Positions 1 through 64,000 of a stretch of 64,000 bases of DNA are shown here, one piece after another; the stretch's first letter is position 1, and the number at the start of each line of letters is the position of its first letter. Made by a program: the position numbers and the translations under genes. Origin of the DNA: Aliiroseovarius sp. F20344. Its GTDB lineage: Bacteria; Pseudomonadota; Alphaproteobacteria; Rhodobacterales; Rhodobacteraceae. The stretch covers positions 64,501-128,500 of the forward strand of contig NZ_JALKBG010000008.1 in NCBI RefSeq assembly GCF_023016155.1, given 5' to 3'. Under the pieces are notes generated by a model. The model saw nothing but the letters and a program-made list of their open reading frames with translations. It had not been told where the DNA came from and ran no database searches.

Positions 1-53
1 GCCGCTGAGACACACCAGTTTGGCGCAAATTCTTATCCCGTCAGGAGCCTCAG

Positions 54-1340
54 TTGCCCAAGCGTACAGCCCCGTTTTCTCGTTTCGAATGGCAGATTGC
101 GTGGCGGTATCTGCGTGCACGCCGCGCCGAAGGTGGCGTCAGCACAATGACGTGGATCAGTCTGATCGGCATCACACTTGCTGTGGCCGCGCTGATCATC
201 ACACTGGCCGTGCGCACCGGGTTCCGTGATGAATTCGTCGATACAATTCTGGGGTCAAATGCGCATGTCGAGGTTTTTGCTCAAAGCCGCGTCACCGCGA
301 ATGGTGATCTGGACCGCACCATCCAGAACTACGAAGACTGGGCAGACCGCATCCTGACCGTGCCGGGTGTTATCCGTGCGGCACCCTTGGTGAAGGGGCA
401 GGTCATGGCCAATCGCGGCCAATACAATGCCGGGGTCGAGGTGTTCGGGATCTCGTACGACGACATCCTGACCATCCCGCGTGTCGCGCGACCCGAAAGC
501 TTCGCTGGCGACCTGTCCAGCTTTGAGCGCGGGGTGGCCATTGGGTCAGGCGTTGCGGCGGAACTGAATGTCGGTGTCGGTGACAAGATCAAGATCATCT
601 CGCCCAATGGCGTCAAAACTGCCTTTGGAACCAGCCCGCGCGTCAATGCCTATGACGTCACCTATATCTTCACCGCTGGCCGCTGGGATATTGATCGCAC
701 GCGGGTCTATCTTCCGATTGCCGAGGCGCAGAGCTTTTTCAACCGTGAAGGGCTGGCAGATGAAATCGAAGTGATGGTCGAGGATCCCGAGGAAATTGAC
801 AAGCTGCTGATGCCGATCATGGAAGCCGTCGAAGACCCCAGCGGGGTGTGGACATGGCGCGACCGCTCTGGCGCGTTCTTGCGGGCGCTTGATATGGAGG
901 ACAATGTGATGTTCATCATCCTGTCCGTTCTGGTGTTGATCGCTTCGATGAACATCACCTCTGGCCTGATCATGCTTGTGAAGAACAAGGGGCGCGACAT
1001 TGGCATCTTGCGCACGATGGGTCTGACCGAAGGCTCGATCCTACGGGTGTTTTTCCTGTGTGGCTCACTAACCGGGATTGTGGGTACGATTGCTGGCGTC
1101 ATCCTTGGATGCCTCTTTGCCCTGAACATCGATAGCGTATTTGCACTGGTGAACTATATCTCTGGCGGCGGGGTCTGGGACCCTTCCATCCGTGGTATCT
1201 ATCACTTACCTGCAAAACTTGAGTTTGCGGATGTAGCATCGGCGGTGGCCCTGTCGCTGACCCTTTCTTTTGTTGTGACCCTGTTCCCGGCCCGTAAAGC
1301 CGCACGGATGAACCCGGTAGAGGCACTGCGCTATGAGTGA
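54..1340 (+). CDS. lolC: Lipoprotein-releasing ABC transporter permease, LolC/LolE family
   Basis: This is the membrane subunit of the Lol exporter, which extracts outer-membrane lipoproteins from the inner membrane and passes them to LolA. The 428-residue protein has the family layout: one membrane helix at about residues 30-52, a large periplasmic MacB-like domain, then three helices at about 285-310, 330-355 and 390-412, ending in the typical NPVEALRYE tail. The TTG start at 54 is chosen because AGGAG lies 7 bases upstream and no in-frame alternative has a better site. The stop overlaps the start of lolD by 8 bases, so the two are translationally coupled. Alphaproteobacteria usually have one hybrid LolC/E-like permease, so the C versus E name is not decided by sequence alone. 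Confidence 0.93.
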
Positions 1341-2010
1341 CACAGTTCTGTCCCTGTCGGGGATCACCAAGACTTACAACGAAAACACGCCCGGCGAGAT
1401 CCGCGTGCTGCGTGGCGCCGATCTGTCGATTGCCAAGGGCGAGGTTGTAGCGCTGGTCGCCCCGTCCGGGTCGGGCAAGTCAACGCTTTTGCACATTGCC
1501 GGGCTTTTGGACACGGCGGACGCAGGCGAGGTGTCGATCAACGGCCAAACGATGGGCAACTTGTCTGACCGCCGCCGCACGGCCACCCGTCGCAACGAAG
1601 TTGGGTTCGTCTATCAGTTCCACCATTTGCTGCCCGAGTTTACCGCGCTGGAAAACATCGTTCTGCCTCAGCTGGCGAATGGTGTAAGCGACCGAGCCGC
1701 GCGGGATTATGCGATGGAGCTGATGGCCCGCGTGGGTGTCGACACCCGCACCAGCCACCGCCCGGCAGAGCTGTCAGGCGGCGAACAACAGCGCGTTGCG
1801 TTCTGCCGGGCGCTCGCCAACCGTCCAGCGCTTTTGCTTGCGGACGAACCCACGGGGAACCTTGACCCGGATACGGCCGAAACCGTCTTTGCAGCCCTCA
1901 TGGAACTGGTGCGTGACACCGGCCTGTCTGCCCTGATCGCCACGCATAACCTTGAGCTGGCCGCCCGCATGGACCGCACCTTGCGACTTGATGGCGGCGA
2001 GATCCTCTGA
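1333..2010 (+). CDS. lolD: Lipoprotein-releasing ABC transporter ATP-binding protein LolD
   Basis: ATPase subunit that powers LolC/E. At 225 residues it is the normal family length. A Walker A loop (PSGSGKST, residues 44-51) is followed by the signature LSGGEQQR, a Walker B strand ending [12 protein letters not shown] and the switch histidine in ATHNLE. The residue before the P-loop proline is Ala rather than the usual Gly. The nucleotide-contacting residues are otherwise intact, so activity is expected. The gene overlaps the permease gene by 8 bases and forms a two-gene operon with it. The downstream DUF3047 gene, 93 bases away, may or may not be co-transcribed. Confidence 0.96.
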
Positions 2011-2103
2011 CCGCTCGCAACCCCTGACAATTGCGTGAGACCCGATTGCGCGGCCCGGCCCAATCGGCATTCTGAAACCGTATTTTGTTCAGCGGAGAAA
2101 CCG

Positions 2104-2745
2104 ATGCGCGTTCTGACCCCGATCCTTGCCTTGATCCTGTCCGCCAGTATGGCCGCTGCGGGTCCTGTGAACTTCAACTCATGGCGCACGCATTGGTTCG
2201 CCATCTTCTCGAAGGTGACGTTTTCGGCGGCGGGCGGTGCGATGGGGGTGACCGCAGATGGAGCCGTGTCCATCACCTATGACCGGCTTGCCCCCAACGA
2301 TTGGGGCGCACGAAAAGCCAGTTGGCGCTGGGCGGTGGACAGCTCGGTTCCTGCCACGGATTTGCGCCAGAAGGGCGGGGATGATCGCAACCTTGCGCTT
2401 TACTTTGCGTTCCTGCCAAAGGCCGAGGCCGAACGCCTGCAAGGCAGCCGCAACCTGCGCAAACTTCTGAACCACCCCGAGGGCCGCGTGCTGGTCTATG
2501 TCTGGGGCGGCAATCACAAACGCGGCGCGGTTCTGGGATCGCCCTATCTGGGCAATCGCGGCAAAACCATCGTGCTGCGCCCGTCCGGCACCGGGTCACA
2601 TTCCGAAAGCGTGGACCTTGCCGCAGATTACCGCCGCGCCTTCGGGTCGGAGCCTGACGCGCTGGTCGCTTTGGCCTTGTCGGCAGACAGCGACGACACG
2701 GATGTGGTCATGCAGGGACAGATCAGCAATTTCAGTTTGAAATGA
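2104..2745 (+). CDS. Exported DUF3047 family protein
   Basis: 213-residue protein of unknown function with a cleavable signal peptide (residues 1-19, hydrophobic core then ASMAAAG). The mature part has the features I associate with DUF3047: a conserved WRWAV strand, a KGGDDRNLAL segment and a VYVWGGN segment, arranged like a beta-sandwich domain. The ATG at 2104 is preferred over an upstream in-frame ATG at 2035 because it gives the signal peptide at the extreme N-terminus and has GGAG 5 bases upstream. It follows the lol genes and precedes a cytochrome lipoprotein, which fits an envelope location. The family assignment is from memory of the motif pattern; no substrate or partner can be proposed. 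Confidence 0.8.
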   Translation: MRVLTPILALILSASMAAAGPVNFNSWRTHWFAIFSKVTFSAAGGAMGVTADGAVSITYDRLAPNDWGARKASWRWAVDSSVPATDLRQKGGDDRNLALYFAFLPKAEAERLQGSRNLRKLLNHPEGRVLVYVWGGNHKRGAVLGSPYLGNRGKTIVLRPSGTGSHSESVDLAADYRRAFGSEPDALVALALSADSDDTDVVMQGQISNFSLK

Positions 2746-2768
2746 CCTGGGGTTGCATGCAGGCGCAG

Positions 2769-2785
2769 GCGTGATAGAATCACGC
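2769..2785. promoter_or_regulatory. Perfect 7-bp inverted repeat upstream of the cytochrome gene
   Basis: GCGTGAT and ATCACGC flank a 3-base centre (AGA). The centre lies about 45 bases before the start codon of the c-type cytochrome lipoprotein gene. It could be an operator half-site pair or a weak hairpin. No T-run follows, so an intrinsic terminator for the DUF3047 gene is unlikely. Confidence 0.3.
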
Positions 2786-2821
2786 TAAAGCAAGACCTTA
2801 GAAAGGCAACAGGGTTCCCCA

Positions 2822-3232
2822 ATGCGCCGCGCAGCACCCCTTCTTCTGATCCTTCTGGCCGCTTGTCAGCCCGAAGACATCTTCTACACGCAAGCCAAGC
2901 CCCAGAAGGAAGACGTTTCCGACCTGACCGGGGCCCAGATCTATGCCGAGAACTGCGCGTCCTGCCACGGCGATGACGCCAAAGGCGGCGTCTATCCCAG
3001 CGCGCCGGACCTGACCAAACTGTCTGCCCGCCACGGCGGCAGCTTCCCAACCCGCCACGTCATGTCGACCATCGACGGCTATGCCAAAGGCACCCAACGC
3101 GCTCCCATGCCGGAATTCGGCGCGCTGCTGGAAAGCGAAATGGAGGTCTGGGTGGACGAAAAAGGCGTGCAAACGCCGACACCTGCTGCGCTGGTGCGTC
3201 TGGCGGAGTATTTGGAGAGCGTGCAGGACTGA
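2822..3232 (+). CDS. c-type cytochrome lipoprotein
   Basis: 136-residue small monoheme cytochrome c anchored as a lipoprotein. The N-terminus has a short basic region, a hydrophobic stretch and a lipobox (LLAAC), which predicts lipidation at Cys15. A single heme-binding site CASCH lies at about residues 45-49, and Met76 in the RHVMSTIDG segment or Met93 in PMPEF could be the distal axial ligand. This arrangement matches class I cytochromes that pass electrons in the periplasm. No oxidase or dehydrogenase genes are adjacent, so the redox partner cannot be inferred. An inverted repeat lies upstream at 2769-2785. Confidence 0.9.
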   Translation: MRRAAPLLLILLAACQPEDIFYTQAKPQKEDVSDLTGAQIYAENCASCHGDDAKGGVYPSAPDLTKLSARHGGSFPTRHVMSTIDGYAKGTQRAPMPEFGALLESEMEVWVDEKGVQTPTPAALVRLAEYLESVQD

Positions 3233-3470
3233 TCTGCGCGTGGCTTAGCCCTAGAACGCGACCTTTCGCTCGTCAGATAGACCTCCGGAAATGCGGCAAG
3301 ATGCTGAAAACGCCTGTCGAGTGTTTTTCTCACCCAATAAGGTTGTCCGCGGCTCAAGCGTATTTTTTTAGATGCGTGTCATGGGCGGCGACGGGAGAGC
3401 ATTGGCTGATTTCTCACACTACTTATGCTATTATTGGCGCCTTCTGTTTCTTTCAAAGGAGGGAGTATCC

Positions 3471-4067
3471 ATGGAACTAGAGAAACGAGTGGCCGACCTA
3501 GAGCATTCAAGGACGCGGATCTTAGCGGTTTTCGGGGTTCTAGGGCTTCTAGGGTTAGGTTTGAGCGGTTTCGCTCTATTCCTTTCTTCGAAAGTGACGG
3601 ATGTGTCTGAAAGCCTTGTCTCAGCTGAGACGCGCCTTGACGACATAGACTCCCAAATTCCAGATATACCAAATATGGTTAATGAAGCCGTAGACAGTAA
3701 AGTTTCAGTAGACTTGGCGAATGCATGGTCCTTTGATGGCGTATTGGGGCAACTTCAGGCGCAAGCGATTTGCACAGCTGTTTCGCCCAAATCCAAGACC
3801 GTCATGGCTGTGCTGAGAACGCCGACCGGCACCAACGCGACTGGTAATCCTGTTTCTGATATTTGCACCAATATCTGTCCAAGATACATTGCGCCAGGTA
3901 CGAACCGACAGGCGAGTGACGTTGGTTCAGTTCATCTGTATTCAACATCGCTACCATTCGACACCGAAAACGGAGAAATATTTAACAGTGGCTTTGCCAC
4001 GCATGTCTATCCAGCAGGAAATACTAACGTTGGCTTCGGCCCTAATTATTGTTGCTGTGGTGGATAG
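3471..4067 (+). CDS. Orphan membrane-anchored protein with Cys-rich C-terminus
   Basis: I do not recognise this 198-residue protein. The ATG at 3471 has an excellent ribosome-binding site (AAAGGAGGG), better than the upstream in-frame start at 3372. The order is a short charged coiled-coil (residues 1-15), one membrane helix (about 17-41), another heptad-like stretch (43-75), then an exported domain with a CTAV segment, a CxxxC pair (ICTNIC) and a terminal CCCGG. The six cysteines may form disulfides or bind metal. Base composition is clearly AT-richer than the genes on either side and codon use is unlike the neighbours (many AGT, ATA and TTA codons), suggesting acquisition or weak codon selection. 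A possible promoter is TTGGCT at 3402 with TATGCT 16 bases on. It converges with parE, 12 bases away. Confidence 0.75.
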   Translation: MELEKRVADLEHSRTRILAVFGVLGLLGLGLSGFALFLSSKVTDVSESLVSAETRLDDIDSQIPDIPNMVNEAVDSKVSVDLANAWSFDGVLGQLQAQAICTAVSPKSKTVMAVLRTPTGTNATGNPVSDICTNICPRYIAPGTNRQASDVGSVHLYSTSLPFDTENGEIFNSGFATHVYPAGNTNVGFGPNYCCCGG

Positions 4068-4079
4068 TTCTCTGTTCCC

Positions 4080-6035
4080 TCAAACATCCAACTCCTCCAC
4101 AAACTTCGCGTTCTCCTGAATATACTGGAAACGAAGTTCGGGTTTTTTACCCATCAGCTGCTCGACCAAGGCGGCGGTTTCGCCGGGTTCGTCCTCGTCA
4201 ATCGTCACTCGGATCAGCGTCCGTGATGCCGGGTCCATCGTGGTTTCTTTCAGGTCCTTTGCGTCCATCTCGCCCAGACCTTTAAAGCGGCTGACGTCGA
4301 TTTTACCTTTGCCGCCCAGACCTTTTTCCAGCCACTCGTCCCGCTCGGCTTCATCAATGCAGTAGACGCGTTTGGCGCCTTGGGTGAGCCTGAAAAGCGG
4401 TGGGCAGGCCAGATAGAGGTGCCCGGTGTCGATCATCGGGCGCATTTGGGTGAAGAAGAAGGTCATCAGAAGCGACGCAATATGCGCCCCGTCCACATCC
4501 GCATCGGTCATGATGATGATTTTGTCATAGCGCAGATCATCTACGTTGAACTTGGTGCCCAGCCCGACGCCCAGCGCTTGGGTCAGGTCGCTGATTTCCG
4601 CGTTGGTGCCCAGCTTTGACGACGCAGCGCCCAGCACGTTCAGGATTTTCCCGCGCAGGGGCAGAAGCGCCTGAGTTTTGCGGTTGCGCGCCATCTTGGC
4701 CGATCCGCCAGCCGAGTCGCCCTCGACAATAAACAGCTCGGTGCCTTCGCGGTTGGTGGCGGAACAATCAACCAGCTTACCGGGCAGGCGCAGTTTCTTG
4801 GTGGCTGTCTTCCGCGCGGTTTCTTTTTCCTGACGGCGGCGCAGGCGTTCTTCGGCCCGCAGGACAAGGAAATCAAGGATCGCACCGGCGGATTTCGTAT
4901 CCGCGGCCAGCCAGTTGTCGAAATGGTCGCGCACCGATTGCTCGACCATTTTGTTGGCAGCTTCGGTCGACAGGCGGTCCTTGGTCTGGCCCACAAAAGC
5001 CGGGTCCGCGATGAAGCAGGACACCAGCGCGCAACCGCCCGTCAGCAGGTCGTCCCGGGTGATGTTCGCGGCTTTCTTGTTGCCCACAAGCTCGCCGTAA
5101 GCCTTGATCCCCTTCAGGATCGCAGCCCAGAAGCCGGTGACATGTGTGCCGCCTTCGGGGGTAGGAACGGTGTTACAGTAGGACTGGATGTAGCCATCGC
5201 GCGACGGGGTCCAGTTGATCGCCCATTCGACAAAGCCGGGTTCGTTAAACCGCTCGCGGAATTCGACCTTTCCGGCGAAGGGCTGGTCGGCATAGATCGA
5301 TGCGCTGCCCAGAGTTTCTTTCAGATAGTCCGCCAAGCCGCCGGGGAAATGGAAGGTGGCTTCGGTCGGTGTCTCGCCGTCATCTATGGCGGATTTCCAG
5401 CGGATTTCGACGCCCGAAAACAGGTAAGCTTTTGACCGCACCAGCGTAAACAACCGCTTGGGCTTGAAGCGGTGCTTGCCGAAGATTTCCTCATCCGCGT
5501 GGAATGTGACTTCGGTGCCGCGTTTGTTTGGCGCTGCGCCCACTTTCTCGACCGGCCCCAAGGGGACCCCGCGCGAGAAACGCTGTTCGAACATCTCTTT
5601 GTTTTTGGCAACGCGCACGACCATCGAATCCGACAGGGCGTTCACGACGGACGAGCCAACACCGTGCAGACCACCCGAGGTCTGATAGGCCTTGCCCGAG
5701 AATTTACCGCCCGCGTGCAGCGTACAGAGGATGACCTCAAGCGCGGATTTGTCGGGGAATTTTGGGTGCGGATCGATTGGAATGCCGCGCCCGTTATCGG
5801 TGATCGTGACAGAATAGTCGTCGTTCAGCGTGACCTCGATCCGGTTGGCGTGGCCCGCGACGGCCTCGTCCATCGAGTTATCAAGGATTTCCGCGACCAT
5901 ATGGTGCAACGCACGTTCATCCGTGCCGCCGATATACATGCCGGGGCGCTGGCGCACAGGCTCCAGCCCCTCAAGCACCTCGATTGAAGAGGCGTCATAG
6001 CTATCGTCGTTCCCAGTAAGGAGGTCGTCTGCCAT
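4080..6035 (-). CDS. parE: DNA topoisomerase IV subunit B (ParE)
   Basis: ATPase subunit of topoisomerase IV, which decatenates daughter chromosomes with ParC. The 651-residue protein has a GHKL ATPase domain (DNSMDEAVAG near residue 52, the glycine-rich GRGIPID loop and HAGGKF), a transducer domain, and a TOPRIM domain with VEGDSAGGSA near residue 437 and the metal-binding DADVDGAH near 510. The ending PELRFQYIQENA resembles the ParE C-terminus. The length near 650 residues, without the longer GyrB insertion, favours ParE over GyrB. Only a weak purine-rich site (AAGAAAG) precedes the ATG. Upstream on the same strand a terminator separates it from the DUF533 gene, so it is probably transcribed alone. 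Confidence 0.96.
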   Translation of the reverse strand: MADDLLTGNDDSYDASSIEVLEGLEPVRQRPGMYIGGTDERALHHMVAEILDNSMDEAVAGHANRIEVTLNDDYSVTITDNGRGIPIDPHPKFPDKSALEVILCTLHAGGKFSGKAYQTSGGLHGVGSSVVNALSDSMVVRVAKNKEMFEQRFSRGVPLGPVEKVGAAPNKRGTEVTFHADEEIFGKHRFKPKRLFTLVRSKAYLFSGVEIRWKSAIDDGETPTEATFHFPGGLADYLKETLGSASIYADQPFAGKVEFRERFNEPGFVEWAINWTPSRDGYIQSYCNTVPTPEGGTHVTGFWAAILKGIKAYGELVGNKKAANITRDDLLTGGCALVSCFIADPAFVGQTKDRLSTEAANKMVEQSVRDHFDNWLAADTKSAGAILDFLVLRAEERLRRRQEKETARKTATKKLRLPGKLVDCSATNREGTELFIVEGDSAGGSAKMARNRKTQALLPLRGKILNVLGAASSKLGTNAEISDLTQALGVGLGTKFNVDDLRYDKIIIMTDADVDGAHIASLLMTFFFTQMRPMIDTGHLYLACPPLFRLTQGAKRVYCIDEAERDEWLEKGLGGKGKIDVSRFKGLGEMDAKDLKETTMDPASRTLIRVTIDEDEPGETAALVEQLMGKKPELRFQYIQENAKFVEELDV

Positions 6036-6116
6036 ATGCTCGAACTTTCTTATGTTAGTTGGGGCGCATTAGATCATCCGGCGCGAGCAGGGGCAATATG
6101 TGGTGGCACGTTCCAG

Positions 6117-6145
6117 CAAAAAAGGCACCGGTCATCCCGATGCCT
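6117..6145 (-). terminator. Intrinsic terminator after the DUF533 gene
   Basis: On the minus strand a 9-bp stem (AGGCATCGG with CCGGTGCCT, one G-T pair) is followed by six T residues. It lies 23 bases past the DUF533 stop codon and before parE, so it should separate the two transcripts. Confidence 0.8.
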
Positions 6146-6167
6146 TTGTTTGCCATCTCGGTTGGGC

Positions 6168-7058
6168 TTAGGTGTACAGGACAGGTTCGCCCATTTGTTC
6201 GTGGATCGAATTGGACGTGCGGGCGTCGATGCCCAGCGCCTGACCCAGATCGTGCAGGTATTGTGCCTCGGCTTTGCTGTCGAGGTCCAAGCCGACTAGA
6301 GACATGGCGTAGACCTGTGCCTCCATCCCGCGTGGGGTGTCATTTGCAAGACCCTGTACGTCAACCGGACGTGTGAATTCGGAATTCACGAAATCCGCCT
6401 CTTCACGAGACACATCGCCCAGATGCTCTTTCAGGGCCTTTTGTTCCTGCGCATCAATGCGGCCGTCGCTTTTTGCGGCTTGGATGATTGCGCGAAGCAA
6501 CACAGCCGCCTTATCTTCTTCGGCCTGCGAGGGTGTTTGGCGCATGTTGCCGCCGCCTTGCAGGGCGTCATTCAGCATATCGCCCAATGACCCAGCGCCG
6601 GGTTTCGACGCCGCTGTACCTGCAGCTCCGCCTGCCAGTGCTTCCAGCAATCCGCCAAGTCCGCCGGGCGCTCCGCCTGAAGCTTGTTGGTTGCCACCGC
6701 CCAGAACTTGTCCAAGCATATCGCTTAGTCCGCCACCCTGTCCGGTCGACTGACCACCACCCAGAAGGTCGCCAAGGCCTCCGCCGCGTTGTGATCCAGA
6801 TCCACCTTGCTTCATCAGGCCGCCAAGAAGGTCCGAAAGGCCTCCGCCGGACTGTTGGCCCGATTGGGGTTGAGCCTGTGTTAGGCCGCCCAGTATGTCG
6901 CTAAGCCCGCCGCCCGGCGAGTGCTCATCCCCGAAAATGCTGCCGCTTCCGGCATTGGTGGTTTGTCGTGGGGTCGACCCACCCTTCGTCATGCTGGAAA
7001 CACCTTTTGCGACCGCAACGCCGATGGCTACTTTAGCTAATGTACTAACGAGACTCAT
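6168..7058 (-). CDS. DUF533 / YebE-like protein with TerB-type helical domain
   Basis: 296-residue protein in three parts: an N-terminal hydrophobic segment (residues 5-22), a Gly/Gln-rich middle (49-170) built of degenerate GGGLSD-LLGGL repeats, and a C-terminal alpha-helical domain (about 175-296) of DUF533/TerB type, with an acidic DGRIDAQEQKAL helix. E. coli YebE is the familiar relative; its role is unknown, though it is linked to envelope stress. The start at 7058 (MSLVST) is chosen over 7073 because GGGAGGAG sits 7 bases upstream. A terminator follows. The repeats are listed separately. Confidence 0.88.
   Translation of the reverse strand: MSLVSTLAKVAIGVAVAKGVSSMTKGGSTPRQTTNAGSGSIFGDEHSPGGGLSDILGGLTQAQPQSGQQSGGGLSDLLGGLMKQGGSGSQRGGGLGDLLGGGQSTGQGGGLSDMLGQVLGGGNQQASGGAPGGLGGLLEALAGGAAGTAASKPGAGSLGDMLNDALQGGGNMRQTPSQAEEDKAAVLLRAIIQAAKSDGRIDAQEQKALKEHLGDVSREEADFVNSEFTRPVDVQGLANDTPRGMEAQVYAMSLVGLDLDSKAEAQYLHDLGQALGIDARTSNSIHEQMGEPVLYT
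6549..6914 (-). repeat. Six degenerate GGGLSD-LLGG coding repeats in the DUF533 gene
   Basis: Residues 49-59, 71-81, 92-102, 108-118, 132-142 and 155-165 of the DUF533 protein are variants of an 11-residue unit (best copies GGGLSDILGGL and GGGLSDLLGGL), separated by 5-13 residue linkers rich in Gly, Ser and Gln. At DNA level the unit recurs as Gly-rich codons but the copies are not identical, so recent slippage is not evident. Confidence 0.7.
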
Positions 7059-7173
7059 GAAAACTCCTCCCAAGTCGATCTAAAATCACCAACAGAATAA
7101 GGGCGATCGTATCTTTGGATAGGGGAAAAGCTGCACAACCGCCTCATCGGCGGAAAAGAGGTTGGGGTGAACC

Positions 7174-7944
7174 CTATGCCTCAAACGGGTCGTCGGGATA
7201 AGTCACACCCGCCAGGTAAAGCCCTTCGGGCGGGCTGACAGGTCCGCAGGCTGTGCGGTCGCGGGCTTCAAGTGCGTGGGTCACATCGTCTGGCGACCAT
7301 GACCCAGCACCCACCTGTTCCAGTGTGCCGATGAAACTGCGCACCTGATTGTGCAGGAAGGACCGCGCACGCACATGGAAGCGGTACTCGATGCCGGTGG
7401 TCAGAGGGACTTCTTCGACCCGCAGCTCATCCAGCGTCTTTACGGGGCTTTCCGCCTGACAGATGGTGGACCGGAAAGTTGTGAAGTCGTGAACACCTAA
7501 CAGCCGATCCGCGCCCGCCTGCATCGCGCTTGCATCCAACTTACGTTTCACATGCCACGCCAATCCGCGTTCGTGGGTCAAGGGTGCACGACGCGAGATA
7601 AGCCGGAACAAGTACCGCCGTTCGCGCGCAGAAAACCGGGCGTGGAAATCATCGCCAGCCACGACGCAGTCATTGATCGCGATGCGGTGATTGCGCAGAT
7701 GGTAATTCAAAGCTTCGGACAGTCGAAAGGGTTGCCAATCGCGCGTCAAATCAACATGCGCCACCTGCGCCAGCCCATGGACGCCCGCATCCGTGCGCCC
7801 AGCTGCGGCCAGCGTATGCGGGCCGGGTTCAAGTTTTTCCAGCGCAGCTTCGATGGCACCCTGAACGGAAGGATGCTCTTTCTGGCGCTGCCATCCGGAA
7901 AATCCTGCACCGTGATATTCGATTTTGAACGCAAATCTGGGCAT
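7174..7944 (-). CDS. truA: tRNA pseudouridine(38-40) synthase TruA
   Basis: Isomerises uridines 38, 39 and 40 in the anticodon arm of many tRNAs. The 256-residue length is standard. The N-terminus [15 protein letters not shown] is the TruA hallmark, and GRTDAGVHG near residues 49-57 carries the catalytic aspartate. The C-terminal half has the FLHNQVR segment that positions the substrate. The gene is on the opposite strand from the YcjX operon and is divergent from it. A GC-rich hairpin (CCGCC / GGCGG at 7140-7154) lies beyond the stop, without a convincing T-tract. Confidence 0.97.
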
Positions 7945-8076
7945 GTAGTTCGCATAGCGTGCGGGCGCAGGCTCAGCAAGACCCGTTGCGGGATGGGGAG
8001 AAATGGGTGGAACCTCCCCTCTGGCGAAATGAGGCGCGGGACCATATCTTCAAGGTGAGCAGAGAAGGAGACGCCT

Positions 8077-9492
8077 GTGGGGCTTGGCGACATTGCAGAC
8101 AGTATTACCCGCCAGATCGAAGCGATCGGTGACGCTACAAGCGAGGCATTGTTTGAACCCGTAATTCGGTTGGGTGTCACGGGCCTATCGCGCGCGGGCA
8201 AGACTGTGTTCATCACGTCTCTTGTGGCCAACTTGATGAACCGTGGGCGCATGCCGGGTCTGGTCGCGGCCTCGGAAGGGCGAATTGAAACAGCGTTTTT
8301 GCAGCCCCAACCCGACGACACAGTCCCGCGCTTTGACTACGAGGCACATCTGTCCGCCATGACGGGCCCTTCGCCACACTGGCCAGACAGCACGCGCGCC
8401 ATATCCGAGCTGCGCTTGTCCTTCCGCGTTCAGCCGTCCGGGCTTTTGGGCGGATTGCGTGGGGCGCGCACCGTACATCTGGATATCGTGGACTATCCTG
8501 GTGAATGGCTTTTGGATCTGGCGCTTTTGGATCTCAGCTATTCCGATTGGGCCGCGCAGGTCCTGACCCGAATTGACACGCGCGATCAAGCGCAAGATTT
8601 CCTTGCCATGGCGCGCGCCACTGACGCGACCGAGAAGCTGGATGAAATGCAGGCCAAGCAGCTTGCCGGTGCGTTTGCGGACTATCTGAAAACAGCGCGC
8701 GAAGACGGGTACAGCGATTGCACACCCGGTCGGTTCCTTCTTCCTGGTGATCTTGAAGGCAGCCCCGCACTGACTTTCGCCCCGCTGCCGAAACCGGACA
8801 CAACGCCGCGTCGCAGCCTGTGGCGCGAGATGGAGCGCCGCTTTGAAGCCTATAAATCCCGCGTTGTGAAACCATTCTTTCGGGATCATTTTGCGCGGAT
8901 CGACCGTCAGTTGGTTCTGGTCGATGTTCTTGGGGCAATCCATTCTGGCCCCGAAGCGCTCGAGGATCTACGTCGCGCAATGGCCGAGATCCTGACGGCC
9001 TTCCGCCCCGGCACCAACGGATTCCTGTCTTCGCTCATGTTGGGTCGCCGAGTTGAACGTATTCTTTTTGCGGCCACGAAAGCGGATCATCTGCATCACG
9101 CGCAACATGCGCGTTTGACGGGAATCACCGAAGCTTTGTTGCGAGATGCTCGCGATCGCGCCGATTTTGCTGGGGCCAAGACGGGGGCGATGTCGCTGGC
9201 CGCGCTGCGCACGACGACCGAGGATCGCCTGACCCATGATGGCCAAGACCTTGATTGTGTGCGTGGTCGCCTGTTGGAAGACGGCAAAACTGCCGCGTTT
9301 TATCCAGGCGAATTGCCAGAAGATCCCGCCCAGCTGCTGAAACCTGCCCGAAGCGGTGAAGCCAAATGGCTTGATGCGGATTATCAGATCATGCGGTTCG
9401 CCCCGGCCGAGATTTCGCTGAAGCCCGGCGAGGGTCCGCCACATATCCGGCTGGATAAGGCCGCAGAGTTTTTGTTGGGGGACCGGTTATGA
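8077..9492 (+). CDS. YcjX-like P-loop GTPase/ATPase (DUF463)
   Basis: 471-residue nucleotide-binding protein of the YcjX family. A P-loop of the unusual form GLSRAGKT (about residues 36-43) is followed by FITSLVANL, and the remaining family segments DIVDYPGEWLLDL and FAATKADHLHH (switch/NKxD-like region) are present. In E. coli ycjX and ycjF are in the psp stress regulon; that is family knowledge, not shown here. The GTG start at 8077 is supported by AGAAGGAG 6 bases upstream. The stop overlaps the next start in ATGA, beginning a chain of five overlapping genes (8077-12686). Confidence 0.93.
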   Translation: MGLGDIADSITRQIEAIGDATSEALFEPVIRLGVTGLSRAGKTVFITSLVANLMNRGRMPGLVAASEGRIETAFLQPQPDDTVPRFDYEAHLSAMTGPSPHWPDSTRAISELRLSFRVQPSGLLGGLRGARTVHLDIVDYPGEWLLDLALLDLSYSDWAAQVLTRIDTRDQAQDFLAMARATDATEKLDEMQAKQLAGAFADYLKTAREDGYSDCTPGRFLLPGDLEGSPALTFAPLPKPDTTPRRSLWREMERRFEAYKSRVVKPFFRDHFARIDRQLVLVDVLGAIHSGPEALEDLRRAMAEILTAFRPGTNGFLSSLMLGRRVERILFAATKADHLHHAQHARLTGITEALLRDARDRADFAGAKTGAMSLAALRTTTEDRLTHDGQDLDCVRGRLLEDGKTAAFYPGELPEDPAQLLKPARSGEAKWLDADYQIMRFAPAEISLKPGEGPPHIRLDKAAEFLLGDRL

Positions 9493-9923
9493 TTGTTACG
9501 TGTGCCTCGACCGCTGACGTTCCCGCCATCGCCAACATTCTGTCTGGCTGGAACGCCACAACGCCGTGGCTGCCGCGCGTGCATTCACGGGCATCTGAAA
9601 AGGGGTTCGCACAAATGCTGGTCGAGCGGGGTTGGACATCGGTGGTGCGCACCGAAGGGCAGGTGCTTGGTTTTCTGTCGCGGGACAACCGTAAGATTCA
9701 TGCGCTCTATGTTGCACCACATGCGCGCGGGGTTGGTGTTGGGAAAATGCTTTTGGATCAAGCCAAAGTGGCGCGAGATTCACTGTCGTTGTTCACTTTC
9801 CAACAAAACGACGGCGCACAGCGCTTTTACATGCGCGAAGGCTTTTACGAAGCCTACCGAACAGATGGGTCCGGCAATGACGAAGGACTGCCTGACATTT
9901 GCTATGAATGGAGACGCGCGTGA
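9489..9923 (+). CDS. GNAT family N-acetyltransferase
   Basis: 144-residue acetyltransferase with the GNAT fold: an N-terminal substrate region (ADVPAIANILSGW), a central beta strand ALYVAPHARG leading into the acetyl-CoA pyrophosphate loop RGVGVGKMLLDQA (about residues 77-89), and a C-terminal RFYMREGFYE motif. The substrate cannot be deduced; the family covers small molecules, ribosomal proteins and toxins. It lies between ycjX and ycjF and overlaps both by 4 bases, so it is translated with them. That placement is unusual compared with the direct ycjX-ycjF order in enterobacteria. Confidence 0.9.
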   Translation: MIVTCASTADVPAIANILSGWNATTPWLPRVHSRASEKGFAQMLVERGWTSVVRTEGQVLGFLSRDNRKIHALYVAPHARGVGVGKMLLDQAKVARDSLSLFTFQQNDGAQRFYMREGFYEAYRTDGSGNDEGLPDICYEWRRA

Positions 9924-10921
9924 CAGGAAACCGCAAACTCGGCCCCGTGTTGATCGAACTTGACGAAGCCTCGGCAACGTCACCCGCGGACGTTCCCCCG
10001 GTGCCCGAGGTGAACGCGCCAGAACCAACCGGCGCCGCGATGCAAGGCGTGTTGGCTGTTGCTGGGCGTAAACCGTCGCGGCTTATGCGCTGGTTTTGGT
10101 CGCTTCTTCTGTCCATTCTGGGGTTCGTACTGTCGGTCGCAGCCTATGATTTCGTAAACGGATTGATCACGCGCAACCCGTATCTGGGCTATGCCGCGCT
10201 AGCGTTGACCGGAGCGTTCCTGTTTGTTTTGCTGATCATCGCGCTGCGTGAGTGGATAGCATTTGCCCGCATGCGCCGCGTTGATGCGCTGCACCATGCC
10301 GCCGAACAGGCCCGCACTCATAATGATCTGGACGAGGCACGAGATGTCATGTCCCGCCTCAAACGGCTCTATCAGGGGCGGGATGACATGCGGTGGGGAT
10401 TGGATCGTTTCCATGAACGCGAGGGCGAGGTGTTCGATGCAGACACTCTGTTTTCATTGGCCGAAACCGAATTGATGGCCCCGCTTGATCAAGCCGCCAT
10501 GAAAGAGGTTGAAGCCGCCGCGCGCCAAGTCGCCACCGTCACGGCTATTGTGCCACTGGCCTTTGCGGACGTGGCCACGGCACTTACCGCGAACATCCGC
10601 ATGATCCGCCGCGTGGCCGAGATCTATGGGGGGCGCTCCGGCACGCTGGGAAGTTGGCGTTTGACCCGTGCGGTGATGACTCATTTAGTCGCGACCGGCG
10701 CGGTTGCCGTCGGGGATGACATGATCGGGTCGCTTGCAGGCGGGGGCATGCTGTCCAAACTATCACGTCGATTTGGCGAAGGCGTGGTCAACGGCGCCCT
10801 AACCGCACGCGTCGGCGTCGCAGCACTTGAAGTCTGCCGCCCATTGCCATTTGGGAAAGGCAAACGCCCAGGTGTCACGGGGATTGTTAAGCGAGCGCTG
10901 ACGGGGCTGTTTGGGAAATGA
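9920..10921 (+). CDS. YcjF-like membrane protein (UPF0283 / TIGR01620 family)
   Basis: 333-residue inner-membrane protein, partner by context of the YcjX GTPase. Two membrane helices (about residues 55-77 and 88-108) follow a Pro/Ala-rich cytoplasmic segment. The C-terminal half is a soluble helical domain with the family segments PLAFADVATALTANIRMIRR and IAEIYGGR-like text. I start it at GTG 9920, which has GGAG 6 bases upstream and overlaps the previous stop as GTGA. The ATG at 9908 would add four residues and is the alternative. The stop overlaps the next gene as ATGA. Confidence 0.9.
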   Translation: MTGNRKLGPVLIELDEASATSPADVPPVPEVNAPEPTGAAMQGVLAVAGRKPSRLMRWFWSLLLSILGFVLSVAAYDFVNGLITRNPYLGYAALALTGAFLFVLLIIALREWIAFARMRRVDALHHAAEQARTHNDLDEARDVMSRLKRLYQGRDDMRWGLDRFHEREGEVFDADTLFSLAETELMAPLDQAAMKEVEAAARQVATVTAIVPLAFADVATALTANIRMIRRVAEIYGGRSGTLGSWRLTRAVMTHLVATGAVAVGDDMIGSLAGGGMLSKLSRRFGEGVVNGALTARVGVAALEVCRPLPFGKGKRPGVTGIVKRALTGLFGK

Positions 10922-12213
10922 AACGTGTTCTTGTGCTTGGCGGCTACGGCCTGATCGGTTCCGAAGTTGTGGCGCATTTATTGCAGCAAGGATATCATGT
11001 CGTTGGGCATGGGCGATCCGCAGCGTCTTCAAAGCGCGCATCGCCGAAAATAGGTTGGTTGATACGTGATCTTGCGGACATGGTGGACGTGGAGTCATGG
11101 GGTCAGGTATTGCAGGAATTCGATGTCGTTGTGAATTGCGCAGGCGCGCTTCAGGATGGTGCACGCGACGACCTAAAAGCTGTTCATGTTGACGCCATTT
11201 TAGCTCTTGGAAAGTCGGCTGCGAAATATGGGACCATGCTTGTTCAGATTTCTGCTGCAGGGGTTTCCGAGAATGCATCAACAGAGTTTTTTCGAACGAA
11301 AGCACAAGGCGACATGGCCCTATTGGCAAGTGGTGCGAAGGTCATCATTTTGCGTCCCGGATTGGTGCTGTCGCCGCAATCCTATGGGGGTACCGCACTG
11401 ATAAGGCAGCTGGCGGCCTTTCCCTTGGTGCAGCCCATCGCGCTTGCGGATACCCCTATTCAAACAGTGTCAGTCAGAGATGTAGCTATTGCAGTCGAAC
11501 GCGCGATTGCAGGAGACTTGCCAGATCACGCGGTGCTGGAACTGGTCGAAGAAAAGCCAAATAGTCTGTCAGATGTGGTCGAAGCACATCGCAAATGGCT
11601 GGGGTTCTCAAAGGCGAGCATTCTGATTTCAATGCCCAACTGGGTGCTGCGAATTGCAGCCGGGGTTTCTGACGCGCTGGGATGGCTGGGGTGGCGATCG
11701 CCCTTGCGTTCAACGGCGGTCGAAGTGTTGAAGGATGGTGTGCTGGGCGACGCGCTGCCCTATCACATGTTAGGAGGAAAGGTTTCGAACCTAGATGAAA
11801 CGCTCGCAAGCTTTCCCAATGGGGCGGAGCACCGTCTGAAGGCCAGGCTGTCTTGGTTTGTACCCGTTGGAATCGGCGTTCTGTCGGCATTCTGGTTGTT
11901 GTCAGGTCTTGTGGGGTTGGTGTCGCTTTCGGGTGCTGCTGAGGTTTTGACGCGCGTTGGCTGGCCTGCGTGGGCGGCGAAGGTCTCGGTGGTGTTCTGG
12001 GCAATTGTCGATTTAGTGCTAGGCGCGGCTGTTCTTTATCGTCCGTGGGTTCGGATGGCCTTGATCGGGATGCTGGCGACGAGTTTGATTTATATCGTTT
12101 CCGCCAGCGTTGTTACACCATCGTTGTGGCTGGATCCGCTTGGGCCACTGATGAAGCTTTTGCCAATTTGTCTCGCTATCTCGCTTATGTTCCCGCTGTT
12201 GGAGGATCGGTGA
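10918..12213 (+). CDS. NAD(P)-binding epimerase-like domain fused to DoxX-like membrane domain
   Basis: 431-residue two-domain protein. Residues 1-about 290 are an atypical short-chain dehydrogenase/epimerase fold with the dinucleotide loop GGYGLIG (8-14); no classical YxxxK pair is evident. Residues about 305-431 are four membrane helices of the DoxX-like type. Such fusions occur in several proteobacteria with no defined reaction. One idea is redox or quinone-linked chemistry at the membrane, but that is inference. It overlaps ycjF (ATGA) and the following DUF2269 gene (TGATG), so it belongs to the same operon. Confidence 0.85.
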   Translation: MKRVLVLGGYGLIGSEVVAHLLQQGYHVVGHGRSAASSKRASPKIGWLIRDLADMVDVESWGQVLQEFDVVVNCAGALQDGARDDLKAVHVDAILALGKSAAKYGTMLVQISAAGVSENASTEFFRTKAQGDMALLASGAKVIILRPGLVLSPQSYGGTALIRQLAAFPLVQPIALADTPIQTVSVRDVAIAVERAIAGDLPDHAVLELVEEKPNSLSDVVEAHRKWLGFSKASILISMPNWVLRIAAGVSDALGWLGWRSPLRSTAVEVLKDGVLGDALPYHMLGGKVSNLDETLASFPNGAEHRLKARLSWFVPVGIGVLSAFWLLSGLVGLVSLSGAAEVLTRVGWPAWAAKVSVVFWAIVDLVLGAAVLYRPWVRMALIGMLATSLIYIVSASVVTPSLWLDPLGPLMKLLPICLAISLMFPLLEDR

Positions 12214-12686
12214 TGGATTGGCCGCTTCTTTTTCGATTGGCGCATGTTTTGGGCGCAGTTGTGCTGATGGGAACGGGCGCTGGCATCGCCTTCTTCATGG
12301 TTGTGACACAGCAATCTCGTGATCCTAAACTGATCGCGCATGTCGCGGGTATCGTGGTTCTGGCCGATGCTGTGTTTACGGCGACTGCTGCCGTCGTGCA
12401 GCCTATTACGGGTGTGCTTTTGGCGCGCACACTGGGGTGGAGCCTGTGGGAAAGCTGGATTGTCGTCGGGATCGGGCTTTATTTTTTTGTTGGGGCGTTC
12501 TGGTTGCCCGTTGTCAGGATACAGATCCGGTTGCGAAATCTGGCACAGAAGGCTGCGGAAGCCGGTAAAGGGTTGCCTGATGAGTATCACCGACTTTACC
12601 GAATTTGGTTCGCCTTTGGCTGGCCCGCATTTACAGCAATGATCGCTATATTCTGGGTGATGCTGGCGCGGCCTTCGTTCTGGTAA
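12213..12686 (+). CDS. DUF2269 family integral membrane protein
   Basis: 157-residue protein with four predicted helices (about residues 5-28, 42-66, 74-98 and 133-155) and a conserved opening LFRLAHVLGAVVLMGTG, which I associate with DUF2269. The ATG at 12213 overlaps the previous stop by one base and has GGAGG upstream; a longer frame opening at 11970 lies inside the previous gene and is not used. Family function is unknown. Being paired with the DoxX-type fusion suggests the two membrane domains work together. It is the last gene of the YcjX operon; the globin gene converges on it. Confidence 0.85.
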   Translation: MDWPLLFRLAHVLGAVVLMGTGAGIAFFMVVTQQSRDPKLIAHVAGIVVLADAVFTATAAVVQPITGVLLARTLGWSLWESWIVVGIGLYFFVGAFWLPVVRIQIRLRNLAQKAAEAGKGLPDEYHRLYRIWFAFGWPAFTAMIAIFWVMLARPSFW

Positions 12687-12689
12687 ACG

Positions 12690-13118
12690 TCAACTCAAAC
12701 TCGGAACATCTTCCGCCGGGCGCGCTATGTCCTCAACGCCCATACGAAGTCCTCGCCCGATCCGGTGGACCAACGCAATCCATGCGCGTGCGGTTTGGGG
12801 TGGCAGTTTGTCGGTTGCGACGTCCTCGAACAAAGAAATCCATGGGGTGAAATGCTCGGGCCGCACATTGCCCGCTTGCATATGCGCGCGCATCGGGTTG
12901 CCCTCGTAGCCCGGTTCGCGAAGGATGGCACCCCGCCAGAAGCGGGTGATCAGGGCAATGTGTGTATCCCATTCCGCGTCGGTCGTTCCCACATGTCCGT
13001 TGAAAATCGGTCCAAGTTCAGGGTGGCGGCGGATGCGGGCATAGAAGGTGGCCAAAACCTCGTCGATTTCATCGCGGGAAATGTCAAAAAGCCGAAGCGG
13101 ATTGGGGGCGTGTGTCAT
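12690..13118 (-). CDS. Group III truncated haemoglobin
   Basis: 142-residue globin of the 2-on-2 truncated class. The sequence opens with an FDISRDEIDEVLATFYARIRRHPELGPIF segment, the B/C/E-helix region shared by group III proteins (Tyr in FY, Phe in IF), followed by WDTHIALITRFWRGAIL and the F-helix region. Group III globins bind oxygen or nitric oxide and occur in many alphaproteobacteria. The start at 13118 (MTHAPNP) is preferred over the longer frame from 13232, whose extra 38 residues look non-coding. The gene is divergent from the ileS leader and converges on the DUF2269 gene. Confidence 0.88.
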   Translation of the reverse strand: MTHAPNPLRLFDISRDEIDEVLATFYARIRRHPELGPIFNGHVGTTDAEWDTHIALITRFWRGAILREPGYEGNPMRAHMQAGNVRPEHFTPWISLFEDVATDKLPPQTARAWIALVHRIGRGLRMGVEDIARPAEDVPSLS

Positions 13119-13214
13119 GGGATACCTTTTACCTGACTGAAATAGTCGACTCGCCACACGGGGCCAAGAAGGGATTGCAGGACAATTCAGCGCAGTCTGC
13201 GCCCTTAAGGTGCC

Positions 13215-13243
13215 TTTACGCCACGCGCGCACGGGCCTATAAC
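13215..13243 (+). promoter_or_regulatory. Predicted sigma-70 promoter of the ileS leader
   Basis: A -35 hexamer TTTACG (13215-13220) and a -10 hexamer TATAAC (13238-13243) are separated by exactly 17 bases. The predicted start of transcription, 6-7 bases past the -10, is the A at 13250. That A is also the first base of the Ile-rich leader ORF. Confidence 0.6.
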
Positions 13244-13249
13244 GCCGTC

Positions 13250-13300
13250 ATGATGCAACTTAAGGCCATCATTATTCGAATTATCAGCCCGGCGCTCTGA
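13250..13300 (+). CDS. Putative leaderless isoleucine leader peptide upstream of ileS
   Basis: A 16-codon ORF reads MMQLKAIIIRIISPAL and stops at TGA 13298-13300. Five of six consecutive codons (residues 7-12) are Ile (ATC ATT ATT, then ATT ATC after one Arg), directly upstream of the isoleucyl-tRNA synthetase gene. No Shine-Dalgarno sequence is present, but the ORF begins with ATGATG at the predicted +1, as expected for leaderless translation. This is the pattern of an attenuation leader that senses charged tRNA-Ile. The ORF is too short to be called by length alone; the case rests on composition, position and the downstream hairpins. Confidence 0.55.
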   Translation: MMQLKAIIIRIISPAL

Positions 13301-13380
13301 TCCAGACGAGCCGCCGGGACAAGGCGCATGGACGACCCGCGCCGCCCCCAACCTGATATATGACGACTTTTCCTGAAAAG
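13288..13380 (+). promoter_or_regulatory. Possible attenuator RNA structure between leader peptide and ileS
   Basis: CCCGGCG (13288-13294) can pair with CGCCGGG downstream in a 7-bp stem, extended by CTC/GAG across a one-base bulge; it overlaps the last leader codons and stop. A second stem GGCGC / GCGCC (about 13323-13343) follows, and the first strand's GGCGC could compete for it. The ileS ribosome-binding site (GAAAAGGA) lies in a small CTTTT / AAAAG hairpin (13367-13380). No T-tract is visible, so control may be Rho-dependent or translational rather than classical termination. Confidence 0.4.
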
Positions 13381-13390
13381 GACCGGACAC

Positions 13391-16363
13391 ATGTGTGCCG
13401 ACACCCCAGAATACAAAGATACGCTGACCCTTCCCGTAACTGATTTTCCGATGCGCGCTGGCCTGCCCAAGCGCGAGCCTGAATGGCTGGCCCGGTGGGA
13501 AAAAATTGGCGTCTATGACCGCCTGCGCGAAACCGCCGGAGACCGCGAACCGTTCATCCTGCATGATGGCCCCCCCTATGCGAACGGCCACCTGCATATT
13601 GGCCACGCGCTGAACAAGACCATCAAGGACATGATCGTGCGCTCGCACCAGATGATGGGCCATGACGCGCGTTACGTGCCCGGCTGGGACTGCCACGGTC
13701 TGCCCATTGAATGGAAGATCGAAGAACAGTACCGCAAGAAGGGCAAGAACAAGGACGACGTGGACGTTGTCGACTTCCGTCAGGAATGCCGCAAGTTCGC
13801 CGAGGGCTGGATCGACATCCAGCGTGACGAATTCAAGCGTTTGGGCATCACCGGCAACTGGGCTGATCCTTACCTGACCATGGATTTCCACGCCGAGCGC
13901 GTGATTGCCGAGGAATTCATGAAGTTCCTGATGAACGGCACGCTGTATCAAGGGTCCAAGCCCGTGATGTGGTCGCCGGTGGAAAAGACCGCGTTGGCCG
14001 AGGCTGAGATCGAGTATCACGACCACAAGTCGCACACGATCTGGGTGCCGTTCTCGTTTGCGAAGCCTTCGGCCTTGCTTGCTGTGAGAGACGGCAATCT
14101 TAGTGCGCGTGAACAGCGCTATGCCAAAACTAGTTTGGCAAAGGACCTAGAAAACGCTCGTGTTGTCATCTGGACCACCACCCCTTGGACGATCCCGTCG
14201 AACAAGGCCGTCGCCTATAACGACAAGATTGCCTATGGCCTGTACCGTGTTGACGCGACCGAGGAAGAAAGCTGGACTAATCCCGGTGACCTGTATGTCT
14301 TCGCGGATGCACTGGCCGAAGATGCTCTCGGCAAGTCGCGCGTGACCGAGTTTACTCGCGTGCGGGATGTGGCGACTAGCGAGTTTGATGGCGTGATCCT
14401 CAAGCACCCGTTAAACGGTGCCGATGGCGCGGACGAGTTCTGGGATTACGACGTTCCGATGATCGACGGCGATCACGTGACCGACGATGCAGGTACGGGT
14501 TTCGTGCACACAGCGCCCAGCCACGGTGCCGACGACTATGAGGCGTTTGTTGCGCGCAACTGGATCGACCGCATGACCCACAATGTGGGCGAGGAATCGG
14601 AATTCCTGCCCCACGTGCCGTTCTTCGCGGGCCTTCAGGTCTTTGACCGCAAGGGCAAGGAAGGCAAAGCCAACAACGCCGTGATCGCCAAGCTGGTCGA
14701 AGCCGGCGGCATCATCGCGCGTGGCCGCGTGACGCACTCCTATCCGCATTCGTGGCGTTCGAAAGCACCGATTGTGTTCCGCAACACCCCGCAGTGGTTT
14801 GCGTCTGTGGATCGCGAGGTTGGCGACGGGCAGGACGAGATGGGCAAAACCATCCGAGAGCGTGCCCTGAACTCGATCGACCAACTGGTGAAATGGTGGC
14901 CGCAATCCGGTCGCAACCGCTTGTATTCGATGATCGAGGCTCGCCCGGATTGGGTTCTGTCGCGTCAGCGCGCTTGGGGCGTTCCGCTGACCTGTTTCGT
15001 GAAAAAAGGACTGCTGCCAACGGATGAAGGCTTCCTTCTACGCGACCCTGCCGTGAACGCCCGCATCGCCGAGGCGTTCGAGGCCGAGGGTGCTGACGCA
15101 TGGTACGCCGACGGCGCGAAAGAGCGCTTCCTTGGCAACGAGCACAATGCCGATGAATGGGAGCAGGTCTTTGACGTGCTCGACGTGTGGTTCGATTCCG
15201 GTTCGACCCACTCCTTCGTGCTGCGCGATCGTGCAGACGGCACGCCGGACGGCATCGCTGATGTCTACATGGAAGGCACCGACCAGCACCGCGGGTGGTT
15301 CCACTCGTCGCTGCTGCAGGCCTGTGGCACCAAGGGCCGCGCGCCCTATAAGAACGTCGTGACCCACGGCTTCACGCTGGACGAAAAGGGCATGAAAATG
15401 TCCAAGTCGCTGGGCAACACCATCGTGCCCGAGCAGGTCGTGAAACAGTACGGTGCCGACATCCTGCGCTTGTGGGTGGCCCAGACGGATTACACGGTTG
15501 ATCAGCGGATCGGGCCGGAAATCCTGAAAGGGGTTGCTGACAGCTATCGCCGTTTGCGCAACACGATGCGCTTTATGCTAGGCAACCTGCATGGGTTTGA
15601 TGATAGCGAACGCGTGGACGTCGCTGACATGCCCGAGCTGGAGCGTTGGGTGCTGCATCGTCTGGCGGAACTCGATCACGTCGTGCGCGAAGGTTATAGA
15701 ACCTTCGATTTCCAAGGCGTGTTCTCGGCCGTGTTCAACTTCGCGACCGTGGACCTGTCGAGCTTCTATTTCGACATCCGCAAGGACGCGCTCTATTGCG
15801 ACGGGGCAGACAGCCTGAACCGTCGTGCCGCACGCACAGTGCTGGACATCCTGTTCCACCGCCTGACCACCTGGCTTGCCCCTGTGTTGGTCTTCACGAT
15901 GGAAGATGTGTGGCTCGAGCGCTTCCCGGGCGAAGACAGCTCGGTCCATTTGGTGGACTTCCCGGACACACCCGCCGATTGGCTGGACGAACCGCTGGCC
16001 GCGAAATGGGCCGGTATCCGTCAGGTGCGCCGCGTGGTCACCGCCGCGCTGGAAATTCAGCGTCGCGACAAGGTGATCGGTGCCTCGCTAGAGGCCGCGC
16101 CGGTTGTGCATGTGCGTGACGAGGACGTGCTTACGTCGCTCAAGTCGGTAAACTTCGCGGATGTGTCGATCACAAGCCAAGTACAGCTAACCAACGATCC
16201 GCTGCCGTCTGAGGCCTTCCGCGTGCCGGAAGTCGAAGGCGTGGGCGTGGTGTTCGAAAAGGCATCGGGTGAGAAATGTCAGCGCTGCTGGAAGATCTTG
16301 CCGGATGTAGGCAGCCACAATCACAAAGGTGTTTGTGGCCGGTGTGACGAAGCGCTGTCGTAA
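13391..16363 (+). CDS. ileS: Isoleucyl-tRNA synthetase
   Basis: Class I synthetase that charges tRNA-Ile. At 990 residues it is somewhat longer than the E. coli enzyme. The HIGH motif appears as HLHIGHA (67-73) after DGPPYANG, and KMSKS near residue 668 in GMKMSKSLGN. The editing domain contains the WTTTPWTIPSN segment, and a C-terminal zinc-binding pair CQRCW ... CGRCDE closes the protein. An extra stretch of about 20-25 residues sits between the WVPFSF strand and VVIWTTTPWT, where other IleRS have a short loop. AAAAGGA 5-6 bases before ATG 13391 is the ribosome-binding site. A candidate Ile-leader lies upstream and a terminator downstream. Confidence 0.98.
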   Translation: MCADTPEYKDTLTLPVTDFPMRAGLPKREPEWLARWEKIGVYDRLRETAGDREPFILHDGPPYANGHLHIGHALNKTIKDMIVRSHQMMGHDARYVPGWDCHGLPIEWKIEEQYRKKGKNKDDVDVVDFRQECRKFAEGWIDIQRDEFKRLGITGNWADPYLTMDFHAERVIAEEFMKFLMNGTLYQGSKPVMWSPVEKTALAEAEIEYHDHKSHTIWVPFSFAKPSALLAVRDGNLSAREQRYAKTSLAKDLENARVVIWTTTPWTIPSNKAVAYNDKIAYGLYRVDATEEESWTNPGDLYVFADALAEDALGKSRVTEFTRVRDVATSEFDGVILKHPLNGADGADEFWDYDVPMIDGDHVTDDAGTGFVHTAPSHGADDYEAFVARNWIDRMTHNVGEESEFLPHVPFFAGLQVFDRKGKEGKANNAVIAKLVEAGGIIARGRVTHSYPHSWRSKAPIVFRNTPQWFASVDREVGDGQDEMGKTIRERALNSIDQLVKWWPQSGRNRLYSMIEARPDWVLSRQRAWGVPLTCFVKKGLLPTDEGFLLRDPAVNARIAEAFEAEGADAWYADGAKERFLGNEHNADEWEQVFDVLDVWFDSGSTHSFVLRDRADGTPDGIADVYMEGTDQHRGWFHSSLLQACGTKGRAPYKNVVTHGFTLDEKGMKMSKSLGNTIVPEQVVKQYGADILRLWVAQTDYTVDQRIGPEILKGVADSYRRLRNTMRFMLGNLHGFDDSERVDVADMPELERWVLHRLAELDHVVREGYRTFDFQGVFSAVFNFATVDLSSFYFDIRKDALYCDGADSLNRRAARTVLDILFHRLTTWLAPVLVFTMEDVWLERFPGEDSSVHLVDFPDTPADWLDEPLAAKWAGIRQVRRVVTAALEIQRRDKVIGASLEAAPVVHVRDEDVLTSLKSVNFADVSITSQVQLTNDPLPSEAFRVPEVEGVGVVFEKASGEKCQRCWKILPDVGSHNHKGVCGRCDEALS

Positions 16364-16387
16364 CCGGTACGAAACCGCAAGAAACGG

Positions 16388-16422
16388 AACGCCCCGACCA
16401 TTGTGCCGGGGCGTTTTCTTTT
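16388..16422 (+). terminator. Intrinsic terminator after ileS
   Basis: A 9-bp perfect stem AACGCCCCG / CGGGGCGTT with a 10-base loop, followed by TTTCTTTT. It lies 25 bases after the ileS stop and ends 14 bases before the ogt start. Confidence 0.9.
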
Positions 16423-16435
16423 GCACCATGGCCGT

Positions 16436-16894
16436 ATGAACATTGCGGTAGTTGATAGCCCGGTTGGGCGCCTAGGGGTGGTGGAAGAGGGTGGCAAGAT
16501 CACGCGCCTTCGTTGGAATGCTGATCCGGTCGGGGAACTGACCCCCGTGTTGACCGCAGCCCAAGCCCAACTACGTGCCTATTTCGACGGGGCACTGACC
16601 AAGTTTGATCTTCCCACGCAAGTAGACGGCAGCGAATTTCAGTGTGCGGTTTGCGATGTCATGTCTGCCATTCCCTATGGCGAGACTTTAACTTACGGCG
16701 ACATCGCAAAGATCACGGGAAACTCGGCTCAGGCAGTGGGCAATGCCTGCGGCGCAAATCCCATCCCGATCATCATCCCCTGTCATCGCGTGATGGGGGC
16801 TGGGAATAAACTGGTTGGGTTTTCAGGCGCGGGTGGGGTCGAGACAAAAGTTCAGCTTTTGCGCCTTGAAGGTGCTGCCGGATTGCTTATCTGA
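16436..16894 (+). CDS. ogt: Methylated-DNA--protein-cysteine S-methyltransferase
   Basis: Suicide DNA-repair protein that transfers alkyl groups from O6-alkylguanine (and O4-alkylthymine) to its own cysteine. The 152-residue protein carries the active-site motif IPCHRVMG with the nucleophile near residue 115, preceded by the helix-turn-helix segment TYGDIAKITGNSAQAVGNA with the conserved AVG turn. It lacks the N-terminal AdaA domain, so it is an Ogt/MGMT-type enzyme. The ATG at 16436 begins MNIAVVDSP; the upstream frame from 16403 runs through the terminator and is rejected. The gene follows the ileS terminator, so it needs its own promoter or read-through. Confidence 0.92.
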   Translation: MNIAVVDSPVGRLGVVEEGGKITRLRWNADPVGELTPVLTAAQAQLRAYFDGALTKFDLPTQVDGSEFQCAVCDVMSAIPYGETLTYGDIAKITGNSAQAVGNACGANPIPIIIPCHRVMGAGNKLVGFSGAGGVETKVQLLRLEGAAGLLI

Positions 16895-16954
16895 GAAGCT
16901 TGGCCCACAAAGGACGCTTGGATGCACAAGCGCGGCGGCGAACAGGGGGACAGC

Positions 16955-17881
16955 ATGGAAGCTTTTCTAAGCGTCAAAGGCGTGACCAAGACCTATGAAG
17001 GTGGTCATCAAGCACTGAAAGGTGTGGACCTTGAGATTGATGAGGGCGAAATCCTTGCGCTTCTCGGGCCAAATGGTGCTGGAAAAACCACTCTGATTTC
17101 AATTATTTGCGGAATCGCGACGGCAAGTTCGGGCACCATTACAGTTGGTGGGTTTGACCATGCGCGCGACTACCGCGCTGCGCGCAATCTGATCGGGTTG
17201 GTGCCGCAGGAAATCAATCTGGAACCGTTTGAGACCGTGATGAACTCGGTTCGGTTTTCGCGCGGGCTGTTTGGCAAGCCGCGCGATGATGCACGGATCG
17301 AAGAGATCCTGAAGCTGCTTAGCTTGCACGACAAAAAGGACAATCGGATCATGACGCTTTCGGGCGGAATGAAGCGACGCGTGCTGATCGCCAAAGCGCT
17401 GTGCCACGACCCGCAAATTCTGTTCCTTGATGAGCCCACAGCCGGCGTTGATGTCGAGCTGCGCAAAGATATGTGGGAGATCGTGGGCCAGCTGAAAGAG
17501 ACGGGCGTGACCGTCATTCTGACCACACACTACATCGAAGAAGCCGAGGCGATGGCGGACCGGATCGGGGTGATCTCGAACGGGGAAATCTTGTTGGTTG
17601 AAGAGAAAGACGCGCTGATCAAACGGCTTGGGCAGAAAGAGCTGTTGATCGAGCTGGATACGCCGATCGATGCCGTGCCCGAACAGCTTGCGAGCTATCC
17701 CCTGACCGTTTCGGACGAGGGTGGGTTGATCTATTCTTATGATGCGCAGGCGGGCAGCACCGGGATAACCGGGCTATTGGCGGACTTGCGCGAAACGGGG
17801 CTGCATTTGGCGGACCTTTCAACGCGCCAAAGCTCTTTGGAAGATATCTTCGTCGATCTGGTGAAGGAGGATGCAGCATGA
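16955..17881 (+). CDS. ABC transporter ATP-binding protein (ABC-2 exporter type)
   Basis: 308-residue ATPase with Walker [10 protein letters not shown] (about residues 38-46), signature LSGGMKRR near 134, Walker [13 protein letters not shown] near 155 and switch His in TTHYIEEAE. The C-terminal 80 residues form the extra domain common in NodI/DrrA-like exporters. The start at 16955 (MEAFLSVKG) is supported by GGGGGA upstream; ATG 16922 would add 11 unlikely residues. The stop overlaps the permease start as ATGA. The pair would export an unknown lipid, drug or polysaccharide-like substrate. The substrate is not predictable from sequence. Confidence 0.94.
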
Positions 17882-18639
17882 ACTGGAATGCCATCGCGGC
17901 CATCTATCGTTTTGAAATGGCGCGCACCTTCCGTACGCTAGTGCAGTCGGTTATTTCGCCCGTCCTTTCTACTTCGCTCTACTTCATCGTTTTCGGCGCC
18001 GCCATCGGATCGCGCATCGATCAGGTTGAGGGCGTCAGCTACGGCGCGTTTATTGTGCCCGGCCTGATCATGCTTACGGTCTTGACGCAAAGCACATCGA
18101 ACGCGTCCTTCGGCATCTATTTCCCGAAGTTCATTGGTACAGTCTATGAATTGCTCTCTGCCCCGATCTCGTTCTTCGAGATCGTAATTGGTTATGTGGG
18201 GGCGGCCGCCACCAAGGCCTTCATGATCGGTATGATCATCTTCGTGACCGCTCATTTCTTCGTTGATCTAACCATCGCACATCCGGTTTGGATGGTGCTG
18301 TTTTTGCTGCTGACTTGTATCAGTTTCGCGCTTCTGGGCTTCATCATCGGCATCTGGGCTGGAAACTTCGAGCAATTGCAACTGGTGCCCATGCTGGTCA
18401 TCACGCCGCTCGTGTTCCTTGGCGGGTCGTTCTATTCAATCTCGATGCTGCCACCCGTTTGGCAGACAATCACGCTGTTTAACCCGGTTGTTTATCTGAT
18501 ATCGGGCTTCCGCTGGGCGTTCTTCGGACAGGCAGATGTGGCGCTGGGCTGGTCCATTGCTGCGATCATTCTGTTTATGACCGCGTGCCTTCTGACCATT
18601 GGTTGGATCTTCCGCACAGGATACAAACTACGCAGCTGA
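17878..18639 (+). CDS. ABC-2 type transporter permease
   Basis: 253-residue membrane subunit with six predicted helices (about residues 22-45, 56-78, 104-130, 137-162, 169-190 and 224-246) and the ABC-2 family segment [12 protein letters not shown]. Near the end, [10 protein letters not shown]-like text resembles the NodJ/YadH group, in which it sits with a single NBD. Start ATG 17878 overlaps the ATPase stop by 4 bases. No accessory membrane-fusion gene is adjacent, so the exporter probably works as a simple 2+2 complex. Confidence 0.93.
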
Positions 18640-18720
18640 TACGCAGAGATGCCACAGGTGGGAAAAAGCGTGATTGGCTCACCCTTGTTGAAACTGCGCA
18701 GGACATCTACATGAGTTGCC

Positions 18721-19518
18721 ATGATCGAACATCTTCCATTTGTTAAAAAGCCACCCTTGGTGGCAGTCGTGCGCCTGTCGGGCGTGATCGCAACCGGCAC
18801 GCGCGGACAATTGAATGACGCAGTGATGGCGCCCGCCATTGAACGCGCCTTTCGCAAGGGGAAACCGGCAGCTGTTGCGTTGATCATCAACTCACCCGGT
18901 GGCAGCCCGGTTCAATCCAGCCTGATTGCCGCTCGCATTCGCCGCTTGGCCGCCGAGAAAGAAATCCCGGTCTATGCTTTTGTCGAAGACGTCGCTGCCT
19001 CGGGTGGCTACTGGCTTGCGACCGCAGCGGACGAGATCTATGCCGACGAAAGCTCGATCCTTGGATCCATTGGCGTCATCTCAGCCAGTTTTGGTCTGAC
19101 GGGGCTGATGGAGAAAATCGGGGTCGAACGTCGCGTCCACACGGCAGGCAAATCGAAGTCGATGATGGATCCGTTCCAGCCTGAAAAACCTGCCGATGTG
19201 AAACGTTTGAAGGCGTTGCAGGAAGACATCCACACGGCATTCAAAACCCAAGTGACAACCCGTCGTGAAGGTAAGCTGCCAAAAGGCGAAGATTTGTTCA
19301 CCGGTGACATCTGGTTGGGCTATGCAGCCATCGAAAAAGGCTTGGCTGACGGGATTGGTCATGTCGTGCCAACTATGAAAGAGAAATTTGGCGACAAGGT
19401 TCGTTTCCGCGTTTACGGCGCGAAACGTGGACTGTTGTCCCGGTTTGGAATGCGGCTTGTGTCGGACACGATTTCAACGATCGAGGAACGCGCGGAATAC
19501 GCTCGTTTTGGGCTCTGA
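18721..19518 (+). CDS. S49 family serine peptidase (SppA/SohB-like)
   Basis: 265-residue protease of the signal-peptide peptidase A / SohB family. The core has the family strand INSPGGSPVQSS, the catalytic serine in VAASGGYWLA (near residue 93) and the general-base lysine in TAGKSKSMMDPF (near 143). Unlike SohB or SppA there is no obvious N-terminal membrane anchor, so it may act in the cytoplasm or associate peripherally. The stop overlaps the start of a 54-residue membrane protein by one base (TGATG), so the two are translationally coupled. That coupling suggests the small protein is a partner or membrane tether. Confidence 0.92.
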   Translation: MIEHLPFVKKPPLVAVVRLSGVIATGTRGQLNDAVMAPAIERAFRKGKPAAVALIINSPGGSPVQSSLIAARIRRLAAEKEIPVYAFVEDVAASGGYWLATAADEIYADESSILGSIGVISASFGLTGLMEKIGVERRVHTAGKSKSMMDPFQPEKPADVKRLKALQEDIHTAFKTQVTTRREGKLPKGEDLFTGDIWLGYAAIEKGLADGIGHVVPTMKEKFGDKVRFRVYGAKRGLLSRFGMRLVSDTISTIEERAEYARFGL

Positions 19519-19682
19519 TGGTCATCAAGATCGTTGTCCTGTTTTTGGTCGCAATGGGTGTGCTGGCCATGTTTGGCAAGTTGCGCTATCCCGGCCAACA
19601 ACGCATCGAAGCAATGAAATGCCCACGGTGTGGGCGATATAAGCTGGGGAAATCCCCGTGTGACTGCAAGGGAAAGGGCTAA
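19518..19682 (+). CDS. 54-residue membrane protein with mini zinc ribbon
   Basis: Short ORF (55 codons with stop) whose ATG overlaps the S49 peptidase stop. It has one N-terminal membrane helix (residues 2-19, IKIVVLFLVAMGVLAMFG) and a C-terminal four-cysteine knuckle CPRCG ... CDCKG that could bind zinc. The next gene starts 3 bases after its stop. The sequence reads like a real protein: helix, basic linker, then a ribbon with Gly/Lys loops. It was probably missed by length-based gene calls. I do not know a named family. It could tether the peptidase or act as a membrane-located metal-binding adaptor. Confidence 0.75.
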   Translation: MVIKIVVLFLVAMGVLAMFGKLRYPGQQRIEAMKCPRCGRYKLGKSPCDCKGKG

Positions 19683-19685
19683 GCC

Positions 19686-20654
19686 TTGGATCTGATTTTT
19701 GCCACGCTTGGTCTGATCATCCTTTTGCTCGCAGGCGATAGCCTTGTGCGCGGGGCAGTGAACATGTCGCTGCGCCTTGGTGTGCCTGCGATGATTGTGT
19801 CGCTGACCATTGTCGCCTTTGGCACCTCTGCGCCCGAGCTTCTGATCTCAGTCAGTTCGATCCTTGAAGGTGTCCCCGGACTTGCCATGGGCAACGTGGT
19901 CGGCTCAAACACAGCCAATATCCTTCTGGTCCTTGGTGTTCCGGCATTGATGGCGGGGCTTTCCACAAAAACCTGCGACAGTCGCAAAAGTTACCTTCAG
20001 ATGATCGGCGCAACGGTGCTCTTCATCGTGCTGGCCTTTGGAGGCGAGATCGGCTGGCCACAAGGCTTGGTGCTTTTGGCCGCACTTGCACTGATGCTTG
20101 GCTCGGCCTTCCGTGAGGCGTTGCGCCATCGCCGTGCCGTCAGCGCAGGTGATGAAGAAGAGAATGATGACGATGAAGACGTCGAAGGGGCCGACCCTGA
20201 CATGCCTTGGTGGAAGGTGATCATGTTCCTGACGCTTGGCCTGATTGGTTTGCCATTGGGTGCGGATCTTCTGGTTGATGCATCGACCAATATCGCGCGT
20301 CACTTCGGGGTCTCGGAAACGGTCATCGGCTTGACGCTTGTGGCTTTGGGCACTTCCTTGCCCGAGCTTGCGACCACAGTGATGGCGGCGCTTCGTAAGC
20401 AGGCAGATGTCGCTTTGGGGAACGTGATCGGTTCGAACATGTTCAACCTGTTGGCCATCATCGGCATCTCGTCTTTGGTTGGGCCGATACCGGTGGACCC
20501 GGGCATTTTGCAATTTGACTTATGGGTCATGCTGGGCGCGTCGCTTTTGCTGGCGCCATTTGTCTTCCTGAAATGGCACATGGGCCGCGTTTGGGGCATC
20601 CTTCTGTCGATACTCTATGTGGTTTATGTTCTGATTGTTTTGGGGAATGCATAA
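19686..20654 (+). CDS. Calcium/sodium antiporter (CaCA family, YrbG-like)
   Basis: 322-residue inner-membrane cation exchanger. The two inverted alpha-repeats are clear: GNVVGSNTANILLVLG (about residues 70-85) and GNVIGSNMFNLLAIIG (about 248-263), each preceded by an LVALGTSLPEL-type strand (FGTSAPELLIS and LGTSLPELATT). Ten or eleven helices are expected, and an acidic loop (DEEENDDDEDVEGADPDMP) separates the halves. E. coli YrbG is the model; transport of Ca2+ for Na+ or H+ is family knowledge. A TTG start at 19686 follows the previous stop directly. The stop overlaps the next gene by one base (TAATG). Confidence 0.94.
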   Translation: MDLIFATLGLIILLLAGDSLVRGAVNMSLRLGVPAMIVSLTIVAFGTSAPELLISVSSILEGVPGLAMGNVVGSNTANILLVLGVPALMAGLSTKTCDSRKSYLQMIGATVLFIVLAFGGEIGWPQGLVLLAALALMLGSAFREALRHRRAVSAGDEEENDDDEDVEGADPDMPWWKVIMFLTLGLIGLPLGADLLVDASTNIARHFGVSETVIGLTLVALGTSLPELATTVMAALRKQADVALGNVIGSNMFNLLAIIGISSLVGPIPVDPGILQFDLWVMLGASLLLAPFVFLKWHMGRVWGILLSILYVVYVLIVLGNA

Positions 20655-21448
20655 TGACGAACAAATGCGCATTGGTGACAGGAGCAGGCGGGCGGCTTGG
20701 CCGCGCGTTGGCGTTGGAGCTGGCGCGGCATGGGTTCGACGTTGCTGTTCACTATAGCAGTTCAGCCGAAGGGGCTGCGCAAACCGTTGCAGAAATTGAA
20801 AGCACAGGACAGCGAGCCGTTGCACTTCAGGCAGATTTCCTGAAGCTCGACGAGGTCAAAGCCCTTGTGCCCCAGGCGGTCGAGGCATTGGGTGGGCCAC
20901 TCTCCGTTCTTGTGAACAATGCTTCTATCTTCGAGTATGACCGCATCGGGACAGTGTCCGATGACAGCTGGGATCGGCACATGTCGTCGAACCTGCGCGC
21001 GCCCTTGTTCCTGATCCAGTACTTCGCTGCGCAAGCCCCAAAAGCCACGACAGACGAGTTTGGCGAGCAGCAGTCGCAAGCCCTTATCGTCAATATGCTG
21101 GATCAGCGGGTTCAGAAGCTGACACCGGAGTTTATGACCTATAGCCTGGCCAAACATGGGCTTTGGACCCTGACGCGCACAGCCGCCCAAGCCCTTGCAC
21201 CCCATGTGCGGGTGAATGGAATTGGGCCCGGTTCGACGATGATTGGTGAACGCCAATCACAAGAGCATTTCGAGGCGCAGCGGATGGGATCGATCCTGAA
21301 GCGCGGGCCGAACCCATCGGATATCACGTCCGCATTGTCCTACCTGCTGAACGCTCCGGCTGTGACCGGGCAAATGATTGCAGTGGATGGGGGGCAACAT
21401 TTGGGATGGCAGACCCCGGACGTGATTGGAAATCCAAAGAAATCTTGA
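20654..21448 (+). CDS. SDR family oxidoreductase (FolM/pteridine reductase-like)
   Basis: 264-residue short-chain dehydrogenase with the cofactor loop TGAGGRLG (residues 11-18), NNAS at about 86-89, and the catalytic Tyr-Lys pair in YSLAK. Family details (LVNNASIFEYD, a DQRVQKLTPEFMTYSLAKHGL stretch and VNGIGPGSTM) resemble FolM and pteridine reductases more than fatty-acid or sugar SDRs, but substrate assignment is tentative. The start at 20654 (MTNKCALVTG) is internal to a longer open frame whose upstream part overlaps the antiporter. It is the last gene of the S49 peptidase operon. Confidence 0.88.
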   Translation: MTNKCALVTGAGGRLGRALALELARHGFDVAVHYSSSAEGAAQTVAEIESTGQRAVALQADFLKLDEVKALVPQAVEALGGPLSVLVNNASIFEYDRIGTVSDDSWDRHMSSNLRAPLFLIQYFAAQAPKATTDEFGEQQSQALIVNMLDQRVQKLTPEFMTYSLAKHGLWTLTRTAAQALAPHVRVNGIGPGSTMIGERQSQEHFEAQRMGSILKRGPNPSDITSALSYLLNAPAVTGQMIAVDGGQHLGWQTPDVIGNPKKS

Positions 21449-21758
21449 ACTTTTCCGAGGTCTTCAAAGGGGTGTGACGGCGAAGTTGTGCACCTGTGAA
21501 GCAAAACAGCGCGCAAATTTGTGATTTTTGCAATGATTTCACATGTTTACATATTGGTCATATTTCTTTTGTTTGAAAACAATGAGTTACACAACTGCCT
21601 AAAAAATAGGCAGATTGACGAAAAGGGCCGAATACAACGAAAAAAACCTATCCTTGGTGACATGTCCTCAGACTTATCCACAGTTTCTGTGGGCATGTTT
21701 TCTCTTGTATCCGTAACGATAAGATTGCAGCGGGACACAGAATCAAGAAAGCTACCCC
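21449..21758. other. AT-rich intergenic region with hairpins and one DnaA box
   Basis: This 310-base gap has no convincing gene. It is markedly AT-rich at 21520-21660. Two small inverted repeats are present: CTGCCTA / TAGGCAG with a 5-A loop (21595-21613), and CCACAG / CTGTGG with a TTT loop (21678-21692). The second overlaps a perfect DnaA box TTATCCACA (21674-21682). A degenerate second box, TTGTGCACC, lies at about 21484. uvrC begins at 21759, so the uvrC promoter must lie here. Confidence 0.7.
21674..21682 (+). promoter_or_regulatory. Consensus DnaA box upstream of uvrC
   Basis: TTATCCACA matches the strong DnaA box exactly. It lies 77 bases before the uvrC start, inside an AT-rich intergenic region and within a 6-bp inverted repeat (CCACAG/CTGTGG). 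A single exact box can occur by chance; its position suggests a DnaA-responsive promoter more than an origin. Confidence 0.3.
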
Positions 21759-23642
21759 ATGACGCGCGATAATCAGGACAAGCCAGAGGAAAATGTACCG
21801 GTTGAAACCGGACATGAGGTTGTTCAGTCCTACCTGAAAACGCTTGATAATTCGCCGGGTGTTTATCGAATGCTCGATGCGAAGGGGCGGGTTTTGTATG
21901 TCGGCAAGGCGCGCAGTTTGAAAAAGCGTGTGTCCAACTACGCCAAACCCACCGGGCACAGCGCACGCATTGCGCGGATGATCAGTCAGACAGCGTCGAT
22001 GATGTTTCTGACCACGCGGACCGAGACCGAGGCGCTTTTGCTTGAACAGAACCTGATCAAGCAGTTGAAGCCGCATTTCAATGTGCTTTTGCGCGACGAC
22101 AAGAGCTTTCCAAATATCTTGGTGACGGATCATGAGTTTCCGCAGATCAAGAAGCACCGCGGGGCCCGGAAAGAGAAGGGGCATTACTTTGGTCCTTTTG
22201 CCAGTGCGGATGCGGTGAACCGGACACTGAACCAGCTGCAAAAGGTGTTCCTTTTGCGCAATTGCACCGATGCCACGTTCGACGCGCGTTCGCGGCCGTG
22301 TCTGCTGTATCAAATCAAACGGTGCGCTGGGCCTTGTGTGGGAAAGATTGATGCGGAAGGCTATGGTGCGTTGGTTAACGACGCCGAAGACTTCTTGTCG
22401 GGTCGCACGACCAAAATGCAAGAAAGCCTTGCGGCCGAGATGCAGGCGGCATCTGAAGCCATGGCGTTTGAGAAAGCCGCCGTGCTGCGCGATCGCATTC
22501 GCGCATTGACGCAAGTGCAGCAGTCCCAAGGCATCAATCCACGCGGTGTGGGTGAGGCTGATGTGATTGCGCTCCATATGGAAGGTGGACAAGCCTGCGT
22601 TCAGGTCTTCTTCATTCGGGCGCATCAGAATTGGGGCAACCGGGATTTCTACCCCCGCACAGGCGCAGGCGCTGGACCGGGTGAGGTGCTGCAAGCGTTT
22701 GTGGGGCAGTTTTACGATCAAAAGGAACCTCCACGTTTGATCCTTTTGTCTGATCCCTTGGATGAACAAGATCTCATGGCTGAAGCCTTGAGCGAGAGGT
22801 TGGGGCGCAAGGTCGAAATCTCGGTTCCGCAGCGGGGTGAAAAATCCGAGCTGGTTGCGAATGCCCAGCGAAACGCGCGTGAAAGTCTGGCTCGCAAGTT
22901 GGCTGAAACCGCGACGCAGGCGAAGTTGCTTGATGGTGTTGCGAAAGCGTTTGAGCTGGACGGCCCACCCGCCCGGATCGAGGTCTACGATAACTCGCAC
23001 ATTCAAGGGGCTCATGCAGTTGGGGCCATGATTGTCGCGGGACCGGAAGGCTACATGAAAAGCCAATACCGCAAGTTCAACATCAAGGGCGAGGATCTGA
23101 CCCCCGGTGATGATTTCGGTATGATGAAAGAGGTACTGACCCGGCGCTTCAAACGCCTGTTGAAAGAGGACCCCGAGCAAGAACAAGGCTTGTGGCCAGA
23201 GCTTCTGTTGATTGATGGCGGGGCAGGGCAAGTCAGTGCTGTGCACGAGATTATGGAAGAGATGGGCGTTACAGACATTCCCATGATCGGTGTGGCCAAA
23301 GGTGTGGACCGCGACCACGGGAAAGAAGAGTTTCACAGGCGCGGCCAGCGACCCTTCGCGTTGCAGCGCAATGACCCCGTTCTCTATTTCATCCAGCGAT
23401 TGCGGGATGAAGCGCACCGCTTTGCCATCGGCACCCACCGAGCCAAGCGCGCGAAGGCGCAAGGTGCCACCCCATTGGACGAGGTTCCGGGCGTGGGCGC
23501 CACACGGAAACGTGCGCTTTTGCAGCATTTCGGATCGGCCAAAGCTGTCAGCCGCGCGGGTCTTGATGATCTGAAAGCTGTGGATGGCATTTCAGAAACA
23601 CTTGCAGAAACCATCTATGGCTTCTTCCATGACAAGGGCTGA
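21759..23642 (+). CDS. uvrC: UvrABC system protein C
   Basis: Dual-incision nuclease of nucleotide excision repair. The 627-residue protein has an N-terminal GIY-YIG domain (here GVYRMLD ... [14 protein letters not shown], with the catalytic region near residues 35-60), a Cys-containing middle segment ([26 protein letters not shown]), a UVR helix hairpin near 230-260, an RNase H-like domain ([10 protein letters not shown] and LLIDGGAGQ carry catalytic aspartates), and a C-terminal tandem HhH ([19 protein letters not shown]). All expected active-site regions are present. The gene begins the uvrC-pgsA-moaD-moaE block. Confidence 0.97.
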
Positions 23643-23660
23643 CGCGGTATTGAAAGCTCT

Positions 23661-24329
23661 ATGAAATGGACTTTGCCTAATATCCTGACCATGGGGCGGT
23701 TGATTGCAGCCCCCGCCGTGGCGATCCTATTCCTCTATTTTTCGCGTCCGCTGGCCGATTGGCTGGCGCTGATCCTGTTCTTGCTGGCAGCCGCCACGGA
23801 TTGGATTGATGGTTATCTGGCACGCAAATGGGGGCAGGAAAGCAAGCTAGGTGCGATGCTTGATCCGATTGCTGATAAGGCGATGGTGGTGATCGCGCTA
23901 ATGGTGATCGTGGGCTATTCGGATGTGTATTGGACCCCGTGGCTTGTTCTGCCTGCAACCGTGATCCTGTTTCGCGAGGTTTTTGTGTCGGGTCTGCGCG
24001 AGTTCTTGGGCGATACTGCCGGAACGCTGAAGGTCACCAAACTAGCGAAATGGAAAACGACTGCACAAATGGTTGCGATTGCGGTCCTGTTCTCGCGCGG
24101 GATCTTCGAGCATCATCTGGTGATGGGATCATTTGGCATGGATCAGACGATGGTCGAGCAAATCATGTCGGGTGAAGTAGAAGACGTGAACGGCTTGCGT
24201 GGCTACTTTCATGGTATGGTCTGGTCGGGGCGCATTGGCTTGTGGCTGTTGTGGATCGCGGGATTGCTGACGCTGATCACCGGCTGGGATTACTTCCGCA
24301 AAGCGTTGCCGTACCTGAAAGAGGATTAA
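23661..24329 (+). CDS. pgsA: CDP-diacylglycerol--glycerol-3-phosphate 3-phosphatidyltransferase
   Basis: Makes phosphatidylglycerol phosphate, the committed step to phosphatidylglycerol and cardiolipin. The 222-residue membrane enzyme carries the CDP-alcohol phosphotransferase motif D-G-x2-A-R-x8-G-x3-D-x3-D at about residues 49-71 (DGYLARKWG ... GAMLDPIADK). The N-terminus MKWTLPNILTMGRL is the usual PgsA start. A loop rich in acidic residues near 165-180 is longer than in E. coli. It lies 18 bases after uvrC, the same uvrC-pgsA order found in many proteobacteria, and only 3 bases before moaD. Confidence 0.96.
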   Translation: MKWTLPNILTMGRLIAAPAVAILFLYFSRPLADWLALILFLLAAATDWIDGYLARKWGQESKLGAMLDPIADKAMVVIALMVIVGYSDVYWTPWLVLPATVILFREVFVSGLREFLGDTAGTLKVTKLAKWKTTAQMVAIAVLFSRGIFEHHLVMGSFGMDQTMVEQIMSGEVEDVNGLRGYFHGMVWSGRIGLWLLWIAGLLTLITGWDYFRKALPYLKED

Positions 24330-24332
24330 CGC

Positions 24333-24581
24333 ATGATCGACGTAATGTACTTCGCTTGGGTGCGTGAACGGATCGGTGAACCGCGCGAAACGGTCGAGAC
24401 GTCGGCGGCAACGGTCATGGAGTTGGTAGAAGAACTGCGGGCGCGCGAGCCAAGATATGCAGCGGCTTTCGAAGATCTGTCCGCCCTGCGCGTTGCGCTG
24501 GATCAGGAACTCTCTGATTTCGACGCATCGCTTTCGGGCGTGCGTGAAGTGGCCTTTTTCCCACCGATGACAGGCGGCTAA
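24333..24581 (+). CDS. moaD: Molybdopterin synthase sulfur carrier subunit MoaD
   Basis: 82-residue ubiquitin-fold protein whose C-terminal Gly-Gly (ending MTGG) is thiocarboxylated and delivers sulfur to precursor Z in molybdopterin synthesis. The VMYFAWVRERIG opening, VMELVEELRAREP helix and VAFFPPMTGG ending are typical. One base separates its stop from the moaE start, and the two products form the heterotetrameric synthase. Confidence 0.95.
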   Translation: MIDVMYFAWVRERIGEPRETVETSAATVMELVEELRAREPRYAAAFEDLSALRVALDQELSDFDASLSGVREVAFFPPMTGG

Positions 24582-24582
24582 G

Positions 24583-25038
24583 ATGACTGTCCGTGTTCAG
24601 ACTGAACCTTTTGATCCCGGAACAGAGCTTTCGGCATTTGCGCAAGGTCGTAGCGATCTTGGCGCAGTGGTCACCTTCACCGGTGTGGTGCGCGACGATG
24701 CCGGAACGCTCGATCGGATGGAAATCGAGCATTATCCGGGCATGACCGAGAAGGCGATTTCGAAGATTGTGATTGAGGCGACAGATCGTTGGTCATTGAC
24801 AGAATGTTTGGTGATACATCGTCACGGGGCTTTGAAACCGGGTGAGCAGATCATGATGGTCGCCACAGCCTCGGCCCATCGTGTGGCGGCGTTTGAAGCG
24901 GCGGAATTTCTGATGGACTACTTAAAATCCCGCGCGCCGTTCTGGAAGAAAGAGTTCACCAAAGATGGCAGCACCGATTGGGTAGATGCCAAGGTGAATG
25001 ACGAAGAAGCCTTGAAGCGTTGGGAAGCAGATCGTTAG
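24583..25038 (+). CDS. moaE: Molybdopterin synthase catalytic subunit MoaE
   Basis: 151-residue large subunit of molybdopterin synthase. Family segments are visible: GAVVTFTGVVRD near residues 27-38, EHYPGMTEKAI, HRHGALKPGE, and the catalytic lysines of the LKSRAPFWKKE region near 113-124. It converts precursor Z to molybdopterin using MoaD thiocarboxylate. Its stop overlaps the convergent pcs stop by 4 bases. Placement next to pgsA is conserved in related genomes and is not functionally linked. Confidence 0.95.
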   Translation: MTVRVQTEPFDPGTELSAFAQGRSDLGAVVTFTGVVRDDAGTLDRMEIEHYPGMTEKAISKIVIEATDRWSLTECLVIHRHGALKPGEQIMMVATASAHRVAAFEAAEFLMDYLKSRAPFWKKEFTKDGSTDWVDAKVNDEEALKRWEADR

Positions 25039-25727
25039 TCGCGCGCGGGAATAATCTGCTGCGCGATCCCCGCGCCCAACAGGTAGATCGACGTCACAAC
25101 AAGCCCCCAATGTGCCCAGCTTTCTGGGTGGAAATCGACCCAAGCGGCCCAACCTGCAAATCCGGTCCAGGCCAAAGCCATTGGCAGGCTGACAGTGCGC
25201 CAGCGTTCGGTGCGCACGGGGTGGATGAATTTCAGAGGCAGGAACATCGCAATCGCAATCGCGGCCACCAGCACGGTCATCACCCAGAAATTCGGTTCAG
25301 TGGCAAAGAGCACCAAGATCACCATGTTCCAACAGCCGGGAAAGCCCGAAAAGCTGTTGTCTTTGGTCTTCATACGCGTGTCGGCGAAGTAAACGACGCT
25401 TGTGAAGGTGATCACAATAATTGCAAACCAGCCAGTCCAGCCCGGCATCAAGCCTGATTTGAACAGCGCATAGGCCGGGATGAATACATAGGTTAGGTAG
25501 TCGATGATCAGATCCATCAACACGCCATCATATTGCGGAGCATTGACCTTTACGTGATATCGCCGCGCCAAAGGGCCGTCGATCCCATCGACCGTGAAGG
25601 CCACCACCAACCAAAGAAACATCAGCCCCCATTTCTCGTCCACCGCAGCCAGCATTGCCAACATGGCAAAGACAGCTCCGGTTGCGGTCAATAAATGGAC
25701 GAGCAGGGCTTTGGTCGTGATGTTCAT
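25035..25727 (-). CDS. pcs: Phosphatidylcholine synthase
   Basis: 230-residue membrane enzyme that condenses choline with CDP-diacylglycerol to give phosphatidylcholine directly. The CDP-alcohol phosphotransferase motif is present as DGIDGPLARR ... YDGVLMDLIID (about residues 47-72), with a Pcs-like eight-helix outline. This one-step pathway is typical of alphaproteobacteria (for example Rhizobiales and Rhodobacterales). The start at 25727 (MNITTKALLVHLLTATGAV) is chosen because the longer frame to 25940 adds 71 residues with no family character. Convergent with moaE. Confidence 0.92.
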   Translation of the reverse strand: MNITTKALLVHLLTATGAVFAMLAMLAAVDEKWGLMFLWLVVAFTVDGIDGPLARRYHVKVNAPQYDGVLMDLIIDYLTYVFIPAYALFKSGLMPGWTGWFAIIVITFTSVVYFADTRMKTKDNSFSGFPGCWNMVILVLFATEPNFWVMTVLVAAIAIAMFLPLKFIHPVRTERWRTVSLPMALAWTGFAGWAAWVDFHPESWAHWGLVVTSIYLLGAGIAQQIIPARD

Positions 25728-25791
25728 CCGCGCTTTGTGCCGGAAAACCGCCAAGGTGGAAAGGGAAAAGCTTGTCCGCGCATGTGCGGGA

Positions 25792-26727
25792 TTAAGCGCG
25801 GGGGTGAGCGGCCTTGTACACTTCCAGAAGTCGGGATGTATCAAGCGCGGTATAGCCCTGAGTTGTGGACAGGCTGGAATGGCCCAGTAATTCCTGAATG
25901 GTGCGTAGGTCTCCGCCCGACGCCAAAAGATGCGTTGCAAAGCTGTGGCGCAACGCGTGTGGGGTGGCGGTTGCGGGAAGACCCAGCTGCAACCGCACTT
26001 GTTGCATCAGTTTCTGCACTTGTCGTGCGCCAAGTGCTCCCCCGCGCACGCCGCGAAACAGAGGGGCTTCGGGTGTTTCGGGATGGGGGCAAATCTTGCG
26101 ATAGGCTTCAACAGCTTCGCGGGCCACAGGCAAAACAGGCACCAAACGCTCTTTGTTGCCTTTACCGGTAATCCGCAGAACGTCCCCCAAGGGCGCATCT
26201 GACGCCGTTAGCCCCAATGCTTCGGAAATGCGAAGTCCACATCCGTAAAGCAAGGTGATGACAGCCGTATCGCGTGCGCCAACCCAATCGTGACGTGACT
26301 GCAATGGTGTGGCCTCTTGCACAGCTTTGGCGGCATCGGGCGACAGTGGACGTGGCAGTTTCTTGGCGAATTTCGGACTGCGCGTCGACAGCACGGCGGT
26401 GGCGTCGAACGCGTCTTGTTCGCTCAACCACACATAAAAGCTTTTCACGGCAGACAATGCCCGCGCCAAGCTGCGCGCTGCGACGCCACGCGCGCGTTCC
26501 GACGCCATCCAAGCCCGCATATCGCTGATTGAAACCCGGGCCAAAGCACCACGACCGGCCTCGCCCCCCAGATGGTTGGCCATGAACGCCAGATATCCCG
26601 ACAGATCAGCCTGATAGGCTTTGATCGTATTCTCAGACGCAGCGTCTAACGCGCGCTTATGTTCAAGAAATTGTTCCAGTGCATCACGCGCACCCGGGGC
26701 GATCTGCAATCTGTTTGGGCTGGTCAT
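25792..26727 (-). CDS. xerC: Tyrosine recombinase XerC
   Basis: Site-specific recombinase that, with XerD, resolves chromosome dimers at dif. The 311-residue protein has an N-terminal SAM-like core-binding domain (residues 10-110) and a catalytic domain with Arg in GLRISEAL (about 163), Lys in GKGNKERLVP, HxxR in HALRHSFATH (about 257), the LGHSSLSTTQ His and the nucleophile Tyr in GYTALD (about 291). Its location between DUF484 and pcs, and a conserved priA-tal-DUF484 block, argues for the housekeeping recombinase rather than a phage integrase. It overlaps the DUF484 gene by 4 bases. Confidence 0.95.
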   Translation of the reverse strand: MTSPNRLQIAPGARDALEQFLEHKRALDAASENTIKAYQADLSGYLAFMANHLGGEAGRGALARVSISDMRAWMASERARGVAARSLARALSAVKSFYVWLSEQDAFDATAVLSTRSPKFAKKLPRPLSPDAAKAVQEATPLQSRHDWVGARDTAVITLLYGCGLRISEALGLTASDAPLGDVLRITGKGNKERLVPVLPVAREAVEAYRKICPHPETPEAPLFRGVRGGALGARQVQKLMQQVRLQLGLPATATPHALRHSFATHLLASGGDLRTIQELLGHSSLSTTQGYTALDTSRLLEVYKAAHPRA

Positions 26728-27431
26728 GACAGCCAGCGGCGCATCGCGCGTTCAAACACGCCCCCAAAAAAGTCCAGAAGGTCTGTCGCCTGCCCTGGAC
26801 GGAATTGTGCAAGGTCTTCGGTGCCCATCACCAACATGCCAGGCAAACGACCTTCGCCCAAGTCAAGGACGACGCAAGCTTCGGATCTGATCCAGAAGCC
26901 GCAATCCCCATAAATGTCGGCATCGCGTTCCTGAATTTGGCGCAAGAAAACCTTGCGCCGGTCCGGGCCGGCCGCTTGCCCCAAATAGGTGTCAATAAAT
27001 CCAGCAGGCGTGGTGGAAATCACAGAACCCAACCGCGAGATGGCCGGATTAATTTCTTCCTGCGTTGTTTCCAGAACCAACCGAAGGCAATCCACCTTCA
27101 GCGTCTCAGCGACCTCACCATCAAGGCTTTGCATAAACTGGGCAAAGTCCTCCGGATCAAGCATGCGCAACACAGCCCGGTGGATCAGGTTCATTCCCGC
27201 AACATTTTCATAAGCCGCGGCCAGAACAGAACGGTGAGTGTCTTCCAACTCATCAAGTCGGTCTGTCAGCCGATCCATTGCGGCACCACGCAAATCCACG
27301 ATATTCGTGCCCATCTTGCGTTCGTGGGCTGAAACCAAGGCATTCATGATGTCTTGGTCATTTAAAATAGTTTCGGGCTGCGCAATCAGATGTGCGCGCA
27401 ACTCGTCATCCAACGCTGGGTGACCACTCAT
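26724..27431 (-). CDS. DUF484 family protein
   Basis: 235-residue protein with the GAF-like fold of DUF484. Features are an N-terminal helix pair with LIAQPETILNDQDIMNALV, a RLGDRV-type middle helix (here DRLDELEDTHRSVLAAAYEN), and the C-terminal strand LDLGEGRLPGMLVMGTED followed by F-x-P-GQATDLLDFFG. The family sits beside xerC in many proteobacteria; a role in cell-cycle or chromosome processing is suspected but not established. It is the first gene of a two-gene unit with xerC, which overlaps its stop. Confidence 0.9.
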   Translation of the reverse strand: MSGHPALDDELRAHLIAQPETILNDQDIMNALVSAHERKMGTNIVDLRGAAMDRLTDRLDELEDTHRSVLAAAYENVAGMNLIHRAVLRMLDPEDFAQFMQSLDGEVAETLKVDCLRLVLETTQEEINPAISRLGSVISTTPAGFIDTYLGQAAGPDRRKVFLRQIQERDADIYGDCGFWIRSEACVVLDLGEGRLPGMLVMGTEDLAQFRPGQATDLLDFFGGVFERAMRRWLS

Positions 27432-27510
27432 GACTGCCTCGATATTCTTGTCGTTTTTTGAGACTATACATTAAACGCACAGGTGATGCGGCAATAATTC
27501 GGGCATGTAG

Positions 27511-27538
27511 AAAAGAGAAAAGGGGGCCGTGGCCCCCT
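27511..27538 (-). terminator. Intrinsic terminator after the transaldolase gene
   Basis: On the minus strand an 8-bp perfect stem (AGGGGGCC / GGCCCCCT, 2-base loop) is followed by TTTCTCTTTT. It lies about 25 bases past the transaldolase stop and before the DUF484 start region. Confidence 0.85.
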
Positions 27539-27563
27539 CGTCACATCCTGATTTTCGTCTGAA

Positions 27564-28217
27564 TTACAGGATTTTGATGTCTGCGGCTTTGATATCAGCC
27601 AAGAAAGCGTCCAGCCCGTTATCCGTTAGTACGTGCTTTGCCATGGCCTGAATGACCGAGGGCGGAGCCGTTGCAACGTCTGCGCCAACCAATGCAGCGT
27701 CCTTCATGTGGTTCACATTTCGGATCGACGCGGCCAGGATCTGCGTTTCGAACATATAGTTGTCATAGATGGTGCGGATGTCTTCGATCAGCTCCATGCC
27801 ATCAAGGTTGATGTCGTCCAGTCGTCCGATGAAGGGCGAGATGAAGGTCGCGCCCGCCTTGGCAGCCAGCAGCGCTTGGTTGGCCGAGAAGCACAGGGTC
27901 ACGTTCACCATGGTGCCTTCGTCCGACAGAGTTTTACAGGCTTTCAGCCCGTCCCATGTCAATGGCACTTTCACGGCGATGTTGTCGGCGATCTTGGCCA
28001 GCTTGCGGCCCTCGGCGATCATCGTTTCCGCGTCAATCGCAGTCACTTCGGCGGACACGGGGCCATCTACGATGTCACAGATCTCTTTCGTGACGTCGAT
28101 GATGTCGCGGCCTGATTTTTTGATGATTGAGGGGTTGGTGGTCACACCGTCCACCATGCCAAGGTCATTCAGTTCCTTGATGGCGTCGATGTCGGCTGTA
28201 TCGGCGAAGAATTTCAT
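27564..28217 (-). CDS. fsa: Small transaldolase / fructose-6-phosphate aldolase family (TalC type)
   Basis: 217-residue TIM-barrel aldolase of the short transaldolase family. The N-terminus [16 protein letters not shown], the [12 protein letters not shown] segment, the Schiff-base lysine in [14 protein letters not shown] and [13 protein letters not shown] near the end are all present. In bacteria this family acts in the pentose phosphate pathway as transaldolase or cleaves fructose 6-phosphate; which activity applies here is not readable. The start at 28217 is used since the longer frame to 28406 overlaps the priA upstream region. The gene is divergent from priA. Confidence 0.93.
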
Positions 28218-28318
28218 GTGCGCGTTTCCTGCAGAAGTTTGCGTTTGCGCTCTCATACCCCATGGGCGCGCGCGCAGAAAGCCCTTATGGTGCGTTTCAT
28301 GACGGGGAATCTGGCAAT

Positions 28319-30514
28319 ATGAGCGACATTGAGCAGTTTCCGGAAGGCGCAAGGGTCGGCGTGCTGACCGCCCAGCCTCTGGACCGAATCCTGACCTACC
28401 GCGCACCTGAAGGGGGATGCGTGCAGGGGGATTTTGTCGAGGTGCCTTTGGGCCCGCGTAAAGTGTTGGGCGTGGTCTGGGGACCAGGCGAGGGCGGATT
28501 TGATGCGTCCAAGCTGCGTGCGGTGATCCGTGTGCTGGATGTTGCCCCGATGCGCCGCGAAATGGCCGAGTTTCTGACCCGCGTTGGTGACTACACGCTG
28601 ACGCCTATGTCCCAGATGCTACGTCTGGCCACCCGCGCGCCGGGTCTGTCGGACCCTCCGTCTATGCGCAAGGTGTTGAAGGCATCGGGTCATCGCCCCA
28701 ACCGCCTGACCGATGCGCGTGCCAAGGTGATGGACGTGCTGATGGATCATCCCGGTGTGGGCTTTACACAGAAGGAACTTGGTGATTTGGCGGGGGTCAG
28801 TGGCTCGGTCGTGAAGGGCCTGGTGAAGCTGGGGGCCATCCGCGAGGAAGATACGCCGCGTGACATGCCGTATCCACGGCTTGATCCATCGCTGCCCAGC
28901 AAGGAATTAACCGAAGATCAGGCCGCCGCCGCCAAGCAGCTGACCGATGGCGTGCGATCCGGCCGCTATGGCACCACGCTTTTGCGCGGCGTTACCGGGG
29001 CCGGAAAGACCGAGGTCTATCTGGAAGCCGTCGCCGCCTGTCTGCGCAAGGGCCGTCAGGCTTTGGTGCTTCTGCCCGAGATTGCCCTGACTGCCGAGTT
29101 CCTGAAACGGGTCGAGGAACGCTTTGGCGCGCGCCCCGCCGAATGGCATTCCGGCGTCACCATGACCGAACGCCGCCGGTGCTGGCGTATGGTTGGGCAG
29201 GGCGAAGCGCAACTGGTCGTCGGTGCGCGATCCTCGCTTTATCTACCCTTCCGTGACCTTGGGCTGGTGATCGTCGATGAGGAACATGACAGTTCTTACA
29301 AGCAGGAAGACGGGGTGCTTTATTCGGCACGTGACATGGCGGTGATGCGGGCGTCCATTTGTGACGCGCAGGTGGTGCTGGCCTCGGCCACGCCCTCGCT
29401 GGAAACATGGGCGAATTGCGAAGCCGGGAAATACAAGCGCATTGAATTGACCAGCCGCTATGGCCCCGCCGTGATGCCCGACATGCGCGCGATTGATATG
29501 CGGCAGGAAGAATTGCCCGCACAAAGCTGGATCTCGCCTACGCTGAAAGCGGCGGTGACCGCGCGCATTGCAAAGGGCGAGCAGTCGCTTCTCTTCATCA
29601 ACCGCCGTGGCTATGCGCCCGTCACCATCTGCCGCGCTTGCGGACACCAGATCGGGTGCGATCATTGCGACGCGCGTATGGTAGAGCATCGCTTTCAGAA
29701 ACGTCTGGTTTGCCACCAGTGCGGCGAAACGAAACCCATGCCGGACGCCTGCCCGGAATGCGAGGTCGAGGGCAAGCTGGCCCCTGTTGGCCCCGGTGTG
29801 GAACGGCTGGCCGAGGAAGTCACAGCGGCCTTCCCCGACGCGCGCATTGCAGTCCTGTCCTCGGACCTTTTCGGATCGGCCCGCGCCCTTAAAGCGCAGA
29901 TTGAGCTGATTGCTGAAGGCGGGGCCGACATCATCATCGGTACGCAGCTGGTGGCCAAGGGACACAACTTCCCGAAGCTGACTCTTGTGGGAGTGATCGA
30001 CGCTGACCTTGGCTTGCAAGGCTCTGATCTACGCGCCGCCGAACGGACCTTCCAGCTGATCCGGCAGGTTGCAGGACGGGCAGGACGAGCCGAGACACCG
30101 GGGGTGGCTTTGCTGCAAACCTTCCAACCCGAACACCCGGTGATCCGCGCGATCCTTGCGGGCGAGGAAGAGAAGTTCTGGAAAGCCGAAGCGGGCGAAC
30201 GCCAAGCCGCTGGCGTGCCGCCTTACGGTCGCATGGCGGGGATCGTCCTGTCCTCGCCCGACATTCAAGCCGTGTTCGATCTTGGGGCCGAGATGGCGCG
30301 ACGGTCCGAACCGCTCACCCAAATCGGCGCGCAGCTCTTCGGCCCCGCCCCAGCCCCCATCGCCCGCGTGCGCGGCCGCCACCGCGTACGACTGCTGGTC
30401 AAAGCCGAGAAAACCGCCCCCATCCAAGCCGCCCTAAAACGCTGGCTGGTGCAGTTCCAGATCAAAGGGGATATGCGGGTGTCGGTGGATATTGATCCGC
30501 AGAGTTTCTACTAG
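28319..30514 (+). CDS. priA: Primosomal protein N' (replication restart helicase PriA)
   Basis: 731-residue 3'-to-5' helicase that reloads the replisome at stalled forks. It has the N-terminal 3'-BD domain ([20 protein letters not shown] and the [14 protein letters not shown] strand), Walker A GVTGAGKT (about residue 224-231), DEEH helicase box near 320, a zinc-binding insertion with paired CxxC motifs ([13 protein letters not shown] ... CHQCG ... CPEC, about 438-483) and helicase motifs [13 protein letters not shown] and [10 protein letters not shown]. The ATG at 28319 with [10 protein letters not shown] is preferred over 28262. It is divergent from the transaldolase gene. Confidence 0.97.
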
Positions 30515-30549
30515 ATCCCGCTACGCGCCATACGTGCAGCAAAAACATC

Positions 30550-30825
30550 TTACTGCGCAAAAACGTGAAACATGATCGGGACCATTGGCAGTGTCACTAT
30601 GTAGGGCACCACGAATGCAAAGATGCAGAGCCAAGCTTTCCCGTCCTCGCCGGGCCGTGGCGCCTTTGCGATCAGCGTGACGCCACTGGCTGCAAAAAGC
30701 AGGCCCGGTAGATAGAGCAGAATAAGAACGTCCTGATCGAATGGTAGGTTGAAGGAAGGCTGAAGCAGCATCCCTGCGAGAACGAAGTGGATCAGTCCAG
30801 CACCGACGGCGATTGCGCTTTTCAT
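30550..30825 (-). CDS. Small integral membrane protein, hypothetical
   Basis: 91-residue hydrophobic protein with three predicted helices (about residues 5-22, 34-54 and 68-88) separated by short loops; LIAKAPRPGEDGKAW is the cytoplasmic loop. I do not recognise a family. Alternative starts lie 12 residues upstream (30861) and none has a strong ribosome-binding site. It converges with priA and is followed in the same orientation by no close gene. Regarded as real because hydrophobic segments are long and the frame is clean. Confidence 0.6.
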   Translation of the reverse strand: MKSAIAVGAGLIHFVLAGMLLQPSFNLPFDQDVLILLYLPGLLFAASGVTLIAKAPRPGEDGKAWLCIFAFVVPYIVTLPMVPIMFHVFAQ

Positions 30826-30932
30826 GTCGGAATTACATGCGACCATGGCCGCCCGTGTCAATTGCGCTTGCCGTTTGGGGATTAGGGGCGTTGTGTGGTC
30901 GAAAGGATTTCCCTGCGATCACGCGGGTAAGT

Positions 30933-32000
30933 CTACTCCGCCGCCACCCCAACAGCCCCGCGCTGATCTACCAGCGCGTCTGTCACCATCGCGCCGATCC
31001 ACATGCACAGAAGGGCAAGCCATGCGGTGCCGACGAAGATGGAGCCTCCGGTGACGCCTGCGCCGATGGCACAGCCGCCAGCCAGCATCGCGCCGAAGCC
31101 CATAAGGACGGCCCCAGTCATCGAGCGGCGCATGTTGGCCTCGCCCTCGAACCCTTGGAACTTAAACTCGCCGGTCAGCCAACTGGCGGCGAAGGCCCCG
31201 ATGACGACGCCGGGGACAAGGCCCACGTCGAACTCCAACACCGGGTCGGACACAAGGAAGAACATGAGCGTATTTGCGGACGGACCTGAAAAAGTTGCCG
31301 AGGTTACGGACACAGGTTCAAACGCGGCAAGTGAAAGCTGATAGGTTAGCACCCAGCCCAGTGCGACTGCGAAGCCGACGCCCGAGCCAAAGATCAGCCG
31401 TGCATAACCCATGCCTGATTTGCGTGCGATGGTGATGGCAAGCACGGCGGTAAACAGCCCCATGGCCAAGCCGCCCCATTCGGGTGCGCCGACCAAGGTC
31501 AGAAGGTTCACGTTCACGCCGCCCTCGGTCATCCAAAGGCGGGCGAGGGTGTCGCGGGTGGGGGCAAGCCAGCCGTGCAGGCTCATCTGGGCGACCACGG
31601 CAAAGATCAGACCAGAGACGACGGATCGTAAATTGCCCGTTGCCGCCAGCACAAGAAGGCGTCCAGAACAGCCACGCGCCAGCACCATGCCCACGCCAAA
31701 CAGAAGCCCGCCAATGATTGCGCCGGACCAGCTGCCAGTCACGGCCATCATGCGCGCGTCCTCGGTCCGCATAAGACCCAGAAGGTTCGCGCCCTGAACC
31801 CAAACGAGCGCAGTTGAGAAGGTCAACAGCCACACGGCGACCGAGCTGTCCATCATGCGGCGCGCGAACTCCACCGTGGCGGCGCGCAGGCAGAACCGCG
31901 AGCGCTGGGCGGAGACACCAAAAACGATGCCCGTAATCAGGCCAAAAAGCGCGGCGGTCGGGTTCTCTCCGATCCGGTCGATCAGTGGGACGATATCCAT
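30933..32000 (-). CDS. YeeE/YedE family membrane protein (sulfur-compound transporter type)
   Basis: 355-residue polytopic protein with about nine to ten helices. The conserved cysteine-containing loops of the YeeE/YedE family are present: SAQRSRFCLRAATVEF, VLARGCSGRLLVLAATG and MLAGGCAIGAGVTGGS. In TsuA-like members these cysteines relay thiosulfate across the membrane; that function is family knowledge applied by analogy. The gene reads away from a divergent MFS gene; the intergenic region (32001-32132) carries an FNR-like box at 32051-32064, suggesting oxygen-linked control. The start has GGAGG-like sequence upstream (AAGGAGGCCCC). Confidence 0.9.
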   Translation of the reverse strand: MDIVPLIDRIGENPTAALFGLITGIVFGVSAQRSRFCLRAATVEFARRMMDSSVAVWLLTFSTALVWVQGANLLGLMRTEDARMMAVTGSWSGAIIGGLLFGVGMVLARGCSGRLLVLAATGNLRSVVSGLIFAVVAQMSLHGWLAPTRDTLARLWMTEGGVNVNLLTLVGAPEWGGLAMGLFTAVLAITIARKSGMGYARLIFGSGVGFAVALGWVLTYQLSLAAFEPVSVTSATFSGPSANTLMFFLVSDPVLEFDVGLVPGVVIGAFAASWLTGEFKFQGFEGEANMRRSMTGAVLMGFGAMLAGGCAIGAGVTGGSIFVGTAWLALLCMWIGAMVTDALVDQRGAVGVAAE

Positions 32001-32050
32001 GGGGCCTCCTTGAACTTGGCGCAGTTTTAAAGGCTGGAGCGCGCCAAGCC

Positions 32051-32064
32051 TTGACCTATGTCAG
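32051..32064. promoter_or_regulatory. FNR/Dnr-like box between the YeeE and MFS genes
   Basis: TTGACCTATGTCAG matches the Rhodobacterales FnrL/Dnr pattern TTGA-N6-TCAA in seven of eight conserved positions. Its centre lies about 57 bases from the YeeE start and 75 from the MFS start, either compatible with an activator site at about -40 of a promoter. Confidence 0.4.
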
Positions 32065-32132
32065 AAACGCATCAGCATTTTTGAATGCGATTAGCGCTCG
32101 CCAAGCCTGCTAAAGGGGCGTAATGCAAGCGG

Positions 32133-33368
32133 ATGAGACACCAGATCCTGACCCTTGACGAAGCCCGCGAACAGCCCTTCTGGCGCCGCCCGATTTTCCT
32201 GCTGATGCTGATGGCAGCGGGGATGCCGATTGCGTTCTTCACATGGTCGGCTCTTCTGAACAATTTCGTGATCGAGGCTGCAGACTTCACCGGGGTCGAG
32301 ATCGGCTGGCTGCACACGGTGCGCGAGATTCCGGGCTTTCTGGCAATCGGCGTTATCGCGTTGTTGATGCTGTTTCGCGAACAGGTTTTAGGTGTTGTGT
32401 CGCTGGGTCTTCTGGGGGCTGCCACCGCGATAACAGCATGGTTTCCAAGCTTTGGCGGCATTCTGACCGTAACGATGCTAAGCTCGATCGGGTTTCACTA
32501 CTTTGAGACCGTGAACCAATCCTTGCAGCTGCAGTGGATCGACAAGAAACGTGCACCACAGATGCTGGGGTGGATAATGTCCATCGGGTCGGCCGCTGCT
32601 TTGGTCAGCTATGGTCTTTTGGTTCTGACATGGAAGACGTTCGATCTGAGCTACAACCTTGTCTACATGATTGCGGGCGGTGTGACGTTGGCCATCGCCA
32701 TCTTTGCGTTCTTCGCCTATCCGCAGTTTGAAAGCCCTGAACCGCAGCTGAAGCAATTCGTGCTGCGTAAACGCTACTGGTTGTACTATGCGCTGCAGTT
32801 CATGGCGGGCGCACGTCGGCAGATCTTCATCGTCTTCGCGGCTTTCATGATGGTCGAACGCTTCGGCTTCGAAGTGCACGAGGTCACCGCACTGTTCCTG
32901 ATCAACTATGTCGCCAACATCTTTTTTGCGCCTCTGATGGGAAAAGCCGTGGCCAAATGGGGTGAACGGCGCGCATTGATATTTGAGTATGTCGGGCTGA
33001 TGGGTGTGTTTCTGGCCTATGGCGGCATCTATTTCTTTGGTTGGGGCGTGGTGCTGGCCGCAGTGCTTTATGTACTCGACCACCTGTTCTTTGCATTGGC
33101 GTTTGCACTGAAAACCTACTTCCAGAAGATCGCAGATCCGCAAGACATCGCACCCACGGCGGCGGTGGCCTTTACCATAAACCATATTGCAGCGGTCTTT
33201 CTGCCAGCGCTTTTGGGGTATTTGTGGGTTGTGTCGCCCGGTGCGGTATTCGGGCTGGCCGCAGCCATGGCTGGAGTTTCGCTGGGCTTGTCCATGCTAA
33301 TTCCCCGCCATCCCGAAAAAGGGAATGAGACAATCCTGTCTTATCGGATTGCACGCCCTGCCGAATAG
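32133..33368 (+). CDS. MFS-type transporter
   Basis: 411-residue protein with twelve predicted helices and a central cytoplasmic loop near residues 205-220. The N-terminus MRHQILTLDEAREQPFWRRP is long and polar; helix 1 follows at about 21-45. Weak MFS signatures are seen: GWLHTVREIPGF in the first half and ALIFEYVGL after helix 8. The substrate cannot be read. An uncommon feature is the run of aromatic residues FHYFETVNQSLQLQWIDKK between helices 4 and 5. It is divergent from the YeeE gene across a region with an FNR-like site. The YcxB-like gene follows after 133 bases. Confidence 0.85.
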   Translation: MRHQILTLDEAREQPFWRRPIFLLMLMAAGMPIAFFTWSALLNNFVIEAADFTGVEIGWLHTVREIPGFLAIGVIALLMLFREQVLGVVSLGLLGAATAITAWFPSFGGILTVTMLSSIGFHYFETVNQSLQLQWIDKKRAPQMLGWIMSIGSAAALVSYGLLVLTWKTFDLSYNLVYMIAGGVTLAIAIFAFFAYPQFESPEPQLKQFVLRKRYWLYYALQFMAGARRQIFIVFAAFMMVERFGFEVHEVTALFLINYVANIFFAPLMGKAVAKWGERRALIFEYVGLMGVFLAYGGIYFFGWGVVLAAVLYVLDHLFFALAFALKTYFQKIADPQDIAPTAAVAFTINHIAAVFLPALLGYLWVVSPGAVFGLAAAMAGVSLGLSMLIPRHPEKGNETILSYRIARPAE

Positions 33369-33501
33369 GCGAGAACCTGCGTGCATCTGCAGGGTGGGAT
33401 AATCCATACTCGTAGAATGCAACTTAATCTGACAAACTAAGCGCGCCTGACAACCCTTGGCTGTCGGCGTTGATTTTTGATTGCGATTCAAGAGATTTGA
33501 T

Positions 33502-34047
33502 TTGAGCACCAGTTTTGAATTCTATTCGCGTTTCGATGCGATTGACATCGGCTATGCCATGCGCGCCCTTGCTGCCGAACGCCGCAAGCGGTCTAAAGGC
33601 TGGGGCGCTGAAATCAGAGCCGCGATCCTGATCGTCGCTTTGATTGCCATCGCTGCCATTGCAACTTTCTCCAATGATGCAGGGATTGGCGTGTTCTTGG
33701 CGTTTTTGCTTCTGATCGGGGCAGGGCTTCTTGTTATAAGGCACAATATACAATCGTATCAGGCGAAACTTAGCAGATCGCCCATGCGCGAAGGTGTGGC
33801 ACAGGTTGTTTTGTCCGCGCTGGGTATGCGGATCACGCATCCGGGATTTGAGGTTTTGATCTCATGGAGCCACATGGAAGGTCTGATTGTGACCGAACGT
33901 GGGCTGCTGTTGCTGATTGATGGCTACGGGTATTGCCCGATTGAACGCTCTGCCTTTAACGACGATGCGCACATGAGAGAGGTCGCCGACCAAATTGAAG
34001 TCTGGAGGGCCGCAGCCGGTGTTGACACCTCGGCCCCAGATGCTTGA
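33502..34047 (+). CDS. YcxB-like domain membrane protein
   Basis: 181-residue protein with two adjacent helices (about residues 36-57 and 62-82) and a C-terminal soluble domain of the YcxB type (VLSALGMRITHPGFEVLISWSHMEGLIVTERGLLL). The TTG start at 33502 gives MSTSFEFYSRFD; another TTG at 33481 would add seven residues and neither has a strong ribosome-binding site. Proteins of this fold are of unknown function and resemble a small PH-like domain on a membrane anchor. The gene is followed after 51 bases by prmA on the same strand. Base composition is a little lower in GC than the average. Confidence 0.75.
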   Translation: MSTSFEFYSRFDAIDIGYAMRALAAERRKRSKGWGAEIRAAILIVALIAIAAIATFSNDAGIGVFLAFLLLIGAGLLVIRHNIQSYQAKLSRSPMREGVAQVVLSALGMRITHPGFEVLISWSHMEGLIVTERGLLLLIDGYGYCPIERSAFNDDAHMREVADQIEVWRAAAGVDTSAPDA

Positions 34048-34098
34048 CCCGCTGAATTGGTGGCGGTAGGCACAAGGGCTTTTGGGAAAGGAAACCAT

Positions 34099-34968
34099 AT
34101 GCCCACGTGGACCGCATTGACGACCGTTACCGGACAAGACGCAGCTGAGGCCCTTGGGGCGGCGATGGAAAATCTTGTCCCAGAACCCACTGGTGTCGGC
34201 GTTTTTGAGATCGAAGATGATAGTGGGATATGGGAAGTCGGCGGGTATTTCGTCGAAGAACCGGACACTGCTGGTCTGGCGCTTTTGTCCTCGATGCATG
34301 CTGCCAAAGACTTCACTGTGTCAGAACTGCCCGAGGTCGATTGGGTCGCCCATGTGAAGCGCGAGCTGGCACCCGTCGAGGCTGGACAGTTCTTTGTCTA
34401 TGGAAGCCATGACGCCGCATTGCTTCCTAAAGAAAAAATTGGGTTGCTGATTGATGCGGCCATGGCCTTTGGTACGGGACATCATGGAACCACTCTTGGC
34501 TGCCTGCGTGCGCTGGATTTCTTGGTGCAAGACGGTTTCGTCGGAAAAAGCGTGGCAGATATTGGCTGCGGAACGGCAGTTCTGGGTATGGCCGCGGCGA
34601 AAATCTGGCCTGATACTGTTATTGCCAGCGATATTGACGAAGTGGCTGTAGATGTCGCGCGCGCAAACGTTGCCGCCAATGATTTGCAGGATCGCGTGAT
34701 CTGCGTGGAAGCGGCTGGTTTCGGCGCCGATGCGATTGCGAAAAAAGCCCCTTTTGATTTGGTTTTCGCAAACATCCTCAAGGGACCTTTGATTGGATTA
34801 GCCTCTGATATGAGAGCAAATATTGCGGCAGGTGGATTCGCAATCCTATCAGGAATTCTTAACCCTCAAGCTGATGAAGTTGTTCAAAGCTACAATCAAA
34901 ACGGGTTCGAATTGACCCAGCGGCAAGAGATTGGTGACTGGACCACCTTGATTTTGCGGAAAAAATGA
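34099..34968 (+). CDS. prmA: Ribosomal protein L11 methyltransferase
   Basis: Trimethylates ribosomal protein L11 using S-adenosylmethionine. The 289-residue protein has the PrmA layout: N-terminal substrate domain and a Rossmann methyltransferase with motif I VADIGCGTAVLGMAA (about residues 153-167) after FGTGHHGTTLGCL, and the LVFANILKGPL segment that carries motif IV. ATG 34099 (MPTWTALTT) is supported by AAAGGAAA; the longer frame adds 14 residues. It appears to form a unit with the YcxB-like gene. Confidence 0.95.
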   Translation: MPTWTALTTVTGQDAAEALGAAMENLVPEPTGVGVFEIEDDSGIWEVGGYFVEEPDTAGLALLSSMHAAKDFTVSELPEVDWVAHVKRELAPVEAGQFFVYGSHDAALLPKEKIGLLIDAAMAFGTGHHGTTLGCLRALDFLVQDGFVGKSVADIGCGTAVLGMAAAKIWPDTVIASDIDEVAVDVARANVAANDLQDRVICVEAAGFGADAIAKKAPFDLVFANILKGPLIGLASDMRANIAAGGFAILSGILNPQADEVVQSYNQNGFELTQRQEIGDWTTLILRKK

Positions 34969-35080
34969 AGAAAATGTGGCAAGAAACAATAGGTTTCCTA
35001 GCAAGTGCCTCAAAATTGCTGTAATTTGTAATTGCTGCTTGTTTTTTTTGTTTAGGCTTATCAGCTAGGGGGAATTAGGT

Positions 35081-35428
35081 ATGGCTGAAGCTCAGGTGAG
35101 AGATTTTCGAAAACGTGTGCGACAAATTGATCGTCGTCACAATAAAATAACCCGTGGTTACGTCCATCTTGAAGAGCGGGACGGGCTTCTGGTTCCAAAG
35201 GAAAGTAGTTTCAAAAGCCGTAGCTTCCCGCTGCGTGCGATTGTGATTGCGCTTGTTGGGCTTGTTGTTTTTAAGGGCTTGTTGGTTAGTCAAGTTGGTA
35301 TTTCCAGCTACTCCACACGTCTTGAAAGCCTTGCTGAAGGTGGCGCAATTGAAAAGGCCGGGGCTTGGTTGATGCAAATCGATCCGTTCTCGCTTGCTGT
35401 TGCCGAGATGGTAGCCGGACTTTTCTAA
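35081..35428 (+). CDS. Single-helix membrane protein, hypothetical
   Basis: 115-residue protein of unknown family. Order: basic, soluble N-terminus (residues 1-48, with DRRHNKITRGYVHLEERDGLLVP), one membrane helix (about 51-73), then a periplasmic tail of about 40 residues with a second amphipathic helix near the C-terminus. The upstream region (34969-35080) is AT-rich with a run of T, and the gene has its own terminator, so it is likely a monocistronic transcript. ATG 35081 follows AGGGGGAATT, a good ribosome-binding site. Conserved orphan of this kind often occurs in Rhodobacterales, but I cannot name it. Confidence 0.75.
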   Translation: MAEAQVRDFRKRVRQIDRRHNKITRGYVHLEERDGLLVPKESSFKSRSFPLRAIVIALVGLVVFKGLLVSQVGISSYSTRLESLAEGGAIEKAGAWLMQIDPFSLAVAEMVAGLF

Positions 35429-35450
35429 GCTTTCAGAGATCTGAATAGAG

Positions 35451-35485
35451 ACTGGCTTGCATTTATTGCAGGCCAGTTTTTCTTT
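35451..35485 (+). terminator. Intrinsic terminator after the 115-residue protein gene
   Basis: ACTGGCTTGCA and TGCAGGCCAGT form an 11-bp stem with one G-T pair around a 5-base loop, followed by TTTTTCTTT. It lies 22 bases past the stop at 35428. Confidence 0.85.
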
Positions 35486-35542
35486 GCGCAGAGCCAAATT
35501 GCTTCAGAGCTGCCTTTCTGGAAGATTAACTGACGCATTTAG

Positions 35543-35982
<440 letters not shown>

Positions 35983-35983
<1 letters not shown>

Positions 35984-36696
35984 TGATTGGTCTTCGGACC
36001 ATTTTGTTTGCCTTCTGTCTGGCGACCCCAGCGACTGCCCAGATTACCGATGCGCGTTATCTGGAACCAACCACGCGCTATGGGCACGGGGCTGTTCCGG
36101 GCGGAGAATACGGTGCGCTTGAGGTGACATTGGATGATGGTCGCCAGATTGTGCTGCGTGTTTCCGGTGGGGTCTTTGAAGATACGATTCCACGTCTGTA
36201 TGACTTTAACGGTGATGGGGTCCCGGAAATCGTGACCGTATTCAGCGGCGATGATGTTGGGGCGATGATCCGGATATATGGGTGGCACGAGGGTGAACTA
36301 AAGCCCGTAGGAACAAGTAAGGCGATCGGCACGCGCCATCGTTGGTTGGCTGTCGCTGGGATTGCGGATTTCAATGGTGATGGGTTGGACGAGATCGCAT
36401 ATGTCGACCGCCCTCATCTGGCGCGCAGGCTTAGACTTTTAACCGTCGATCTGAGCGCAAAAGAGGCTGCTTTCAATGAGCTGTCATCAGTCGGTGGGCT
36501 GACCAACCACAAATATGGCAGCCCGGTGATCGAGGGTGGCGTGCGCATCTGTGACGGGCACAAGCCCGTGGTCGTAACCGCAAGCGCTAATTGGTTCCGC
36601 GTGATTGAAACGCACTTTGATGGGCAGGAACTGATCCTATCCAACGTCGCCCCTTATAAAGGTGAAGATAGCCTGTCGTCGCGTTTGGGATGCTGA
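35983..36696 (+). CDS. Exported VCBS/FG-GAP-type repeat protein
   Basis: 237-residue exported protein with a signal peptide (residues 1-19, ending ATAQ). Two clear FG-GAP/VCBS calcium-loop motifs, LYDFNGDGVPEIVTV (about 71-85) and IADFNGDGLDEIAYV (about 127-141), occur in a beta-propeller-like sequence. The DxNGDGxxE loops probably bind Ca2+. Only two full repeats are readable, which is short for a seven-blade propeller. The function is unknown; proteins like this act as extracellular binding or sensing modules. Its start overlaps the ferredoxin stop, an unexplained pairing. It converges on purD. Confidence 0.85.
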
Positions 36697-36699
36697 CAG

Positions 36700-37962
36700 T
36701 TAAAGCGCTCGCCAACCAATATCCGAGCGGTTGAATCCTTCCGGCCAGTCGATCCCGTCGATCATTTTGTAAGCCCGATCACGTGCTTCCTGAAGGCTGT
36801 TTCCGCGTGCTGTCACGTTTAGAACCCGACCTCCAGCCGCTGTGATTTTGCCATCAACCTCTGTCGTGCCAGCGTGGAATACCATGTTCTTGCTATCCTC
36901 CGGAAGATCATCCAGGCCATTGATGACAGAACCTTTTTTATAGGATCCGGGATAGCCATTTGCCGCCATGACAACGGTGATCGCGTGATCGTCAGCCCAG
37001 TTCACCTGAGCTTCGTGCAACCGCTCTTCCGCGCAGGCCAGCATCAGATCCAGCGCTTGTGCGCCAAGTCGCATCATCAGAACCTGACATTCCGGATCGC
37101 CGAAACGCACGTTGTATTCGACCAGACGCGCCTGCCCGTCTTTGATCATGAAGCCCGCGTAGAGCACGCCTTGATAGGGGGTGCCGCGTTTGGCCATCTC
37201 GTCCACGGTCGGCTGCACAATCTCGCGCATGGCGCGGGCCGCAATTTCGTCGGTCAGCACCGGGGCTGGCGAGTACGCGCCCATACCGCCCGTGTTCAGG
37301 CCGGTGTCACCGTCACCCACACGTTTGTGGTCTTGAGCCGTTCCGATGGGCAGCGCCGTCTTACCGTCGCAAAGGATGAAGTAGGACGCTTCTTCACCTT
37401 CCATGAACTCCTCGATGACGACCTCGGCGCCTGCGCCACCAAAGGCGCCGCCAAACATATCGTCGATCGCGTCCAGTGCGGTTTGTTCATCCATCGCCAC
37501 GATCACACCCTTACCGGCAGCCAACCCGTCGGCCTTAACCACGATCGGCGCGCCTTGTTCGCGGATATAGGCTTTGGCGGCGTCAGCGTCGGTGAAGTGA
37601 CCATAGGCGGCTGTGGGCGCGTTCGCCGCATCGCAGATTTCCTTGGTGAAGCTTTTCGAGGCCTCCAGCTTTGCCGCCTCAGCAGAAGGGCCAAACACCT
37701 TGACGCCCGCCTCACGTAAACGATCCGCTACGCCTGCTGCCAAAGGTGCCTCGGGGCCGACAATCACAAAGTCGATTGTGTTATCCTGTGCGAAGCTCGC
37801 CACCGCGCCACCATCCTCGATGTCCAGCTTGGCGCATTCCGCGATCTGCGCCATGCCTGCGTTGCCGGGGGCGACAATCAGCCGGTCACATTTCGGGTTC
37901 TGCATCACAGCCCATGCCAGCGCATGTTCACGCCCGCCGCTGCCCAGAATGAGGATGTTCAT
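36700..37962 (-). CDS. purD: Phosphoribosylamine--glycine ligase
   Basis: Second step of de novo purine synthesis, joining glycine to phosphoribosylamine. The 420-residue enzyme has [18 protein letters not shown] at the N-terminus (preATP-grasp domain), the ATP-grasp core with [15 protein letters not shown] near residue 142-156, [13 protein letters not shown], and [13 protein letters not shown] with the metal ligands. The start at 37962 is used; the longer frame to 38019 adds 19 unlikely residues. It stands alone on the minus strand: FG-GAP protein converges with it and the 38022 gene is divergent. Confidence 0.96.
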
Positions 37963-38021
37963 GGATGCTCTCCCTGTATAAGTTGTGCGTGAAATACAGA
38001 AGCGGCAAGGCAACGACAAGC

Positions 38022-38720
38022 ATGCAGAACGAAAAGCTGTGGAATGCTATTCAGGCACACGAGTTTGACGACGGGTTTGCAAGCCGGTTGGCAGCCGAAC
38101 TGAATTGGGACCTAGCGTTCTCGCAAGACGCGATTTCCGAGTATCTTCGTTTTGTATACCTATCTCAAATCTCGAAGAGTTCCGTAACCCCTTCGCGAAC
38201 GATCGACAAAGTTTGGCACTTTCATCTGACCTACACGAAAAACTACTGGGATGTTTTGTGTAAGCAGGTTTTGATGCAACCGTTGCATCATAATCCTGGT
38301 GGTTCAAACGAGAACCAGGATCGGTATCGAGTTCAGTTTGCGAATACCTTGGCCCTGTATCAATTGGAGTTTGGAGGAACGGCACCGGCCAAGTATTGGG
38401 GACCGCGGCCCTATAGCGATATCAAAGCTTACTTTCGGCGGCGGATGTGGCTGGTTGTACTTCCTGTATTCATCTTGGTTTATTGGATTGCACCGTTTTT
38501 CGGACTCGGGTTCTCAATGGAAGGCTGGACTGGGGTAGGTATCTGGATTGGCTATTTAGGCATGGTTCTTGTCTCGTTGAGGCTTCACAACTGGTGGATG
38601 GAATCCCGGAAGCCGAATGGTGATTGTGGCGGAAAGAGAGTGGAATATGAGATTTCACTCACCGCCGAAAGTGACGGCGATGGAAACGCCGATTGCGGTG
38701 GCGGAGGATGCGGAGACTAA
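38022..38720 (+). CDS. Membrane protein with DKVWHxH motif and Gly-Cys tail (TIGR04222/GRDP-like)
   Basis: 232-residue protein. The soluble part (residues 1-130) contains [20 protein letters not shown] followed by PLHHNPG, resembling the His-rich motif of plant glycine-rich domain proteins and bacterial TIGR04222 membrane proteins. Two helices follow at about 145-165 and 175-192, and the end is CGGGGCGD, a Gly-Cys tail typical of TIGR04222. The His and Cys clusters suggest metal binding, but function is unknown. The gene is AT-richer than its neighbours. The ATG at 38022 is weakly supported by GGCAAGG. The stop is 1 base before the xseA ATG. Confidence 0.7.
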
Positions 38721-38721
38721 G

Positions 38722-40296
38722 ATGGACCTAATCGACGATCCCCAGCCGGGTGAAAACGCCCCAGAGTTTACTGTTTCCGAGATCTCGGGTGCAGTGAAGA
38801 AGACCATAGAAGGCGCATTTGGTCGTGTCCGCGTGCGCGGCGAGGTTGGTCGCGTGATGTTGGCGCGGTCGGGGCATCTTTACTTCGACGTGAAAGACGA
38901 CCGGTCCGTGATCGCAGCGGTCAGCTGGAAGGGGCAGGTGAGCCGCCTTTCGATCATGCCGGAAGAAGGCATGGAGGTCATTGTTTCGGGCAAAATCACC
39001 ACCTTTGGCAGCCAGTCCAAATACCAGATCAACGTGGATGATGTGGTCGTCGCGGGCGAAGGCGCGTTGATGGCGATGTTGGAAAAGCGCAAGAAAGCAC
39101 TGGCCGCTGAGGGGCTTTTTGCACCGGAACGCAAGAAAAAGCTGCCTTTCCTGCCTGAAGTGATCGGCGTTGTGACTTCGCCCTCCGGGGCCGTGATCCG
39201 CGATATTCTGCACAGGTTGCGTGATCGCTTCCCGCGCAAGGTGCTGATCTGGCCCGTCGCTGTGCAGGGCGACGCCTGTGCCCCTCAGGTGGCTGCGGCA
39301 ATCGAAGGTTTCAATCGTCTGACACCCGGCGGTGCGCTGCCCCGTCCAGATTTGCTGATTGTAGCGCGGGGTGGTGGCTCTATCGAGGACCTTTGGGGCT
39401 TCAACGAAGAAGTCGTCGCCCGCGCTGCCGCTGCATCGGACATCCCGTTAATCTCTGCTGTTGGGCACGAAACGGATACGACTCTGATTGACTTTGTGTC
39501 CGACCTGCGCGCCCCGACGCCGACCGCAGCGGCAGAACATGCCGTGCCGGTTCGGCTGGAATTGCTTGCGTGGACAGAGGAACAGGGAACCCGCCTGACC
39601 CGATCATTAGAGCAAGGCGTGGGGCAAAGGGGTCAGAGGCTGCGCGATCTTGCGCGTGCCTTACCACGTGCCGAAGCGTTGCTGGACGGGCCGCGTCAAA
39701 GACTGGACACAGCGGGGCTGAAACTGCCTGCAGCGTTGACGCATATGACGCAGGCGCGGCGCGTGAAGCTGACGGAAGCAGCGGCTGGTTTGCGCCCACG
39801 CGCGCTGACCGCGCGGTTGGCGCCACTGCGCGACAAGTTGGACGGAACTGCCGCGCGTCTTGGGCCGGGGTTGTCACGGGGAACCGCCGATCATCGTCGT
39901 GAATTGAACAAGCTCTCCGCGCGTTTGGATGCGGGACGGATCCGGGAAGACAACAAGAAACGGGCTGGTCAGGTTCGGGATGTTGCTGCTCGGCTTGACC
40001 ACGCCTATCTCAGCGCAGTTGCCCGTCAGACTGACCGATTGGTCGCGCTGGAGCGCATGCGCCAGACGCTTGGCTATACCGAGACGCTTAAACGTGGCTA
40101 TGCAGTTGTGCGTGGGGATGGCGATGTTGTGACCACGCAGAAAGCGGCGTCGAAAGCAGGGGCGCTTGAGATCGAGTTTGCAGATGGGCGGCTTTCCGTC
40201 GGCGATGCCACGGCAACCGCAGCAAAGCCAAAGGCAAAGCCCACAAAACCATCAAGCCCCGGGAAAACTGACCCAGGGCAGGGGTCCTTGTTCTGA
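38722..40296 (+). CDS. xseA: Exodeoxyribonuclease VII large subunit
   Basis: 524-residue large subunit of exonuclease VII, which degrades single-stranded DNA with XseB. The N-terminal OB domain is preceded by FTVSEISGAVKKTIEGAFG (about residues 15-33), typical for XseA. The catalytic domain holds LPEVIGVVTSPSGAVIRDI, LLIVARGGGSIEDLWGFNEE and ISAVGHETDTTLIDFVSDLRAPTPTAAAE, the last being the family hallmark. A long coiled-coil follows, then a Lys/Pro/Ala-rich tail (residues about 490-515). ATG 38722 (MDLIDDPQ) with GGAG upstream is preferred over the ATG 38617 that overlaps the previous gene. xseB is not in this window. Confidence 0.96.
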   Translation: MDLIDDPQPGENAPEFTVSEISGAVKKTIEGAFGRVRVRGEVGRVMLARSGHLYFDVKDDRSVIAAVSWKGQVSRLSIMPEEGMEVIVSGKITTFGSQSKYQINVDDVVVAGEGALMAMLEKRKKALAAEGLFAPERKKKLPFLPEVIGVVTSPSGAVIRDILHRLRDRFPRKVLIWPVAVQGDACAPQVAAAIEGFNRLTPGGALPRPDLLIVARGGGSIEDLWGFNEEVVARAAAASDIPLISAVGHETDTTLIDFVSDLRAPTPTAAAEHAVPVRLELLAWTEEQGTRLTRSLEQGVGQRGQRLRDLARALPRAEALLDGPRQRLDTAGLKLPAALTHMTQARRVKLTEAAAGLRPRALTARLAPLRDKLDGTAARLGPGLSRGTADHRRELNKLSARLDAGRIREDNKKRAGQVRDVAARLDHAYLSAVARQTDRLVALERMRQTLGYTETLKRGYAVVRGDGDVVTTQKAASKAGALEIEFADGRLSVGDATATAAKPKAKPTKPSSPGKTDPGQGSLF

Positions 40297-40311
40297 TGGA
40301 ACGCCCCGCGC

Positions 40312-41214
40312 TTAGCGCTTCGGCCTTTGCCCCGGCTTGCCCCGTTGCGGGCGGCCCGACCTTTGCGGGTTGGGGCCTTTGGAGCCGGATTTTGAACTGG
40401 GCTTGAACCCAGTTTTCAGAGCGGCTCCTCGGTTGCCTTTCGGTGGTGCTTTGCGCGTCCGGGTGGGCGGTTTTTTATCTTCATCCATCCCAAGCTGATC
40501 ACGCACCACACGGCGTTTGACCTCTTCCACCTCTCCCGCTTTCAATTCTCCCAGTTGAAAGGGGCCATAGCTAACGCGAAGAAGGCGGTTCACCGACAGA
40601 CCAATGGCTTCCATCGCGCGACGAATTTCGCGGTTTTTGCCCTCTTGAAGGCTGATGGTCAGCCAGGCATTTGCGCCCTGCTGCCGATCAAGCGAGATCG
40701 ACATGGGCTGAAAACGCTCGCCATCAACGGTGATTCCCTTGCGAACCGGTGCCAGGACATCATCTGTCGGCCGGCCTTTTACACGCACACGGTATTTGCG
40801 GGTCCACCCGGTTGAGGGCAGCTCTAGCTTGCGTTTCACCTCTCCGTCATTCGTTAAAAGAAGCAAACCTTCAGAGTTCAGATCCAGACGCCCAATACTC
40901 ATCACACGCGGCAGATCATCAGGCAGCTTGTCAAAGACGGTTTCGCGCCCTTTTTCATCTTTGGCGGTGGTCACCAGCCCTGAGGGTTTGTGATACAGCC
41001 AGATTCGCGGAGGTTCAGGTTCGGCCACGGGCTTGTCATCGACAAGGATCTTGTCTTGCGGCGTTATGTTCAGCGCGGGGCTTTCGATCACCTTGCCATT
41101 CACGCTGACGCGCCCGGCTTCGATCATACGTTCGGCTTCGCGGCGGCTGGCAACGCCAGCGCGCGACAGCACTTTGGCGATGCGATCGCCTTTGGGGGTG
41201 GGATTGTCCGTCAT
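40312..41214 (-). CDS. rluB: RluB-like 23S rRNA pseudouridine synthase (RsuA family)
   Basis: 300-residue pseudouridine synthase. An N-terminal S4 RNA-binding domain (DRIAKVLSRAGVASRREAERMIEAGRVSVNG) precedes the catalytic domain with Asp in SIGRLDLNSEGLLLLTNDGEV and the QEGKNREIRRAMEAIG segment that marks RsuA/RluB/RluE enzymes. The C-terminus is a Lys/Arg/Gly-rich tail (about 255-300). RluB modifies U2605 of 23S rRNA in E. coli; assignment to RluB rather than RluE rests on the S4 domain and length. The start is 41214 (MTDNPTPKG), not the earlier frame start. It is divergent from tadA and convergent with xseA. Confidence 0.9.
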   Translation of the reverse strand: MTDNPTPKGDRIAKVLSRAGVASRREAERMIEAGRVSVNGKVIESPALNITPQDKILVDDKPVAEPEPPRIWLYHKPSGLVTTAKDEKGRETVFDKLPDDLPRVMSIGRLDLNSEGLLLLTNDGEVKRKLELPSTGWTRKYRVRVKGRPTDDVLAPVRKGITVDGERFQPMSISLDRQQGANAWLTISLQEGKNREIRRAMEAIGLSVNRLLRVSYGPFQLGELKAGEVEEVKRRVVRDQLGMDEDKKPPTRTRKAPPKGNRGAALKTGFKPSSKSGSKGPNPQRSGRPQRGKPGQRPKR

Positions 41215-41286
41215 ACCCCCGCATAACGCGGGCCGCGCGAAAGGGGAAGCCTTGGCAAGCAGGTCATTGGCAGGCATGAAGGGCGC

Positions 41287-41742
41287 ATGAGCCAGTTCAA
41301 AAGCCATATGGAGACCGCCCTGTCAGAAGCCCGCGCCGCCGCAACCCGCGGTGAAGTGCCTGTGGGCGCGGCGCTGGTGTCCCCATCCGGTGAAGTGGTG
41401 GCCACGGCGGGTAATCGCACCCGCGAGATGAACGACCCGACGGCCCATGCAGAAATCCTTGTGATCCGTGAAGGCTGTGCTGCTGCCGGGTCAGAGCGTC
41501 TACCTGATCACGATCTTTATGTCACTCTGGAACCCTGTCCCATGTGCGCGACGGCGATTTCAGCAGCCCGCATCCGGCGGGTTTACTATGGTGCAGCGGA
41601 CCCCAAATCTGGTGGTGTTGCGCAAGGCCCGCGCATTTTCAGCCACCCTCAGTGCCATCACGTGCCCGAGGTCTATGACGGGATCGCCGCGGAGGAATCC
41701 GAAGAGCTTCTGAAATCCTTTTTTGCCGCCAGGCGTGATTGA
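41287..41742 (+). CDS. tadA: tRNA-specific adenosine deaminase TadA
   Basis: Deaminates A34 to inosine in tRNA-Arg(ACG). The 151-residue enzyme has the zinc motifs HAE (near residue 55, in DPTAHAEILVIREG) and PCPMC (near 83), plus a C-terminal region ending with ESEELLKSFFAARR. The sequence fits the single-domain TadA rather than a CDA. It is divergent from the RluB gene. Confidence 0.95.
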   Translation: MSQFKSHMETALSEARAAATRGEVPVGAALVSPSGEVVATAGNRTREMNDPTAHAEILVIREGCAAAGSERLPDHDLYVTLEPCPMCATAISAARIRRVYYGAADPKSGGVAQGPRIFSHPQCHHVPEVYDGIAAEESEELLKSFFAARRD

Positions 41743-41838
41743 ACGCCGCTTACAGACGCGCACCGCTTGCAGCCTGAGCCCCCGCGCGATAAATGACGGG
41801 ACAAAGCGCCTTGTGCGACACACACCCGGAGACACTTC

Positions 41839-42126
41839 ATGTCGATTGATATCGAAACCGCGCGCAAGGTTGCGCATTTGGCCCGCATCAAGGTCGAGGA
41901 AGACCGCCTGCCGGAGCTGGCCGAGAACTTCAATGCGATCCTTGGGTTCATCGAGCAATTGAACGAGGTGGATGTGGAAGGTGTCGAACCGATGACCTCG
42001 GTTACGCCGATGCGCCTGAAACGCCGTGAAGATGTGGTGACCGATGGCGACATGCCTGAAAAGATCCTGTCCAACGCACCGGATGCACGCGAAGGCTTCT
42101 TCGCGGTTCCGAAAGTTGTTGAATAA
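41839..42126 (+). CDS. gatC: Aspartyl/glutamyl-tRNA amidotransferase subunit C
   Basis: 95-residue subunit of GatCAB, which converts Glu-tRNA(Gln) and Asp-tRNA(Asn) to the amidated forms. The typical opening SIDIETARKVAHLARIKVEE and the SVTPMRLKRREDVVTDG segment that wraps GatA are present. It lies 12 bases before gatA and is coupled with it. gatB is not in this window. Confidence 0.96.
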   Translation: MSIDIETARKVAHLARIKVEEDRLPELAENFNAILGFIEQLNEVDVEGVEPMTSVTPMRLKRREDVVTDGDMPEKILSNAPDAREGFFAVPKVVE

Positions 42127-42138
42127 GGGGGCAGGGAC

Positions 42139-43620
42139 ATGACTGAGCTGAATAAACTGACCATCGCCGATGCCCGTGACGCGCTGCGCAAAGGTGACGT
42201 GACTTCCACCGAAATCACCGAGGCTTGCCTGACCGAAATTGAAGGCGCTGGCGCGCTGGGCGCTTTCGTCCACAACACCTCCGATCTGGCCCGCGAGCAG
42301 GCGAAAGCCGCTGACGCCCGAATTCAGGCGGGTGATGCGCCTGACATGTGCGGCATCCCGCTGGGTATTAAAGACCTGTTCTGCACCAAAGGTGTGCCGT
42401 CGCAGGCCGCGTCGAAAATCCTTGATGGCTTCAAGCCGGAATACGAATCGACCGTTAGCCAGAACCTTCTGGATGCTGGTACGATCATGTTGGGCAAACT
42501 CAACATGGACGAGTTTGCGATGGGGTCCTCGAACGAGACTTCGGTCTACGGCAACGCGGTGAACCCGTGGAAAATCGATGATCGCGAGCTAACCCCTGGC
42601 GGGTCCTCGGGTGGGTCGGCATCCGCTGTGGCTGCGGATTTGTGTCTGGGGGCCACTGGCACCGACACTGGCGGGTCGATCCGTCAGCCTGCGGCTTTCA
42701 CTGGCATCACCGGCATCAAACCCACCTACGGGCGCTGCTCGCGTTGGGGGGTGGTGGCATTTGCAAGTTCGCTGGACCAGGCTGGACCGATGACCAAATC
42801 GGTGCGCGATGCGGCGATCATGCTGGAAGCCATGTGTGGCCATGACGCGAAGGATTCGACCAGCGCCGACATACCGGTACCAAATTTCGAAGCGATGCTG
42901 ACCGGTGATATCAAAGGCAAGAAAATTGGTATTCCGAAGGAGTACCACATGGATGGCATGCCCGATGAGATCGAGAAGCTGTGGGCCGATGGGGCCGACA
43001 TGCTGCGCGACGCAGGTGCCGAGATGGTCGATATCTCGCTTCCACACACCAAATATGCGCTGCCCGCCTATTACGTGATTGCACCTGCCGAGGCATCGTC
43101 GAACCTTGCGCGCTATGACGGCGTGAAATACGGCCACCGCGCAAAGCTGGAAGCGGGCGATGGTATTGATGAAATGTACGCCAAAACCCGTGCTGAAGGT
43201 TTCGGGGATGAGGTGCAGCGCCGCGTGATGGTCGGCACCTATGTTCTGTCGGCGGGTTTCTACGACGCCTATTACAACCGCGCCCGTCGCGTGCGCGCGT
43301 TGATCAAGAAAGACTTCGACGACGTGTTCGCCCAAGGCATTGATGCGATCCTGACCCCTGCGACGCCCTCTGCCGCCTTCGGCTTGGGCGAAATGGCGAA
43401 TGCGGATCCGGTGAAAATGTACCTCAACGACGTTTTCACCGTAACCGTGAACCTTGCGGGCCTGCCTGGAATCTCGATCCCTGCGGGTCTGGATGCACAG
43501 GGTCTTCCGCTTGGCCTCCAGCTTATTGGGCGCCCGTGGGAAGAAGGCGATCTGCTGAATATCGCCCACGAAGTCGAAGCGCGTGCTGGCTTTGTGGCGA
43601 AGCCGTCTAAATGGTGGTAA
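42139..43620 (+). CDS. gatA: Aspartyl/glutamyl-tRNA amidotransferase subunit A
   Basis: 493-residue amidase subunit that releases ammonia from glutamine for tRNA transamidation. The amidase signature is complete: Lys in [14 protein letters not shown] (about residue 79), cis-Ser in the [15 protein letters not shown] loop (about 154-168) and the nucleophile Ser in [14 protein letters not shown] (about 175-188). [21 protein letters not shown] is the GatA-specific continuation. It follows gatC after 12 bases with an AGGG ribosome-binding site. The downstream lipoprotein gene begins 42 bases on and may be read through. Confidence 0.97.
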
Positions 43621-43662
43621 AACCCGCGAAACTGGCGTGAAAGCAACTTCAGGGAGCTCACG

Positions 43663-44406
43663 ATGCGCATCACAATCGGATTTGTTGCACTTGGCTTGAT
43701 GGCTGGCTGTATGTCGCCTTTGCCGGATAGCCGTTCCCCCGAAGGAATATCCGGGCAGACAGCGCAAATAGGTGCGGACGGGCAGCCTCTGTCTGCATTT
43801 GGCGACAATAGTTCAGTTGATGCAGCACCAACCGCTGCGTCGGAAGCTGCGGGCATTTCGGACGAGCAAGATTTCTCGGCTGTGTCTTCACGTGAAAGCA
43901 TCCAAAGTGATGCGCAGCGCTTGGCTGGGTATCGTGCGAACTATGAACAGGTGCAGCCAGAAGCGCTGCCAGATCGACCCTCGGGAAGTTCGGCATCTAT
44001 TGTGCAATATGCACTGTCCACGACCAACTCTGTCGGGCAACCGGTCTATCAGCGTTCTTCTTTGTCAGGTGATGCACGAGCGCGCCGCAATTGCTCGCGC
44101 TATACGTCCGCTGATTTTGCACAAATTGCGTTTCTTGAGGGCGGAGGCCCAAAGCGCGACAAACACGGAATTGATCCTGATGGGGATGGGTTCGCCTGTG
44201 CATGGGATCCAGCGCCGTTTCGTGCGGCACGTGGTGTGACGCAGCCTGCGACAACACCCGATGCGGCTGTGAGTGCGGAAGAACTGCAAGCGATTGGAAT
44301 CACTACCAATCCAGCACCTGCTCCTGCCCCCACCCCGGCCCCTGCGCCACAGCCAGCGCCTGATGTGCCGCTGCCCGGGGAAACGTTGAACATCTCGACC
44401 GAGTGA
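43663..44406 (+). CDS. Excalibur-domain lipoprotein
   Basis: 247-residue exported lipoprotein. Signal peptide with lipobox LMAGC predicts lipidation at about Cys16. A long low-complexity Ser/Ala/Gln-rich linker leads to an excalibur motif near residues 160-190 (YTSADFAQIAFLEGGG ... HGIDPDGDGFACAW), a Ca2+-binding module with the DxDGDGxxC loop. The C-terminus is Pro/Ala-rich (PAPAPAPTPAPAPQPAP), which may be a wall-spanning spacer. Its stop is directly followed by the ATG of an amidase gene, so the two may act together at the peptidoglycan. Confidence 0.85.
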   Translation: MRITIGFVALGLMAGCMSPLPDSRSPEGISGQTAQIGADGQPLSAFGDNSSVDAAPTAASEAAGISDEQDFSAVSSRESIQSDAQRLAGYRANYEQVQPEALPDRPSGSSASIVQYALSTTNSVGQPVYQRSSLSGDARARRNCSRYTSADFAQIAFLEGGGPKRDKHGIDPDGDGFACAWDPAPFRAARGVTQPATTPDAAVSAEELQAIGITTNPAPAPAPTPAPAPQPAPDVPLPGETLNISTE

Positions 44407-45075
44407 ATGCGGGCAATTTCCCATCCCTCTCCGAATTTCGGACCCCGTCGGGATGGGTTGCAGCCCTCACTGATCGTTCTTCACTACACTGCCATGCCAG
44501 ACCCGGACGAGGCTTTGACCCGTCTGTGCGACCCCGAACATGAAGTATCGGCGCATTATCTGATCTACCGGGATGGTCGGCTGTTTCGAATGGTCGAGGA
44601 AGATCAGCGTGCTTGGCATGCAGGAGCCGGGTCTTGGAGGGGGATGGATGACATCAACTCCCGATCTATTGGTATCGAGATCGACAATGATGGTGCATCG
44701 CCTTTTTCCGAACCGCAGATGTGTACTTTGGAACAGCTGTTGTCCGGTGTTATGACCCGCTGGGATATCCCCCCCGCAGCCGTGATTGGTCACAGTGATA
44801 TGGCCCCCGGACGCAAATTCGACCCCGGACCGCGTTTCGACTGGGCGCGACTGGCGCGACAGGGCCTTGCTGTGTGCTCAGGAACGTCGGGCTCCATAGG
44901 CGACCCGTCGTTCGACACTTTCCGCAGTTGCGCTGCCAAACTGGGCTACCCAACCGATATCGATGACGCCACCCTGCTGGCTGCCGTACGCTTGCGCCAC
45001 CGACCATGGGGCGAGGGGGCCCTGTCAGAAGATGACTTCGCAGCCCTTCCCAGCCCCTCGCATTTTCTTGCCTAA
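44407..45075 (+). CDS. N-acetylmuramoyl-L-alanine amidase (AmpD/amidase_2 type)
   Basis: 222-residue zinc amidase that cleaves the MurNAc-L-Ala bond. Features are the Zn-ligand His in IVLHYTAMPDPDEALTRL, EVSAHYLIYRDG, the SIGIEIDN strand, and HSDMAPGRKFDPGPRFDW with the second His and catalytic Asp. A cytoplasmic AmpD-type recycling role is favoured because I see no signal peptide. The gene starts directly at the end of the excalibur lipoprotein stop (no spacer), suggesting co-expression. It is followed by a hairpin and the rnpB promoter. Confidence 0.9.
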   Translation: MRAISHPSPNFGPRRDGLQPSLIVLHYTAMPDPDEALTRLCDPEHEVSAHYLIYRDGRLFRMVEEDQRAWHAGAGSWRGMDDINSRSIGIEIDNDGASPFSEPQMCTLEQLLSGVMTRWDIPPAAVIGHSDMAPGRKFDPGPRFDWARLARQGLAVCSGTSGSIGDPSFDTFRSCAAKLGYPTDIDDATLLAAVRLRHRPWGEGALSEDDFAALPSPSHFLA

Positions 45076-45133
45076 AATATCCCGGGGTGAGCCTCAAAGA
45101 GGCGAGGGGCTGCGCCCCTTCCGCCCTCGCGCC

Positions 45134-45162
45134 TTGACGCCACGGCTCAGCATATCTAAGTC
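45134..45162 (+). promoter_or_regulatory. Predicted rnpB promoter
   Basis: TTGACG at 45134-45139 is a near-consensus -35. With 17 bases spacing, a weak -10 (TAAGTC, 45157-45162) falls 7 bases before the predicted 5' end of RNase P RNA at 45170. Confidence 0.45.
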
Positions 45163-45169
45163 CAACATT

Positions 45170-45559
45170 GCGCGGATGGCTGGATGACCGCGGGTCGTTA
45201 GGATGCTTGCATCTTTGGGGCGCGAGGAAAGTCCGGACTCCACAAGGCAACGGTGCCGGGTAACGCCCGGCCGGGGAAACCCGAGGGAAAGCGCCACAGA
45301 AAACAGACAGCCTGCGCCTGCGCAGGTTATGGTGAAACGGTGGGGTAAGAGCCCACCGCGCTTCTGGCAACAGCGGCGGCACGGCAAGCCCCACCGGGAG
45401 CAATGCCTAATAGGGATCGCGCGGGGGCAACCCCAGGGGCGTCTTGCCCCGAGCAGATCCGGGTTGGCAGCTTGAACCTGTTGGTAACAGCAGGTCTAGA
45501 GGAATGGTCATCCATGGTGGCAACACCGGGACAGAATCCGGCTTACAGGCCATCCGCGC
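45170..45559 (+). ncRNA. rnpB: RNase P RNA (bacterial type A)
   Basis: Catalytic RNA that trims pre-tRNA 5' leaders with RnpA. The ends pair over 11 bp (GCGCGGATGGC at 45170-45180 with GCCATCCGCGC at 45549-45559), forming P1. Universal core sequences are present: GAGGAAAGTCCGGACTCC (CR I region), GGTAAGAGCCCACCG, and ACAGAATCCGGCTTACAGG near the 3' end (CR V and the P4 pairing strand). A predicted length near 390 nt fits alphaproteobacterial type A RNA. The ends are set by the P1 helix, so mature ends could shift by a few bases. Confidence 0.93.
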
Positions 45560-45655
45560 GTATTCATTTGGAGTCAGTTACAATCTTCCGCATGCGCAAA
45601 GCGCAGCCCCCGTATCGAGAATATGTCCTGCGCCGCATAATTTGACCTTTCGCTG

Positions 45656-45683
45656 TTGACTCGGGGGCCAATGGCGCTAAAAG
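45656..45683 (+). promoter_or_regulatory. Predicted rpmG promoter
   Basis: TTGACT (45656-45661) and TAAAAG (45678-45683) are separated by 16 bases, upstream of rpmG by 57 bases. A short GC-rich inverted repeat (GGGCG/CGCCC) lies in the predicted leader. Confidence 0.55.
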
Positions 45684-45740
45684 GCGGGTTCCAGAGATTT
45701 ACGCCGGGCGGCATGCGCCCGCCCGATAGGAGCTGTTGTT

Positions 45741-45908
45741 ATGGCGAAGCCGACCACAATCAAAATCCGCCTGAACTCGACCGCGGATACCGGCCACTTC
45801 TATGTGACCAAGAAAAATGCACGCACCATGACCGAAAAAATGGTGATCAAGAAGTACGACCCGGTTGTGCGCAAGCACGTTGAATACAAAGAAGGTAAGA
45901 TCAAGTAA
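45741..45908 (+). CDS. rpmG: 50S ribosomal protein L33
   Basis: 55-residue ribosomal protein, [18 protein letters not shown] at the N-terminus and [19 protein letters not shown] at the end, the non-zinc (C-) form with Thr/Ser instead of the four cysteines. TAGGAG lies upstream of the ATG. The gene is bounded by its own promoter (45656-45683) and terminator (45932-45961), so it is monocistronic. Confidence 0.96.
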
Positions 45909-45931
45909 GATCGCCTGACTTTGCTGAAGAT

Positions 45932-45961
45932 GCCGTCCCATTGGGGCGGCTTTTTCTTTTT
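45932..45961 (+). terminator. Intrinsic terminator after rpmG
   Basis: GCCGTCCC pairs with GGGGCGGC (8 bp, one G-T pair) around a 3-base loop, followed directly by TTTTTCTTTTT. It lies 24 bases past the rpmG stop. Confidence 0.9.
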
Positions 45962-45974
45962 GGGAATGTGTTCT

Positions 45975-46679
45975 TTACCGGTGTAGGATTCGCTGGGCCA
46001 CTTTCTCGCCCATTAGGTAATAGGTGTTTGGTCCGGGGTGAAACCCGTCCTCTGCCATCATGGTTGGGGTTAAGGGGATGTCGAAGTGAATATAGTCGAC
46101 GCCCAGGGTCAGGGCCTGGTGTGCCAGTGCTTTGTCGAACCGTTTGGCCTGTACCCCCAGGAACCAGCGTAAGGGGTGCGGCAGTAGCGGGAAATCCTTA
46201 AGCGGAGGGATCCCTGCCACGATCACCCGCTTCGCCTCCCAGTCTTCAAAAAGCAATTGATAGAGTTGCGCACGTTGGCGCAGTAGCCGTTTCAACGGGG
46301 TCTGACTGGTGATGTCGTTCACGCCAAGGACAACCAACGCAATATCGACTGGTTCGAACTGTTGAGATCGCAATAGGGGAATGGTGGTACGGGTGGTGTT
46401 CCCGGTTCGGGCAATCAGTTTCCAATTGACTTGATAGGATTCTCCCAACGCCCGAGCAAGCTGTCCCGAAAGGGCTTCGGACTGATGTGTCGCACCGACA
46501 CCGGCGGCCGAACTGTCGCCCGTGATCAGAATCTTCAAAGGCTGGCCGCGGCCCCCACTGCCTGACCTGTGCCCCGGTGGTTCAGAAAGGCGGGTAGCAG
46601 TCTTGCGCACGCGCAGTGCCTGATAGGTCAAAAGCGGGCTCAGCAGAAGTTTCGCGATGGTTTCAAGCAGGACCAGCAT
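45975..46679 (-). CDS. SGNH/GDSL-type hydrolase
   Basis: 234-residue esterase/lipase-fold protein. Block I has the nucleophile in ITGDSSAAGVGA (about residue 53-64), block III is LGVNDITSQTPL (about 118-129), and block V is DGFHPGPNTYYL near the end, giving the Ser-Asp-His triad. A hydrophobic N-terminal segment (residues 5-20) may be an anchor or signal. Substrate unknown; family members deacetylate polysaccharides or hydrolyse lysophospholipids. It has no close neighbour in its orientation: a terminator (46695-46724) separates it from the upstream Bax-inhibitor gene, and rpmG converges. Confidence 0.88.
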   Translation of the reverse strand: MLVLLETIAKLLLSPLLTYQALRVRKTATRLSEPPGHRSGSGGRGQPLKILITGDSSAAGVGATHQSEALSGQLARALGESYQVNWKLIARTGNTTRTTIPLLRSQQFEPVDIALVVLGVNDITSQTPLKRLLRQRAQLYQLLFEDWEAKRVIVAGIPPLKDFPLLPHPLRWFLGVQAKRFDKALAHQALTLGVDYIHFDIPLTPTMMAEDGFHPGPNTYYLMGEKVAQRILHR

Positions 46680-46694
46680 AAACCTATCTCACAA

Positions 46695-46724
46695 CAAAAA
46701 AGGGCCGGTCGCAATGACCGGCCC
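46695..46724 (-). terminator. Intrinsic terminator after the Bax inhibitor-1 gene
   Basis: On the minus strand GGGCCGGTC / GACCGGCCC make a 9-bp perfect stem with a 5-base loop, followed by TTTTTTG. It lies 24 bases beyond the stop at 46748. Confidence 0.92.
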
Positions 46725-46747
46725 CGTGATGTCTTTTCGAGTGCAGA

Positions 46748-47464
46748 TCACTCGCGGTTGCCAAGGAACTGCAGCAGGAACATGAACAGGTTGATGAAGT
46801 CCAGATACAGGTTCAGCGCACCCATGATCGCGGATTTCGCCAGCCATTCGCTGTCCATCGCGTGAGCATGTGCCAGGTAGTCTGTCTTGATCTTCTGCGT
46901 GTCGTAAGCGGTCAGGCCTGCGAAAATCAGGACACCAATCACTGAGATTGCGAAGTGGATCATCGACGACCCGATGAAGATGTTCACGATCATGGCGATG
47001 ATGATGCCGATCAAACCCATGATCAGGAATGCACCCATTGGCCCAAGGTCGCGCTTGGTTGTGTAGCCATAAAGGCTAAGGCCAGCGAAAGCGATCGCGG
47101 TGATCAGGAAGGTGTTCGCAATCGACATACCCGTGAAGACCACGAAGATGTAGCTGATCGAAATGCCCATGACGGCCGAGAAGGTGTAGAAGAACAGCTG
47201 TGCGCCAGCAGCGGACAGGCGGTTGATCATCGCACCAAAGGCAAAAACCATGATCAGCGGGGCGAACATCACGATGTAGCGGGTGAAGCCGGTGAACAGC
47301 GTTTCCATCATCGCAGCGTTGTTGCCCACGGCCCAAGCTGCCGCGAAGGTCAAAAGCAGACCAACGGACATGGTGCCGTATACTTTGTTCATATGGGCGC
47401 GAAGCCCTTCGTCGATCGCGGCCTGCGAACCTACGCCGGTGCGGATCGTGTCAAACTCAGCCAT
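46748..47464 (-). CDS. Bax inhibitor-1/YccA family membrane protein
   Basis: 238-residue seven-helix membrane protein with the family opening GLRAHMNKVYGTMSVGLLLTFAAA and the terminal half including FAGLTAYDTQKIKTDYLAHAH and LDFINLFMFLLQFLGNR. The family includes YccA and YetJ, linked to FtsH inhibition or Ca2+ leak; which applies here is unknown. The ATG at 47464 (MAEFDTIRTG) has GGAGG upstream; the longer frame adds four residues. A terminator follows, and an upstream terminator isolates it from the DUF1127 gene. Confidence 0.93.
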   Translation of the reverse strand: MAEFDTIRTGVGSQAAIDEGLRAHMNKVYGTMSVGLLLTFAAAWAVGNNAAMMETLFTGFTRYIVMFAPLIMVFAFGAMINRLSAAGAQLFFYTFSAVMGISISYIFVVFTGMSIANTFLITAIAFAGLSLYGYTTKRDLGPMGAFLIMGLIGIIIAMIVNIFIGSSMIHFAISVIGVLIFAGLTAYDTQKIKTDYLAHAHAMDSEWLAKSAIMGALNLYLDFINLFMFLLQFLGNRE

Positions 47465-47500
47465 TGAGACCTCCAAGAATACTTATTGTGGCGGTCTCAA

Positions 47501-47538
47501 ATGAAAACCGCCCTTGGCCGTAATATTGGCAAGGGCGG
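47501..47538 (-). terminator. Intrinsic terminator after the DUF1127 gene
   Basis: On the minus strand CCGCCCTTG / CAAGGGCGG (9-bp perfect stem) encloses a 13-base loop and is followed by TTTTCATTT. It lies 33 bases after the DUF1127 stop. Confidence 0.85.
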
Positions 47539-47571
47539 CGTAATTTTCAAGTGCTTAAGAGCGGATTGCCC

Positions 47572-47784
47572 TTAGTATTGCCAATGTGCTGGCACGTCCC
47601 AAAGCGGACGGGTGGCTTCGCGATGTGCTTCGGCTTCGGTCAGACCGATGTCTTCCAAGCGATAAGCGTCCAGTTCGGCCAGAGCCTGACGTTCCCGGCG
47701 GGTTTCCAGCATGTTGGCAACCCACGTGAGCGGCGAGAAGCTGCGTTTTGCGATCGGGGCGTTGGTACAGGTTACTGCGGTCAT
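47572..47784 (-). CDS. DUF1127 domain protein
   Basis: 70-residue basic/acidic protein with the DUF1127 motif RQALAELDAYRLEDIGLTEAEAHREATRPLWD (about residues 32-63). Short DUF1127 proteins in alphaproteobacteria bind RNA or influence small RNAs; CcaF1 of Rhodobacter sphaeroides is an example from the literature. The gene has AAAGGAG ahead of the ATG, a terminator after it, and it is divergent from a LysR regulator with inverted repeats in the shared region. That context suggests it could be regulated by the LysR protein. Confidence 0.9.
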   Translation of the reverse strand: MTAVTCTNAPIAKRSFSPLTWVANMLETRRERQALAELDAYRLEDIGLTEAEAHREATRPLWDVPAHWQY

Positions 47785-47812
47785 CTCGACTCTCCTTTGT
47801 GATTCTGATGAA

Positions 47813-47829
47813 TGATGCGTGTTGCATCA
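47813..47829. promoter_or_regulatory. Inverted repeat upstream of the DUF1127 gene
   Basis: TGATGC and GCATCA (6 bp each) around GTGTT form a perfect 17-bp palindrome. It is centred 37 bases ahead of the DUF1127 start codon, as expected near a promoter, and could be a LysR-type site. Confidence 0.4.
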
Positions 47830-47874
47830 AAATTCTTGATCGTTATGCTTCTTTGTGATGGATAAGTAAAATGA

Positions 47875-47894
47875 ATGATTTTGTTATGAATCAT
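47875..47894. promoter_or_regulatory. Inverted repeat upstream of the LysR gene
   Basis: ATGATT (47875-47880) and AATCAT (47889-47894) are a perfect 6-bp inverted repeat with an 8-base spacer, ending 13 bases before the LysR start codon. This fits an autoregulatory site. Confidence 0.4.
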
Positions 47895-47907
47895 CACGGG
47901 GGGTGAT

Positions 47908-48762
47908 ATGCCGCGAAATCTTGATCTAACAGCGCTCCGCAGTTTTGCGACCGTTGCGGATGCTGGGGGGGTAACTCGGGCAGCAGGGCTTCTGCATCTA
48001 ACGCAGTCTGCGGTGTCGATGCAGCTAAAACGCCTTGAGGAAAGCCTTGGGCGCCCGTTACTGGACAGATCAGGTCGTGGAGTTTCGCTTACCGCGGATG
48101 GTGAGCAGCTTTTGGGGTATGCGCGCCGTATCCTGCGATTGAATGACGAGGTTTATTCGCGACTTACCGATCAAGCATATGAAGGCGAGGTCGTCTTGGG
48201 CGTGCCGTCTGACGTTGTTTATCCGGCGATTCCCAAGGTGCTGCGTCAGTTCCACGCAGAGTATCCGCGGATGCGGGTCCAGTTGATCTCGTCCTACACG
48301 AGCCGGCTGAAATCTATGTTTGGGCGTGGGGAATGCGATGTCATTCTGACGACGGAAGAGCAAAAGGATGCGGGCGGTGAAACCCTGACAGCTCTTCCTT
48401 TGGTGTGGGTTGGTGCGCCGGGTGGTCAAGCTTGGCGCCAACGCCCGTTGAGGCTGGCCTTTGAACACAATTGTATCTTCCGCAAAGAAGTGCAGGAAGC
48501 CCTAGATGAGGTGGGCATACCGTGGGAGATGGGAGTCGAAAGCGATTCCACCCGCACAATCGAAGCATCGTTGTCCGCCGATTTGGCTGTTCATGCGGTG
48601 ATCGAGGGCACTGTACGCAGTGATCTTGAAGTTGTAGATCATGGAGGAGCACTGCCAGATCTGTCGGTGACACAAGTGAACATGTATGCTGCCCAGAAAA
48701 GTGGCAACGAAGCTTTGGATGAACTTCTTGAGATGATAAGACGCGCCTTTGACGAGCTTTAA
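47908..48762 (+). CDS. LysR family transcriptional regulator
   Basis: 284-residue LysR-type regulator. The N-terminal winged helix-turn-helix (LDLTALRSFATVADAGGVTRAAGLLHLTQSAVSMQLKRLEE, residues 6-46) is typical; residues 90-284 form the two-lobed effector domain. The effector is unknown. The gene is divergent from the DUF1127 gene with inverted repeats between, and converges on the quinone oxidoreductase gene, with which it overlaps by 4 bases. GGGGGG lies upstream of ATG 47908. Confidence 0.92.
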   Translation: MPRNLDLTALRSFATVADAGGVTRAAGLLHLTQSAVSMQLKRLEESLGRPLLDRSGRGVSLTADGEQLLGYARRILRLNDEVYSRLTDQAYEGEVVLGVPSDVVYPAIPKVLRQFHAEYPRMRVQLISSYTSRLKSMFGRGECDVILTTEEQKDAGGETLTALPLVWVGAPGGQAWRQRPLRLAFEHNCIFRKEVQEALDEVGIPWEMGVESDSTRTIEASLSADLAVHAVIEGTVRSDLEVVDHGGALPDLSVTQVNMYAAQKSGNEALDELLEMIRRAFDEL

Positions 48763-49730
48763 GCGTTAGGCTCCATTGTCACCACCACTTTGCCTGTGGA
48801 TTTCCGGCTTCTCAGAAGTTCAAGCGCCTGATCGGCTTGCTCCAGGGGTAGGCTGTGGCTGACATGTGGTTTGATCTTCCCGTCAGCATACCAGTCAAGC
48901 AACACGCGAAGGCTGTCAGTCAGCACCTCGGGTTTGAACCTAAGATAACCTCCCCAATAAAGCCCAATTGCCGTGATGTTTTTCACAAGCATATGATTGG
49001 GCTTCAACTTGGGCATGTCGCCCGAAGCAAATCCGATGTACAGAAAACGCCCATCCGGATTGGTGGCGCGGAAAGCTGCTTCGCCTTGTTCGCCACCCAC
49101 CGCGTCATATACAACGTCAGCTCCCCCAAGCGATTTAACGACGCTGCGGATGTCTTCCGTGGTGCTGTCGATTACATGATCCGCGCCCGCACGTTTGCAT
49201 ATTTCCAGCTTTTCGGCCCCGCGTGCACACGCAATGACACGGGCACCCATCACTTTTCCGATCTCAACAGCGGTCAGGCCAACACCACCGGCAGCCCCTA
49301 AGACCAGCAGCGTTTCACCAGGTTTAAGCTGGGCTTTGTAGTCAAGCGCCACATGGCTTGTCCCATAGGCGATCTGAAAAGCGGCGGCGTCTTCAAAGCT
49401 CATGTTGTCTGGAATGGGAAGGCAGCGATCCGCAGGGAACACCCCTTCATCTGCCAGCCCGTCGCGGCCTGAGAACACAACAACGCGCGCACCCAAAGCG
49501 GGTGCTTCGGTATCGGGACCAAGCTCGGTCACAATGCCAGCGGGTTCCATTCCAAGTGAAAACGGTACCTCGGGTGTGTCTTGATACGTACCTTTCGACA
49601 TAAGAAGATCTGCGAAGTTCAATCCGCATGCGCGGATGTCGATCCGCGCGAAACCCTTCTGCAAGGGCAGGGCGGACAAGTCGATTAGTGATGGGTGTTT
49701 TCCAAGCTCTGTGACGCGATAAGTTTTCAT
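48759..49730 (-). CDS. NADPH:quinone oxidoreductase-type (zinc-independent MDR family)
   Basis: 323-residue medium-chain dehydrogenase/reductase. The N-terminal GroES-like domain has GACGLNFADLLMSKGTY; the cofactor domain has GAAGGVGLTAVEIGKVMGARVIACARG (Rossmann, about residues 148-174) and DHVIDSTTED. No zinc-site cysteines typical of alcohol dehydrogenases are seen, so a quinone or enone reductase is more likely; the IATTG cofactor choice is not readable. It overlaps the LysR stop by 4 bases. The start at 49730 (MKTYRVTEL) sits at the edge of the region containing a small ORF. Confidence 0.88.
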   Translation of the reverse strand: MKTYRVTELGKHPSLIDLSALPLQKGFARIDIRACGLNFADLLMSKGTYQDTPEVPFSLGMEPAGIVTELGPDTEAPALGARVVVFSGRDGLADEGVFPADRCLPIPDNMSFEDAAAFQIAYGTSHVALDYKAQLKPGETLLVLGAAGGVGLTAVEIGKVMGARVIACARGAEKLEICKRAGADHVIDSTTEDIRSVVKSLGGADVVYDAVGGEQGEAAFRATNPDGRFLYIGFASGDMPKLKPNHMLVKNITAIGLYWGGYLRFKPEVLTDSLRVLLDWYADGKIKPHVSHSLPLEQADQALELLRSRKSTGKVVVTMEPNA

Positions 49731-49794
49731 GTGGCCTCCTGCCCGTGGTGTAACCTTGCTTCAGAAAAAAATCGAGTGCTGTAGGAGGTCAACT

Positions 49795-49926
49795 TTGCCC
49801 CAGGTTATTGAACGGGCGAAATTGCAATATGTACATGAATATGTTACGCGTTTTCGTATTACGCATGTACGCGATATGCATCTATTGGCTTTCGTCGTTC
49901 CGGCAGTAGAAAAAGAATTAAGTTAG
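49795..49926 (+). CDS. Putative 43-residue small protein
   Basis: A TTG-initiated ORF (49795-49797) with a strong Shine-Dalgarno AGGAGG at 49783-49788, 6 bases upstream. It encodes PQVIERAKLQYVHEYVTRFR and a hydrophobic end with LLAFVVPAVEKELS, a plausible small helical protein. The DNA is AT-richer than neighbours. It ends 34 bases before the HTH regulator gene and shares its direction, so it may be co-transcribed. I know no family; a non-coding regulatory leader is the alternative. Confidence 0.4.
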   Translation: MPQVIERAKLQYVHEYVTRFRITHVRDMHLLAFVVPAVEKELS

Positions 49927-49960
49927 GCTGCTGGGCAGCTTGTTAACGAGGAGTTATTGG

Positions 49961-50329
49961 ATGAAGCATCCCGTGGATATCCATGTAGGTAAACGTGTAC
50001 GCCATCGTCGGTGGATGGTTGGCATGACCCAGCAGCAATTGGCTGAAAAAGTCGGGATCAAATTCCAACAAATCCAGAAATATGAAACCGGAATGAATCG
50101 CGTTTCGGCATCTCGTTTGTGGGATATAGCGGCCGCTCTTTCAGTGCCCGTCAGTTTTTTCTTTGATGGTTTGGAAAACCACGCGGATGATACTGGCGAA
50201 GATGCGCTACCTAGCGATTTCCTTGCCGATAAGGAAGCACTTGAGCTGGTCCGCAGCTACTATGCCATTCCAGAAAATCAACGTCGCCGGCTGTTCGAGC
50301 TTGCAAGGGTTCTGTCAGACGTCGCCTGA
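49961..50329 (+). CDS. Helix-turn-helix transcriptional regulator (XRE/Cro-CI type)
   Basis: 122-residue regulator with the XRE HTH at about residues 10-65 (VGKRVRHRRWMVGMTQQQLAEKVGIKFQQIQKYETGMNRVSASRLWDIA, IPVSFFFDG). The C-terminal part is a short helical segment. This HTH appears in many alphaproteobacteria next to the inositol-monophosphatase-like gene. GAGGAG upstream of ATG 49961 supports the start; a longer frame from 49940 adds seven residues. It lies 59 bases before the phosphatase gene. Confidence 0.9.
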   Translation: MKHPVDIHVGKRVRHRRWMVGMTQQQLAEKVGIKFQQIQKYETGMNRVSASRLWDIAAALSVPVSFFFDGLENHADDTGEDALPSDFLADKEALELVRSYYAIPENQRRRLFELARVLSDVA

Positions 50330-50388
50330 CGCTTGACGATGCTCGCGTATCACTGCTACCGCGCTAGGGGTAGCAGAAGGATATGGTT

Positions 50389-51192
50389 ATGCAAAAGCTA
50401 AGCGCGGATACTCAGGCCGACCTGATTCACGTGGCCAACCTGTTGGCTGATGCGGCGCGCGACGCGATCCTACCCTATTTCCGCTCCAGTGATCTGACGG
50501 CAGACAATAAGCTGACCGAGGGGTTTGATCCCGTCACAGAAGGTGATCGCGCGGCCGAGAAAGCAATGCGCGACTTGCTCGCTAACCTGCGCCCTGACGA
50601 TGCCATCTTCGGCGAAGAGTTTGGTCAGAAAGAGGGCACGTCCGGCCTGACCTGGGTGCTCGATCCCATTGATGGAACACGCGGGTTTCTATCTGGCACG
50701 CCCACTTGGGGGGTTCTGATTGCCGTTGGGCGCGAGGATGGTCCCGAACTAGGCATTATCGACCAACCCTATATCAAGGAACGCTTTATCGGCGGGCTGG
50801 GGGAAGCCTGGATTGACGGGCCTCTGGGCCGCCGCGACCTGAAAACCCGCACCACCGCCGATCTGTCAGAGGCCATTCTGTTCACCACTTTCCCCGAAGT
50901 TGGTACCGCACAGGAAGGGACCGCGTTTCAATCTTTGTCCCAGCAAACAAAGCTGACGCGCTATGGAATGGATTGCTATGCGTATGGTCTGGTCGCGGCT
51001 GGTCAGATTGATTTGGTGGTCGAAGCCGGATTGCAATCTTACGATGTTCAGGCCCCGATCGCAGTGATCGAAGCTGCAGGCGGAATCGTGACGGATTGGC
51101 AGGGCAAACCGGTCCATCAGGGCGGCCGCGTGCTTGCTGCCGCAAATGCCAAGATCCACAAGAAAGCCCTAGAGGTTCTGTCTAAGGTTTAA
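50389..51192 (+). CDS. hisN: Inositol-monophosphatase family phosphatase (HisN-like)
   Basis: 267-residue Li+-sensitive phosphatase-fold enzyme with the three metal-binding motifs: GEEFG (about residues 74-78), WVLDPIDGTRGFLSG (about 88-102) and SYDVQAPIAVIEAAGG (about 220-235). In alphaproteobacteria this family member is frequently the histidinol-phosphate phosphatase. No his genes are adjacent, so inositol monophosphatase or 3'-phosphoadenosine phosphatase are alternatives. AGAAGG lies 8 bases before the ATG at 50389; the upstream ATG (50383) has too little spacing. Confidence 0.82.
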   Translation: MQKLSADTQADLIHVANLLADAARDAILPYFRSSDLTADNKLTEGFDPVTEGDRAAEKAMRDLLANLRPDDAIFGEEFGQKEGTSGLTWVLDPIDGTRGFLSGTPTWGVLIAVGREDGPELGIIDQPYIKERFIGGLGEAWIDGPLGRRDLKTRTTADLSEAILFTTFPEVGTAQEGTAFQSLSQQTKLTRYGMDCYAYGLVAAGQIDLVVEAGLQSYDVQAPIAVIEAAGGIVTDWQGKPVHQGGRVLAAANAKIHKKALEVLSKV

Positions 51193-51320
51193 GCTCGCGT
51201 TCATAGCTGCGGCTTGCGCTATCCGTAGCCCCTGTGGCAAACTTCCCTTGTTCGCGAGTCCTTTGCCCTTTCTGTCGCGCACCTCATGTTGTCTCACCGA
51301 AACGGGCGAAAGGAGGCAAC

Positions 51321-52652
51321 ATGGACTATCTTATCAGAAATGCACGCACCGTTCTGACGATGGATGACCGGGATCAGGAACTGCCGGGCGTCGATGTTCG
51401 CCTGTCGGGCGGGGTGATCCAAGAAATCGGTGTTGGGTTGGAGGCAACCGGAGAGGTGGTTGATGCGCGTAACGCGATCATCACGCCGGGATTGGTCAAC
51501 ACCCACCACCACCTCTATCAAACGCTGACCCGGGCTGTGCCGGGTGGGCAAGACGCGCTTCTATTTGGTTGGTTGCAAACACTTTATCCTATTTGGTCGC
51601 GTTTTGGGCCCGATGAGATGCGCGTCTCTGCAATGGTCGGGTTGGCCGAGCTTGCTTTGTCCGGCTGCACCATGTCGTCAGATCATCTGTACCTCTATCC
51701 AAATGGTGCTCGGCTTGAGGACACAATTGACGGTGCGCGCGAGGTGGGCTTGCGCTTTCACCCGACGCGTGGGGCCATGTCCATTGGCGAAAGCGATGGC
51801 GGCTTGCCACCCGACAGTTTGGTCGAGGATGAGGCTGCGATACTTGAGGACTGTGTCCGCGTTATCGACGCGTTCCATGATCCTTCTGAAGGATCCATGC
51901 TGCGCGTTGGTGTTGCACCTTGCTCGCCCTTCTCGGTCAGCCGTGACCTGATGCGAGACGCAGCTGTTCTGGCCCGCGACAAGGGGGTCATGCTGCACAC
52001 ACATTTGGCCGAAAACGACGAAGACATCGCCTATTCCGAGGCGCAGTTTGGTTGCCGCCCCGGCCAATATGCAGAAGAACTTGGCTGGGTTGGCGACGAC
52101 GTTTGGCACGCCCATTGCGTGAAGTTGGATGGTGCTGAAATTGACCTTTTCGCACATACGCGCACTGGGGTGGCCCATTGTCCCTGCTCCAACTGTCGCT
52201 TGGGATCTGGCATCGCACCGGTGCGTGCCATGCGGGATGCTGGCGTGAAAGTTGGATTGGGCGTGGATGGTTCGGCATCAAACGATCTGGGCAATCTGAT
52301 GGATGAAGCGCGTCAGGCGATGCTGTTGCAACGTGTGGCACTTGGGGCCGACAAGATGAGCGCGCGCGAGGCATTGAGGATCGCCACAAGAGGCGGGGCC
52401 GAGGTGCTGGGCCGCCACGATTGCGGTCAGGTGGCCGTAGGTAAACGTGCAGACATCGCCATCTGGGATGTGAGCGGGCTGGAAAGCGCTGGAAGTTGGG
52501 ATCCCGCAGCCCTTGTGTTGGCCGGGCCGCGCAACGTGCGCCATCTTTTTGTCGAAGGTCAACAGGTGGTGCGTGATGGACAGATCACCACGATTGATCT
52601 GCCGCGCGTCATTGAAAACCAGAACCGACTGGCAAACGGCTTGATGGATTAG
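51321..52652 (+). CDS. 8-oxoguanine deaminase-type amidohydrolase
   Basis: 443-residue amidohydrolase. The zinc motif HxH appears as NTHHHLYQTLTR (about residues 59-70); HTHLAEND and HCVKLDG give the second-shell His; GVDGSASNDLGNLMDE supplies the metal Asp. The sequence resembles 8-oxoguanine/hydroxydechloroatrazine deaminases of the family that includes Pseudomonas Pa0142. Detoxifying oxidised guanine is a likely role. Strong AAAGGAGG precedes the ATG at 51321, better than 51234. It overlaps the convergent guanine deaminase stop by 4 bases, so the pair may be jointly regulated. Confidence 0.85.
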   Translation: MDYLIRNARTVLTMDDRDQELPGVDVRLSGGVIQEIGVGLEATGEVVDARNAIITPGLVNTHHHLYQTLTRAVPGGQDALLFGWLQTLYPIWSRFGPDEMRVSAMVGLAELALSGCTMSSDHLYLYPNGARLEDTIDGAREVGLRFHPTRGAMSIGESDGGLPPDSLVEDEAAILEDCVRVIDAFHDPSEGSMLRVGVAPCSPFSVSRDLMRDAAVLARDKGVMLHTHLAENDEDIAYSEAQFGCRPGQYAEELGWVGDDVWHAHCVKLDGAEIDLFAHTRTGVAHCPCSNCRLGSGIAPVRAMRDAGVKVGLGVDGSASNDLGNLMDEARQAMLLQRVALGADKMSAREALRIATRGGAEVLGRHDCGQVAVGKRADIAIWDVSGLESAGSWDPAALVLAGPRNVRHLFVEGQQVVRDGQITTIDLPRVIENQNRLANGLMD

Positions 52653-53932
52653 CGCAGTTTACGCCCGTTTGCCCAAACTGCCGAGATCGCCCGATCATCC
52701 CCCATCATAATGGTGGGGAATACGGCCTGCCAGATATCCTCGGCCCGCGCAGCGCGCTGGGCAATTGCGGGGGTCGAGTCTAGGTCGATTGCAATGATGT
52801 CGGCCTCGTATCCGGGGGCCAGGCGTCCGATCTTGTCGCCCAGATGAATTGCATTTGCCGAACCAGCCGTCGCCAGCCACCAAAGCTGTGCGGGATGTAT
52901 TGCGAAACCGGACAACTGGCCAACCTCGTAAGCGGCGGCCATGGTTCGCAGCATCGAAAAGCTCGACCCGCCGCCGGTATCTGTCGCAAGTCCGATCCGG
53001 TGGCCCTGTGTCATCAATCCATTCATGTCGAACAAGCCAGAGCCGATGAACATGTTGGATGTAGGGCAGTGGATAAGGCTTGCGTCGACCTCGCGGATCC
53101 GGTCGCGTTCGCGTTCGGTCAGATGAATGGCATGTCCCAGCAGCGCACCAGGTTTGACCAGCCCGAATTTCTCGTAGACGTCCAGGTAATCCTCGGCCTC
53201 AGGGAAGAGGTCTGCAACCCACGCGATCTCTTCATGTTGTTCGCTGATATGGGTCTGCATCAGCAGCTCGGGATGCTCCGCCCAAAGCGCGCCGAGTGCC
53301 TCAAGCTGTTCGGGTGTGGATGTGGGCGCAAAGCGCGGGGTGATAACGTAAGACAAGCGATCCTGACCATGCCAACGCTCAAGCAAAGCCTTGCTGTCAT
53401 CATAAGCGGATTTGGCGGTGTCTCGCAGATTGTCAGGCGCGTTACGATCCATGCAGGTTTTGCCACCCAACACACGTAGCCCGCGTTTCTGGGCTGCGCC
53501 GAAATAGGCATCCACGCTTTCCGGATGGATCGTGCAATAGCTGACTGTGGTGGTGGTTCCAGACGCGGTCACCAGATCGAAATAGGTTTCGGCAACCTCG
53601 GTCGCATGACCTGCGTCTCCGAACCGGCCTTCCTCGGGAAAAGTATAGCTGTTTAGCCAATCGATCAGCCGCTTGCCCCATGAGGCAATGATGGCGGTTT
53701 GCGGATAGTGAACATGGGTGTCGACAAAGCCGGGGGACAACAGCGCGTCGCCCATATCGGTCACGGGGGCGTCAGGGTGGGCCGCGCGAAGGGTGTCAGC
53801 CTCGCCCACATCAAGGATCGTTCCGTCTTTGATGGCCACAGCGCCGCGCCGAATGTGAAGGGCCGCGTCTTCGGGTCTTCCTTCAAACGGTGTATTGTTG
53901 AATTGCAGAACCTGCCCCAACAGAAGTTCCAT
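52649..53932 (-). CDS. guaD: Guanine deaminase
   Basis: 427-residue amidohydrolase that hydrolyses guanine to xanthine. Hallmarks are SPGFVDTHVHYPQTAIIASWGKRLIDWLNSYTFPEE (about residues 68-103, HxH zinc motif and the guanine-specific WLN...FPEE), HISEQHEEIAWV, GHAIHLTERE and HCPTSNMFIGSGLF. These segments are specific to GuaD. The stop overlaps the 8-oxoguanine deaminase stop by 4 bases in convergent orientation. The genes flanking are mgtE and hisN, so no purine transporter is nearby. Confidence 0.95.
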   Translation of the reverse strand: MELLLGQVLQFNNTPFEGRPEDAALHIRRGAVAIKDGTILDVGEADTLRAAHPDAPVTDMGDALLSPGFVDTHVHYPQTAIIASWGKRLIDWLNSYTFPEEGRFGDAGHATEVAETYFDLVTASGTTTTVSYCTIHPESVDAYFGAAQKRGLRVLGGKTCMDRNAPDNLRDTAKSAYDDSKALLERWHGQDRLSYVITPRFAPTSTPEQLEALGALWAEHPELLMQTHISEQHEEIAWVADLFPEAEDYLDVYEKFGLVKPGALLGHAIHLTERERDRIREVDASLIHCPTSNMFIGSGLFDMNGLMTQGHRIGLATDTGGGSSFSMLRTMAAAYEVGQLSGFAIHPAQLWWLATAGSANAIHLGDKIGRLAPGYEADIIAIDLDSTPAIAQRAARAEDIWQAVFPTIMMGDDRAISAVWANGRKLR

Positions 53933-54058
53933 GCTGGCCTCCTTGATTGCCGTCGATCACCGTAGGCGCCGAATTTCGCGGGTTCAATGCCTTTCTGACG
54001 GTTCCCTTGAGGCACAGCTTGTCCTATGGTCGGGCCGAACCAGAACGGAGGGCGCGCG

Positions 54059-55444
54059 ATGCTGGATGATCAACATTTGGATGACGTGCCTGAAGATGGC
54101 GACTATGAACTGGACAACCTGACTTTTGGCCCGGTTCGCCAGGCGATCGCGGCAGATGACGCGGAAGCGCTTCATGCATTGCTCGAGCCGCTGCACGCTG
54201 CAGACATCGCCGACCTTGTCGAACAATTGCCCAAAGAAGAGCGGGACGGTTTCGTCCGTCTTTACGGCACAGAGTTTGACGGCGAAGTTCTGTCTGAACT
54301 GGAAGAAGGGCTACGCGAAGAGGTCGTTCAGGCAATGGCGCCTGACGTGCTTGCCGAGGCTGTCCGCGAGCTGGAAACGGATGACGTTGTCGACCTGATC
54401 GAGGATCTTGACGACCCTCAGGCCGAAGCCGTTTTGGACGCTCTGGATGATGACGACCGGGTGGTTGTTGAGCAGTCGCTATCTTATCCGGAAGAAAGTG
54501 CTGGCCGCTTAATGCAGCGTGAGCTGGTGGTGGCTCCGGATCATTGGAACGTAGGTCAAACCATTGATTTTCTGCGTGCTCAGGATGATCTGCCGGAACA
54601 GTTTTATCATGTGATCCTTGTTGATCCGCGCATGCGGCCTACAGGGTATGTCACGCTTGGTCGACTTATGGGCAGTGCACGCGAAGTTCCCATGACGGAC
54701 ATCACCGAAGATAGCTTTCGCAAGATCCCCGTCATGCAGGACGAGGGCGAGGTAGCGTATGCCTTTAACCAATACCACCTGATCTCTGCCCCCGTTGTGG
54801 ACGCAGATGAGCGGCTTGTTGGTGTGATCACCATCGACGACGCTATGGCGATCTTGGATGAAGAGCACGAAGAAGACATCCTGCGTCTTGCGGGTGTGGC
54901 GGAAGAAAGCTCTCTGTCAGATAAGATCGTCGACACCACCAAACGCCGCTTTCCATGGTTGGCGGTGAACCTTGTGACCTCGATCTTAGCATCGCTTGTG
55001 ATTGCTCAGTTCGACGAGGTGATTGCGCAGTTTGTCGCCTTGGCTGTCTTAATGCCGATTGTGGCCTCGATGGGCGGCAACGCCGGCACGCAGTCCCTAA
55101 CGGTTGCGGTGCGTGCCATCGCAACAAAAGACCTTACATCCGCAAACCTTTGGCGGGTTATCCGGCGCGAAGCGGCCGTTGGCTTGGTCAATGGGATCAT
55201 ATTTGCGGTGGTTATGGGGATAGTCGGCGTGATCTGGTTTGGAACACCTTTGCTTGGTGTCGTGATCGGCGTCGCCATGGTCGTGAACCTTGTGATCGCA
55301 GGGCTTGCGGGTGTTATCATTCCGGTCGTATTGGACCGTATGGATATCGATCCCGCGCTGGCCTCTGGGGCTTTTGTGACCACGGTGACGGATGTCGTGG
55401 GGTTCTTTGCGTTCCTTGGCCTTGCGGCTGTGATGCTGATCTGA
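54059..55444 (+). CDS. mgtE: Magnesium transporter MgtE
   Basis: 461-residue Mg2+ channel/transporter. Order: N-terminal MgtE domain (about 25-130, helical, with ELETDDVVDLIEDLDDPQAEAVLDAL), a pair of CBS domains (about 135-270, including PVVDADERLVGVITIDDAMAI), and five C-terminal helices with the pore motif MGGNAGTQSLTVAVRAIA and VTDVVGFFAFLGLAAVML. Length and order are complete. The ATG at 54059 has GGAGGG upstream; an in-frame earlier start adds 11 residues. No Mg-sensing riboswitch (M-box) is visible in the 126-base upstream gap. Confidence 0.95.
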   Translation: MLDDQHLDDVPEDGDYELDNLTFGPVRQAIAADDAEALHALLEPLHAADIADLVEQLPKEERDGFVRLYGTEFDGEVLSELEEGLREEVVQAMAPDVLAEAVRELETDDVVDLIEDLDDPQAEAVLDALDDDDRVVVEQSLSYPEESAGRLMQRELVVAPDHWNVGQTIDFLRAQDDLPEQFYHVILVDPRMRPTGYVTLGRLMGSAREVPMTDITEDSFRKIPVMQDEGEVAYAFNQYHLISAPVVDADERLVGVITIDDAMAILDEEHEEDILRLAGVAEESSLSDKIVDTTKRRFPWLAVNLVTSILASLVIAQFDEVIAQFVALAVLMPIVASMGGNAGTQSLTVAVRAIATKDLTSANLWRVIRREAAVGLVNGIIFAVVMGIVGVIWFGTPLLGVVIGVAMVVNLVIAGLAGVIIPVVLDRMDIDPALASGAFVTTVTDVVGFFAFLGLAAVMLI

Positions 55445-55466
55445 CAACCCCAACGGGACCCAAGCC

Positions 55467-56027
55467 ATGACCGATCTGACTGCTGTGAAAGCGGATGCCC
55501 GAAAAGCTGCGTTTGCCCGCCGTAAAGAAGCACATTGCGAAGCGCGTTCTGCGTTGGGAGTGGCGCATCTGATCTCGGTCTTGAGCGAGCATAAAGGCAA
55601 GCCGATTTCCGGGTACATGCCAATCCGGACCGAGATCAATCCGCTGCCCGCAATGGCAGCAATGGCCGCGTGGTCAACCATCGGCGTCCCCTATATTCAA
55701 GGCGAGGATCAACCGTTGAAATTCGCAAACTGGCGTCCCGACAGTGACATGGTGAATGGGCCTTTTGGGGCGCAAATTCCAGCATCACTCGAATTCATCA
55801 CGCCAGAAGTTGTAGTCGTCCCTTTGGTGGCTTTTGACAGCAAAGGTGGACGATTGGGCTATGGCGGCGGTTTCTATGATCGAACCCTAGAGGGTCTTCG
55901 CGCAGAACGTCCAACACTTGCCATCGGCTATGCCTATACAGCGCAGCAGGCAGACAATTTGCCACTGGAATCAACCGATCAACCTTTGGACGCCATCGTG
56001 ACGGACGAAGGTGTCATTTGGTTCTAA
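55467..56027 (+). CDS. 5-formyltetrahydrofolate cyclo-ligase
   Basis: 186-residue ATP-dependent enzyme converting 5-formyl-THF to 5,10-methenyl-THF. The basic ATP-binding opening (KADARKAAFARRKEAH) and the signature VPLVAFDSKGGRLGYGGGFYDRTL (about residues 118-141) are present. In some bacteria the 6S RNA gene lies next to it, but there is no room here: it starts 22 bases after mgtE and a terminator follows. Likely read in the same transcript as mgtE. Confidence 0.93.
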   Translation: MTDLTAVKADARKAAFARRKEAHCEARSALGVAHLISVLSEHKGKPISGYMPIRTEINPLPAMAAMAAWSTIGVPYIQGEDQPLKFANWRPDSDMVNGPFGAQIPASLEFITPEVVVVPLVAFDSKGGRLGYGGGFYDRTLEGLRAERPTLAIGYAYTAQQADNLPLESTDQPLDAIVTDEGVIWF

Positions 56028-56035
56028 ATCGCTTT

Positions 56036-56075
56036 AAATGGGCCCCTCTGTGAAGACGGACCCATTTCTGTTTCG
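56036..56075 (+). terminator. Intrinsic terminator after the 5-FTHF cyclo-ligase gene
   Basis: AAATGGG and CCCATTT form a 7-bp perfect outer stem, extended inward by CC/GG across a bulge, followed by CTGTTT. Symmetric, so it may also serve the convergent PepSY gene. Confidence 0.65.
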
Positions 56076-56088
56076 GAAAACCGTTGTG

Positions 56089-57405
56089 TTACTCAGCCGG
56101 TTGCACGCCGTCGCTGCGAAACCAACCCATGCGGCGGAACAAAAGCCAATCCAGAAGCAACGCGAAAAGCAGGCTGGCCCCCATAAGCGGTAAAAGCAGC
56201 ATCAGCACAATTACTGTCGCGCCCATGCCCCAGCCCAAGTTAGTCTCGGGTGCGCGCGGCACACCAAGCTCTCCCGCCGGGCGGCGTTTCCACCATGCGA
56301 CAAAGCCGGATACAGACAGCACAACGCCAAGCAGTGCCGCAAGCGTGTTCAGCGCAAGGTTCAGTGGACCGAACAATTCACCCTGATGCAGGCTAATGCC
56401 ATAAGACACGGTCTTTGCGATGACCGGATTCTCACTGAATTCGATGCGCTTTAGGACATCGCCGGAATACTGATCAACCAGAATTTCTGTTTGCTCGGAC
56501 CGATTGCGGGAACCAGACCGCATCCAATAAGCTGCGTCTGCTTTGCGTGGCGGTTTCACCTCGATGGGAGAGACAAGCCCTTGTTCCCATCCCATTGCGA
56601 CGATTTGTTCAATGGGCAAGGTGTCGCCGTTATCAGTTGCTGATTTCGGTTTGCGACCGCCGAACCGCAGCGAAACCGATTCCTGCCCAGTTTGCTTTTG
56701 CACATAGCTCAAACCGCCGCCCCAGACATCGGTCCATGGCAGGCCCGAGATCAGAAGCGGGGTTATCAGAACAGCCGCCAACATGCCGGTGAACATATGC
56801 GTCTCGCGCCACCAAGCACGGCCTGGTGAACGCGGCAGAGAAACTGCGTCACGCAAGCTGCGCTTGCCACGCGGCCACCATAGAACAACGCCCGTGATCA
56901 TCATAACGATGGCCCAATGAGCAGCCAGTTCAACGAACTTGGTGCCAAACGCACCACCCAAAAGCTCTCCGTGAAACTTTTTGACCATGCGCATGATCAG
57001 CCGGTCCCGCGGGACAGAGGCCAAAACTTCGCCTGAATAGGGGTCCACCCAGGCGACAGAACGGATGTTTTCGCCGTCGTTGTATTCAATCGTGGTGGAT
57101 CGGGTTGGATCATCACGCACCGTCACCATGCGAAGGCGTTTCATGCCTCGGGCTTGCGTTAGGGCGTCGATTTGCTGGGCGTAGGTCAAAGGTGTTCCTG
57201 TGATCTCGACATGCAGCCTATCGGCATAGAGCCAGCCTTCGATTTGAGGTTTGTAAAGGTAGATCCCGCCCGAGATTGAAAGGATCAGCATGAAGGGCAG
57301 AACGTAAAGTGCCGCCAGAAAATGCCATTTCCATACCAGTCGATAGAATGCGCCACCTTGCACAGGTGCGCGCGCAGCCGTAGCCGCGGTCGTGTCAGTT
57401 GTCAT
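56089..57405 (-). CDS. PepSY-associated transmembrane protein (PiuB-like)
   Basis: 438-residue membrane protein of the PepSY_TM family, often near siderophore uptake genes. Four helices are visible at about residues 30-52, 160-182, 208-230 and 380-430 (two closely spaced), with periplasmic PepSY segments between (ITYAQQIDALTQARGMKRL and LPIEQIVAMGWEQGL). Histidines in the first and third helices (WHFLAALYVLPF, HWAIVMMITGVVLWWPRG) may coordinate heme. Iron or flavin/heme transfer is the family idea. It follows a small exported protein on the same strand after 36 bases. No TonB receptor gene is present. Confidence 0.85.
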   Translation of the reverse strand: MTTDTTAATAARAPVQGGAFYRLVWKWHFLAALYVLPFMLILSISGGIYLYKPQIEGWLYADRLHVEITGTPLTYAQQIDALTQARGMKRLRMVTVRDDPTRSTTIEYNDGENIRSVAWVDPYSGEVLASVPRDRLIMRMVKKFHGELLGGAFGTKFVELAAHWAIVMMITGVVLWWPRGKRSLRDAVSLPRSPGRAWWRETHMFTGMLAAVLITPLLISGLPWTDVWGGGLSYVQKQTGQESVSLRFGGRKPKSATDNGDTLPIEQIVAMGWEQGLVSPIEVKPPRKADAAYWMRSGSRNRSEQTEILVDQYSGDVLKRIEFSENPVIAKTVSYGISLHQGELFGPLNLALNTLAALLGVVLSVSGFVAWWKRRPAGELGVPRAPETNLGWGMGATVIVLMLLLPLMGASLLFALLLDWLLFRRMGWFRSDGVQPAE

Positions 57406-57441
57406 TGGTTTTATCCTTGAAAGTCTGTTGTTTGAGTTGGT

Positions 57442-57807
57442 TCAGACAGTCAGGATTGGGGGTGCGCGGGCTGGTCGTTTGCGCATGTAAGGCGGATCGA
57501 CGTGTGAAGATATTTCACGCAAACCAGTGGTCAGAACATAGCTGCGCGCAAGGGCCTGCCAATGTGTATGCGGGGTCACAACAGTGATCAGGATGTTCCC
57601 CAGCACACAGGGCTCGGCTTCGTCACTTACCTCTTCAATAGGGTTGCCTTCAGCGTCAATGCGGATCGTTATAATGCCGTCGCCCGTACATAGAACCACG
57701 GTTTGAAGTTCGCCCAACACCAACATCTGCACGGCCGAACCAATCTTGGGCAAAACAACCCCAAGGCATAATGCAGCGGTCAGTAAGATGCGAGTGAAGC
57801 TCCTCAT
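57442..57807 (-). CDS. Small exported protein, DUF2946-like
   Basis: 121-residue protein with a signal peptide (residues 1-25, ending GSA). The rest contains VLCTGDGIITIRIDAEGNPIEE and EAEPCVLG, a two-cysteine pattern that resembles the copper-linked DUF2946 family, followed by a basic tail. I am not certain of the family. It is 36 bases upstream of the PepSY membrane gene, so the pair form an operon, which points to metal or heme-related function. The start at 57807 has no clear ribosome-binding site. Confidence 0.6.
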   Translation of the reverse strand: MRSFTRILLTAALCLGVVLPKIGSAVQMLVLGELQTVVLCTGDGIITIRIDAEGNPIEEVSDEAEPCVLGNILITVVTPHTHWQALARSYVLTTGLREISSHVDPPYMRKRPARAPPILTV

Positions 57808-57906
57808 AATGATGAGCTACCGCAGGTGACAAAAAAGCTCCAGATTTTTGTTGGGATGTTTACCCGCCCTTGCCCTTTTGCGTTCATGCCAATAGGGCTA
57901 ACTGCC

Positions 57907-58731
57907 ATGAAAATACTCTTTCTTGGTGATATCATGGGGCGTGCCGGACGGCGCGCAGTGGCGGAACGGTTGAAGGGGCTTCGCGAAGACTGGAAGCTCG
58001 ATTTCGTCGTGGCCAATGGTGAGAACGCAACCAGTGGGCATGGTTTGAACGCAAACCATGCCAAGGGGCTTTTGGATGCTGGCGTGGACGTCATCACGCT
58101 TGGCGATCATGCCTTTGATCAGCGCGATATGCTGACCCATTGCGAACAGGAAAAGCGTATTATCCGCCCGTTGAACTTCGCCAAGGAATGCCCCGGCGTG
58201 GGCGCGCGTGTGTTCGCGGATGCGCGCGGACGAAAAGTCCTTGTCACGCAAGTTCTGGGGCAGGTTTTCATGAAGCGCGCCTTTGATGATCCGTTTTCGG
58301 CGGTCGACATTGTGTTGAAGCGATACACGCTGGGCGGGGCTGTGCAGGCGTCGTTGGTTGATGTGCATTGCGAGGCGACGTCCGAGAAAATGGCGATCGG
58401 GCATTGGTGTGATGGACGCGCGAGCGTGGTTGTTGGAACCCACACTCATGTGCCGACCGGGGATGCGCAGATCCTTCCCAAGGGAACGGCTTACCTGACG
58501 GATGCTGGCATGTGCGGAGACTACAACAGCGTGATTGGCATGCAAAAAGAAGAGCCGATGCGCCGTTTCGTAACCGGGATGGCCAAAGGCCGTTTCACGC
58601 CCGCCGAAGGGGAAGCCACATTGTCCGGTCTGTATATCGAAACGGATGATCGCACTGGCAAAGCAACTCGGGTGCAAATGGTGCGCAACGGGGGCCGTTT
58701 GGCGCAAGTTTCTCCTGTGGATGCAAGCTAA
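57907..58731 (+). CDS. YmdB-like metallophosphoesterase (TIGR00282 family)
   Basis: 274-residue binuclear metal phosphodiesterase. Conserved ligand segments are FLGDIMGRAGRRAV (residues 5-18), VVANGENATSGHGL (about 36-49), ITLGDHAFDQ (about 66-75) and VGTHTHVPTGDAQIL with GTAYLTDAGMCGDYNSVIG. Bacillus YmdB cleaves 2',3'-cAMP and affects RNA stability; the alpha homologue is uncharacterised. Start 57907 (MKILFLGD) is taken because the longer frame from 57826 has an implausible N-terminus. It is divergent from the DUF2946-like gene. Confidence 0.9.
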   Translation: MKILFLGDIMGRAGRRAVAERLKGLREDWKLDFVVANGENATSGHGLNANHAKGLLDAGVDVITLGDHAFDQRDMLTHCEQEKRIIRPLNFAKECPGVGARVFADARGRKVLVTQVLGQVFMKRAFDDPFSAVDIVLKRYTLGGAVQASLVDVHCEATSEKMAIGHWCDGRASVVVGTHTHVPTGDAQILPKGTAYLTDAGMCGDYNSVIGMQKEEPMRRFVTGMAKGRFTPAEGEATLSGLYIETDDRTGKATRVQMVRNGGRLAQVSPVDAS

Positions 58732-58827
58732 GTCCTACAACGCTTTCCGATCGCGCGACAAAAGTGCGCTTGCTCATACCCCCTGCGCAGGGCAAAACTA
58801 AACCAAGCGATTAAACGGGGACTGTGC

Positions 58828-60606
58828 ATGGGTTTATTCGAGTTCAGCGCCACAACGCAGGCGGTGATTGCCCTTCTGACCGTCGGAGGGATGTTTGTCC
58901 TTTTCCTGCGGGAAAGCTTCCCTACCGAAGTTGTTGCCATTGGCGGCGTGTCCATCATGCTGATTATGGGAATTCTCGACTATGAAAGTGCACTGGAAGT
59001 GCTTTCCAATCCCGCCCCGTGGACCATCGCTGCGATGTTCATTGTCATGGGCGCCTTGGTGCGGACAGGCGCGCTTCAATGGTTCACACAGATCGCAGAA
59101 AAGAAGGCCGAGCACAGCCCGATGTTGGCATTGGCTGCGTTGATGGGCTTTGTGGTGGTGTCCTCTGCGGTGGTGTCGAATACGCCGGTGGTGGTCGTCA
59201 TGATCCCGGTGTTTATTCAGCTTGCAAAGAAAATCGGCAAATCAGCATCGAAGCTGCTTATCCCGCTCAGCTATGGCGCAATTCTCGGCGGCACGCTGAC
59301 CCTGATTGGGACGTCCACCAACCTTCTGGTGGATGGTGTTGCGCGTGAAGGCGGGCTTGAGCCTTTCACGATTTTCGAAGTCACCCCGCTTGGCATCGCA
59401 TTGGTGGCTTGGGGCATGTTCTATCTTCGCTTCATTGCACCCAAGATCCTGCCTGACCGCGACAGCATGGCAACGCTTCTGACAGACAGATCCCGCAAGA
59501 AGTTTTTCACCGAGGCTGTGATCCCGCCGGAATCAAACCTGGTTGGGCGCGAGGTCAACGGCGTTCAGCTGTTCAAGCGCGAAGGCGTGCGGCTGGTTGA
59601 CGTTATTCGTGGTGATGCGTCGCTACGGCGGGACATGGCCGGCGTCACGCTGCAAGTCGGTGACCGTGTTGTGCTTCGGACAGCGATGACGGAACTGCTT
59701 AGCCTGCAACGCGATAAAAGCTTGAAGCGCGTGGATCAGGTCTCTGCCGTCGAAACCACCACGGTCGAGGTTCTGATCTCGCCCGGCTGTAAGATGGTTG
59801 GCAAGCAGCTGGGTAAGATGCGCTTGCGTCGTCGGTACGGTGTGTATCCGCTCGCGGTGCATCGGAAGAACCAGAATATCGGACGTCAGTTGGATGAGCT
59901 CGTGGTGCGCGTCGGCGATACGCTGCTGCTGGAGGGCGCGCCGGAAGACATTCAACGGCTGGCGCAGGACATGGATCTAGTGGATGTGTCGGCGCCGTCC
60001 GATCGCGAATATCGACGTGGTCACGCCCCGATTGCGGTGGCAGCACTTTTTGGATTGGTGGCCCTTGCAGGATTCGGCGTGGCCCCGATTTTCCTGTTGG
60101 CTGTACTGGCCGTAGCGGTTGTCCTTTTGACCCGCTGTATCGACGCGGACGAAGCGTTCGGGGCCGTAGATGGGCGGTTGCTTGTGTTGATCTTCTCGAT
60201 GCTCGGCATCGGGGCGGCGTTGGAAAGCTCAGGCGCGGTTGCACTGATCGCTGAGGGCATCGCGCCCGTTCTAGGAAAGCTTCCCCCGTTCCTGATCGTT
60301 TGGGCGATCTACCTTCTGACATCAGTCTTGACCGAGCTTGTGTCCAACAACGCGGTCGCCGTGGTGGTCACGCCAATCGCCATTGGTCTGGCCCACGCGC
60401 TGGGGCTTGACCCGCGACCCTTGGTGGTTGCGGTGATGGTGGCCGCTTCGGCCAGTTTCGCAACGCCTATCGGCTATCAGACAAACACGCTGGTTTATGG
60501 TCCCGGGGGCTACAAGTTCTCGGACTTCTTGAAGGTCGGCATCCCGCTGAACCTGACTGTCGGCATTCTGGCGTCGATCCTGATCCCGTTTATCTGGCCA
60601 CTTTAG
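58828..60606 (+). CDS. SLC13 family permease with TrkA-C domains (first of a pair)
   Basis: 592-residue anion/cation symporter-like protein: about eleven helices with two cytoplasmic RCK/TrkA-C domains in the middle (about 200-395; EVNGVQLFKREGVRLVDVIRGDA and KMVGKQLGKMRLRRRYGV). Conserved helix-loop TLIGTSTNLLVDG and VSNNAVAVVVTPIAI are the SLC13 substrate-site regions. Substrate is not predictable (sulfate, carboxylates or phosphate). A 12-base palindrome CCCTGCGCAGGG lies upstream at 58781-58792. It is tail-to-tail with a paralogue ending 6 bases away. Confidence 0.9.
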   Translation: MGLFEFSATTQAVIALLTVGGMFVLFLRESFPTEVVAIGGVSIMLIMGILDYESALEVLSNPAPWTIAAMFIVMGALVRTGALQWFTQIAEKKAEHSPMLALAALMGFVVVSSAVVSNTPVVVVMIPVFIQLAKKIGKSASKLLIPLSYGAILGGTLTLIGTSTNLLVDGVAREGGLEPFTIFEVTPLGIALVAWGMFYLRFIAPKILPDRDSMATLLTDRSRKKFFTEAVIPPESNLVGREVNGVQLFKREGVRLVDVIRGDASLRRDMAGVTLQVGDRVVLRTAMTELLSLQRDKSLKRVDQVSAVETTTVEVLISPGCKMVGKQLGKMRLRRRYGVYPLAVHRKNQNIGRQLDELVVRVGDTLLLEGAPEDIQRLAQDMDLVDVSAPSDREYRRGHAPIAVAALFGLVALAGFGVAPIFLLAVLAVAVVLLTRCIDADEAFGAVDGRLLVLIFSMLGIGAALESSGAVALIAEGIAPVLGKLPPFLIVWAIYLLTSVLTELVSNNAVAVVVTPIAIGLAHALGLDPRPLVVAVMVAASASFATPIGYQTNTLVYGPGGYKFSDFLKVGIPLNLTVGILASILIPFIWPL

Positions 60607-60626
60607 TCCCGGCTATAGCGGCCAGA
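60593..60626. terminator. Inverted repeat at the tail-to-tail SLC13 junction
   Basis: TCTGGCC (60593-60599) and GGCCAGA (60620-60626) are the C-terminal codons of the two convergent SLC13 genes. They form a 7-bp stem over both stop codons. This could act as a weak bidirectional terminator, though no T-tract is present. Confidence 0.35.
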
Positions 60627-62394
60627 ACACCAAGATTGCTGGGATTGAGACGACAACGACCAAGATCTCGAGCGGCAAGCCCATGCGCCAGTAATCGCCA
60701 AAGCGATAGCCACCAGGGCCAAGGATCAGCGTGTTGTTCTTATGCCCGATGGGCGTCAGGAACGCACAGGACGCGGCGATTGCGACGGCCATCAGGAAAG
60801 GGTCAGGGTTCTTGCCCAAGGCATGCGCCATCTGAATGCCCACGGGGGCAGCAACGATGGTTGTTGCCGTGTTGTTCAGAACGTCCGACAAGGTCATGGT
60901 GACCACCATCAAAACCGTCAACACGGCCCAAGCGGGTAATCCTTCGGTCCAACCGACCAAGGCCCCCGCGATCAGCTCGGTCCCGCCAGAGCTTTCCAAC
61001 GCGGCACCCAGCGGTATCATGGACCCCAAAAGCACCACGACGGGCCATTCGATATGGGTGTAAAGCTCTGATAGGGGTACGATCTTGGCCAAGACATAGC
61101 CGACCACAACCAACCCCAACGCCACAGGCAAATACACCAACCCAAAGCTTGCCGCCGCGACAGCCACAGCAAAAAGGCCAATGGCCAGCCAGACCTTTTC
61201 GTCGCGGGTGACGGTCAAGCCGCGCTCAGCCAAAGGCAAGCAACCCAACCACTCGGTCACGTCTGCCTCGTTGCCCTGCGGCACAAGCAGAAGCAGGATG
61301 TCGCCTGGTTGCACTTCGGTCTTGCGCACCTGTTGGGCGATTTTCTTACCTGCCCGTGAAATGCCCATCAGGACCGAGCGTTGTCGCCAGTTCAACCCGA
61401 TGGCCTGCGCGGTTTTACCGGCAATCCGGGCGTTCTCGGGCACGACGACTTCGATTTTTGATAGGCCGTCGCCCTCGGCTTTCAGTTTTTCTTCACGGGT
61501 TCCTTCGGCAAAGGCCAACCCGGTTGCAGCGCGAAATTCGTCCAGCGCTTCGGGTGTTGCCTCTAATACCAGGGCGTCCCCCTCAACCAGTTTGGTGCCG
61601 CGTTGGGTGCCGTATCTCCGCGCGCCATTCCGGACGAGGCCAAGAATGGCTACATCGTTTTTCTCAGCCGTCTCCAGCAGTTCTTTCACGCGCTTGCCGA
61701 TGTGTTTTGAGCCTTCAGGCACGGTTAGCTCTGCAACATATTGGCCGAACTCATCCATGGGGTTGGACCCGTTTTTGCCTGCATCTGGCTGCGGGATCAG
61801 GCGCCAACCGATCAACGCCACGAAGATCAAACCTGCGATGGCGGTCACGCCCCCAACAGGTGCAAAATCAAACATCTTGAAAGGTTCGCCCAAGGAATCT
61901 TCGCGGATGGCGGCGATGATGATATTGGGGGGCGTGCCGATCAGTGTGACCATGCCGCCAAGAATGGTGGCAAAGGACAATGGCATAAGACTTAGCCCCA
62001 CAGGACGCGCCGCTTTACGGGCGGTTTGAATGTCTACGGGCATCAACAACGCCAGCGCAGCCACGTTGTTCATGAAGGCAGATAGGACACCACCAATGGC
62101 CCCCATCAGTGCGATGTGCGACCCAAGGGATCGCGATGCATCGACAAGGGTTCGGGTGATCAAGAACACGGCGCCTGACCGGACCAAACCAGCCGAAACG
62201 ACCAGCACCAGCGCCACGACCAGCGTGGCTGGGTGCCCGAAGCCAGAAAAGGCCTCTTTTATGGGCACAACGCCCAGTACCACCCCCAACATAAGGGCAG
62301 AAAAGGCAACGATGTCATAGCGGAAGCGGCCCCAAAGAAGCAGCCCAAAAACCGCACCGAAAAGCGAAAAAAGAATGATTTGATCTGTCGTCAT
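60613..62394 (-). CDS. SLC13 family permease with TrkA-C domains (second of the pair)
   Basis: 593-residue paralogue of the neighbouring transporter with the same layout: helices before and after two TrkA-C/RCK domains (about 207-390; GKRVKELLETAEKNDVAILGLVRNG and NARIAGKTAQAIGLNWRQRSVLMGISRAG). Key segments are TLIGTPPNIIIAA and VLNNTATTIVAAPVGI. It lacks an obvious sodium-binding difference from its twin. The start at 62394 (MTTDQIILF) is taken over TTG 62400. Both proteins end in WPL. The pair probably arose from an old duplication followed by inversion. Confidence 0.9.
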   Translation of the reverse strand: MTTDQIILFSLFGAVFGLLLWGRFRYDIVAFSALMLGVVLGVVPIKEAFSGFGHPATLVVALVLVVSAGLVRSGAVFLITRTLVDASRSLGSHIALMGAIGGVLSAFMNNVAALALLMPVDIQTARKAARPVGLSLMPLSFATILGGMVTLIGTPPNIIIAAIREDSLGEPFKMFDFAPVGGVTAIAGLIFVALIGWRLIPQPDAGKNGSNPMDEFGQYVAELTVPEGSKHIGKRVKELLETAEKNDVAILGLVRNGARRYGTQRGTKLVEGDALVLEATPEALDEFRAATGLAFAEGTREEKLKAEGDGLSKIEVVVPENARIAGKTAQAIGLNWRQRSVLMGISRAGKKIAQQVRKTEVQPGDILLLLVPQGNEADVTEWLGCLPLAERGLTVTRDEKVWLAIGLFAVAVAAASFGLVYLPVALGLVVVGYVLAKIVPLSELYTHIEWPVVVLLGSMIPLGAALESSGGTELIAGALVGWTEGLPAWAVLTVLMVVTMTLSDVLNNTATTIVAAPVGIQMAHALGKNPDPFLMAVAIAASCAFLTPIGHKNNTLILGPGGYRFGDYWRMGLPLEILVVVVSIPAILVFWPL

Positions 62395-62425
62395 ACCCAA
62401 GGCTTACCGCGAAGGGCAGGGCGCG

Positions 62426-63019
62426 TCACCCGTAGATTACGGGGAAAAGTGTGGCAATCAGCAGCAGAGCCATGGTGACGTTAAAGGCTTTAAGCCGCGT
62501 TGGGTTCGTAAGGATCACGCGGATTTTCTGACCTAGTACGGTCCATGTGGAGACGGATGGAAGGTTCACAGCTCCGAAAATTACGGCCACCAAAATCACA
62601 GCCCCCATATCGCGCGTTGGTGCGTAGACGCTGATCGCAGTCAGGGCCATCGCCCAAGCTTTTGGGTTTACCCATTGAAAAGCCGCCGCTTGCAAAAACG
62701 TCATCGGCGTTCCGCCAGCCTTGCCAGTTCCGGGTTCACTTGCGCGCGCAATTTTCCACGCTAGCCACAAAAGGTAGATCACACTTCCGGTTTTCAGGAT
62801 CGTGTAGCTGATGGGGTATAGGTCAAAGAGCTGCATAAGCCCGGCACCCACCAAAACCACCATGAACACAAATCCCCCGGCCACGCCCAGCATATGTGGG
62901 ATCGTGCGTTGGAAACCGAAATTCGCCCCCGAGGCCATAAGCATCAAGTTGTTCGGTCCCGGCGTGATGGACGACACAAAGGCGAATGCGACAAGCGCAA
63001 GAAGAAGATCATAAGACAT
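62426..63019 (-). CDS. LysE family amino-acid exporter
   Basis: 197-residue membrane transporter with the LysE/RhtB hallmark FAFVSSITPGPNNLMLMASG (residues 11-30) and about six helices. It likely exports an amino acid or homoserine lactone-like molecule. The start at 63019 (MSYDLLLAL) is much shorter than the open frame to 63577. It is divergent from an Lrp/AsnC-type regulator, the arrangement typical for a regulator that controls the exporter in response to its substrate. Confidence 0.92.
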   Translation of the reverse strand: MSYDLLLALVAFAFVSSITPGPNNLMLMASGANFGFQRTIPHMLGVAGGFVFMVVLVGAGLMQLFDLYPISYTILKTGSVIYLLWLAWKIARASEPGTGKAGGTPMTFLQAAAFQWVNPKAWAMALTAISVYAPTRDMGAVILVAVIFGAVNLPSVSTWTVLGQKIRVILTNPTRLKAFNVTMALLLIATLFPVIYG

Positions 63020-63051
63020 ATGAGGATTATTGCCGTATACGGGCGCTTTGT

Positions 63052-63090
63052 GATTGCAAAATTGTGTAATATCGCGCTTATTCTGCAATC
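63052..63090. promoter_or_regulatory. Inverted repeat in the Lrp/LysE intergenic region
   Basis: GATTGCA (63052-63058) and TGCAATC (63084-63090) are a perfect 7-bp inverted repeat, centres 32 bases apart (about three helical turns). The spacing suits a Lrp-type octamer contacting two sites. Confidence 0.4.
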
Positions 63091-63091
63091 T

Positions 63092-63544
63092 ATGCGGATA
63101 AAAGATAAAATAGATCAGCAAATATTGCGCGAGCTGTCGGCGGATGGTCGCCTGCCCAATACGGAATTGGCCGATCGTGTGGGGTTGTCCCCCTCGGCCT
63201 GTCTGCGCCGAGTGCAGCAACTTGAGCGGCAGGGCGTTATCGCGGGCTATCGGGCTGTGCTTGATCCAGTGGCGATGGGAGTGGGGTTCGTGGCTTATGT
63301 GACGGTCGGGCTGAATGACCACACCAAAGCGGCTCAGGAAGGCTTTGAAAAGGCCGTGGCGCGTTATGATGAGGTGCGCGAGTGTCACAACATCACCGGC
63401 ACCGTGGAGTATTTGCTGCGGGTCGAGGCAGCAGACCTGATTGCTTATAAACGTTTCCACACCGATAAGCTGGGAACATTGCCGCAGGTGCATCAGATTG
63501 TGACCCATGTGGTGATGGGATCCCCGAAGGATGATCGCGCATGA
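63092..63544 (+). CDS. Lrp/AsnC family transcriptional regulator
   Basis: 150-residue feast/famine regulator. The N-terminal wHTH (DKIDQQILRELSADGRLPNTELADRVGLSPSACLRRVQQLERQGVIAGYRAVLDP, about residues 5-59) precedes an RAM domain (about 65-145). The ATG at 63092 is at the end of an upstream inverted repeat; a longer frame from 62894 is rejected. Divergent from lysE, so autoregulation together with exporter control is likely. Confidence 0.93.
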   Translation: MRIKDKIDQQILRELSADGRLPNTELADRVGLSPSACLRRVQQLERQGVIAGYRAVLDPVAMGVGFVAYVTVGLNDHTKAAQEGFEKAVARYDEVRECHNITGTVEYLLRVEAADLIAYKRFHTDKLGTLPQVHQIVTHVVMGSPKDDRA

Positions 63545-63653
63545 AAATCCTCTGCGAACTGTGCTAAACCCAACCAATCCAGCAAGGCCCCTTGCCCCTT
63601 GTTGGCCGCTTGGGCTATTGAACCCCGAATGAATGATTTAGTCGGAGGGCGCC

Positions 63654-64000
63654 ATGGCTGGCCACTCAAAATGGGCAAACATCCAACACCGCAAGGGTCG
63701 TCAGGATAAACTGCGCTCGAAACTGTTTTCGAAACTCGCCAAAGAGATCACTGTGGCTGCCAAAATGGGCGACCCGGATCCCGACAAGAACCCGCGTTTG
63801 CGTCTGGCCGTGAAAGAGGCCAAGTCGCAGTCGGTCCCCAAGGATGTGATCGAACGCGCGATTAAGAAATCGCAAGGTGGCGACGCCGAGAACTATGACG
63901 AAATCCGCTATGAAGGTTACGGCCCCAATGGTGTTGCCGTCATCGTCGAGACCATGACCGACAACAAAAACCGCACCGCATCGACCGTGCGCTCGACCTT
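63654..64000 (+). CDS. YebC/PmpR family DNA-binding regulator (partial, runs off the end)
   Basis: First 115 residues of a YebC-like protein: [37 protein letters not shown] is the family hallmark. The conserved segment [26 protein letters not shown] follows, then [29 protein letters not shown]. In other bacteria YebC proteins affect transcription or relieve ribosome stalling. GGAGGG precedes the ATG at 63654. The gene continues beyond the window. Confidence 0.95.

Follow-up and report, generated by a model that had tools for sequence, protein, structure and literature searches.

A conserved leader peptide preceding ileS suggests a one-codon sensor of isoleucyl-tRNA charging in Alphaproteobacteria

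Immediately upstream of the isoleucyl-tRNA synthetase gene ileS, within a 64,000-nucleotide stretch of the Aliiroseovarius sp. F20344 genome (the whole of which is referred to here as the window), lies a short leader open reading frame (ORF) that is real, conserved and linked to isoleucine. As judged from comparative sequence analysis, it probably acts as a ribosome-position sensor of charged isoleucyl-tRNA controlling ileS, representing the ileS branch of an alphaproteobacterial branched-chain module. The module consists of an in-frame CGA-NUU-A core followed after four nucleotides by a covarying hairpin (H1) that usually encloses a stop codon, and all of these are found at the window locus (Table 1). 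The leader seems to be one of a group of one-codon sensors positioned before Ile, Leu and perhaps Val genes of alphaproteobacteria, with the probable purpose of matching expression of the target gene to amino-acid supply.

Table 1. Sequence features of the ileS leader region, in window coordinates
Feature	Position	Strand	Remarks
-35 element TTTACG	13215..13220	+	-35-like element in 65/70 relatives
-10 element TATAAC	13238..13243	+	6-nt gap to leader ATG; predicted leaderless start
Leader ORF MMQLKAIIIRIISPAL, followed by stop	13250..13300	+	16 codons, without Shine-Dalgarno
Accessory Ile run ATC ATT ATT before core	13268..13276	+	Conserved in part
Core CGA-ATT-A (Arg codon CGA, Ile codon AUU as sensor, then A)	13277..13283	+	Invariant in 70/70
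H1 5' arm CCCGGCG-CTC	13288..13297	+	Begins at +12 (C of CGA = +1)
H1 3' arm GAG-C-CGCCGGG	13308..13318	+	Leader stop TGA in loop
H2 5' arm GGCGC	13323..13327	+	Known here from family only
H2 3' arm GCGCC	13339..13343	+	Covariation
C-rich, G-poor stretch before ileS start (in relatives)	13346..13378	+	Rut-like candidate; base composition
ileS Shine-Dalgarno AAAAGGA	13376..13382	+	
ileS, isoleucyl-tRNA synthetase	13391..16363	+	990 aa

A first-pass annotation of this region had pointed out the Ile-rich ORF, and it is indeed the only one in the window (ATG-started, 8–30 codons, both strands) containing at least five Ile in six residues, the scan listing it under both of its ATGs. No Ile-rich short ORF was found in 100 mononucleotide shuffles of the window plus strand. 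The gene that follows encodes a protein with a Pfam class I tRNA synthetase domain and an FPG/IleRS zinc finger. Also present is the promoter described in that annotation, TTTACG and TATAAC separated by a 17-nt spacer with a 9/12 match; a promoter scanner called no promoter at the leader because it requires T as the last -10 base. A TATA-like hexamer ends 5–11 nt 5' of the leader ATG in all 70 genomes examined from the host family (6–7 nt in 55 of them), and an SD-like motif precedes this ATG in none of the 70. From these features we infer, in line with the original proposal, that transcription would begin at the leader ATG and lead to leaderless translation. A minus-strand gene (12690–13118) divergent from ileS resembles a small globin, although Pfam returned only a weak Protoglobin match for it (E 0.024), and in light of this arrangement ileS probably has no promoter in the window other than that of the leader.

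Conservation within the host family is the first line of evidence for the module. A search with the IleRS N-terminus was positive in every one of the 149 family genomes, 70 of which were examined as 30 returned loci and 40 fetched stretches (G032 was skipped, as was a second place in G078); these were drawn from the best-scoring end of the list, so that the sample leans to closer relatives. The leader ORF is kept in all 70, as is the core in frame within it, with both CGA and ATT found at their respective codons in 70/70. In 32 window ORFs of at least 300 codons, found mechanically and some of them possibly false, CGA accounts for 77 of 961 Arg codons (8%) and ATT for 221 of 759 Ile codons (29%). 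That both codons are fixed in the leader despite this low background usage therefore points to a constraint on the nucleotides, and not on the peptide alone. The run of Ile codons preceding the core, emphasised in the first-pass annotation, is not supported as the essential element. While the three codons before CGA encode Ile in 52, 56 and 48 of the 70 family genomes, four genomes lack any Ile in the four codons before CGA, and in the 48 ileS modules outside the family Ile occupies these three positions in only 2, 9 and 4 cases. In the 16 modules preceding leuA, the same codons specify Leu in 10, 6 and 14 cases. This comparison indicates that the constant element is the single NUU following CGA, of which the runs are an elaboration.

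Both stems foreseen in the first-pass annotation (CCCGGCG/CGCCGGG and GGCGC/GCGCC) are present, and alignment of family sequences shows them to covary. H1 (CCCGGCGCTC / GAGCCGCCGGG) is followed by a second hairpin, H2 (GGYG.. / ..CRCC), and the exact CGAATTA-N4-CCCGG spacing is maintained in 69 of the 70 sequences, window included, with TGA located at the expected codon of the H1 loop in 66. In the covariation test, which covered 57 of the 70 sequences and left out the 13 with a divergent H2, 97.7% of H1 and H2 cells pair (94.4% in shuffles), and changes on both sides of a pair number 31 (9.4 in shuffles). Within H2 the covariation takes the form of GGCG/CGCC in some sequences and GGTG/CACC in others, one pair being CG in 34 and UA in 21. 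RNAalifold over all 70 sequences retained H1 only. The fold of the window leader itself is just modestly better than that of its shuffles (z -1.6), and support for the stems therefore comes from covariation. A similar picture emerges across the class, where in 97 distinct hairpins of 22–28 nt H1 pairs 7–10, outside the fixed CCCGG, surpass every one of 500 shuffles and pair 6 fails to do so. On this covariation, the hairpin is conserved as a shape rather than as a sequence. Mimicry of a tRNA or of an anticodon by the H1 loop was considered and rejected, since the bases past UGA vary.

The assignment of the sensor codon to its amino acid draws on the genes found downstream of the module. Targets were sought by blastp and profile scoring for 130 class modules from fetched loci (one listed place, G456, was left out), and recognised for 122. 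AUU modules precede ileS (49), genes for ACT-domain proteins (42), AAA_33 (6), NTF2-like proteins (4) and ilvA (2), with no recognised target in three cases; CUU modules precede leuA (16) and an ACT gene (1), with none in two; and GUU modules precede ACT genes (2), with none in one. A Phe version, CGAUUUA, was dismissed, as neither of its two UUU matches has a recognised target. All 49 ileS modules thus carry AUU and all 16 leuA modules carry CUU, the combinations AUU-leuA and CUU-ileS being absent among the 130 class modules, and the probability of this split arising by chance is 1.5e-15, ignoring relatedness. When the sensor codon was left free in a search of 240 genomes, the 150 matches listed included ATT 50 times, CTT 9 times, two other codons 6 times each, and GTT twice. 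In this count Ile is far above background, Leu only slightly (9 against a background maximum of 6) and Val not at all, so that the weight for Leu rests on the leuA association, and the case for GUU as a sensor comes from one genus.

A search leaving the preceding codon free gave CGA at that position in 45 of 59 matches. The other 14 comprise three modules with CGA one codon further up (CGA CTC ATT A twice in one genus, and CGA GTT ATT A once), one match with CGT that is possibly due to chance, and a remainder that look like chance. Leaders with this shifted CGA (L449, L450, L451) are Val-rich (VVVVRLIT; VVRRVITDPV), L450 preceding an ACT gene and L451 a gene that by resemblance encodes an AAA-type kinase-like protein.

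Beyond the family, a covariance model matched 31 of 385 class genomes at E up to 0.01, some of the matches preceding leuA and having CGACTTA, others preceding different genes; L084 and L092 were discarded as modules, both being devoid of the core. The strict pattern CGANTTA-N4-CCCGG...CCGGG, with the sensor base free, was found in 105 of 385 class genomes as opposed to 24 with the reversed control. In a draw across the phylum the strict pattern matched 33 of 67 alphaproteobacterial genomes, and outside Alphaproteobacteria it matched 5 of 182 compared to 10 of 182 for the control; in that sample, therefore, the module of core and H1 looks confined to Alphaproteobacteria. CGAATTA occurs within the upstream stretch (up to 450 nt) of only 22 of 87 other class ileS genes, a point against the sensor reading and a figure that does not constitute a rate, as the 60 fetched ileS genes among them omit several genomes known to carry the module as well as the lowest-ranked entries. 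At four of these loci (L284, L289, L290, L295) the CGAATTA falls at the extreme 3' terminus of the gene preceding ileS, apparently ribF, together with possible hairpins, and is perhaps a chance occurrence or perhaps a fused leader in which the end of the upstream gene serves as leader. Additional copies of the module in the window's own genome were sought and rejected, since CGANTTANNNNCCSGG occurs at three places, as does its reversed control, and the two places not at ileS (inside sugar-nucleotide dehydrogenase-like and CoA-ligase-like genes) look like chance. Known RNA families offered no alternative identification: the Rfam T-box covariance model had no match at E up to 5 in positions 12600–13700, and nothing in Rfam 15 exceeded its gathering score in the same interval (two matches far below) or in 14 class loci (one sub-threshold match).

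Several loci depart from the simple arrangement of one module and one target. In 7 of the 16 leuA leaders a second CGACTTA appears 158–214 nt downstream of the first, accompanied by an unrelated hairpin whose predicted fold begins at +8 to +13, and an in-frame stop follows 24–30 nt past CGA in six of the seven (+96 in L190). In these loci (L163, L164, L190, L193, L194, L195 and L156), where the second ORF is the longer, leuA apparently has two successive leaders. Stacking is also seen in L185, in which CUU and GUU modules lie 48 nt apart (at reverse-strand 300 and 348) before an ACT-domain gene, and L184 of the same genus has a GUU module before an ACT-domain gene, for an apparent case of Val and Leu sensing in one genus. 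Two AUU modules approximately 180–200 nt apart precede a single ACT gene in L200, L201 and L213. AUU modules are found as well before AAA_33 kinase-like genes (L083, L089, L091, L139, L179, L212) and before a gene named NTF2-like by reading (L098, L121, L123, L124); these ten modules, whose targets have no obvious role in branched-chain amino-acid metabolism, count against the sensor reading.

Sequence matches of the ACT proteins (approximately 100 aa) are weak, the best being ACT_5 (E 0.017), and ACT_AHAS_ss was matched below 0.05 by 3 of 20. In the PDB they yielded five matches (E 0.35–0.53), all of them small or regulatory subunits of acetolactate synthase, and a predicted model of one such protein (mean pLDDT 89) matches ACT-type folds, with IlvN among the best, and also MgtC C-terminal domains. 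In 21 ACT loci the leader ORF runs past H1 and over the ACT start, mostly located 73–82 nt after CGA, and a simple picture with the stop in the loop therefore does not cover those loci. A programmed +1 frameshift at NUUA leading into the ACT gene was contemplated, as 20 of the 21 overlapping starts share one frame (L143 differs), and was rejected as a general mechanism because that frame does not stay open from sensor to start in L131, L151, L162, L184 and L185.

The constant distance between core and hairpin lends itself to a mechanistic interpretation. When AUU occupies the A site and CGA the P site, the leading edge of the ribosome, at about +12 (the C of CGA being +1), would just reach the base of H1. 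A ribosome awaiting Ile-tRNA would thus leave H1 able to stay folded, and translocation would then open H1 and carry the ribosome to the stop codon within it. When Ile-tRNA is short H1 would persist and ileS would be expressed, and when it is ample H1 would be opened and ileS expression would fall. CGA is poorly read, its I:A pair being one cause, and a his-leader assay of such reading reportedly used Salmonella. In that bacterial assay CGA slows reading of the his leader (PMC4046918). A CGA in the P site, combined with G:U wobble at NUU, could perhaps render the sensor codon unusually sensitive to charging. The complete form of this proposal, a one-codon branched-chain aminoacyl-tRNA sensor in which P-site CGA hypersensitises NUU, the H1 base is placed at the mRNA entry, a one-base change retunes the module between Ile, Leu and Val, modules stack in tandem and no intrinsic terminator takes part, is put forward tentatively, its prospects falling just short of even.

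As to how the position of the ribosome might be translated into expression, a candidate output in the host family would be Rho-dependent termination in the C-rich stretch past the leader stop. In the 70 family genomes, the 33 nt that precede the start region of ileS have mean contents of 0.40 C and 0.17 G, with C exceeding G in 67, compared to 0.26 and 0.28 before 26 long window ORFs, a composition compatible with a Rho site. This bias is far weaker in modules of other families, and Rho may therefore not be general. In the host family a Rho output is perhaps to be favoured over an intrinsic terminator or SD masking, going by base composition only.

Translational attenuation, by which the leader ribosome would set access to the ileS or ACT start through SD masking, coupling or overlap, is a rather unlikely alternative. 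It is consistent with the overlap of leader and ACT start in the 21 loci above and with structure near the ileS start, where the small hairpin that the first-pass annotation had placed over the ribosome-binding site is present in the window's own minimum fold, yet absent from the family consensus folds. The family consensus contains instead a weak five-pair hairpin joining the SD side (GGACGC) to the first ileS codons (13380–13400), in a region where the window sequence differs. Consensus folds computed with a ribosome either at the sensor or on the stop codon both keep H2 and this weak hairpin, and the predicted accessibility of the ileS SD and start differs by more than 0.1 between the two positions in only one of 70 sequences. 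Sequestration of the SD was accordingly set aside, accessibility being equal for both ribosome positions and the weak start hairpin not being tied to either. The distance from the leader end to the ileS start, 75–142 nt in the family genomes examined and 90 nt in the window, is a further point against translational control of ileS.

Classical transcription attenuation of the trp/his type, with mutually exclusive antiterminator and intrinsic terminator hairpins and the Ile run as control region, is improbable, even though a leader with Ile codons, two covarying stems and an enrichment of Ile just 5' of the core in the host family would all suit it, and T-rich tracts (at least 5 T in 8) do occur 25–50 nt past H1 in 14 of 70 family genomes and, over the whole distance to ileS, in 19. 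H1 and H2 are separate stems without overlap, so that their description as competing hairpins in the first-pass annotation is not supported by the sequence, and no clear conserved alternative fold appears in the family consensus folds. With a ribosome at the stop, the freed H1 3' arm makes only a four-pair CGGG-CCCG contact with early ileS codons, and this CCCG was rejected as an alternative partner, the window being without it. No T-rich tract is found within 12 nt 3' of H1 in any of the 70 family genomes, in agreement with the lack of a T-tract already conceded at the outset, and one is found there in 14 of 122 class modules; no terminator-like site was detected on the plus strand between 12700 and 13800, and the Ile run is mostly missing outside the family. 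Thus, of the earlier proposal of a tRNA-Ile-sensing attenuator, the link to Ile-tRNA stands, reinforced by the occurrence of the same module with a Leu codon before leuA, but the terminator and the competing fold do not. On sequence grounds the leader looks to work like an attenuator, and shares with the classical type a short leader ORF with cognate codons (AUU after CGA in 70/70). It is not classed with them because mutually exclusive folds and an intrinsic terminator with a U-tract were tested for and not found.

The module might alternatively act through its product or through a binding partner. A nascent R-I-x-x-P peptide that stalls the ribosome, or acts in trans, in the manner of arrest peptides or peTrpL would explain why R, I and P are kept in 70/70 family genomes, and is nevertheless very unlikely, as CGA and ATT are fixed as nucleotides although synonymous codons would preserve the peptide, the residues between I and P vary, and the frame of P follows from the in-frame CCCGG stem. 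Recognition of CGANUUA and the hairpin by a protein or another RNA, with coding content incidental, would account for the invariance of CGA, UU and A at the nucleotide level; it is extremely unlikely in view of the single variable base, which gives a codon for the amino acid of the downstream gene, and of the core being in frame in the leader ORF in all 70 family genomes.

Ribosome-mediated leader-peptide attenuators are well established for the E. coli trp, his, leu and ilv operons and, in the case of a synthetase, pheST. The ileS leader shares with these a short ORF with cognate codons, a hairpin right behind it and a gene related to the cognate amino acid downstream, but differs from them in relying on one fixed sensor codon after CGA, not on a required run, and on one position-locked hairpin, neither a conserved terminator nor a clear competing fold having been found. 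This suggests a variant of leader-peptide attenuation, and searches of an open-access library found no earlier description of the CGA-NUU-A module; Lopatovskaya 2010, which by its title deals with the attenuation of operons for amino acids and synthetases, may already cover some of it. An alphaproteobacterial precedent is the leaderless trpL of Sinorhizobium meliloti, described as a tryptophan attenuator that also yields an sRNA (rnTrpL), which resembles the ileS leader in having its AUG at the transcript 5' end (here predicted); unlike trpL as portrayed there, the ileS leader has no conserved U-tract terminator after its hairpins (PMC10117765). A leader CDS before ileS in Caulobacter crescentus (CCNA_03934), likened to the present one by position alone and not by sequence, figures as a negative control in a ribosome-profiling paper (PMC4117421). 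In Actinobacteria, leuS and trpS have predicted leader-peptide attenuators and ileS has predicted translational T-boxes (PMC1262725). There, as proposed here, synthetase genes would respond to tRNA charging through their 5' leaders, but via terminators or T-box structures, neither of which was found at this ileS. Finally, an alphaproteobacterial ilvB leader peptide is mentioned as already described, with reference to Vitreschak 2004, in another report (PMC1273637).

Taken together, these results suggest how, in a large bacterial class, a synthetase gene and several genes for branched-chain amino acids may be coupled to tRNA charging through a signal of approximately 35 bases, in which one nucleotide would name the amino acid. 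The module would function as a ruler composed of a sensor codon, a fixed spacing and a hairpin whose base lies at the ribosome's leading edge, and would represent a natural case of a poorly read P-site codon tuning the codon next to it. If this is true, many unannotated leader peptides could be annotated, and expression could be retuned to Ile, Leu or Val by changing one base.
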